The notes beneath the pieces were generated by a model. That model saw nothing but the letters and a program-made list of their open reading frames with translations. It did no database searches and was not told the origin of the DNA. DNA of 33,022 bases. It comes from Deltaproteobacteria bacterium (lineage in GTDB: Bacteria > Desulfobacterota > Desulfobacteria > Desulfobacterales > Desulfosarcinaceae). The stretch spans positions 1 to 33,022 of the forward strand of contig JAKAFO010000015.1 of the NCBI GenBank assembly GCA_021819735.1, read 5' to 3'. The position numbers and the translations under genes are program-made. Shown here in pieces: positions 1 through 33,022 of the stretch (within the stretch, counting starts at the first letter, position 1; the number at the start of each line of letters is the position of its first letter).

Positions 1-442
1 TGAGGGTATCGTCTGTGATGGGGCGCTCCACGGCCACCTCGTACTCCTTTTCATGATCGAAGGAGGGATGGGAGAGCTGGTGGTGCAAACGGCCGTCGTT
101 GGTGAGCAGCAGCAATCCGGTGGACTCTTTGTCCAGCCGCCCCACGGGATAGACGCGCTGGGGCAGTTCAACCAGATCCATCACCACCTGGTGGCCGGTG
201 TGGTGCACGCTGGTCACGTAGCCCCGGGGCTTGTGCAGGGCCACGTAAATCTTCTCCTGGGGAGGCCGGATGGGCTTGCCGTCCACTTCCACGCGATCTT
301 TGGCCGGATCGATCTTGGAGCCCAACTCCTTTACGACCTTGCCGTTGACCCGCACGCGGCCTTCCTGGATGAAGATCTCCCCATGGCGCCGGGAGCACAC
401 CCCGGTTTCGGAGAGCCATTTTTGCAGCCGCATGGTTGTCAT
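1..442 (-). CDS. 16S/23S rRNA pseudouridine synthase, RsuA/RluB family (3' part cut by window edge)
   Basis: The product isomerises uridine to pseudouridine in ribosomal RNA. The visible 147 codons begin with an S4-like RNA-binding domain (about residues 4-65, opening MRLQKWLSETGVCSRR after MTT). The start of the catalytic domain follows, with the family signature GRLDKESTGLLLLTNDG, whose Asp is the catalytic nucleophile. The C-terminal part lies outside the window. The gene starts 14 bases after the argJ stop on the same strand, so the two are probably co-transcribed. Two in-frame ATGs are possible, at 442 and 433. An AGGA lies 11-12 bases before the first and fits it better, while the usual family N-terminus matches the second. 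The family is clear, but whether the target is 16S (RsuA) or 23S (RluB/E/F) rRNA cannot be decided. Confidence 0.93.
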   Translation of the reverse strand, partial: MTTMRLQKWLSETGVCSRRHGEIFIQEGRVRVNGKVVKELGSKIDPAKDRVEVDGKPIRPPQEKIYVALHKPRGYVTSVHHTGHQVVMDLVELPQRVYPVGRLDKESTGLLLLTNDGRLHHQLSHPSFDHEKEYEVAVERPITDDTL

Positions 443-455
443 GGAAGCATTCGTC

Positions 456-1649
456 CTAAGAGCGGTAATCCGCATTGATACGCACGTAATCCACCGAAAA
501 ATCGCAGGTCAGCATGGAACCCGCGCCTGCCCCCAGATGCAAATCGATGGTGACGGCGAACTCCGCCCGGCGCATGACGGCGGTCACCTGATCTTCGGCG
601 GCCTGCCCGCAACCCAGGCCGGCCTTGACCATCTGGACGCCGTCGAAGAGCACATCGATGCGCTCGGGGTCGATCGCCACGCCGGCCCGGCCGGCTGCCC
701 CCAGTATGCGGCCCCAGTTGGCGTCCTGGCCGAAAAAGGCGGTCTTGACCAGAGGCGAATGGGCCACGGTTTCGGCCACTTTCAAGGCTGCGGCGTCCGA
801 GGGCGCCCCCTGCACCTTGATTTCCACCACCTTGGTCACGCCTTCGCCGTCCTTGACCAAGCGCCGGGCCACATCCATGAGCAGGTCGTCGAGTACGGCC
901 TGAAAAACCCGTTGCTGCTCGGCCGTGACCAGCGACACGCCGGAAACGCCATTGGCCAGAATCAGCACGGTGTCGTTGGTGCTGGTGTCGCCGTCGATGG
1001 TGATGCGGTTCAGGGTGCGCTCCACCGAGGCCCGCAGCATGGATTGCAAGGTCTCGGCCGATGCGGCCACATCGGTGCAGACGAAGCAAAACATGGTGGC
1101 CAAGTCGGGCCGGATCATGCCCGCCCCTTTGGCCACGGCCAACGCCGTGAAAGGCCGGCCATCCAAGGAACCCCGGCGTTGAACCAGCTTGGGTACCGTG
1201 TCGGTGGTCATGATGGCACGGGAAAAATCTTCAAAACCGTCGGACCGCAGTTGCCCAATCAACGTCGGCAGGGCCGCCTGGACCTTGTCGATGGGCAGGG
1301 TCAGGCCGATGGTGCCGGTCGAGGCCACCAGCACCTGTTCGTCTGTAAGGTTCAGACCAGCGGCCGCGCCGGCAGTCATGTGCTTGGCGTGGGCCATGCC
1401 CTGGGGGCCGGTGCAGCAGTTGGCGCAGCCGGCATTGGCAATGATGGCCCGGGCCGAGCCCTTGGCCGCCCGCTCCTTGGAGAGCACCACCGGCGCGGCC
1501 ATGACGCGGTTGCGCGTGAACATGCCCGCCACGGTCGTATCCGGCACCTGGGAGTAGATCAGCCCCAAATCGAGCAGACCGGCTTTCTTCTTGATTCCGG
1601 CGGCTACGCCGGCCGCCTGAAAACCTGGGCATTGGATGGGTTGATTCAC
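456..1649 (-). CDS. argJ: Bifunctional glutamate N-acetyltransferase / amino-acid N-acetyltransferase ArgJ
   Basis: ArgJ moves the acetyl group from N-acetylornithine to glutamate, and in bifunctional forms also makes N-acetylglutamate from acetyl-CoA, in cytoplasmic arginine synthesis. The 397-aa product has the family length. It carries NAGCANCCTG (72-81), STGTIG (110-115, oxyanion region) and [14 protein letters not shown] (173-186). By family knowledge the precursor cleaves itself before Thr185 to give alpha and beta chains, with that Thr as nucleophile. The start is GTG at 1649, preceded by GGAGG six bases upstream. The chain ends VRINADYRS. The gene heads a minus-strand unit with the downstream pseudouridine synthase and is divergent from the dual-CXXC gene. 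I cannot tell mono- from bifunctional activity from sequence alone. Confidence 0.96.
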
Positions 1650-1792
1650 GAGGGCCTCCGTTCAATTTTAAGAATAGCGTGGGCAAAAAAAGCCTTCATG
1701 ATGCAAATGGGCCCAAATGTCAATTTGCGTTTTTGGTTGTCAACCGGTGGGATTTTCAATAGATAGTTCCCATTGAACAATAGAGGTGAACG
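1650..1792. promoter_or_regulatory. Divergent intergenic region with weak promoter candidates
   Basis: These 143 AT-richer bases separate argJ (minus) from the dual-CXXC gene (plus). On the plus strand, TTGTCA at 1737-1742 and TAGATA at 1760-1765 are 17 bases apart, a fair -35 but poor -10 match. On the minus strand there are two TTGACA boxes (1743 down to 1738, and 1723 down to 1718), neither with a good -10. A GAGGTG ribosome-binding site at 1784-1789 precedes the plus-strand ATG. Promoter calls here are by eye and weak. Confidence 0.3.
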
Positions 1793-1981
1793 ATGCGTTA
1801 CGATACCCCCATATTCCACTGCCCCCACTGCCGGTCGCCGCTGGCCCAACAGCGCACCTGACGCAAGGTGCAATGGCGCTGCAAGGCTTGCGGCCAAGCG
1901 TACGATCTGGCCGACCTGCTCGATCAATTGGATGAGCGCACCGAGGCGGCCCTGGGTAACCTGATCTGCAATCGGTTTTAA
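1793..1981 (+). CDS. Dual-CXXC small selenoprotein candidate (in-frame TGA at 1859-1861 read as selenocysteine)
   Basis: The reading frame from ATG 1793 to TAA 1979 has 62 codons, one of them TGA (codon 23). Around it lie a CPHC motif (10-13), the potential Sec at 23 and a CKAC motif (30-33), followed by an acidic helical tail ending LICNRF. The frame stays protein-like on both sides of the TGA, and the downstream AEC gene begins one base after the TAA, so the ribosome is expected to reach that point. From memory, a deltaproteobacterial family of small dual-CXXC proteins has Cys or Sec at this position, in a context like RTC-RR; I could not verify this. selA lies 27 kb away in the same window. 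A hairpin starts directly after the TGA. The alternatives are a nonsense-mutated gene or a 22-aa truncated product. The function is unknown; a zinc ribbon or thiol/selenol redox protein is the natural guess. Confidence 0.62.
1862..1892 (+). promoter_or_regulatory. SECIS-like hairpin immediately downstream of the in-frame TGA
   Basis: CGCAAG at 1862-1867 pairs perfectly with CTTGCG at 1887-1892. Inside it TGCA at 1869-1872 can pair with TGCA at 1880-1883, leaving a 7-base apical loop ATGGCGC (1873-1879). An alternative inner stem is GTGC/GCGC with loop AATG. Bacterial SECIS elements are stem-loops in the coding region directly 3' of the UGA, with the apical loop roughly 15-35 bases away. Here the loop is 12-18 bases away, at the short end. 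The loop has GG but no obvious GGU, so the match is structural only. Confidence 0.45.
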
Positions 1982-1982
1982 T

Positions 1983-2906
1983 ATGGTCATCCAACACCTC
2001 TTCCCCGTCTTTGCCTTGATCCTGCTGGGCGTGATCCTCAAGCAGCGCGGGCTGACCGATGCGCGTTTCCTGGCCGCCACCGATCGGTTGATCTACTACA
2101 TCTTCTTTCCGGCCATGCTCTTCTGGAAGATCGGCACGGCCGATCAGCGTTTCGCCGCCCAGGCCGTACCGCTGTTTCTGGCCGCGGCCTGTGCGGTGGG
2201 CGTCATTTATCTGCTCAGCGCCCTTTACATATGGGTCATGAAGGTGCCGGCCTTTCAGGCCGGCGGGTTTTCCCAGAGTTGCTACCGCTTCAACACCTAT
2301 GTGGGCATGCCGGTGATCCTCAGCCGCCTGGGCGACAGCGGCGTGGCCCAATTCGGCATTCTGATCGGTGGGGTGATCCCCTTGATCAACCTGCTGGCGA
2401 TCGCCACCCTGATCTGGTTTTCCGGCCAGCCCAGCCACTGGCGCGCCCGGCTGCGCCTGACGGTGCGCGCCATGCTGACCAACCCCCTGGTGATCGGATG
2501 CGCGGCCGGGCTGCTTTATGCGCGCTGGGTCAACACCTTGCCCGCCTTTCTGGAAAACACCCTGCGCCTGGGGGTCTCGGTCACCCTGCCGCTGGCGCTG
2601 ATCTCGGTGGGCGGCAGCCTGACCCTGGGGAGCCTCAAGAGTCACCTGACGCTGGCCACCGTGGGCGCCGTGTTCAAACTGCTGCTGCTGCCGCTGGTCG
2701 GGTACGGCTTTCTGCGGCTCTTCGGTGTCACCGGCACCGACTGGGGTGTAGGCCTGATTTTCTTTGCCCTGCCCACCTCCACGGCCATCTATGTGCTTTC
2801 GTCCCAGTTGGGCAGCGACACCGACTTTGCCGCCGCGGCCGTGATGGTCTCCACCGCCCTTTCCTTCCTTTCGCTCTCGGCGGCCCTGTGGTGGCTGCAT
2901 GCTTAG
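1983..2906 (+). CDS. AEC (auxin efflux carrier) family transporter
   Basis: This is a 307-aa integral membrane protein of the AEC/BASS-like fold, which moves organic anions across the inner membrane. Hydrophobic segments run through the whole length, with about ten predicted. The family motif around SCYRFNTYVGMPVI (about 98-111) is present, and the C-terminal half has the characteristic glycine-rich SVGGSLTLG stretch. The substrate cannot be read from sequence; relatives are annotated as malate, malonate or auxin-type carriers. The ATG lies one base after the stop of the dual-CXXC gene, with no separate ribosome-binding site standing out, so translation is probably coupled. It overlaps truA by eight bases at its 3' end. 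Confidence 0.9.
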   Translation: MVIQHLFPVFALILLGVILKQRGLTDARFLAATDRLIYYIFFPAMLFWKIGTADQRFAAQAVPLFLAAACAVGVIYLLSALYIWVMKVPAFQAGGFSQSCYRFNTYVGMPVILSRLGDSGVAQFGILIGGVIPLINLLAIATLIWFSGQPSHWRARLRLTVRAMLTNPLVIGCAAGLLYARWVNTLPAFLENTLRLGVSVTLPLALISVGGSLTLGSLKSHLTLATVGAVFKLLLLPLVGYGFLRLFGVTGTDWGVGLIFFALPTSTAIYVLSSQLGSDTDFAAAAVMVSTALSFLSLSAALWWLHA

Positions 2907-3642
2907 AAATTTTAAATTGGTGATCGAGTACGACGGCACTGCCTGGCACGGCTGGCAACGCCAGCCCAACGGCCGCACCATTCAGGAGGCCATCGAAACC
3001 GCCCTGGCCACCATGACCCGCCAGGCGGTCGCGATCATCGGCTCGGGACGCACCGACGCCGGCGTACATGCCCTGGGGCAGACGGCCAACTTCACCTGCG
3101 ACACCGCCATCACGCCCCAGGCGTTCCACAAGGGCCTCAACAGCCTGCTGCCGCCCGACATCGTCATCCGCGAGTGCAGCGAAGTTCCCCTGGCATTTCA
3201 TGCCCGCTATGATGTCCGCGCCAAAATCTACCGTTATACGATTCGCAACCACCCCTTGCCGGCCGCCATCGGCCGGCACTATGCGTGGTGGCTTCGGGCG
3301 CCCCTGGACGTTACGGCCATGGCCGTGGCCGCTGCCCATCTGGTGGGGGAAAAGGATTTCAAGGCCTTCGAAGGCACGGGCAGCCCGCGGGCGCACACCG
3401 TGCGCCATGTGACCCGGGCCGAGGTGCGCCGCGTGGACGGCGACCACCTCCACTTCGAGATCGAGGCCAATGGCTTCCTGCGCTATATGGTCCGCAACCT
3501 TACCGGCACCCTGGTGGCCATCGGCATGGGGCAGATGCCTCCCGACGATATCCTATCGATATTGCATTCCCATGATCGGCGAAAGGCGGCTCCCACCGCT
3601 CCGCCCCAGGGCCTCTGCCTGGTCCGGGTTATCTATTATTGA
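2899..3642 (+). CDS. truA: tRNA pseudouridine(38-40) synthase TruA
   Basis: TruA converts uridines 38, 39 and 40 of the tRNA anticodon arm to pseudouridine. The 247-aa length matches the family. The chain opens FKLVIEYDGTAWHGWQRQ and carries the catalytic block GSGRTDAGVHALGQ, with Asp53 as nucleophile. The conserved RYMVRNLTGTLVAIG segment sits near residue 200. The ATG lies inside the end of the transporter gene (eight-base overlap), which implies translational coupling. The preceding dual-CXXC and transporter genes form one compact run with it. Confidence 0.97.
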   Translation: MLRNFKLVIEYDGTAWHGWQRQPNGRTIQEAIETALATMTRQAVAIIGSGRTDAGVHALGQTANFTCDTAITPQAFHKGLNSLLPPDIVIRECSEVPLAFHARYDVRAKIYRYTIRNHPLPAAIGRHYAWWLRAPLDVTAMAVAAAHLVGEKDFKAFEGTGSPRAHTVRHVTRAEVRRVDGDHLHFEIEANGFLRYMVRNLTGTLVAIGMGQMPPDDILSILHSHDRRKAAPTAPPQGLCLVRVIYY

Positions 3643-3676
3643 TGACTTTTATGGTGATGATTTTTATGGCGATTTT
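3641..3676 (+). repeat. Imperfect 15-bp tandem repeat at the end of truA
   Basis: GATGACTTTTATGGT (3641-3655) is followed directly by GATGATTTTTATGGC (3656-3670), 13 of 15 bases identical, and then by a partial third copy GATTTT (3671-3676). The repeat starts within the truA stop codon. It may be slippage debris; no function is evident. Confidence 0.5.
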
Positions 3677-3682
3677 TTGCGC

Positions 3683-3709
3683 TCATGTTCGCGCGCCAAG
3701 GGCCGATAA
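3683..3709 (+). promoter_or_regulatory. Sigma-28 (FliA)-like promoter candidate before the cNMP-binding gene
   Basis: GCCGATAA at 3702-3709 is a perfect match to the enterobacterial sigma-28 -10 consensus. Exactly 11 bases upstream lies TCATGTTC (3683-3690), five of eight matches to the TAAAGTTT -35 consensus. The start codon is at 3750, giving a leader of about 35 bases. The site resembles the one at 14662-14688 in spacing and in the -35 ending GTTC. A by-eye match of this kind can occur by chance. Confidence 0.4.
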
Positions 3710-3749
3710 AGAGTAAGACATCCAATCACCCTATGCGCGAGGACGGAGT

Positions 3750-4241
3750 ATGCAGGAAACCAGCTTTTTAGACAGCAAAACCAACATGGTGGACAATCTC
3801 AAAAACATCCCGGTGTTGGAATCGTTTGAAGAGCAGGAGCTCAACCGGCTGCTGGAGATGAGCAAGATCCGCAAATACAAACCCGGTGAGTGCATCGTGG
3901 AGGAAGGCCATTCGGATACCTGGCTCTACTTTTTGATGTACGGCCAGATCCGCATCAGCAAAGGCGGCAAAGAACTGGTGGTGTTGTCCCGCAAGGGCGA
4001 AGTGTTCGGCGAAATGGGCGCCCTGGACAGCTCGCGCCGCTCAGCCTCGGCTTATGCTGTCACCGATACGGTCTGCCTGGCCACCGATATCTTCTACTTG
4101 GAAAAGCTGACCGGCACCGAAAAACAGGCTTTCGGCTATGTCTTCTATCGCCTCATGTCCGAGATTCTGGCCCGTCGCCTGCGCCAGACCACCGAAGAGT
4201 TGATGAAGGTCAAAGGCCGCATCAACCTCAAGTTTTGGTAA
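3750..4241 (+). CDS. Cyclic-nucleotide-binding-domain protein without an output domain
   Basis: The 163-aa product is essentially one Crp/cAP-type nucleotide-binding domain (about residues 17-135). The beta-roll pattern is clear, and the phosphate-binding cassette FGEMGALDSSRRSASA (about 90-105) keeps the Gly-Glu and Arg-Ser-Ala residues that bind cyclic nucleotide in family members. A helix and a basic tail follow. There is no helix-turn-helix, so it is unlikely to be a DNA-binding Crp/Fnr regulator by itself; it may bind a partner. GGACGGAG lies just before the ATG. The gene follows truA after 107 bases and has a possible sigma-28 promoter of its own. The ligand is unknown. Confidence 0.86.
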   Translation: MQETSFLDSKTNMVDNLKNIPVLESFEEQELNRLLEMSKIRKYKPGECIVEEGHSDTWLYFLMYGQIRISKGGKELVVLSRKGEVFGEMGALDSSRRSASAYAVTDTVCLATDIFYLEKLTGTEKQAFGYVFYRLMSEILARRLRQTTEELMKVKGRINLKFW

Positions 4242-4251
4242 GGCAAAAGCA

Positions 4252-4274
4252 CCGCCGCCCTTTGGGAGCGGCGG
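4252..4274 (-). terminator. Hairpin between convergent genes, probable terminator
   Basis: CCGCCGC (4252-4258) pairs with GCGGCGG (4268-4274). Inner CC/GG pairs and a TTTG loop extend it, with one bulged A. It sits between the stop of the cNMP-binding gene and that of the convergent aminotransferase. Read on the minus strand it is followed by TGCTTTTGCC, a short U-tract, so it best serves the aminotransferase and may act in both directions. Confidence 0.6.
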
Positions 4275-4289
4275 CACCGAATGGTTAGG

Positions 4290-5606
4290 TTATCGGCTTT
4301 GCTCCAGGTCACCCACGCCTTGCAGAACGAGGTCGAAAAGCTCCTGGAGCTGATCTTCATCGATGCACGAGAAAGCCACGCGCAAATCGTGTTTTCCCAA
4401 TGCGATCAAGCCCACGCCGTATTTATCCAGCAAATGCACGCGCAGCGGTTCCGCTTCCACGGTCTTGAGCTTCAGGCACATAAAGTAGCCTGAATTGAAC
4501 GGATAAACTTCCCAGGCATTTTTGTACTTGGCATCGGCCAGAACCGACTTCACCTTCAAGGCGCGCGCCTTGAGGATCTCGAACTTCTCCTGTTTTTGCT
4601 TCTCGTGCTGCGGGTCCTTCATGGCTTGCAGCATCAGGGTCTGTCCCAGGTGGGACGCATTGGAGATGTTGCCGCGCACACAACCGGCGGTTTTTCTCTC
4701 CAGGGCATCGTAGATCGGCGCAGGGTCGCCCTTGCATTGAATCCCGTAAGTGATGAAGCCGATGCGCAAGCCCCAGACGAAGTACTCTTTGGTGGCGCCG
4801 TCGAGTTTGACCGCCAGCAGATTGGGATGCCGTCCACACAGCAAGGCGAAGAGGCTCTCCTTCTGGGTTTCCTCTTCGAAGAAAAGGCCGAAGTAGGCAT
4901 CGTCCAAAACCGCCAGGACCTGGGTGCCCTGCTCGGCGGCCTGCGTTAGAATCCGTGCGATCCCTTCGGCCTCCTTTTTGGTGACGGTGTAGCCGGTGGG
5001 ATTTTGGGGAAAGTTCAACAACACGGCGATCTTCTTGTTGGTCTTGGCCTCCTTGGCCACCGCCGCCGCAAGTGCATCCAGATTGAATCCACCAGTCGCA
5101 TTGAAAAGCGAATATTGGCTGATGCGCGCGCCCCGGCGCACGTTCATGATCATATTGTAGTTGCCCCACATCATATCCGGCAGCAGAACGACATCGCCTG
5201 CATCGAGCCACACCTCTGAAAAGATGCTGATGGCGTGGGTAATGCCGCAGGTGACCACGGGCAGGCTGATGGCCTTGCCTTTCAAGGAGGGATTTTTGGC
5301 GAACAAGTCTGCTTGCCAGCGTTTGCGCAGCTCCGGCAGGCCGAAGGAGGGTGCATAAGTGAGGGCCTGACTGGCGCGAATCCCATGTAAGCCTTGCATG
5401 ACGCTCGCAAGGCACATGGTGTGGCCGTCTTCCTTGGCGATGCCGATGGTGCCATTGATGCGGTGGGCTTTTTCCTTGGCTTCGGCACTTTGGCTTAATA
5501 TCCCCTTAGGGAAGAAAAGTTGTTGCCCCACCTGGGAAAGCATCGCCATGATCTGTTCGTTTCCCTGGAGGATCTTCTGATTGAGTTCCACGGCAAGCGG
5601 GTTCAT
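4290..5606 (-). CDS. PLP-dependent aminotransferase, class I/II (fold type I)
   Basis: This is a cytoplasmic aminotransferase of unknown substrate, 438 aa from the chosen start. It shows the fold-type I landmarks: NFPQNPTGYT (substrate/PLP-binding Asn), DDAYFGLF (the Asp that contacts the PLP ring nitrogen, and Tyr), and a Lys in DGATKEYFVWGLRIGF, where K is followed five residues later by GLR as in aspartate-type enzymes. That Lys is the expected Schiff-base residue, and the Arg of GLR would bind the substrate carboxylate. A longer reading from TTG at 5621 is possible, but the GGAG at 5617-5620 is then part of the coding region. GGAG lies ten bases before ATG 5606, so I chose that start. A decent promoter lies at 5670-5698. 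Confidence 0.9.
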   Translation of the reverse strand: MNPLAVELNQKILQGNEQIMAMLSQVGQQLFFPKGILSQSAEAKEKAHRINGTIGIAKEDGHTMCLASVMQGLHGIRASQALTYAPSFGLPELRKRWQADLFAKNPSLKGKAISLPVVTCGITHAISIFSEVWLDAGDVVLLPDMMWGNYNMIMNVRRGARISQYSLFNATGGFNLDALAAAVAKEAKTNKKIAVLLNFPQNPTGYTVTKKEAEGIARILTQAAEQGTQVLAVLDDAYFGLFFEEETQKESLFALLCGRHPNLLAVKLDGATKEYFVWGLRIGFITYGIQCKGDPAPIYDALERKTAGCVRGNISNASHLGQTLMLQAMKDPQHEKQKQEKFEILKARALKVKSVLADAKYKNAWEVYPFNSGYFMCLKLKTVEAEPLRVHLLDKYGVGLIALGKHDLRVAFSCIDEDQLQELFDLVLQGVGDLEQSR

Positions 5607-5669
5607 ATTATAGTTCTCCAAGTTATATTAGTTGGTTGAGTATCACTCGAACAGGTTGCGGTGTCGCAC

Positions 5670-5698
5670 CTCATACAGGCCGGCCTCTACACTGTCAA
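5670..5698 (-). promoter_or_regulatory. Sigma-70-type promoter candidate for the aminotransferase
   Basis: On the minus strand TTGACA (5698 down to 5693) is followed after 17 bases by TATGAG (5675 down to 5670), a perfect -35 and a four-of-six -10. It would give a leader of about 55-60 bases before ATG 5606. No operator was recognised. Confidence 0.45.
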
Positions 5699-5766
5699 GC
5701 AACAAACCATGACCGACAGAAAGCAAGCAACGGTTCGAAAGAGGTTATCGCTGGTAAACAAACAGA

Positions 5767-5798
5767 AAGACCCCATCCCGTTGCCAGGATGGGGTCTT
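5767..5798 (-). terminator. Rho-independent terminator of the PxxKW gene
   Basis: A perfect 12-bp stem (5767-5778 with 5787-5798, core GACCCCATCC/GGATGGGGTC) closes an 8-base loop. On the minus strand it is followed by TTCTGTTTGTTT. It lies 20 bases past the stop of the PxxKW gene and separates it from the aminotransferase. Confidence 0.77.
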
Positions 5799-5818
5799 CA
5801 TATCCATGGCAACCGGTA

Positions 5819-6097
5819 TTACTGCATACCGCGTTTGGAAGCTTTCAAAGGATTGACCTTGGCTTTGGGCGCTGCCGCGGCCACGACGATGTGGGTGGCC
5901 AGATTGCAGTTGCCGCGCTTCCATTTCATCGCCGGTTCCGGACACGAGGAGCAGTACGAGCCCGATTCGATCTGGGTGATGCGGGCACACCCTTTACAGG
6001 CCTCGACGATTTCGTGGCAGAGTCCGCCGTTATAACCGCATCCTTTAGCGGTCATAAAAGCACAGTCGGAACCTTTGCGGATGGTTTGGCAAATCAT
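5819..6097 (-). CDS. PxxKW family cysteine-rich protein
   Basis: This is a 92-aa cytoplasmic protein with nine Cys in the first 64 residues (3, 12, 20, 27, 34, 37, 49, 52, 64). They include CKGC and CSSC pairs, and the eponymous PAMKW sits at 55-59. A low-complexity Ala/Lys tail follows from about residue 70. From family knowledge these proteins are restricted largely to deltaproteobacterial anaerobes and have no assigned function; the Cys spacing suggests metal or Fe-S binding, which is inference. GGGGGT lies just before the ATG. The gene is a single transcription unit closed by its own strong terminator, which suggests it is well expressed. Confidence 0.87.
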   Translation of the reverse strand: MICQTIRKGSDCAFMTAKGCGYNGGLCHEIVEACKGCARITQIESGSYCSSCPEPAMKWKRGNCNLATHIVVAAAAPKAKVNPLKASKRGMQ

Positions 6098-6554
6098 GAT
6101 GTGTTACCCCCTAAATATTTTGTGACAAAAAAAATAGCCAGAGCAGAGCTCATCCGGCCATTTTTCCAGAGAAACGTCCGGCCGCGATATAGGCAAGACC
6201 ATGGGGATTGTCAAGCAGTTTGTTTAATTGCCATTGACGGCGTGACGCGACAATGGCTCCGGTCCCCACACGATCGCATTTCCCTGGAGCTCTGGCGTAC
6301 GCCTTCATATCGCCACCGATGAGCCTTTTCTTGAATCCTATTCTAACAGCTTTCCAATCGAATGCAATCCATCAAAAAAATCATTGGATTCGAATAGGTT
6401 GCCCCGCATGAAACCCTAAGCGCTGCTTGCATGTATCCAAAAGTTGATCTATAGGTAGGAAACTTGCGGCCCTGGCACCATGCCGCACCGACAATCGGCC
6501 TCCTGAATGCTCTATTTTGGGGAGTATTCATTCGAGCCAAAATAGGATGACCGC
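6098..6554. other. Intergenic region between the PxxKW gene and kdsD
   Basis: No convincing gene was found in these 457 bases. Near the PxxKW side there is a short palindrome TTTTGT-G-ACAAAA (6118-6130) next to an A-tract, which could be an operator for that gene. The middle (6150-6480) holds only unrelated short frames. The right end carries the overlapping hairpins described separately. A TGGCAC at 6473-6478 is not at sigma-54 spacing. Confidence 0.6.
6504..6545 (+). promoter_or_regulatory. Two mutually exclusive hairpins in the kdsD leader
   Basis: Hairpin A pairs TGAAT-CTC (6504-6508, 6510-6512) with GAG-ATTCA (6522-6524, 6526-6530). Hairpin B pairs CTATTTTGG (6512-6520) with CCAAAATAG (6537-6545), nine perfect pairs. 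They share bases 6512-6530, so only one can form. Hairpin B takes up the AG of the AGGA ribosome-binding site (6544-6547) in front of ATG 6555. This is what a translational switch would look like, but it could equally be a DNA operator or chance. Confidence 0.35.
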
Positions 6555-7556
6555 ATGAACCTTGCAGAAGATCGTGACATCCTCGCTGAAGCGGGGGCTG
6601 TCCTGAAACTAGAGGCCGAAAGCATTCTGCGCCTGAGTCAGCGCCTGGACGACGGCTTTGCCCGCATGGTGGAGATGATCTGCGCATCCAAGGGGCGCGT
6701 CATCGTCTCGGGCATCGGCAAGTCGGGCATCATCGCCCGCAAAATCGCCGCCACGCTCAACAGCACCGGTACCCGCTCCCTTTTTCTGCATCCCGTGGAA
6801 GCGATGCACGGCGATCTGGGCATCGTCTCTCCGGAAGATATTTTTCTGGCACTCTCGTCCAGCGGCGAAACCCACGAATTGAACGTTCTGCTGCCGACCA
6901 TACGGACGGTGGGCTGCGCCATCATTGCCTTCACCGGCAATCCTGTCTCGTCCTTAGGCCGGGCGAGCGACATCGTCATCGATGTGGGCGTAGAAAAAGA
7001 AGCCTGCCCGCTGGGATTGGCGCCGACCTGCTCCACCACGGCCATGCTGGCCATGGGGGACGCCCTGGCCGTGGTCTTGATCCAGCGCAAAGAGTTCAAA
7101 AGCGATGACTTCAAACGCTTTCATCCCGGCGGTGCCCTGGGCCAGCGTCTGACCCGCAAGGTGCGCGACATCATGCTCACCGGGGCCGCAATCCCCTGGA
7201 TTCGCATCGGCGCAGCCATGGATGCCGCCATCGATGAGATGAATCGCCACAGCCTGGGCGTAATTCTGATTCTGGAGTCGGATGATCGGCTGGCCGGGAT
7301 CATTACCGACGGCGACATCCGACGCGCCGTAGCTCGCCGCGATCCCTTGCACAGCATGCTGGTGGATCAACTGATGAGTTCTACCCCACGTCAGGCCCAC
7401 CCGGAAACGCCGGCCTATGACGCCCTCAACACTATGGAGCATTTCCAAATTACGATTCTGCCCATTACCGACGAAGATAAAAAGGTAAAGGGCGTTCTGC
7501 ATTTGCACGATATACTGGGAAAAGGCGAATTTACATTCAAAGGAGAAGGCCAATGA
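6555..7556 (+). CDS. kdsD: Arabinose-5-phosphate isomerase (KdsD/KpsF/GutQ family)
   Basis: The enzyme converts ribulose 5-phosphate to arabinose 5-phosphate, the first committed step to Kdo of lipopolysaccharide. The 333-aa chain matches the family. It has an N-terminal SIS sugar-isomerase domain (about 35-185) with VSGIGKSGIIARKIAATLNS, the HPVEAMHGDLG segment and SSSGET. Two CBS domains follow at about 205-265 and 270-328, with the second ending in ILPITDEDKKVKGVLHLHD. AGGA lies seven bases before the ATG. Its stop overlaps the start of the 6-phosphofructokinase gene (ATGA), so the pair is translationally coupled. waaA, a later Kdo step, lies just downstream on the opposite strand. KpsF, GutQ and KdsD cannot be told apart by sequence alone; I use kdsD by context. 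Confidence 0.93.
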   Translation: MNLAEDRDILAEAGAVLKLEAESILRLSQRLDDGFARMVEMICASKGRVIVSGIGKSGIIARKIAATLNSTGTRSLFLHPVEAMHGDLGIVSPEDIFLALSSSGETHELNVLLPTIRTVGCAIIAFTGNPVSSLGRASDIVIDVGVEKEACPLGLAPTCSTTAMLAMGDALAVVLIQRKEFKSDDFKRFHPGGALGQRLTRKVRDIMLTGAAIPWIRIGAAMDAAIDEMNRHSLGVILILESDDRLAGIITDGDIRRAVARRDPLHSMLVDQLMSSTPRQAHPETPAYDALNTMEHFQITILPITDEDKKVKGVLHLHDILGKGEFTFKGEGQ

Positions 7557-8878
7557 GCCATGAGATACTCGACACCACGATACCCAGCCTGGGCAAGGCC
7601 GGCATCGACTCGCCGCTGATCAGCAGCGACATTGCCAGTCACCAGAGCTTTATAGACGATAAGGATCGTATCCTGGTGAGCATCCGTATGGCGGAACTGG
7701 AAGCCGACCTGAAGAAGAAAAAGCCGTTGACCTATTTCGAGTTGGCCGGTCCGCGCCGAAAAATTTACTACGACGCCAGCAAACTGCGTTGCGCCTTGGT
7801 CACCTGCGGCGGGCTGTGTCCGGGTCTCAATGACATCATTCGTTCCATCGTGCTCGAGCTCTATCACCATTACGGCGTGCGCAACATTTACGGAATGCGC
7901 TATGGCTTGCAGGGATTCATTCCCAAATACGGTCACGAGGTGATGGATCTGGGGCCTTCATCCGTGGCCAACATCCTGGACCGGGGCGGATCGATCCTGG
8001 GTTCCTCCCGCGGCCCTCAGGATATCGATGAGATCATCGATTGTCTGGAGCGCATGAACATCAGTATCCTGTTCATGATCGGCGGCGACGGCACCTTGCG
8101 GGCGGCGGTCAAGATCGCCGACACGATTCTACAGCGCAAGCTGAAGATCAGCGTGGTGGGCATCCCCAAAACCATCGACAACGACATCCACCTGATTTCG
8201 CGCTCCTTTGGCTTCGACACGGCTGTGGATGTCTCCACCCAGGCCATCATCGGCGCCCATAACGAGGCCGCCGGATACCCCAACGGCATCGGGCTGATCA
8301 AGCTGATGGGGCGCCACTCGGGCTTCATCGCCTCCACGGCCTCCCTGGCCCAGCAGGATGTCAACTTCGTCTTGATCCCCGAGGTGGATTTTGACTTGGA
8401 AGGGCCCAGCGGTCTGCTGGTCGCGCTCGAAAAAAGGCTAGCTGATCGGAGTCATGCGGTGATTGTCGCGGCGGAGGGCGCCGGTCAGCGGTTCTTTCAG
8501 GATTCGCCCGAAGAGCGCGACGAATCCGGCAACATCCGACTCAAGGATGTGGGCGTTTTTCTCAAAAACGCCATCAGCAACCATTTCAAATCGCGCAACA
8601 TCGAAATCAACATGAAGTATATCGACCCCAGTTATATGATCCGCAGCCTGCCGGCCAATGCCAATGACAGCGTCTTCTGCGGCTTTTTGGGGCGCAATGC
8701 CGTGCATGCCGGCATGGCCGGCAAAACCAAACTGGTAATCGGCCGCTGGAACAACCACTTCGTGCATATCCCCATGGAAGCGGCCACCAGCCAGCGCAAG
8801 CAAGTGTGCCCGGACGGCGAACTGTGGTCGGCAGTTCTGGAGGCCACCGGTCAGGGTTCCTTGAAGAATCCGGCATAG
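7553..8878 (+). CDS. 6-phosphofructokinase (long, GGDG/PKTIDND type)
   Basis: This enzyme phosphorylates fructose 6-phosphate in glycolysis. The 441-aa product is longer than the 320-aa E. coli PfkA. It has an N-terminal extension (about 1-75) before TCGGLCPGLND (84-94), the phosphate-donor motif IGGDGT (176-181) and the catalytic PKTIDND (205-211). In the family, Gly after GGD points to ATP, whereas Lys in PKTIDND is seen in pyrophosphate enzymes and also in plant and trypanosomal ATP enzymes. The combination here fits the latter, so ATP is the better guess. The start overlaps the kdsD stop by four bases (ATGA). The gene faces waaA with 36 bases between the stops. Confidence 0.93.
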   Translation: MSHEILDTTIPSLGKAGIDSPLISSDIASHQSFIDDKDRILVSIRMAELEADLKKKKPLTYFELAGPRRKIYYDASKLRCALVTCGGLCPGLNDIIRSIVLELYHHYGVRNIYGMRYGLQGFIPKYGHEVMDLGPSSVANILDRGGSILGSSRGPQDIDEIIDCLERMNISILFMIGGDGTLRAAVKIADTILQRKLKISVVGIPKTIDNDIHLISRSFGFDTAVDVSTQAIIGAHNEAAGYPNGIGLIKLMGRHSGFIASTASLAQQDVNFVLIPEVDFDLEGPSGLLVALEKRLADRSHAVIVAAEGAGQRFFQDSPEERDESGNIRLKDVGVFLKNAISNHFKSRNIEINMKYIDPSYMIRSLPANANDSVFCGFLGRNAVHAGMAGKTKLVIGRWNNHFVHIPMEAATSQRKQVCPDGELWSAVLEATGQGSLKNPA

Positions 8879-8914
8879 GCCCCCATCTGCCTTCGCTTCA
8901 GAATGGCCAGGGAG

Positions 8915-10234
8915 TCAAACACCGGTGGCATTTAACAGGCGTGCAATCACGTCAGCATGGCGTTGCGCCGCACCGCGGTGGGAGATGATGGCTTCGCGCG
9001 CGGCGTGACCGACGGCTTGGGCTTGTTCCGGCCGGCGCAACCATTCTTCAGCCAACGCGGCCATCTGACGGGCGTCGCACACTGTGCGCCCTCCGCCGGC
9101 CGCTTCGATCAAACGGCGGGCATCGGCGAAATCTTCCATGGAAGGGCCGAACATAACCGGTTTGGCCCATACCGCCGGCTCCAGCAGATTCTGCCCCCCC
9201 TTGGGCACCAGGCTTCCGCCGCAAAAAACAAAACTGGCCACGCTGTAGGTGGCATTCAACTCGCCGATGGTATCCAGCAATACAACCGGGCTTGTCCGGC
9301 CGCCGGCCAATGCTTCCAATTGCGTTCGACGCTGCCAGCTTAACCCCTTCTGACGGATGTACTGCTCCACCTGATGGTTCCGGGTGATGTGGCGCGGCGC
9401 CAGAATCAAAACCGCCTGGGGAACCTGCCGCAAAAGCTGCGCGAACGCCTCCAGGACGACGGGCTCTTCCGGATCGCGGGTACTGCCGGCCACGAAGACG
9501 GGAGTCGCTTGTGTCAGCCCATACAGCTTCATGGCCCACGCCCTGGCCTTGGCGGGATAGCTGCCGGCCAGGGGGTCGGGACTATCGAACTTGGCATTGC
9601 CATTGACGGCGATGCGATTTTGATCCGCCCCCAAGGATTCGATGCGGGCAGCGTCCGGCCGGGAGATCATGCTGAAGGCATCGATGTGGGTCAGTGCCAG
9701 GCGGATCAGCGGTCGAATGCGCAAATAACGGCCGATGGAGCGACTGGAGATTCTGCCGTTCACGACCGCGATGCGGGTCCCCATGCGCCGGGCTTTGATG
9801 ATCAGATTGGGCCACAACTCGGTCTCCAGAAGGGCCAGCACGTGCGGTCGAACCATCTGTAAGGCCTTGCCGGTAGGGCCTACCAGATCCATGGGGGCAT
9901 AGAAACACGGCACGCGCCCTTGGAAGCGCTCCTGGGCCTGGGCCAAACCTTGCCGTGTGGTGGTGGAAATAGCGATGCGGCATTGGGGCGCTTGGGCCAT
10001 CAGGACATCGGCAATGGCGGCGGCCACGCCCACCTCGCCCACCGAAACCGCATGCAGCCAGACGCGCGGCCCGTGGCCCAACGCCTCGCGGATGCCGGAA
10101 GGGTAGCACCCCATGCGCTGGCGCAAGCGTTCACGCTCTTCGGGATGATTTTTATGGCGTAGCCAAAGCGGTGCGACCAGGGAGAGGCCGGCCCCGGTGC
10201 CGAGCAGATTGTATGTGAAGTGCAGCAGATTCAT
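8915..10234 (-). CDS. waaA: 3-deoxy-D-manno-octulosonic acid (Kdo) transferase WaaA
   Basis: WaaA attaches Kdo to lipid A precursor at the cytoplasmic face of the inner membrane. The chosen product is 439 aa, close to the family norm of about 425. It has a hydrophobic N-terminus (membrane anchor, about 5-25), VWLHAVSVGEVGVA with the catalytic Glu, ETELWPNLI in the N-terminal Rossmann domain, and the C-terminal domain motif FCGGSLVPKGGQN-LEPA that binds the CMP-Kdo side. The start ATG 10234 overlaps the stop of the upstream lipoprotein gene (ATGA), so translation is coupled. Much longer readings through the upstream gene region are other-frame artefacts. The number of Kdo residues added cannot be inferred. 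Confidence 0.95.
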   Translation of the reverse strand: MNLLHFTYNLLGTGAGLSLVAPLWLRHKNHPEERERLRQRMGCYPSGIREALGHGPRVWLHAVSVGEVGVAAAIADVLMAQAPQCRIAISTTTRQGLAQAQERFQGRVPCFYAPMDLVGPTGKALQMVRPHVLALLETELWPNLIIKARRMGTRIAVVNGRISSRSIGRYLRIRPLIRLALTHIDAFSMISRPDAARIESLGADQNRIAVNGNAKFDSPDPLAGSYPAKARAWAMKLYGLTQATPVFVAGSTRDPEEPVVLEAFAQLLRQVPQAVLILAPRHITRNHQVEQYIRQKGLSWQRRTQLEALAGGRTSPVVLLDTIGELNATYSVASFVFCGGSLVPKGGQNLLEPAVWAKPVMFGPSMEDFADARRLIEAAGGGRTVCDARQMAALAEEWLRRPEQAQAVGHAAREAIISHRGAAQRHADVIARLLNATGV

Positions 10235-12312
10235 GGGTGCGGAATTTCGACGAACCGATCCCCCTTGATCCGCAGCAGGCTGAGCTGTTTGATGGCCTCC
10301 CGGTTGGGGGCGAAGGCGGTCGGTCCGGTAACCCCATCCGCTTTGTAAGCCTGTTGCAATGCGTCCCGCAGTTGGTTGCGCAAATGCAGATCGGGATAAG
10401 CGAGCAATTCGAACATCAGGTTGGCCGTATCGAAGGCAAATGCCTCCATGATCCCCGGATCGGTGCCGTAGATGGAGCGGTAGGTTTCCACGAACCGGCG
10501 CACGGTTTCCGAGTCGCTGTCCTTGTAAAAGCCATCGACCATCACGGCGTTCTGGGCATACGCGCTGGCCATGTCGATGAGCTGCTGGGAGTGCCATAAA
10601 TTGGTGCCGGCCGAATAGACGTTCTGGATATCGTGGTACACCAATTGGGGCAAAATCATTCCGGCGGCCTTGGGCGCGTCCGGGATGAACAAAACATCGA
10701 AATCGGCGGCCGGCCCTTGCGCTCCGGTTTGCCCCATGGCGGCCGAGCCGGTTTGGCCGGTGCGCGGCTGCTCCGGGTTCTGGTAAAAAAGGCCCGAGGC
10801 TCTGGCCACCGGATCGGGCAGGACGACCTCCAAGGCGCCGTCGGCGTTGGCGCGGCGCTGATCGATGGGAGCTTTTTCCACCTGAACCACCGGTCGGGCC
10901 TTCAGGTCGGCCGGAACGGCATGCTGCTGTCCCATGAGCTTTTTGATGGTGGCGGCGAAATCGGCCTGGCCCGGGGAGTAGGCTTCCACGCCCACCATGC
11001 GGCCGCCCTGGCGCACGACCTCGTCCCAAAAGAGCGACATGAAGGTCTTGCCATAGGGTTCATTGGGGTAAAGCACGGCGAAGTTGCGCATCCCCAAATC
11101 CCTGACGAAGTAGGTCACCAGCGTTTCCACCTGGCTTTGGGGCGTAATAAAATGGCGGAATATATAGTCGCCGATGGCGGTGATCTCCGCCTTCTGGGTG
11201 AAGGTCACCATGGGGATATTCAGACGCTGGGCTTCCTGGGCCGCCGCTTGGGCCGTAATGATCGGACCGATGATGGCCCCGACCTGCTCCTGGGCCAGCG
11301 CCTGCACCTCTTGAACGGCCCGCTTGTCGTTGGAAGCCGTGTCTTTGACGATCAATTTGATGGCTACCGGATTTTCGCCGCTCTGCATGAGGCTCAAGGC
11401 CATTTCGATGGCATTGAGCACACGCTGGCCATAGGCCTGATGGGAGCCGCTCAACGGCAGCAGACAACCGAGGGTCTGGGGGGCGAAAGTGAGCTTCCGG
11501 TTGAGTTCCGCGATCAGTGTGTCGGCCTCCGGCCCCTTGGGATGATCGGGAAATGCGCTGCGAAAAGCGGTCAGGAGTTCAAAAGCATCACCCTGCTTGC
11601 CCTCCGCCATTTGCAGCATGGCATAGCGGAACATGAGGTCCGACTGGATCTGCGGGTCTTCGATCTGATCCCAGAGTGCCTGAATGCTTTGGGCATTCAT
11701 ACGCATGATGTTCTCCTGGAAGAGATCACGCCAGGTTTGGTTTTCCGGCGCCGGCAGTTCCTTGGACAACAGGTAGGCATACAAAGCGGTATTGGAGGGA
11801 TCGCCGGCGGCTTGATACACCCGGGCCAAGCGTCGCCACAGGTCCAGACGCATCTTGGGGGGTAATTCGCCGCGCAGCATTTGCAGGGCCATCTCCACGG
11901 CTTCGGCCGAACGTCGTGCCTGAATCATCACGTCGATCAAGCCTAACCGCGCTTCGTCGGCCGCCGGGCTCTGGGGAAAAGATTGGATGGCGTTGCGGTA
12001 GAACGCCTGGGCTGCGCTGAAGTCCCCCCTGGTTTGATAGATCGACCCGATGCGCTGCAAGGCCCAGGCGGCATGACGCCCCTCGGGGTATTGCCCCAGA
12101 TAGCGGCTATACTGGGGCAACGCTTGATCCAGTTGTCCCAGCTTGAAAAGGTCTTCCGCCGGCTGGAAGCTCAGATCCTCGGCATCCGGCGGGCGCACCG
12201 GTTCGGCCGCCTTCTGGGTCTGCGCCATGCAGGCGCTCAGGCTCAATAAAAGAATCGCCAGCCAGGTCCGGCCATACCGAAGCCCTTGCCATCGGTTATG
12301 TTTAGAAAACAC
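10231..12312 (-). CDS. Penicillin-binding-protein activator-like lipoprotein (TPR plus type I periplasmic-binding fold)
   Basis: The product is a 693-aa outer-membrane or periplasmic lipoprotein related to the LpoA / amino-acid-binding (Leu/Ile/Val-type) superfamily, whose LpoA members activate peptidoglycan synthases. From GTG 12312 the N-terminus is MFSKHNRWQGLRYGR followed by TWLAILLLSLSAC, a basic n-region, short h-region and LSAC lipobox. TPR-like helices follow to about residue 260, then the type I binding fold, opening with TLGCLLPLSG. An upstream ATG at 12399 would bury the signal peptide and lies almost on the transcription start. GAGGAA sits five bases before GTG 12312, so I corrected the start. 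A Pro/Ala/Gln-rich insert lies between the two lobes (about 460-530). It is coupled to waaA. Activation of a PBP here is inferred, not shown. Confidence 0.88.
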   Translation of the reverse strand: MFSKHNRWQGLRYGRTWLAILLLSLSACMAQTQKAAEPVRPPDAEDLSFQPAEDLFKLGQLDQALPQYSRYLGQYPEGRHAAWALQRIGSIYQTRGDFSAAQAFYRNAIQSFPQSPAADEARLGLIDVMIQARRSAEAVEMALQMLRGELPPKMRLDLWRRLARVYQAAGDPSNTALYAYLLSKELPAPENQTWRDLFQENIMRMNAQSIQALWDQIEDPQIQSDLMFRYAMLQMAEGKQGDAFELLTAFRSAFPDHPKGPEADTLIAELNRKLTFAPQTLGCLLPLSGSHQAYGQRVLNAIEMALSLMQSGENPVAIKLIVKDTASNDKRAVQEVQALAQEQVGAIIGPIITAQAAAQEAQRLNIPMVTFTQKAEITAIGDYIFRHFITPQSQVETLVTYFVRDLGMRNFAVLYPNEPYGKTFMSLFWDEVVRQGGRMVGVEAYSPGQADFAATIKKLMGQQHAVPADLKARPVVQVEKAPIDQRRANADGALEVVLPDPVARASGLFYQNPEQPRTGQTGSAAMGQTGAQGPAADFDVLFIPDAPKAAGMILPQLVYHDIQNVYSAGTNLWHSQQLIDMASAYAQNAVMVDGFYKDSDSETVRRFVETYRSIYGTDPGIMEAFAFDTANLMFELLAYPDLHLRNQLRDALQQAYKADGVTGPTAFAPNREAIKQLSLLRIKGDRFVEIPHP

Positions 12313-12410
12313 GTGTTCCTCGGAATTAAAAAAATTTAAAAAAGCGCGCATCGCCGCGATATCCGCCGAAGAGTGGAGAACTTGCGGTTTCATCGCCATT
12401 TATTGGGGCC

Positions 12411-12438
12411 AATCTACACTAAAACACTCCATTGTCAA
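12411..12438 (-). promoter_or_regulatory. Sigma-70 promoter for the lipoprotein-waaA operon
   Basis: On the minus strand a perfect TTGACA (12438 down to 12433) is followed after 16 bases by TAGATT (12416 down to 12411), four of six matches to TATAAT. Transcription would begin near 12404, about 90 bases before GTG 12312. That supports the shorter lipoprotein start. Confidence 0.6.
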
Positions 12439-12474
12439 TTCCTTCATGAATTTGCGTTTCCGGCCTTGCGAACC

Positions 12475-12504
12475 TTGACATATTACGGCCTTAAAACATA
12501 TAGT
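12475..12504 (+). promoter_or_regulatory. Sigma-70 promoter candidate for the DUF4124-aldolase unit
   Basis: TTGACA (12475-12480) and TATAGT (12499-12504) are 18 bases apart, perfect -35 and five-of-six -10. The first gene starts at 12705, so the leader would be about 190 bases. In that leader (12511-12700) I see no gene or recognisable riboswitch; AAGGTGA lies just before the ATG. Confidence 0.45.
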
Positions 12505-12704
12505 GACCCAAAAGAACCTGCCGAATCCGGTCCTTAGCAATGACATGGCAATGCCCATCCAACACCCAGAGGATATCCGCGCGGCGCATATGCTTCCCGC
12601 ACGCTCAGACGTCAGCGCCTCGGCCGGTTGAGGAAATACGTTATTTAAACGGACATCAGGCTATCGTGGGCAATCCGAAAAACAATTAAAAAAGGTGACA
12701 ATTT

Positions 12705-13217
12705 ATGCGAGCAGCTTTCATTGTTTTGGCCATCGTCCTGTTCCTTGTCATTACCGGACCGGCTTCCGCCGAATTTTACCGCTACGTCGATAAACATGGC
12801 AACGTGCTTTTCACCGACGACCTGAGCAAGGTCCCCGCCGATCAACGTGAAAAAGCAAAAGCCTACGACGAATCTTTCAGCAAGCCGGCCAAACCCCAGG
12901 CCAGCCCGGCCCCCAAAGCGCCCGCCGCCCAGGACCCGGCCCAGGCCCAAGCCCTTGAGGCCGAGCGCAAGCAGTTGGAAGACCATGAGCAAACCTTGAA
13001 CCGCGAATATGACGACCTGATGAAGCAGCGCGCCACCCTGGACGAAGAGAAGGCCAACGCCGTCACTCCCGCGCAAATTAAGGAATACAACCAAAAAATC
13101 GTGGACTTCAATTCGCGTATTCAATCGTATGAAGGCAAGCGTGATGCTTACTCGGAAAAGGTCAAGGCGTTCAACGAACGCGCCAAATCCCAATCACCGG
13201 AAGGCCAAAAGCAATAG
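12705..13217 (+). CDS. DUF4124 domain-containing exported coiled-coil protein
   Basis: The 170-aa product starts with a signal peptide (about 1-22, hydrophobic AAFIVLAIVLFLVITG ending PASA). A short DUF4124 module follows (AEFYRYVDKHGNVLFTDD, about 22-45), then a Pro/Ala-rich linker (about 60-85). The rest is a charged helical region likely to form a coiled coil (about 85-160). It is expected in the periplasm. DUF4124 has no firm biochemical role; it is a small Tyr/Trp-rich beta module in envelope proteins. AAGGTGA precedes the ATG. The aldolase gene follows after 11 bases, so the two may be co-transcribed despite unrelated roles. Confidence 0.86.
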   Translation: MRAAFIVLAIVLFLVITGPASAEFYRYVDKHGNVLFTDDLSKVPADQREKAKAYDESFSKPAKPQASPAPKAPAAQDPAQAQALEAERKQLEDHEQTLNREYDDLMKQRATLDEEKANAVTPAQIKEYNQKIVDFNSRIQSYEGKRDAYSEKVKAFNERAKSQSPEGQKQ

Positions 13218-13228
13218 GAGGAGATCGC

Positions 13229-14515
13229 ATGAAACAAGTCACCCCGGCGGATTACCAAAAGGCATTGAAGGTGGGCCGTCCGCCCAACATCCAGTCCCTG
13301 TTCCCCAACTCCCAGGCGCTGTTGATCAGCGGTAAATATATCGACCTGGCCATGTTGGCCAAGGGCCAAAGCATCTGCATGGCCGCCAACGGCCGAAATA
13401 TCTTTGTGATCCGCGGCGCCCTGCGCGCGGCCCAGAGGGCCAATTCGGCGCTGATCATCGAAATCGCCAAATCCGAAGGCGGCGCCGATGCCTACTGTGC
13501 GATCAACTATTGGAACATGGCGCGCACCGTGGATGCCCTGTGCAACGAAATGAACATCACGATACCGGTGGCGATCCATGCCGACCATTACGGGATTAAG
13601 AACGAAAAGGATATCAATACCGCCCGCAATGAGATTCCTTCCATGTTCGACGCCGGCATGACTTCCATCGCCATCGATGCCTCCCATATGACCGACGACC
13701 AGAACCTGCTCGCCAGCATCGCCCTGAATCCCTATGTTCCCAAGTGGGCCGGCCTGGAAACCGAAGTGGGCGAAATAAAAGGCAAGGAAGGGCTTTCCAC
13801 CCGTCAGGAGGCGCTGTTTCTCATTCAAGGACTCAATGCCCACGGCATCTTTCCCAACTGGATCGCCTTGAACAACGGCACCACCCACGGCATCGAAGCC
13901 AGTGCCCAAGGCATCCAGGTGGAACTGACGGCCGATATCCACAACGCCCTCAAGCCCTACAACGTCTCCGGCGCCCAGCACGGCACCTCGGGCAACAGTT
14001 CCGAACGGCTGCGCGAAATCGCCCAGAAGACGCGCACCACCAAGGCCAATGTGGCCACCGCCTTGCAGATGATCTCCTGGGGCCTGGAGGTCAATGACTA
14101 CGGCAACGCGATCCTGGATGACGCCAAGGAGTTCATCAAGGTCAAAGACCAGGGGGTCACCGAAGAGCTGTGGGCCCAGATGAAAGCCTATGCCCAGTCC
14201 AAGAGCTACAAGAGCGGCGATTACAAGAAATTGAACCTGCCGTTCGAAAGCAAGCTGCAGACCCAACCGAAAGAAGTCCGTGCGCGCATGGCCCAACGGG
14301 TGGAGGATTTTGTCTACAACATGCTGGTCAAGGTGTTCAACGCCCAGGACACCGCTCCCTTAGCCGTCGAGGCGATCCTAAAAGCCGGCGGTTACGATCC
14401 CGGGCCTAAAGGCGAGCGCATCGAAGATCCATCGAACTGGACGACGGAAAAAATCGTGGCCCGCGGGAAAAATCTGCTAGCCGACAAAGGGCCGGCCGGT
14501 AATTTCGACGATTGA
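13229..14515 (+). CDS. Class II fructose-bisphosphate aldolase
   Basis: The enzyme splits or forms fructose 1,6-bisphosphate in glycolysis and gluconeogenesis, using a divalent metal. The 428-aa chain has PVAIHADHYG, containing the metal-binding/catalytic Asp-His of the class II family. It also has the acidic LETEVGEIKGKEG segment and the glycine/histidine motifs NNGTTHGIE and GAQHGTSG, which in relatives bind metal and phosphate. It is longer than the E. coli FbaA (359 aa), with a C-terminal extension past about residue 345. AGGAGGAG stands seven bases before the ATG. It follows the DUF4124 gene closely and ends in a stable hairpin. Other members of this fold act on tagatose bisphosphate, so the sugar specificity is likely but not proven. 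Confidence 0.92.
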   Translation: MKQVTPADYQKALKVGRPPNIQSLFPNSQALLISGKYIDLAMLAKGQSICMAANGRNIFVIRGALRAAQRANSALIIEIAKSEGGADAYCAINYWNMARTVDALCNEMNITIPVAIHADHYGIKNEKDINTARNEIPSMFDAGMTSIAIDASHMTDDQNLLASIALNPYVPKWAGLETEVGEIKGKEGLSTRQEALFLIQGLNAHGIFPNWIALNNGTTHGIEASAQGIQVELTADIHNALKPYNVSGAQHGTSGNSSERLREIAQKTRTTKANVATALQMISWGLEVNDYGNAILDDAKEFIKVKDQGVTEELWAQMKAYAQSKSYKSGDYKKLNLPFESKLQTQPKEVRARMAQRVEDFVYNMLVKVFNAQDTAPLAVEAILKAGGYDPGPKGERIEDPSNWTTEKIVARGKNLLADKGPAGNFDD

Positions 14516-14548
14516 TCGCATCGAACCCGTATAGCCCAACGACTAAAA

Positions 14549-14578
14549 TCGCCAGGGGCGGGACACCGTCCCTGGCGA
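14549..14578 (+). terminator. Stable hairpin after the aldolase gene
   Basis: TCGCCAGGG (14549-14557) pairs with CCCTGGCGA (14570-14578), and the stem extends inward by GCGG/CCGT (one GU pair) to a GACA loop. No good U-tract follows (CTCTCCCC), so it is a hairpin in terminator position rather than a textbook terminator. Confidence 0.5.
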
Positions 14579-14661
14579 CTCTCCCCTGCCATCGTTTTGC
14601 CACATTTTTCACATCGAATCGGACAGTTGAACGATTCTAGACCCTGCGGCCATTTTTTTTC

Positions 14662-14688
14662 TTAAGTTCCTCCGGAAATCGTCGATAA
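14662..14688 (+). promoter_or_regulatory. Sigma-28 (FliA) promoter candidate for two small flagellar-type genes
   Basis: TTAAGTTC (14662-14669) and GTCGATAA (14681-14688) are separated by exactly 11 bases. They match the sigma-28 consensus TAAAGTTT-N11-GCCGATAA at six of eight and seven of eight positions. Transcription would begin around 14695, just ahead of the GGAGG at 14696-14700 and ATG 14709, giving a very short leader. The identity of the downstream gene supports this reading. Confidence 0.62.
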
Positions 14689-14708
14689 AGACAACGGAGG
14701 GACCAACT

Positions 14709-15116
14709 ATGTACATCCACAACTATCAAATACATAACGTCCTGAATGTGTACCGCAAGCACCTGAGCCAGGAGACCGGCGCCAAAAAGGGTGCTCCGAC
14801 GCCCGCGGCACCCAAAGGGGATAAAGTCGAGCTTTCAGCCGGATTCCATCGCCAGTCGCTCATCGATCAGGTTTCGGCCGAAATAGTGGACCGGATCTCC
14901 CAGGGCGGAACCCCAAAAAACTTCGACGATGTGATTTCCAAGGAGTGGGGGCGTTCGTCAGGTCCCCTGACCGGGCGCGCCTCCAAGCGGGAAGTGGAGT
15001 TCACCTACTCGGTGATCGACGAGAACAACCGTAAAACAACCAACACCTTGCCGGTGGAAAATTTCAGTCCGCTGACCGGCCAGGCAAAACCGAATGCCCA
15101 GGAGAACGCCGAGTAA
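14709..15116 (+). CDS. Small protein resembling the DVU0524 FlgM-associated family
   Basis: The product is a 135-aa soluble protein with no signal peptide or membrane segment. The N-terminus IHNYQIHNVLNVYRKHLSQ and the middle VELSAGFHRQSLIDQVSAEIVDRI resemble, from memory, the deltaproteobacterial DVU0524-type proteins encoded next to the anti-sigma-28 factor FlgM. I could not check this. The RQSLID-VSAEIVDRI block looks like the helical tail of FlgM-like or flagellar regulatory proteins. GGAGG is eight bases before the ATG, and a sigma-28-type promoter precedes it. A second small gene follows 69 bases downstream and probably belongs to the same unit. A role in flagellar assembly or its regulation is inference. 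Confidence 0.68.
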   Translation: MYIHNYQIHNVLNVYRKHLSQETGAKKGAPTPAAPKGDKVELSAGFHRQSLIDQVSAEIVDRISQGGTPKNFDDVISKEWGRSSGPLTGRASKREVEFTYSVIDENNRKTTNTLPVENFSPLTGQAKPNAQENAE

Positions 15117-15185
15117 AGTGCCCCGGAGGAGGCCTTGCTTCGCAAACACCCGAGCGCCAAAGCGGACAATGAAAGGAGGATCACC

Positions 15186-15476
15186 ATGATCAACAACATC
15201 AGTGAAGGAACCATGCGGACCGCGGTTAAAATCGATCCTGGTGAAGCGATTCATGACAGACAGATAAACCAGGCCAAAAGCGAAGAGATCCGCAAAGCCA
15301 GACCCGTGGAAAATATGGAATCCGGTAGTAAAACCGATTCCAAAAATGCTCAGAAAGAGCCTTCCAGCAAATATCGATTGGAGGAAAAAACGGTAGTATT
15401 CGAAAAATACAACAAAGACGGTGAATTGCTATACCGATTACCGCCAAAAACCAAGCCGGTAGATGAGCGGGCATAG
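15186..15476 (+). CDS. Small hydrophilic protein, FlaG-like C-terminal motif
   Basis: The product is a 96-aa soluble, highly charged protein. The first 60 residues are polar and probably disordered. The last 30 hold KTVVFEKYNKDGELLYRLPP, which resembles the end of FlaG-family flagellar proteins (V-V-x-D-x-x-TGE-x-I-R-x-IPP). The likeness is short and tentative. A longer reading from 15135 exists, but AAAGGAGG lies six bases before ATG 15186, so I chose that start. It sits behind the DVU0524-like gene, in the unit with the sigma-28-type promoter, which agrees with a flagellar role. Confidence 0.6.
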   Translation: MINNISEGTMRTAVKIDPGEAIHDRQINQAKSEEIRKARPVENMESGSKTDSKNAQKEPSSKYRLEEKTVVFEKYNKDGELLYRLPPKTKPVDERA

Positions 15477-15482
15477 CCCGTA

Positions 15483-15520
15483 CCCCCGCATCCCCCGCTT
15501 TCCCCGCTTCCCCGCCGCTT
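15483..15520 (+). repeat. Short tandem repeat of a C-rich 9-mer
   Basis: Four degenerate copies run head to tail: CCCCCGCAT, CCCCCGCTT, TCCCCGCTT and CCCCGCCGCTT. They lie between the convergent FlaG-like gene and mazG. They are followed by a small CCGGTC-ATGA-GACCGG hairpin (15524-15539) that overlaps the mazG stop. No U-tract is present on either strand. Confidence 0.5.
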
Positions 15521-15527
15521 GCACCGG

Positions 15528-16358
15528 TCATGAGACCGGCGCCGATTCCGCTTTCTTCGCCTCGCGCCAGAAATCTTCCATCGCTTCCCTGGAAACCGAT
15601 TCCAGCGCTCGCCCCTGATCGGCGGCCATGGCTTCCATGCGTTTGAAGCGGCGCACGAATTTTTCGGTGGCGCGGGAAAGGGCGGTTTCGGGATGGATGC
15701 CGGCCAGTCGGGCCACGTTGACCAAGGTGAAAAGGATGTCTCCGAACTCCTCGGTCATCCGCTCCTTGGATGGACCGGTCGATCCTTCCGGAGGCGCCAG
15801 TTCGGCGTTGAACTCCCGCCACTCCTCCTCGGCTTGCGCCATCACCCCCTGAACCGAATCCCAGTCAAAGCCGATGCCGGCCGCCCGTTCCGAGATCCGG
15901 TAGGCGCGCAACAGGGCCGGCAGGCCGGCAGGCACCGAATCCATCAACGAGCCGGTCGCGGCCCCCTTTTCCTGCTTTTTGATCTCCCGCCAGCGCTCCT
16001 TGACCTCCCCGGCACTCTCCACCTTCTCGGTTCCGAACACATGGGGGTGGCGATGGATCATTTTGGCCAGGTTACGTCCCAAAACCTCGGTGGGACCGAA
16101 ACGCCCCTGCTCGCGATAGAGGTGCATCAAGAAAAGGATCTGAAAGAGGACATCGCCCATCTCGTCGCGGATGGCTGCGGTATCGTCGCTGGTGATGGCC
16201 TGCACCAGCTCGAAGGCCTCTTCGATGAGGTAAACCGTCAGAGAGGCGGGGGTTTGCTTGCGGTCCCAGGGGCAGCCGTTTTCGCCCCTGAGGGTGGCGA
16301 TCAACTCCATGACCGCCGCGAAGGTCGGTACCTGGGCTATTTTGTTTTGCGTTGCCAC
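15528..16358 (-). CDS. mazG: Nucleoside triphosphate pyrophosphohydrolase MazG
   Basis: MazG hydrolyses (d)NTPs to NMP and pyrophosphate, a house-cleaning role in the cytoplasm. The 276-aa product has two MazG repeats. The N-terminal one carries NGCPWDRKQT and the metal-binding helices LIEEAFELVQAI and DEMGDVLFQIL (EExxE plus ExxD pattern). The C-terminal one carries EEFGDILFTLVN. Length and order match E. coli MazG (263 aa). GTG 16358 is chosen because AAGGAA lies upstream and the resulting N-terminus has family length; an internal ATG at 16310 is the alternative. It overlaps the end of cvpA by 22 bases, so the two are co-transcribed. Confidence 0.93.
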   Translation of the reverse strand: MATQNKIAQVPTFAAVMELIATLRGENGCPWDRKQTPASLTVYLIEEAFELVQAITSDDTAAIRDEMGDVLFQILFLMHLYREQGRFGPTEVLGRNLAKMIHRHPHVFGTEKVESAGEVKERWREIKKQEKGAATGSLMDSVPAGLPALLRAYRISERAAGIGFDWDSVQGVMAQAEEEWREFNAELAPPEGSTGPSKERMTEEFGDILFTLVNVARLAGIHPETALSRATEKFVRRFKRMEAMAADQGRALESVSREAMEDFWREAKKAESAPVS

Positions 16359-16867
16359 GTTTGATTGAGTTCCTTGAGATGGGTATCGTACAGGGTTTTC
16401 ATGTCCGCCGATGCGATTTGCACCAACAGGCTGCTGATACCCAGCGTGTGCCGAACCAGGAGGGAGTCGCGCAGGAAAGCGGTGTTCTTGGGCAGAAAGG
16501 TGGTCAAAATGGCCACAATCACCGAGACGATGAGCACGCCTTTGATCGCTCCGAACAAGGCGCCGGTCAGCCGGTCGGTCCATCCCAACCAGGCAATGTT
16601 CATCAAATACTTGATGATCACCCCGGCGATGCTGACCACCAGGTAAACCCCAAAAAATAGAATCAAAAAGCTGATAATCTGGGCATAGGCGGCCGTCGTG
16701 ATCCAGCGCTCCAGGCCCTTGGTCATCTGGGGGTAATAGTTGAAGGCGAAGTAGAATCCGCCCAGAACCCCGATCAAGGCGGAGATCTCTTTGACCAAGC
16801 CCCTGAAAATCCCCCGGACCAGGCAATAGACCAGGATGACGGCCAATATGTAATCGAGCAGGTTCAC
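16337..16867 (-). CDS. cvpA: CvpA family membrane protein
   Basis: The product is a 176-aa inner-membrane protein of the CvpA family, known for colicin V production and more generally for envelope homeostasis. Four hydrophobic segments are visible: about 5-20 (LDYILAVILVYCLVRG), 28-45, 60-85 (QIISFLILFFGVYLVVSIAG) and 100-122. The family signature RGIFRGLVKEISALIG follows the first segment. The start is GTG 16867 with AGGTG five bases upstream. It is the first gene of a unit with mazG and divergent from phoH. Its exact biochemical role is unknown. Confidence 0.86.
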   Translation of the reverse strand: MNLLDYILAVILVYCLVRGIFRGLVKEISALIGVLGGFYFAFNYYPQMTKGLERWITTAAYAQIISFLILFFGVYLVVSIAGVIIKYLMNIAWLGWTDRLTGALFGAIKGVLIVSVIVAILTTFLPKNTAFLRDSLLVRHTLGISSLLVQIASADMKTLYDTHLKELNQTWQRKTK

Positions 16868-17174
16868 GATGCACCTATTTATATAGAGCGGGTGGCGGCT
16901 GTATTGGAAAAGGATCGGACAAAAAAGTGGCTGAAGCTAACAAAGGCTGCCGATGGCGTCAAGAATTTATCCGATCGAAACCCGGCACAGCGGGACAAAC
17001 CGCGTGTCCGGCAGCGTTTGGGGCTGCCATTTGCCGTTTGCATTCGATGGAAAAGTTTTATATTCTTGCGCATTATGACGGAAGCCGGGGAAGAACCAGC
17101 GCCGACCGCGGGTAAAAGACCGTGGGGGCCCCTTGGGCGTCCATAAAGGAGAGATCGCCGCTACCGGCCACCCA
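16868..17174. promoter_or_regulatory. Divergent intergenic region cvpA / phoH with a promoter candidate
   Basis: On the plus strand TTGCAT (17038-17043) and TATTCT (17061-17066) are 17 bases apart, a modest sigma-70 match that would drive the phoH operon. AAAGGAG (17144-17150) lies 24 bases before ATG 17175. On the minus strand TATAAA (16884 down to 16879) sits near cvpA. Short frames in this region (for example from 16892) look spurious: no family resemblance and no ribosome-binding site. Confidence 0.33.
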
Positions 17175-18194
17175 ATGAACGATCAAACCCATCAATCCAA
17201 AATCACCTTCAGCGATGTGGAACTAGCGCGCCAACTGTTCGGCGAGCACAACAACCATTTGCAGCGCATCGCGCAATCTTTGGGAGTGGAGATCCAGGCC
17301 CGGGGAAACACCGTCCATCTGCAGGGAGATGAGATCATCCTGCGCCTGGCGCAAAATTTGCTGTCCCAGTTATACGGGCTGCTCAAGGAGCGCTATCCGA
17401 TCTACGCCACCGATATCGACTACGCCATCCGCCTGCTCAGCGCCGATGACAGCGCCCAGCTCAAGGACATTTTCCTGGATACGGTTTACATCACGGCCAA
17501 GAAGATGGCCATCACCCCCAAAAGCCGTTCCCAGAAAGAGTACATCGACGCCATCCGGCAACACGACATCGTCTTCGGCATCGGCCCGGCAGGCACGGGC
17601 AAAACCTACCTGGCCATGGCCATGGCCGTGGCGGCCCTGACCAAGGGAACCGTCAACCGCATCATCCTCACCCGGCCGGCCGTGGAGGCCGGAGAAGCCC
17701 TGGGCTTTCTGCCGGGCGATCTGGCCGATAAGGTTGACCCTTATCTGCGGCCTTTGTACGATGCTTTGCACGACATGATGCGCTTCGAGAAAGTCACCGG
17801 CTTGATGCAGCAGGGGGTCATCGAAGTGGCGCCCATCGCCTTCATGCGCGGCCGCACCTTGAATGACTCGTTCATCATTCTGGACGAAGCCCAGAACACC
17901 ACCTCCGAGCAGATGAAAATGTTTCTGACGCGCATCGGTTTCAGCTCCAAGGCGGTGATCACCGGGGATATCACCCAGATCGATCTACCACCCCAAAAAA
18001 CGTCGGGGCTTATCGAGGCCAAGGAGATTCTGGCGCACATCGCCGGCATCAAGATGGTGTTCTTCTCCCAGCGCGATGTGGTGCGGCACCGCCTGGTGCA
18101 GGACATCATCCAGGCCTACGAAACCGTCTCCCATAAACGATCACCGGTGGGCAATGGCGCGCAACGTTTGGCGGAACCATTGCCGCAACCATAA
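17175..18194 (+). CDS. PhoH-family ATPase (YbeZ type)
   Basis: This is a 339-aa cytoplasmic ATPase of the PhoH/YbeZ type, associated with RNA metabolism and usually encoded next to ybeY, as it is here. A KH-like N-terminal domain (about 25-75) precedes the NTPase core with Walker A GPAGTGKT (about 137-144), the RPAVEAGEALGFLPGDL motif and DEAQN (Walker B, about 236-240). ATG 17175 is used. A TTG at 17133 would add 14 residues, and the AAAGGAG at 17144-17150 lies too far upstream of 17175 to be ideal, so the start is uncertain. It is the first gene of the plus-strand operon running to lysC. Confidence 0.92.
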   Translation: MNDQTHQSKITFSDVELARQLFGEHNNHLQRIAQSLGVEIQARGNTVHLQGDEIILRLAQNLLSQLYGLLKERYPIYATDIDYAIRLLSADDSAQLKDIFLDTVYITAKKMAITPKSRSQKEYIDAIRQHDIVFGIGPAGTGKTYLAMAMAVAALTKGTVNRIILTRPAVEAGEALGFLPGDLADKVDPYLRPLYDALHDMMRFEKVTGLMQQGVIEVAPIAFMRGRTLNDSFIILDEAQNTTSEQMKMFLTRIGFSSKAVITGDITQIDLPPQKTSGLIEAKEILAHIAGIKMVFFSQRDVVRHRLVQDIIQAYETVSHKRSPVGNGAQRLAEPLPQP

Positions 18195-18202
18195 GAAGTA
18201 GC

Positions 18203-20605
18203 GTGCAACCCATGAACGCCGAGAGTAAAAAGAAAGCCGCCCTCAACGACTATTTAAGCGGATCGCTGAAATGGGCGCTGCTGCTGGCGCTGGTCGCGCT
18301 CTTCCTGGTGTTGCTCTACCCCAGCCTGGTGGTACGCCAGCCCGTTTACAATCTGGGCGATATCGCCGAACGGGACATCAAGGCGCCCCAGGATTTCTTC
18401 GTGGAGGACAAGGCCGCCACCGCCGCCAACCAGCAGCAGGCCGCCGATCAGGTGCTCGCTGTGTACGACTACGACCCACGCATCGCGACCCAGCTCGTGG
18501 ACCGGGTGCGGACGGCCTTCGGCGGCATGCGCAAGGTCATGGCCACTCTTGCCGGTCAGCAAGCCACCGGCGAGGCGGCCGAGACCGCTTCGAGGGAGAA
18601 CACCCAGCGTGAGATCGAAAATGCCCTGATGATCCAGCGCGAGGAGTTTGAAAGGCTGATGGGCATCGAAATCAGTCGCGGCGTTTTGAAACTGCTGGCC
18701 GGCGAAGCTTTCTCGCCCACCCTGGCCGAAACCATCGCCAAGATCCTGGAAACCATCATGGCCAACGGCGTGGTGGCCAACAAAGATCTGCTGCTCAAGG
18801 AAGTGGACAAGGGCATTACGCTGCGGGATGTCTCCAATCAGACCGAGAAAACGGTCTACTCCCTGCGCACCTACTACGGCCCGGACCAAGCCAAAACCAT
18901 GGTGCGCATCGTGGCCGAACCCATGGTCAAGGATCTGAATTACAACCTGGTCAACCTCATCGTGGACCTCAGCCAACGCCTGCTCCAGCCCAACATTTCC
19001 CTGAACCGCAACGAAACCGAAGAACGCAAAAAGCAGGCCCTGGCCGAAATCAAACCGATCATGTACAAGATCAAGGCTGGCGAAATGCTGCTGCGCGAGG
19101 GTGAGCGCGTATCGACCCTCCAACTGCTCAAGCTGCGCGCGTTGGAAGCTCAGAACGAAGACAAACGCATTTCCACCACGGGTGTCGGAACGGCCATTCT
19201 GCTCACCATCGTGCTGATCGTGCTCTATTTCCTGTGCTTCAACCAACCGCGCTTCGCTCGCTTGGAAAGCGCCAAAAACCTGCTTTTCCTGACCCTGGTC
19301 CTGATCCTGGTCGTCCTGATGGCCAAAGTCGGTCTCCAGCTCTCCACGGCCAAGATTCCCATGGCCATCTTCTCCATTCCGGTCGATGCCATCTTATTTG
19401 CCGCGCCGCTCTCATCGGGAGCCATGCTGGTGTGCCTGGTGCTGGGGTTCGCGATTGCATTGCCTTTTGCCCTGATTTCGGCCCTCTGCGCAGCCCTGCT
19501 GTTCGGCAGCCGCCTGGATATATTTATCTACTTTCTGGTCAGCAACGCCATGGCCGCCTATTGGGTCCAGCATTGCCGGGAGCGCAAGGTGGTGATCGCG
19601 GCCGGCACCAAGGTGGGCTTGCTCAATATCGTCGCGGCCCTGGCCATCGGGTTTTTAACCGCCGGCTCGGGCACGCAACTGGCATGGAACGGCGCCATGG
19701 CCTTTCTGGGCGGCGTGACCTGCGGCATCATCGCCCTGGGACTGGCCCCCCTGGTGGAGATGACCTTTCACTTCACCACCGACATCACGCTGCTGGAACT
19801 GGCCAACCTGGACCGGCCGATCCTGCGGCGGCTGATGATCGAGGCCCCGGGCACCTATCATCACTCGGTCATCGTGGGTTCCTTGGTGGAAGCGGCGGCC
19901 ACCGAAATCGGTGCCAATCCGCTGCTGGCCAAGGTGTGCGGTTACTACCACGACATCGGCAAAGTCAAAAAGCCGCTTTACTTCATCGAAAACCAGACCG
20001 ACGGACGCAACAAGCACGACAAACTGGCGCCCTCCATGTCCAGCCTGATCCTCATCGCCCATGTCAAGGACGGCGTGGAGATCGCATTGGGCCACAAATT
20101 GGGCCAGATCATCATCGACACCATCCAGCAGCACCACGGCAGCAGCCTGATCCACTACTTTTATGAAAAAGCCAAGCAGCTCAAAGGCGATGGGGTAGTA
20201 AAAATCGATGACTTCCGCTATCCGGGCCCCAAGCCCCAGACCAAGGAGGTGGGTCTGGTGATGCTGGCCGATGTGGTCGAAGCCGCCTCACGCACCTTGG
20301 AAAACCCCACCCCGGCGCGCTTGCAGGGGCTGGTGCAGCAATTGATCAACAAGGTCTTCTCCGATGGACAGTTGGACAGTTGTGAGTTGACGCTCAAGGA
20401 TCTGCACAGCATCGCCAAGAGCTTCAACAAGATTTTGAACGGCATCCACCACCATCGCATCGAGTATGCGGATACGGCGGTCAAAGAAATCGCAAAGGTA
20501 AAAAATGTCAGTCCTGATCGACAATCGGCAGCAAAACCAGCCCCTAAGGATCCCAACCGTCCAAAAGAAAGCCCAGGCCATCTTAAACGCCTTGGAATGT
20601 CCTGA
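18203..20605 (+). CDS. PgpH-type 7TM-HD phosphohydrolase (probable c-di-AMP phosphodiesterase)
   Basis: This is an 800-aa inner-membrane protein. After one TM segment (about 24-46) comes an extracytoplasmic 7TM-HDED domain (about 50-325). A block of seven TM helices follows (about 333-525), and then a cytoplasmic HD domain with TYHHSVIVGS (His553/His554) and YYHDIGK (His583, Asp584). In Listeria and other relatives PgpH degrades cyclic di-AMP; that substrate is inferred here. The last 40 residues are a Lys/Pro-rich tail encoded in the 101-base overlap with ybeY. The gene lies eight bases after phoH, in the common phoH-pgpH-ybeY order. Confidence 0.93.
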   Translation: MQPMNAESKKKAALNDYLSGSLKWALLLALVALFLVLLYPSLVVRQPVYNLGDIAERDIKAPQDFFVEDKAATAANQQQAADQVLAVYDYDPRIATQLVDRVRTAFGGMRKVMATLAGQQATGEAAETASRENTQREIENALMIQREEFERLMGIEISRGVLKLLAGEAFSPTLAETIAKILETIMANGVVANKDLLLKEVDKGITLRDVSNQTEKTVYSLRTYYGPDQAKTMVRIVAEPMVKDLNYNLVNLIVDLSQRLLQPNISLNRNETEERKKQALAEIKPIMYKIKAGEMLLREGERVSTLQLLKLRALEAQNEDKRISTTGVGTAILLTIVLIVLYFLCFNQPRFARLESAKNLLFLTLVLILVVLMAKVGLQLSTAKIPMAIFSIPVDAILFAAPLSSGAMLVCLVLGFAIALPFALISALCAALLFGSRLDIFIYFLVSNAMAAYWVQHCRERKVVIAAGTKVGLLNIVAALAIGFLTAGSGTQLAWNGAMAFLGGVTCGIIALGLAPLVEMTFHFTTDITLLELANLDRPILRRLMIEAPGTYHHSVIVGSLVEAAATEIGANPLLAKVCGYYHDIGKVKKPLYFIENQTDGRNKHDKLAPSMSSLILIAHVKDGVEIALGHKLGQIIIDTIQQHHGSSLIHYFYEKAKQLKGDGVVKIDDFRYPGPKPQTKEVGLVMLADVVEAASRTLENPTPARLQGLVQQLINKVFSDGQLDSCELTLKDLHSIAKSFNKILNGIHHHRIEYADTAVKEIAKVKNVSPDRQSAAKPAPKDPNRPKESPGHLKRLGMS

Positions 20606-20963
20606 CGGTGAGTTGTCAGTCTTGCTGGTGGATGACCCCCGCATCGCCGAGCTCAACGAAACCTACTTGAACCACCAGGGGCCCACCAACGTGATATCAT
20701 TTCCCATGCGCGAAGGCGCCGATGGCGATCTGCACCCGGAGCTGTTGGGCGATGTGGTCATCTCCATGGACACCTGCGCCCGGGAAGCCGAAATGGGTGA
20801 AATTCCCATGGAGCGGCGCTTTTATGAACTGCTGATCCACGGCATCCTGCACCTTTTCGGCTATGACCATGTCCATTCGGAAGCCGAAGCCGAAGTCATG
20901 GAAAGCAAGAGCCGGGAGCTGTTGGCGCTGATCGGAGAGAACGAAAGCCAAAGCAACACCTAA
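20505..20963 (+). CDS. ybeY: Endoribonuclease YbeY (rRNA maturation)
   Basis: YbeY is a metallo-endoribonuclease needed for 16S rRNA 3' processing and ribosome quality control. The 152-aa product has the zinc-binding HGILHLFGYDH motif (His112, His116, His122), within an HxxxHxxxxxH pattern, and TNVISFP upstream. The start ATG lies 101 bases inside the end of pgpH in another frame; AAAGGT sits just upstream. The pdxJ-like gene follows after nine bases. Confidence 0.95.
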   Translation: MSVLIDNRQQNQPLRIPTVQKKAQAILNALECPDGELSVLLVDDPRIAELNETYLNHQGPTNVISFPMREGADGDLHPELLGDVVISMDTCAREAEMGEIPMERRFYELLIHGILHLFGYDHVHSEAEAEVMESKSRELLALIGENESQSNT

Positions 20964-20972
20964 GGAAGAACA

Positions 20973-21692
20973 ATGGCAAGCCTGACCGTCACTTTGGATT
21001 ATGTCGCCGCCTTGCGCCAGGCCATGCATACGCCCACTCCCGATCCGGTGGCGGCGGCCTTGCTGGCCGATGCCGCCGGCGCCGACGGCATCGGCATCTA
21101 TTTGCGCGAAAGCTATCGGCCGGTACGCGAACGCGATGTGCGCCTCTTGCGCCAAACGGTCCACAGCCGTCTGGTGCTGTTCATGGCGCCGACCTCCGAG
21201 ATGATCGGTGTCGCCTTGGAGCTTAAACCCTCGCGGGTGGTGCTGATGCCGGTGCTGCGCAAGGACGGCGCCCTGGACATGGGCATGGACCTGGTCGGAG
21301 ACAGCAAATTGATCGCCGAAACCGTCGAAACCTTGCAAGCCAACGGCATCAGCGCAGGTGTTTCGGTGGTGCCGGAGCCGGACCATGCCAAGCTGGTGCA
21401 CCAGACCAAGGCCAATTGGATTTACATCCATGCCGGCCGCCTGAGCAGCGCGGATTCGGCCGCCCAGCAAACCCAGGAGTTAAGCCGGATCGTGGACACG
21501 GTCAAGGTGGCCCATCGTCTGCGGATGCACATCGCCGTGGGGCACGGCCTGGACTACCGGCTGATCAAGCTTTTTGCCGGGCTCAAGGAAGTGGATGAGT
21601 TCACCGTGGGGCAAAGCATCGTGGCCCGGGCGGTGCTGGTGGGCATGGAGACGGCCGTGAGGGATATGCTGGCGATCATCCGGGCGCTCTGA
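20973..21692 (+). CDS. PdxJ-like TIM-barrel protein with degenerate active site
   Basis: The product is 239 aa and clearly homologous over its whole length to PdxJ, which makes pyridoxine 5'-phosphate from deoxyxylulose 5-phosphate and aminoacetone phosphate. It also sits where pdxJ usually lies in deltaproteobacteria. By-eye alignment to E. coli PdxJ shows most key residues changed: catalytic His45 is Tyr43, Glu72 is Phe70, Asn9 is Thr7, His12 is Tyr10, Arg20 is Met18, His52 is Pro50, Thr102 is Ala/Leu near 100 and His216 is Gln214. Retained are Asp9, Arg45 and the GHGL motif with His191. It is unlikely to catalyse the PdxJ reaction as known. It could be a repurposed enzyme, a phosphate-ligand binder or a pseudoenzyme. 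The frame is intact, with normal codon use and good spacing to neighbours. Confidence 0.84.
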   Translation: MASLTVTLDYVAALRQAMHTPTPDPVAAALLADAAGADGIGIYLRESYRPVRERDVRLLRQTVHSRLVLFMAPTSEMIGVALELKPSRVVLMPVLRKDGALDMGMDLVGDSKLIAETVETLQANGISAGVSVVPEPDHAKLVHQTKANWIYIHAGRLSSADSAAQQTQELSRIVDTVKVAHRLRMHIAVGHGLDYRLIKLFAGLKEVDEFTVGQSIVARAVLVGMETAVRDMLAIIRAL

Positions 21693-21711
21693 AAAGAGAT
21701 AGGAGCTTTGC

Positions 21712-23295
21712 ATGCGTGTCGTCACAGCAGCCGAAATGCAGGCCATGGACCGCAACACCATCGAAACCTTCGGCCTTCCCGGCCGAGTGCTCATGGAGAA
21801 CGCCGGCCGGGGCGCCACGCGCAGCTTTCTGGAGCGAATCTACGCCGGTCGGCCGGGGCGCGTGGGGGTATTGGCCGGCCGGGGCAACAACGGCGGCGAC
21901 GGCTTCGTCATGGCGCGCTACCTGGCCCAGCAGGGCATCGCGGTGCAGGTCTTTTTGCTCTCCACCCAGGACCGGGTGCAGGGCGATGCCGCCGCCAACC
22001 TCCAATTGCTGCCCAAGCTCCAGGTGCCGGTCATCGAGACTCCCGACAAAGCCGCCTTTGACGCCCGGCAAAACGAGATGCGCCTTATTCCCCTGTGGAT
22101 CGACGCCATCTTCGGCACAGGACTGAACGCCGATGTGCAGGGCCTCTTCCATGAGGTCATCACCTTCCTCAACAGCTTGCAGCGGCCGGTGTTGGCCGTG
22201 GACATCCCGTCCGGGCTCAACAGCGACACCGGGCAACCCTGCGGGGTGGCGGTGCGGGCCACGGCCACGGCCACCTTCGGCCACGCCAAGATCGCCCATC
22301 TGATTTATCCCGGCCTCGAGTACTGCGGGGCGGTGGATGTGATCGACATCGGCATTCCGCCCTCCGTGGCCGAAACCATTCCAACTCGCCAAGCCTTGAT
22401 CACCGGCCGACAGGTGCGCGGCCTGCTGCCGACGCGCCCGGCCGACGCGCACAAAGGTCATACCGGTCATGCGCTGGTGGTGGCAGCCTCCACGGGCAAG
22501 ACCGGCGCCGCGGCCATGGCCGCCACGGCCGCCGTACGCACGGGGGCCGGATTGGTGACCCTGGCGGTTCCGCGCAGCCTGAACCCCATCCTGGAGTCTT
22601 TGACCGTCGAGGCCATGACCTTGCCGTTGCCCGAAGATGGCCAGGGCGCCTTGACCGAGGCGGCCTTCAGCGAGGTCGCCAGGGCCTGGGAAGGCAAACG
22701 TTGCGTGGCCCTGGGCCCCGGCCTGGGCCTGGCGCCCCAAACGCGCGCCCTGGTGCACCGCATCCTGCGCGACTGCCCTTTGCCCCTGGTAGTCGACGCC
22801 GATGGCTTGAACCACCTGGCCGCGCAAATCACCCTGCTCGGCGAACGCCCGGCACCCACGGTGCTCACGCCCCATCCCGGCGAAATGGCCCGGCTGCGCC
22901 AGTGCACCACGGCCGACGTTCAAAAAGACCGCCTGGCCGCCGCGCGCGGCCTGGCCCAGCAATACAACGTCGTTGTGATCCTCAAAGGCGGCCGCACGCT
23001 GGTGGCGGCGCCCGACGGCCGGGTGTGGATCAACCCCACCGGCAATGCCGGCATGGCCAGCGGCGGCATGGGCGATGTGCTCACCGGTGCCGTCACCGGC
23101 CTGCTGGCTCAAGGTCTTTCGCCCTTGGATGCGGCCCTGGCGGCCGTCTTCCTGCATGGCCTTTCGGCCGACATCCTGGCCGCCCAAGCGCCCTGGGGCT
23201 ATCTGGCCACGGAAGTCATGCACGCCCTGCCCCGGGCCATCCGTCGGGTTCTGGACGACCCGCCGACACCGCCCCTGGGCACGCCCTTATTCTGA
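21712..23295 (+). CDS. nnr: Bifunctional NAD(P)H-hydrate repair enzyme (NnrE epimerase + NnrD dehydratase)
   Basis: This enzyme repairs hydrated NADH and NADPH, the damaged forms. The 527-aa product is a fusion. The N-terminal YjeF epimerase domain (about 1-215) carries GRGNNGGDGFVMARYL and AVDIPSGLNSDTG. The C-terminal ADP/ATP-dependent dehydratase (about 230-515) carries LTPHPGEMARL and GNAGMASGGMGDVLTG. The motif usually reads GGTGDVL, and a Met replaces that Thr here. The family length is about 500 aa. AGGAG lies seven bases before ATG 21712, and the gene follows the pdxJ-like gene by 19 bases. No acpS lies between them, unlike several related operons (from memory). Confidence 0.95.
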   Translation: MRVVTAAEMQAMDRNTIETFGLPGRVLMENAGRGATRSFLERIYAGRPGRVGVLAGRGNNGGDGFVMARYLAQQGIAVQVFLLSTQDRVQGDAAANLQLLPKLQVPVIETPDKAAFDARQNEMRLIPLWIDAIFGTGLNADVQGLFHEVITFLNSLQRPVLAVDIPSGLNSDTGQPCGVAVRATATATFGHAKIAHLIYPGLEYCGAVDVIDIGIPPSVAETIPTRQALITGRQVRGLLPTRPADAHKGHTGHALVVAASTGKTGAAAMAATAAVRTGAGLVTLAVPRSLNPILESLTVEAMTLPLPEDGQGALTEAAFSEVARAWEGKRCVALGPGLGLAPQTRALVHRILRDCPLPLVVDADGLNHLAAQITLLGERPAPTVLTPHPGEMARLRQCTTADVQKDRLAAARGLAQQYNVVVILKGGRTLVAAPDGRVWINPTGNAGMASGGMGDVLTGAVTGLLAQGLSPLDAALAAVFLHGLSADILAAQAPWGYLATEVMHALPRAIRRVLDDPPTPPLGTPLF

Positions 23296-23304
23296 GGATG
23301 ATCC

Positions 23305-23790
23305 ATGTTCGCGATCACGACCAATAGCCCCGAACAGACGCGCCTTCTGGGTAACTGCCTGGGCCAGTGCATTCGAAAGGGGATCGCCCTGCGCCTCCAT
23401 GGTGACCTGGGCAGCGGCAAAACCTGTTTTGTCCAGGGACTGGCCCAAGGACTGGAGGTGCCTGGCGACTATGTCATCGCCAGCCCCACCTATGCCCTGA
23501 TCAACGACTACCCCGGCCGCCTGCCCCTTTACCACGTGGACCTGTATCGCCTGGAAGGCGGACTGGACGCCGATCGCATCGGCCTGGGCGAGATCCTGGG
23601 CTACGACGCCGTGGTGGCCGTGGAGTGGTCCGAACGCTTGCCCGAGAGCCAGTGGCCGGCGGAAAACCTGGTGATCGAATTTGCCCCGATCGATGAGCAG
23701 TGCCGCGCGATCCGCTTAATTGGCTATGGACGCGGCATAGACAATTTGATAATGGAGACGGGCAAAATTTGGGAAGAAAGATCCAAGTAG
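23305..23790 (+). CDS. tsaE: tRNA t6A biosynthesis ATPase TsaE
   Basis: TsaE is the ATPase partner of the TsaB-TsaD complex, which makes threonylcarbamoyladenosine at tRNA position 37. The 161-aa product has Walker A LHGDLGSGKT (about 31-40), the conserved SPTYALINDY stretch and the YHVDLYRLEG motif. It follows nnr at a distance of nine bases; the nnr-tsaE pair is a common arrangement, and some bacteria fuse them. The C-terminal tail past about residue 135 is variable. Confidence 0.94.
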   Translation: MFAITTNSPEQTRLLGNCLGQCIRKGIALRLHGDLGSGKTCFVQGLAQGLEVPGDYVIASPTYALINDYPGRLPLYHVDLYRLEGGLDADRIGLGEILGYDAVVAVEWSERLPESQWPAENLVIEFAPIDEQCRAIRLIGYGRGIDNLIMETGKIWEERSK

Positions 23791-23814
23791 AAACAATACC
23801 TTTGAGGAGCAACC

Positions 23815-25035
23815 ATGGCCCTTGTCGTTCAAAAATTCGGCGGCACCTCGGTGGCCAACATCGACCGCATCCGCAACGTGGCCCGGCGGGTGGCCAAGAC
23901 CTACGATCAAGGCAACAATGTGGTCGTCATTCTATCGGCCATGTCCGGCGCCACCGACGGCCTGATCGAGTTGGCCCAGAAAGCGTGCGAAGATCCGGAC
24001 AAGCGGGAGCTGGACGCCTTGCTGGCCACCGGCGAACAGACCACGGTCACCCTGCTGGCCATGATGCTGATCTCCATGGGGTACAAAGCCCAGTCCATGC
24101 TCGGTCATCAGATCGAGGTGGTCACCGATTCGGACTACGGCAACGCCCGCATCATCGAGATCAATTCCAAGCGGCTGCATCAACTGCTCGAGAAGAAAAG
24201 CATCGTGGTCGTGGCCGGCTTCCAGGGCTATGACATGAAAGGCAACATCACTACTTTAGGCCGGGGCGGGTCGGACACTTCGGCCGTGGCCATCGCCGCC
24301 GCCCTGAAGGCCGATGTCTGCGAGATCTTCACCGACGTGGACGGCGTCTACACCGCCGATCCCAACGTCTGTCCCAAGGCGCGCAAGCTCAAGACCATCA
24401 CTTACGATGAAATGCTCAACATGGCCAGCCTGGGCGCCAAAGTGTTGCAGATTCGCTCGGTGGGCTTCGCTAAAAAATACAATATACCCGTCCACGTACG
24501 GTCATCTTTTAATGAGGAGGAAGGCACCATGGTCGTCAGCGAAGATTCGGGCATGGAACAATTGGTGGTTTCCGGTGTCAGCCACGACAAGAAGCAGGCC
24601 CGCGTGACCTTGACGAAAGTCCCCGATCAACCCGGCATCGCCGCCAAGATCTTCTCCCCCATCTCCGAAGCGGGCATCCTCGTGGACATGATCATCCAGA
24701 ACACCCGCAAGGAAGGCAAGACCGACATGACCTTCACGGTGCCCAAGGGAGACTTCAAGCGCACCATGGAGATCGCCAAGAAGGTCGCCCAGCAGGTCGG
24801 CGCCGAAGAAGTCCTGGGCGACACCAACATCGCCATGGTTTCGGTCATCGGCGTGGGCATGAAGAACCACTCCGGCGTGGCCTCGGTGATGTTCAACACC
24901 CTGGCCCGGGAGAACATCAACATCCTGATGATCGGCACTTCCGAAATCCGCATCTCGTGCGTCATCGACGAGAAGTACACCGAACTGGCCGTGCGCGTGC
25001 TGCACACCGCCTTCGGCCTGGACGCGGAAGAATAG
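23815..25035 (+). CDS. lysC: Aspartate kinase (lysine/threonine/methionine pathway)
   Basis: This enzyme phosphorylates aspartate, the first step to lysine, threonine and methionine. The 406-aa chain starts ALVVQKFGGTSV (4-12 contains the KFGGTS motif). The kinase domain runs to about 235, with GRGGSDTSAVA and FTDVDGVYTADPN. Two ACT domains follow (about 260-330 and 340-400) that in relatives bind lysine or threonine as feedback inhibitor. The length is that of monofunctional alpha-type aspartokinases. GAGGAGC precedes the ATG. An internal GAGGAGG before ATG 24529 (at 24515-24521) looks like the internal start that gives a separate beta subunit in Bacillus-type enzymes; this is suggestive only. 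Confidence 0.96.
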   Translation: MALVVQKFGGTSVANIDRIRNVARRVAKTYDQGNNVVVILSAMSGATDGLIELAQKACEDPDKRELDALLATGEQTTVTLLAMMLISMGYKAQSMLGHQIEVVTDSDYGNARIIEINSKRLHQLLEKKSIVVVAGFQGYDMKGNITTLGRGGSDTSAVAIAAALKADVCEIFTDVDGVYTADPNVCPKARKLKTITYDEMLNMASLGAKVLQIRSVGFAKKYNIPVHVRSSFNEEEGTMVVSEDSGMEQLVVSGVSHDKKQARVTLTKVPDQPGIAAKIFSPISEAGILVDMIIQNTRKEGKTDMTFTVPKGDFKRTMEIAKKVAQQVGAEEVLGDTNIAMVSVIGVGMKNHSGVASVMFNTLARENINILMIGTSEIRISCVIDEKYTELAVRVLHTAFGLDAEE

Positions 25036-25042
25036 CAGTGAA

Positions 25043-25144
25043 GTGAAAGCGCCACGCTTCAGCCCAGACCAGCTCATCTTCATCCTGGCACTGGGCCTGG
25101 TGGTGATGGCATTGGCGGTTTGGCGCTACTTCACTTTGTATTAG
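25043..25144 (+). CDS. Possible 33-aa single-pass membrane peptide after lysC
   Basis: The frame GTG 25043 to TAG 25144 encodes MKAPRFSPDQ, a hydrophobic stretch LIFILALGLVVMALAVW, then RYFTLY. It begins seven bases after the lysC stop in the lysC transcription direction. The design (basic N-end, one 17-residue hydrophobic helix, short basic tail) is that of small membrane proteins. No strong ribosome-binding site is visible (GAAG overlaps the lysC end), and the GTG start is weak evidence. No function can be assigned, and it may be chance coding in a short stretch. Confidence 0.42.
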   Translation: MKAPRFSPDQLIFILALGLVVMALAVWRYFTLY

Positions 25145-25368
25145 CAACAGATTGAGCCACCCGATCTTATCGGTCGGATGTCGCGGTATTATCCCCTCTT
25201 TCCTTATCCATTTCACCCTATTCCATAGTTGCTGCTTCTCGCCTTAGTTTTATTCCTTGCGTTTCGCGGATGATTGCATTATCCGTCAATACAGGGTGTT
25301 AGCCTTCAGTCACCAAAACCACACCGAAAAATCTCAGCTACATTTAACCAATTTGGAGCTACTCCGAC

Positions 25369-25437
25369 ATGCCTGAGAATAGCGAACTGGAAAAGCGCAT
25401 CCGCGAAAATTTGAAGGAGATCGGGTATGAGTTCTAA
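25369..25437 (+). CDS. 22-aa ORF ahead of the DUF1016 gene, possible gene remnant
   Basis: ATG 25369 to TAA 25437 encodes MPENSELEKRIRENLKEIGYEF, with GGAG (25354-25357) ahead of it. Its stop overlaps the start of the DUF1016 frame (25427) by eleven bases, so it could act as a coupled leader. The sequence resembles, loosely and from memory, the first residues of restriction-modification proteins (LEKR helix and GYEF). It may therefore be the stub of a lost gene rather than a real peptide. Confidence 0.33.
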   Translation: MPENSELEKRIRENLKEIGYEF

Positions 25438-26545
25438 CCTGGCCGGATACGGTAAACTCCTGACCGAAATCAAGGGTCGAATCCATCAGGCCCAGCAGCG
25501 CGCGTTTCTATCCGCCAATGCCGAGATGATCGCCATGTATTGGGATATAGGCCGCATGATCCATCGGCGGCAGAAGGAAAAAGGCTGGGGCGCGGGCATC
25601 ATCCCCAAGCTGGCGACGGATCTGAAAAACGAACTGCCTGAGGTCAAGGGCTTCTCCGAGAGAAATATCGGGTACATGATCCGATTTGCCCGTGAGTACG
25701 ATTCTCCGGCAATTTTGCAACAACCCGTTGCAAAATTGGGCAGCGTGGGCGACCCGCCGGGAAATGCGCCGCAAGACGCAATGCAACGTGTTGATGACAA
25801 AGGGCTTCAAATCATGCAACGGCTCGTTGCACAAATTCCCTGGGGCCACAATATCGTGCTGATGGAGAGAGTCAAAGAGCTCCCGGCCCACCTCTGGTAC
25901 ATGCAGCAGACCATCGAACAGGGCTGGAGCCGGGATTCCCTATCGGCGATGATCAAGCGCAATACCCACGCGAACGCATGAAAGGCGGTCAGCAATTTCT
26001 TAGATCATCTCCCCGCGCCGCAATCGGAGCTGGCCCGCCAGATGTTCAAAGACCCCTATGTATTCGACTTTCTGACACTTGAGGAACCTTTCCATGAACG
26101 AGAGCTGGAGGTCGGACTGGTCCGGCACATCGAGAAATTTCTTTTGGAACTGGGCGCCGGTTTCGCCTTCGTGGGCCGACAATACCACCTGGAGGTCAGC
26201 GGCAGGGATTTTTACCTCGATTTGCTCTTCTATCACCTCAGATTACGCTGCTTCATCGTAATTGAACTGAAAAAGGGTGACTTCAAACCTGAGTATGCAG
26301 GGAAGATGAACTTTTACTGTTCGGCCGTGGACGAGCTGTTGAAGGATAAAACCGATCAACCCACCATTGGCTTGATTCTTTGCCAGACCAAGGACCGCAT
26401 CCTGGCTGAGTACAGCCTGCGTGACATTCACAAACCCATCGGCATCTCCGATTACGAACTGACCCGCGCCCTGCCGGAGAATCTTAAATCCAGCCTGCCA
26501 ACGGTGGAGGAGATTGAGGCGGAATTGGGAGGAGGGTTGGAGTGA
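25427..26545 (+). pseudogene. DUF1016 / PDDEXK-type nuclease gene interrupted by an in-frame TGA
   Basis: Codons 25427-26545 (373 including both stops) read as one YhcG/DUF1016 protein if the TGA at 25979-25981 is ignored. The upstream part (184 aa) has the DUF1016 N-domain, a helical region with AMYWDIGRMIH, GWSRD and SAMIKRNTHANA. The downstream part continues in the same frame with KAVSNFL-HLPAP and DPYVFDFL, and carries the nuclease core LDLLFYH...IELKKGDF, matching D...ExK. Homologues from memory have a glycine codon near HERQGKAVSNF, so a GGA to TGA change explains the stop. No SECIS-like hairpin follows. The C-terminal domain might restart at ATG 26042. Related proteins are linked to prophages and defence islands. 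It could be a sequencing error or a recent nonsense mutation. Confidence 0.85.
25710..25738. repeat. Perfect 12-bp inverted repeat inside the DUF1016 gene
   Basis: CAATTTTGCAAC (25710-25721) and GTTGCAAAATTG (25727-25738) are perfect inverses around AACCC. The stretch encodes ILQQPVAKLG, which looks like family sequence, so the symmetry may be partly protein-imposed. Confidence 0.5.
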
Positions 26546-26568
26546 AGGACTTATTATGGGCGAACGAA

Positions 26569-26598
26569 TTTAATCCCGTCGAATTCGACGGGATTAAA
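26569..26598. repeat. Perfect 30-bp palindrome downstream of the nuclease pseudogene
   Basis: TTTAATCCCGTCGAA (26569-26583) is followed directly by its exact reverse complement (26584-26598), with no spacer and GAATTC at the centre. As RNA it would form a hairpin of 13 pairs with a 4-base AATT loop. It is followed by ATACAGGCC, not a U-tract, so a classical terminator is unlikely. It lies 24 bases past the stop of the DUF1016 frame. It could be a palindromic repeat, mobile-element end, or transcription-processing site. Confidence 0.68.
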
Positions 26599-26737
26599 AT
26601 ACAGGCCGGGCTCAACAGTGAAGGGCTTTCTCAAAAGGTACGGCTTGCGCGGCTTAATCGGATTACGATCCATCAGATGACGATTTTGACAAGTGATGGG
26701 AGATGCCGTTGGAAGGTGTCTCAATAAGGAGCAGACA

Positions 26738-26974
26738 ATGCCACATGTCATCGTAAAACTTTATCCAGGAAGATCAGACCAACAAAAGACGCACCTCGCC
26801 GATGAAATCGTTAAGGACGTGGTGGCCATTGCGGGATGCGAAGAAAAATCAGTCTCGGTCGCATTCGAAGAGATCAAACCCGAAGATTGGGTGGAAAAGG
26901 TTTACAAACCGGACATCCTCGGAAATCCACAAGGTTTGTGCAAAAAGCCTGGATATAATCCCCTGGAGAAATAA
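26738..26974 (+). CDS. Tautomerase superfamily protein (4-OT / PptA-like)
   Basis: This is a 78-aa protein of the 4-oxalocrotonate tautomerase fold. After removal of Met the N-terminus is Pro ([20 protein letters not shown]), the catalytic proline of the family. A core beta strand (SVSVAFEEI) and the segment [10 protein letters not shown] match small PptA/YdcE-like members. AAGGAG lies six bases before ATG 26738, so this start is secure and puts Pro in position 2; longer readings from 26693 would hide it. The substrate is unknown. It lies in the accessory patch and faces pyrF. Confidence 0.88.
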
Positions 26975-27031
26975 GCCGAAGAAAAACTCAATAGCATCTC
27001 AGACCCTACTGATTTTTTTCACCTTCAGCCT

Positions 27032-27766
27032 TCAGCCTACGCCCCCCTCAATCTCTTCCGCGATGCGCCGCGCCGCCGCCACCGGGTCGGCGGCGTCGCG
27101 GATGGGCCGGCCGATGACTATATAGTCGGCCCCCTGGGCCACGGCCCGGGCCGGGGTCATCACGCGTTGTTGATCGTCTTTTTTGTCCAGCGTCCAGGCT
27201 GGACGGATGCCGGGCGTCACCGCTAAAAAGTTTGGTCCCAGTTGGGCTTTGATGGCGGCCGCTTCGTGGCCCGAGCAGACGATGCCGGCGCAGCCGGCGG
27301 CCTGGGCCATGCGCGCTTTGTGCAGTACCAGGTGCCGCGGATCGGCGGCCATGGCCGGCGTGTATCCGGCGGCTTGCAGATCGGCGGCCGAGACGCTGGT
27401 CAGGACCGTGACCCCCAGAACGCCTACCTTGCCCTGGCTGCCTTCCACGGCCGCCGCCAGCATGGCCGCGCTTTCGCCGCAATGCACCGTGGTCAGGGCC
27501 ACCTTCAGATCGGCAATGCCCTGCATGGCGCGCCGCACGGTGGCGGGAATATCGTGCAGCTTCAGATCCAGAAAAATGCCGGCCGCGGCATGCTCGGCCA
27601 GCCAGCGTACCAGCTCCGGTCCGCCTCGGATGAAAAGCTCCAGGCCGATCTTGAACATGCCGACATCCGCGTGCAGCCGTTGGACCAATTGCTTGGCCGC
27701 CTGGGCGTCGGCCACATCCAGCGGGAAGACAATGTATTCTTTGCCCGGTTTGTTGCGCTGTTGCAT
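27032..27766 (-). CDS. pyrF: Orotidine-5'-phosphate decarboxylase
   Basis: PyrF decarboxylates OMP to UMP, the last step of pyrimidine synthesis. The 244-aa product has the family length. DLKLHDIPATV (about 66-76) contains the catalytic Asp-Lys-Asp network (DxKxxD), and the chain ends with the phosphate-binding VTPGIRP and GADYIVIGRPI motifs. GGAAG lies nine bases before ATG 27766. The gene is convergent with the tautomerase gene, 57 bases apart, with no strong terminator between them. Confidence 0.96.
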   Translation of the reverse strand: MQQRNKPGKEYIVFPLDVADAQAAKQLVQRLHADVGMFKIGLELFIRGGPELVRWLAEHAAAGIFLDLKLHDIPATVRRAMQGIADLKVALTTVHCGESAAMLAAAVEGSQGKVGVLGVTVLTSVSAADLQAAGYTPAMAADPRHLVLHKARMAQAAGCAGIVCSGHEAAAIKAQLGPNFLAVTPGIRPAWTLDKKDDQQRVMTPARAVAQGADYIVIGRPIRDAADPVAAARRIAEEIEGGVG

Positions 27767-28091
27767 TTTTTGGGACTTCCTTCATGGGGGGTTGGGAAGC
27801 GGCCTATCCGCCCGAGTTACGCATCCCTCTATATTTTCAATTCGCTGAAAAGACAACCCGAGCCTGTGCCCGCCCGCGCCAAGCCGTCACCGGCCACACC
27901 CTTGACGCTCATGGGCCAGAATAGGAATTGAATTTTCTACCGAAATCATGGTATTAGACAGCTTACGCGAAATGCCGAAACGCACTATCTCCGGTATCGA
28001 AACACCATACCTTCCCCTGGGCGCGTATTGATTTGGTTATTGAGCCATAACGGCGGGTAAACAGTCAGGGGAGAAATCGGCAGGAAGTACG
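27767..28091. other. Intergenic region between pyrF and the CheD-HDOD gene
   Basis: These 325 bases hold no convincing gene. Both neighbours start from this region in opposite directions, so promoters should lie here. TTGACG at 27902-27907 is a possible -35 but has no clear -10. AGGAAG lies just before ATG 28092. No sigma-28 or sigma-54 pattern was seen here. Confidence 0.6.
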
Positions 28092-29450
28092 ATGAATGTG
28101 ACCCTACGACATCATGTGGCCGCCGGGACCCTGAGCATATCCGAGCGCAAGCCATTGTTTCTCCAAGCCTACCTGGGTACTTGTGTCGGCTTGGCCGTAT
28201 ATTGCCGGAAAAGCGGGATTGGCGGCATGATTCATCTGCTGCTGCCCGAACCGGTGTCGCTCAGCACCGTCAAGCAACCCGAAAAATACGCCTCCACCGG
28301 CGTTCCGCTGCTCATCGCGGCTCTTCTGGAAAAAGGCGCCCAGGCCGACGCCATGGTGGCCACCATGGCCGGCGGCGCCCTGGTGGGCCCGCTGAGCGAA
28401 CAGGATCTGGCGCTGGATATCGGCGGACGGACGGCCGACACGGTGCGCGAGTACCTGGCCGGGCGGAAGATCGAAGTCATCCGTTCCGAAACCGGCGGCT
28501 TTTTTACCTGCTGCCTCAGCTTGGATATGGCCACCGGCCAGTGCACCATCGAACCGGCCGGCATCGCCAAGCTGAACGCACCGGCGGATATCAAGGTCCC
28601 CACCCCGGCGGAAATCAAGGCATCCATGGATCACCTGCTGCCGATCCCCCAGGTGGCCTTGAAAGTGATGCGCATGATCGAGGACCAGGGGCATGCCATC
28701 CAGAAAATCGCCGACGAAATCCGCAAGGACCAGGTGATCAGCGCCCGGGCGATTCAATTGGCCAATTCGGCCATGTTTGCCAAAAGACAGGCCATAGAAT
28801 CCCTGGACCAAGCCTTGATCTATCTGGGCACCGATCAAGTGGTCAAACTGGTGATCTCGGCGGCCGTCCAGGGCTATTTTGATCAATCCTCATCGGGATA
28901 CTCCTTGTGCAAGGGCGGGTTGTACCACCATGCCCTGGGCTGCGCCCTGGTGGCCGAAGCCCTGGCCGTCAAAACCGGCAAGGTGGAACCGCGCAAAGCC
29001 TATACCGCCGGCCTGCTCCACGATATCGGCAAGGTGGTGCTGGACCAGTACGTGGCCCCGGCCTATCCGCTGTTTTACCGCCAGGCCATGGAGAAGAACG
29101 AAAATCTGCTGACCATCGAGCGGCGCCTGCTGGGCATCGACCACGCTGAGGCCGGCCGCATGCTGGCCCAACAATGGTCGTTCCCGGAATCCCTGGCCCA
29201 TGCCATCCGCTATCACCATCACCCGGATAAGGAGAGTCCATTCAAGCCGCTGGCGATCCTCGTTTACCTCGCCGATTTGCTGCTGTCCCGTTTTAATGTC
29301 GGATTCGAATTGGAACGCATCGATACCAGCGCCCTGGCGGCTTATCTGGAAAGCATCGACCTGAACCTGGACGACTTCGACCATCTGGTGGACCTGATTC
29401 CCGATGTGGTGCTCAAGTCCACGACCGAGTGCGCCGCGGCCAATCCCTGA
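28092..29450 (+). CDS. CheD-HDOD fusion protein
   Basis: The 452-aa protein fuses two signalling domains. The N-terminal part (about 15-165) is CheD-like, with the deamidase residues in LGTCVGLAVY (Cys31) and GGMIHLLLP (His48), spaced as in Thermotoga CheD (17 apart). CheD deamidates glutamines of chemoreceptors. The C-terminal part (about 178-385) is an HDOD domain opening IPQVALKVMRMIEDQG. It retains HD-type residues: YHHA, LLHDIGKVVLDQY and RYHHHP. AGGAAG precedes the ATG. The gene lies 24 bases before selA, in the same direction. The fused architecture suggests the two activities are coupled; the target is unknown. Confidence 0.9.
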   Translation: MNVTLRHHVAAGTLSISERKPLFLQAYLGTCVGLAVYCRKSGIGGMIHLLLPEPVSLSTVKQPEKYASTGVPLLIAALLEKGAQADAMVATMAGGALVGPLSEQDLALDIGGRTADTVREYLAGRKIEVIRSETGGFFTCCLSLDMATGQCTIEPAGIAKLNAPADIKVPTPAEIKASMDHLLPIPQVALKVMRMIEDQGHAIQKIADEIRKDQVISARAIQLANSAMFAKRQAIESLDQALIYLGTDQVVKLVISAAVQGYFDQSSSGYSLCKGGLYHHALGCALVAEALAVKTGKVEPRKAYTAGLLHDIGKVVLDQYVAPAYPLFYRQAMEKNENLLTIERRLLGIDHAEAGRMLAQQWSFPESLAHAIRYHHHPDKESPFKPLAILVYLADLLLSRFNVGFELERIDTSALAAYLESIDLNLDDFDHLVDLIPDVVLKSTTECAAANP

Positions 29451-29474
29451 CGGCGAAGAAGAGTACAACGGCTT

Positions 29475-30902
29475 ATGCCCATCGACCCTCGACAGCAACA
29501 CCTGCTCCGCAGCCTCCCGGGCGTGGATCTTCTTCTGTTGGCGGCGGACGATGAACCGGCCTTGCAATCGACGCCCAAAAGCGTCGTGACCCGTGCCATT
29601 CGCGAGTCACTGGAGGCGCTGCGCCAGCGGATCCTGGCCCAGGATGCGTCTCTTGCCGAGCCGGCCCTATCCCCCGGGGCGCTGATGGCGACGGTCATCC
29701 GGCGCGCAACCCAAATCCAAAGCTACAACTTAAAGCGCGTGATCAACGCCACCGGCGTGGTGGTGCATACCAACCTGGGGCGCTCCTGCCTGGCCCAGGA
29801 AGCCATCGACCACGTGTCGGCCATGGCCGCCCGTTACTCCAACCTGGAATTCAATCTCGAGACCGGCCGGCGCGGATCGCGTTACAGCGCCGTGGAAGAG
29901 CTGCTGTGCGAGCTCACCGGCGCCGAAGCGGCCATGGTCGTAAACAACAACGCCGGCGCCGTGCTGCTCTGTCTGGACACCCTGGCCAGGGGCAAAGAGG
30001 TGATCATTTCCCGGGGCGAGTTGGTGGAGATCGGCGGTTCGTTCCGCATTCCGGATGTGATGGCCCGCAGCGGGGCCCTGCTCAAGGAGGTCGGCGCCAC
30101 CAACCGCACCCACCTGCGCGACTACCAGCAGGCCGTCACCACGGCCACCGGACTGCTTCTCAAGGTGCATACCAGCAATTACGCCATCGTGGGCTTTACG
30201 ACGGCCGTCAGCCTGACCGACATGGTGGCCCTGGGCCGGCAATTGAACCTGCCGGTCATGGAAGACCTGGGCAGCGGCAACTTCATCGACCTGACCCAAT
30301 ACGGCCTGGCCGCCGAACCCACGGTGCAAGCCTCGGTGGCCGCCGGCGTGGATGTGGTCACCTTCAGCGGCGACAAACTCCTGGGCGGTCCCCAGTCGGG
30401 CCTGATCGTCGGACGCCGGGAGATCCTGGAGCGCATCAAGGCCAATCCCCTGACCCGCGCCCTGCGCATCGACAAGTTGACCCTGGCGGCCCTGGAGGCG
30501 ACCCTGCGCCTCTACCGGGATGAAGCCCAGGCCGTAAAGCGCATCCCCACCCTGCGCATGCTGCTCTGCCTTCGGCCTGAGATCGAAGGCCGGGCCCGGC
30601 AATTGGCCGAAGCGCTGCGCGGCTTGAACCACCCGCGGCTGAGCGTGACCCTGTGCGATCTCACCTCCCGGGCCGGCGGCGGGGCACTGCCCCTGTTGGA
30701 CCTTCCCAGTTGTTGCGTGGGCATCGCCCTGGACGGGCAATCGCCCAACCGCATCGAAGCGGCCCTGCGCAACGGCCGTCCCCCCATTATCGGACGCATC
30801 GAGAACGATCTCTATATTATAGATCCGCGCACCCTCCAGGACGATGAACTGGAAATCGTCGTCGCGGCTTTCGCGGACATGGTACAAAGGATTCCGGGTT
30901 GA
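29475..30902 (+). CDS. selA: L-seryl-tRNA(Sec) selenium transferase
   Basis: SelA converts seryl-tRNA(Sec) to selenocysteyl-tRNA(Sec) with selenophosphate; it is a PLP enzyme. The 475-aa product matches the family length (E. coli 463). It carries RVINATGVVVHTNLGRS near the start of the PLP fold, LKVHTSNYAIVGF, and SGDKLLGGPQSG with the PLP lysine Lys301. It follows the CheD-HDOD gene by 24 bases and is followed by the GGDEF-like TPR gene, not by selB, which is commonly its partner. Its presence implies this organism makes selenoproteins and supports Sec reading of the TGA at 1859. Confidence 0.97.
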   Translation: MPIDPRQQHLLRSLPGVDLLLLAADDEPALQSTPKSVVTRAIRESLEALRQRILAQDASLAEPALSPGALMATVIRRATQIQSYNLKRVINATGVVVHTNLGRSCLAQEAIDHVSAMAARYSNLEFNLETGRRGSRYSAVEELLCELTGAEAAMVVNNNAGAVLLCLDTLARGKEVIISRGELVEIGGSFRIPDVMARSGALLKEVGATNRTHLRDYQQAVTTATGLLLKVHTSNYAIVGFTTAVSLTDMVALGRQLNLPVMEDLGSGNFIDLTQYGLAAEPTVQASVAAGVDVVTFSGDKLLGGPQSGLIVGRREILERIKANPLTRALRIDKLTLAALEATLRLYRDEAQAVKRIPTLRMLLCLRPEIEGRARQLAEALRGLNHPRLSVTLCDLTSRAGGGALPLLDLPSCCVGIALDGQSPNRIEAALRNGRPPIIGRIENDLYIIDPRTLQDDELEIVVAAFADMVQRIPG

Positions 30903-30938
30903 TCCATCCGCCCCCATACGTCCGATTGGAGCGAGCTT

Positions 30939-32267
30939 ATGCCATCTTCGTCGCCTGAGAAAGGCACCGGCCAGCAGTCCTTTCTGCGCACCGCATCCGG
31001 AGCGGCCCTGCATGCCCGCATCCCGCAGGTAACCCAAGCGGAAGCCACACCGGCCGAAGGGGACCGCCCCGTGTCTCCAGCCCCCGCGCCCCCGGAGGTG
31101 ATCGTTGCGCGTTTGGGGGATTGGCCGTGTTTCGTCGCCCTGGCCATACGCTTCGATTTGCCGCCGGCCGAGGAGCACAACACCGCCACCGGAATCCTGT
31201 CAGGCTGCCTGGAAGCCATGGCAAAGCAGTCCTCCGGCGTTTGGTTTGCCTGGAAACAAGGGCTGTATGGCGCGGCCCTGCCCGAGATAGACATGCATGC
31301 GGCCGAAGCATCCGCCCGCCGGCTTCAGATGGATTTGGCCGCGAGTTGCACGGAAACGATTTCGGTCGGCATCAGCCGATTTCCCCAGCTTGACTTCTCG
31401 TACCAGGATGTCTTGCAGAACGCCTGCAAGGCCTTGGATCACGCCGCTTTTTTCGGTCCCGGCAGCATTGCAGAATTCGACGCGGTGAGCCTGAACATCA
31501 GCGGCGACTATCGCTACCAAGATGGAGACCTGGCCAAGGCCATCGCCGAATACCGCACCGCCTTGCGTCTGGCCCCGAACAATGTCAATGTTCACAACAG
31601 CCTGGGAATCTGCCTGGCCCAAAGCGGCGATCGCGACGGCGCCCGAGCCGCCTTCGAAAGCGCCCAGCGCCTCGACCCCCAGGAGGCCATGGCGGCCTAC
31701 AACTTGGGCGTTCTCTGGCTGTTGGAGAAGCAGCCGGCCGCGGCCCTGAAGCAATTCCGCCAGGCGTACGCCATAGAGACCCAGACCTTCGAAATCCCCT
31801 TCCAGATCGGAAAACTGCTCAGCGAGCAGAAAGCCTATGCCGAAGCCATCCCCTATCTGGAAAAGGCCATCGAGATTCGCAACACCAGCGCTCCGGCCCA
31901 TACCTTGCTGGGACGCTGCCGCGCCTCCCTGGGCCAAACCCATCCGGCCATTGCAGCCTACCAGCGCGCAGTGAAGATCAACCCTTACGATGCGGCGGCC
32001 CTGTCGGCGCTGGGATCGCTGTATGACGTCAAAGGCGAAAACCCGGAAATCTGCGTCACCTTCTGCCGCCAGAGCGTGACTCTCGCGCCGGAAAACGGCC
32101 TTTTCCGCCTGCGCCTGGCGCGCCTGTACCACAAGCACAATCAATTGGACCGCGCCCTGGCCGAATACGAAAGCGCCACCGCCCTGGGCTGCGACGCCAG
32201 CCACCAGATCGCCGATATCCAGGAGCAGCTCGCGGCCGGCGATAAAGACAAACAGTGCTGCGCCTGA
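30939..32267 (+). CDS. TPR protein with a degenerate GGDEF-like domain
   Basis: The product is a 442-aa cytoplasmic protein with no signal peptide. Residues 1-50 are low-complexity. Residues about 55-181 resemble the C-terminal half of a diguanylate cyclase domain, with ISVGISRFPQ and DVLQNACKALDHAAFFG. The GGDEF signature itself is not present; LYGAALPE sits where it would be expected, so it should not make c-di-GMP. About six to seven TPR units follow (about 187-435), for example AIAEYRTALRLAPNN and AIAAYQRAVKINPYD. A role as protein-interaction scaffold, possibly c-di-GMP-linked, is inference. The gap to selA is 36 bases; the FmdB-like gene follows after 74. Confidence 0.82.
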   Translation: MPSSSPEKGTGQQSFLRTASGAALHARIPQVTQAEATPAEGDRPVSPAPAPPEVIVARLGDWPCFVALAIRFDLPPAEEHNTATGILSGCLEAMAKQSSGVWFAWKQGLYGAALPEIDMHAAEASARRLQMDLAASCTETISVGISRFPQLDFSYQDVLQNACKALDHAAFFGPGSIAEFDAVSLNISGDYRYQDGDLAKAIAEYRTALRLAPNNVNVHNSLGICLAQSGDRDGARAAFESAQRLDPQEAMAAYNLGVLWLLEKQPAAALKQFRQAYAIETQTFEIPFQIGKLLSEQKAYAEAIPYLEKAIEIRNTSAPAHTLLGRCRASLGQTHPAIAAYQRAVKINPYDAAALSALGSLYDVKGENPEICVTFCRQSVTLAPENGLFRLRLARLYHKHNQLDRALAEYESATALGCDASHQIADIQEQLAAGDKDKQCCA

Positions 32268-32341
32268 ACGCGTACCTTGCATTTTGAGCCCGCAATCGTT
32301 ATAAGTTGGTGCTTTTTTGTATTTCGGAAGGAGAAGCACCC

Positions 32342-32572
32342 ATGCCTATTTATGAATATCAATGTAAAAAATGCGGGAAAGAGTTCGAGCAACTGGTCTT
32401 CGGCAAGGAGAGCCCGAACTGCCCTGAATGCAACAGCGCCAAGGTTTGCCGTTTGATGTCCTGTTGCGGTTTCGTCTCCAAAGGCAGCGGCGGCGAGACG
32501 GTTTCGGCGTCGGCCGGCGCCTCGTCCTGCGGCGGCTGTTCGGCTTCCAGTTGCGCGGGTTGCGGCCACTGA
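32342..32572 (+). CDS. FmdB-family zinc-ribbon protein
   Basis: This is a 76-aa cytoplasmic protein. The FmdB/CxxC zinc ribbon is at the start: [17 protein letters not shown] with a CPEC pair at about 27-30. A Ser/Gly/Cys-rich tail follows. This small family has a putative regulatory or metal-binding role and no firm function. AAGGAG sits nine bases before ATG 32342; an upstream in-frame start would only add unrelated residues. Its TGA overlaps the hemC ATG by one base (TGATG). Confidence 0.9.
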
Positions 32573-33022
32573 TGGCCTCCCCATTGCGCATCGGCACCCG
32601 GGGCAGCCAACTGGCCCTGTGGCAGGCCCGCTGGGTCCAGACAGCCATCAACCGCCTGCGGCCCGAGCTGGCCGTGGAACTGGTGATCATCAAGACCCAG
32701 GGCGACAAGATCACGGATGTGCCCCTGGCCCAAGTGGGCGGCAAAGGCCTCTTCGTCAAAGAGATCGAAGAGGCGCTGCTGGACCGCCGCGTCGACCTGG
32801 CCGTGCACAGCATGAAGGATATGCCGGCCGAGATTCCTGCGGGCTTGACCATCGGCGCCGTGCCCCAACGCGAAAATCCCCTGGATGCCTTGATTACTTC
32901 CGTCCCCGGCTCTTTGGAGACGCTTCCCAAGGGCGCACGGATAGGCACCAGCAGCCTGCGGCGGGGCGCCCAGATCAAACACCTGCGACCGGATGCCGTC
33001 ATCGTGGCCCTGCGGGGCAACC
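32572..33022 (+). CDS. hemC: Hydroxymethylbilane synthase (porphobilinogen deaminase), N-terminal part
   Basis: HemC polymerises four porphobilinogens in tetrapyrrole synthesis. The visible 150 codons open with [15 protein letters not shown] and include [28 protein letters not shown] (catalytic Asp region), RENPLDAL and [10 protein letters not shown]. The window ends inside domain 2, before the cofactor-binding Cys. The start ATG overlaps the fmdB-like stop, which suggests coupling. Confidence 0.97.

Follow-up and report, generated by a model that had tools for sequence, protein, structure and literature searches.

The closest described relatives of the gene analyzed here belong to the NCBIfam family NF041197, 'dual CXXC motif small (seleno)protein'. 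In a 2026 review (PMC13188914), this model is equated with the selenoprotein OS_HP3, which carries the motif RxU and for which Zhang and Gladyshev 2007 is cited as the source; another product, 'hypothetical protein DW' with the motif GxU, is also placed under NF041197. The printed naming is unsettled, as the protein SMF39960.1 appears as OS_HP3 in PMC9312934 but as DW in PMC13188914. In the deep-Sep paper (PMC12013277), OS_HP3 is a known selenoprotein of Desulfosarcina widdelii and the only known selenoprotein in the test genomes that was missed by the program described there.

The window, that is, the whole stretch of DNA under analysis (33 022 nucleotides), is one complete contig (C108) of a 5.3-Mb genome that consists of 517 contigs. 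At positions 1793–1981 of the forward strand, translation yields a frame of 62 codons followed by TAA (1979–1981), the sole in-frame interruption of which is a TGA at codon 23 (1859–1861). The frame is preceded by a Shine-Dalgarno-like sequence, AGAGGTGA (1782–1789, same strand), and the TGA lies between two CXXC motifs, CPHC (residues 10–13; 1820–1831) and CKAC (residues 30–33; 1880–1891); the first is presumed to supply metal ligands. In all six frames of the whole window, a CXXC motif within 22 codons on both sides, with no stop between, is found for one of the 966 TGA triplets. With selenocysteine (Sec) read as Cys, the 62-amino-acid product matches NF041197 with 63.1 bits (cut-off 40), and in a six-frame search that reads past the stop, the locus scores 54.2 bits against the same model.

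The gene combines a score above the cut-off, a pair of CXXC motifs that enclose the Sec/Cys position and the RxU motif (R21-T22-U23 in the translation), and it is an ordinary member of NF041197/OS_HP3, with no distinguishing feature found. From DW, the hypothetical protein of the deep-Sep paper (PMC12013277), which PMC13188914 places under the same model, it differs in having RxU instead of GxU. The 'ECs_2282 family putative zinc-binding protein' (NF047912) is matched below threshold (20.1 bits versus a cut-off of 37). The sequence-only reading had described the 62-codon frame with its TGA between CPHC and CKAC, had placed the next gene one base after the TAA, and had proposed an unannotated selenoprotein candidate. 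The frame holds on translation, the next gene is the ORF at 1983–2906, and the selenoprotein status of 1793–1981 appears almost certain. The candidate is not new: this is a true selenoprotein gene of a family that is already named, Sec included (NF041197), and already in print as OS_HP3, and not a new family. What is added here is modest, namely, a corrected position of the SECIS element and a testable, conserved gene group for a family for which no established function was seen. The case also illustrates that reading the raw sequence can spot a genuine selenoprotein whose gene a simple caller would truncate.

Homologues of the window protein are widespread among its relatives. NF041197 is matched above the cut-off in 51 of the 60 related genomes searched (its own genome included), and all 54 over-cut-off matches in this set contain exactly one in-frame TGA. 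Within the genus, the 11 genomes searched all carry the family and keep the TGA; the nearest named relatives comprise six loci, five from Desulfatitalea records and one from a Desulfobacterales metagenome-assembled genome (MAG). Some relatives, such as G034, G041 and G044, lack a match despite 97–99% completeness, so that the family seems dispensable. Among 395 genomes drawn evenly from the phylum, a few of them shared with the 60 relatives, at least 88 exceed the NF041197 cut-off, with at least 89 matches, at least 62 of these with one TGA and at least 27 with none, these tallies being lower bounds because at most 16 candidates were scored per genome.

The position of the Sec codon is occupied in a highly restricted manner. 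Over the 81 loci that were fetched and checked, this column holds TGA in 66, Cys in 15 and anything else in none. Of the 27 TGA-free matches from the phylum that were read, 25 have Cys at the Sec column, as does L164; L163 is truncated, and the column is absent from it. The search among homologues called for by the sequence-only reading has returned a family with either TGA or Cys at residue 23, and neither of the two patterns that were named there as signs of a nonsense mutation was seen: no over-cut-off homologue with a non-Cys sense codon at 23 was found among the loci read, and the frame is conserved past the TGA. Below the threshold, five matches among the relatives are stop-free; one of them, L173 (23.5 bits), was inspected, and it lacks Cys at the column and looks like an unrelated zinc ribbon. 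The genomes with the Cys form, 25 out of 25 (for example, G134, G175 and G412), retain selA, the gene for Sec synthase, which implies that Cys is used there without loss of Sec decoding.

The loci were sorted by hand into main-type, other Sec, paralogue and Cys classes, and two of the 81 (L127 and L157) are left out of the following residue counts because of a one-residue shift. The four Cys residues of the CXXC motifs are invariant in the alignment, which covers 58 Sec members, 14 Cys members and 7 paralogues. Arg is found at position −2 relative to the Sec/Cys column in 45 of 58 Sec sequences and in 14 of 14 Cys sequences, and 49 of 57 Sec members have a further Cys near the C-terminus, which the other 8 lack. 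The frame remains conserved past the TGA. Compared with the nearest full-length relatives, the codons after the TGA show 4 synonymous and 2 non-synonymous differences (L063) or 9 and 2 (L064), and compared with more distant ones, 10 and 12 (L065) or 9 and 14 (L067); for the 22 codons before the TGA, the respective values are 1 and 6, 3 and 6, 8 and 8, and 6 and 10. By these raw counts, which are not dN/dS ratios, the 39-codon part that follows the TGA is no less conserved than the 22 codons in front of it.

Seven genomes (L132, L134, L136, L137, L138, L139 and L161) also encode a divergent second copy, which has an in-frame TGA and a hairpin of its own. This paralogue is mostly of the CIFCGGRAELHGRU type, with a GxU motif, and the match lies about 5 kb into each locus except for L139, where it is near the start; in six of the loci (L132, L134 and L136–L139), the copy is possibly the published 'hypothetical protein DW'. 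In two genomes (L171 and L172), a sub-threshold copy has Cys at the Sec column. The truncated L163 (G425:C39) is a remnant in which only the second CXXC and the C-terminal region are left, an apparent loss in one genome. A weak second match in the genome of the window itself (L002) has an E-value of 0.043.

The structure of the product was approached by modeling, and the model is mediocre. An AlphaFold prediction from seven close sequences, with Sec modeled as Cys, has a mean pLDDT of 71.9 and a pTM of 0.50; in it, two strands (residues 16–21 and 26–30) flank residues 22–25, with residue 23 between them, and a short strand and two helices complete the chain. Foldseek gave weak matches, none below an E-value of 0.001; ZifS, a small zinc-finger protein, came first (E = 0.033), followed by RNA polymerase III chain I. 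The best VIA match, 6upy_I, had a Z-score of 3.7, with an rmsd of 3.0 over 38 residues and 16% identity. By sequence, no clear solved relative was detected, the best match (E = 0.0002) being a eukaryotic zinc-finger protein. The weak structural neighbours are mostly zinc-binding domains, and, judging from the model, a small C4 zinc-ribbon-like scaffold is probable. The four CXXC cysteines would then be the ligands of a metal, whereas Sec23, mostly with Arg at −2 and located in the turn between two strands, could hold a reactive selenol at the surface, in some cases with the C-terminal Cys as its partner. Such a product might act as a thiol/selenol redox protein or as one that reacts with electrophiles, a role that Cys could also serve in other lineages. 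A redox role of the selenol is thus predicted, with about equal chances of being right or wrong.

The same structural neighbours permit another interpretation, under which the protein would be a purely structural zinc-ribbon partner, similar to Rpb9 or Trm112, with Sec23 used for binding and not for redox chemistry. Apart from the RNA polymerase chain 6upy_I, Trm112 (6f5z_D) is a neighbour (Z 3.0, rmsd 4.0 over 44 residues), and one Cys member of the family has a sub-threshold match to Trm112 (20.3 versus 77 bits). All these fold matches are weak, however: the likeness to the Rpb9-type zinc ribbon of RNA polymerase subunit I comes with no demonstrated sequence relation, and at a Z-score of 3.7, it may reflect only a common arrangement. 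Furthermore, the replacement of Sec exclusively by Cys (66 and 15 of the 81 loci, respectively) argues for selenol/thiol chemistry. A purely structural role is accordingly possible but rather unlikely.

The genomic neighbourhood of the gene was surveyed with tblastn, using the genes of the window together with the S4-domain pseudouridine synthase (PF00849 and PF01479) of one relative, in a sample of 54 main-type loci, one per genome, the window included. In the window, the selenoprotein gene is followed on the same strand, one base past its stop codon, by a gene for an AEC-type membrane transporter (1983–2906; PF03547, 68.5 bits) and then by truA, which encodes a tRNA pseudouridine synthase (2899–3642, same strand; TIGR00071, 200 bits), whereas argJ (456–1649; PF01960, 457 bits) is the divergent neighbour on the reverse strand. 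Downstream and on the same strand, truA is present in 40 and the transporter in 27 (window included) of the 47 main-type loci with 2 kb of downstream sequence, and in 15 of these loci, truA occurs without any AEC match. Upstream, divergent argJ is found in 39 of the 49 main-type loci with 1.5 kb of upstream sequence and is missing from the other 10, and the divergent pseudouridine synthase is found in 39 of the 54. The five neighbour genes surveyed are absent from the available flanks of all 27 remaining loci (15 Cys, 8 paralogue and 4 other Sec). Of the 15 Cys loci, 5 directly follow a phosphoribosyltransferase gene (PF00156 in the one that was scanned), which we take to be pyrE-like; some are near a gene for a PilZ-domain protein (PF07238 in the one scanned) and a gene that is presumably glmS-like. 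The gene order is therefore conserved in much of the taxonomic order, but no partner explains the function of the selenoprotein. A search of the literature for the combination of a selenoprotein with truA, argJ and an auxin efflux carrier returned nothing, which is thin evidence of absence.

In 16 of the 27 loci with the transporter, its start lies 0–11 nt from the stop of the selenoprotein gene (on this scale, the one-base gap in the window counts as 2). A match of at least five bases to the Shine-Dalgarno core precedes 21 of 51 selenoprotein starts but only 3 of 30 transporter starts, compared with 328 of 5000 random 17-mers, the start positions in this comparison being approximate. The conserved order, the close transporter starts and the Shine-Dalgarno contrast suggest that the selenoprotein gene usually opens a small operon in its taxonomic order and that the transporter is possibly translated by coupling to it.

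Such an arrangement could also be read as a selenium-gated leader, in which the insertion of Sec in the first gene decides whether ribosomes gain access to the transporter and truA and the operon would thus follow the selenium supply, the peptide itself mattering less. The same-strand position of the two downstream genes, the short distances and the scarcity of Shine-Dalgarno matches before the transporter all fit this scheme. Against it, the protein itself is conserved, the Cys homologues, on which selenium can have no such effect, are maintained in different gene surroundings in genomes that all keep selA, and the Shine-Dalgarno comparison depends on approximate starts, so that a leader function in place of a protein function is improbable. 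A milder version, in which a genuine selenoprotein additionally serves as a selenium gauge for its operon, is equally doubtful; if true, it would mean that when selenium is scarce, the UGA goes unread and the translation of the transporter and truA is uncoupled.

A bacterial SECIS element had been placed by the sequence-only reading in the stem CGCAAG/CTTGCG. The two arms are indeed present (1862–1867 and 1887–1892) and complementary, enclosing 19 bases, but the stem is not conserved: all six pairs form in 1 of the 59 Sec members, the window itself, and this stem was accordingly rejected as the SECIS. The better candidate is a hairpin at 1878–1894 (forward strand), with the stem GCTGCA/TGCGGC and the loop AGGCT (1884–1888), which is shared among the Sec members, overlies the second CXXC and has its loop 22 nt after the TGA. 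This choice is based on pairing, on the loop base G at 1885 and on a recoding test, in which the fold energy of the natural sequence was compared with those of 300 synonymous recodings.

Of the six stretches examined in this test, 1874–1894 shows the sharpest contrast between Sec and Cys members. The natural sequence there folds more stably than its recodings do on average in 7 of 7 paralogues (mean z −2.14) and in all but one of the 59 Sec members (58; −2.04), in contrast to 8 of 25 Cys members (+0.22), a set that is less diverse than the Sec set (11 of the 25 come from one genus) and is a fair control in one respect, given that all 25 genomes have selA. In 41 of the 59 Sec members, the natural stretch beats nine tenths of the recodings, and in the window itself, 2% of the recodings fold as well. 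For the stretch from +15 to +39, which extends three bases further at its 3' end, stability exceeds the mean in 58 of 59 Sec (mean z −2.06) and 18 of 25 Cys members (−0.63), and from +3 to +48, in 54 of 59 (−1.05) and 18 of 25 (−0.44), with the window unremarkable over the latter (39% of recodings are as good). In the main Sec set, the stretches further downstream give no stability signal in this test (mean z +0.23 and +0.12); in the paralogues, the stretch from +39 to +63 is more stable in 7 of 7 (mean z −1.64).

Pairing and loop composition point in the same direction. The set of five core pairs is complete in 52 of 59 Sec members and 6 of 7 paralogues, versus 2 of 25 Cys members; part of this pairing comes from coding because the hairpin overlaps the conserved Cys codons. 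At 1885, a loop base that falls on the wobble (third) position of its codon, every one of the 59 Sec members has G (24.6 expected from local codon use), and so do 15 of 25 Cys members (7.1 expected). According to PMC13188914, bacterial SECIS elements have a loop of 3–9 nt, a stem of 4–16 bp, G in the first two loop positions, a distance of 16–37 nt from the UGA and a minimum free energy (MFE) of at most −7.5. The hairpin agrees with these rules as quoted, with its loop AGGCU, its 6-bp stem and its spacing of 22, the MFE of −7.7 kcal/mol for 1874–1894 being only narrowly below the limit. When 47 or 71 nt surrounding the TGA are folded as a whole, the MFE structures lack the hairpin and are no better than those of shuffled sequences (z 0.35 and 0.07); Rfam contributed nothing useful, its single hit (E = 3.1, opposite strand) being put down to chance.

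Comparison among homologues points to Sec at residue 23, to a SECIS at 1878–1894 and to a conserved gene group. The selenoprotein proposed by the earlier reading is borne out by the Sec/Cys pairs, by the frame conserved after the TGA, by a full Sec machinery and by a SECIS-like hairpin whose synonymous sites bear a mark of selection. The explanation that seems very likely on these sequence data is that of an intact NF041197 selenoprotein gene, in which SelB and tRNA-Sec would decode the UGA at codon 23 as selenocysteine, aided by a hairpin whose first base would be the 17th past the UGA and whose sequence would come mostly from the second CXXC codons. That the TGA is instead a nonsense mutation or a sequencing error in an ordinary gene, a possibility raised by the existence of a sense (Cys) form, because a TGC-to-TGA change in one isolated genome would look alike, is rejected as extremely improbable given the TGA shared by all the relatives' over-cut-off matches, the conservation of the frame downstream and the much stronger hairpin signal in Sec than in Cys members.

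The Sec machinery, for which the sequence-only reading had relied on selA within the window, is represented more fully in the genome. selA (29475–30902, forward strand) matches TIGR00474 with 617 bits, and this gene exceeds the cut-off in 57 of the 60 relatives, the genome of the window included. On another contig, selB was detected with 366 bits (cut-off 242), and elsewhere in the genome, tRNA-Sec with 72.3 bits (gathering threshold 47) and selD with 383 bits; with an estimated contamination of 7.9% in this MAG, a foreign origin of the selB, selD and tRNA-Sec genes, which lie outside the contig of the window, is conceivable in principle. The selD gene (L175, G000:C258:19259-20185) contains one in-frame TGA, so that SelD is itself probably a selenoprotein. 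Directly before selA in the window, the ORF at 28092–29450 encodes an HDIG domain preceded by a CheD-like N-terminal part.
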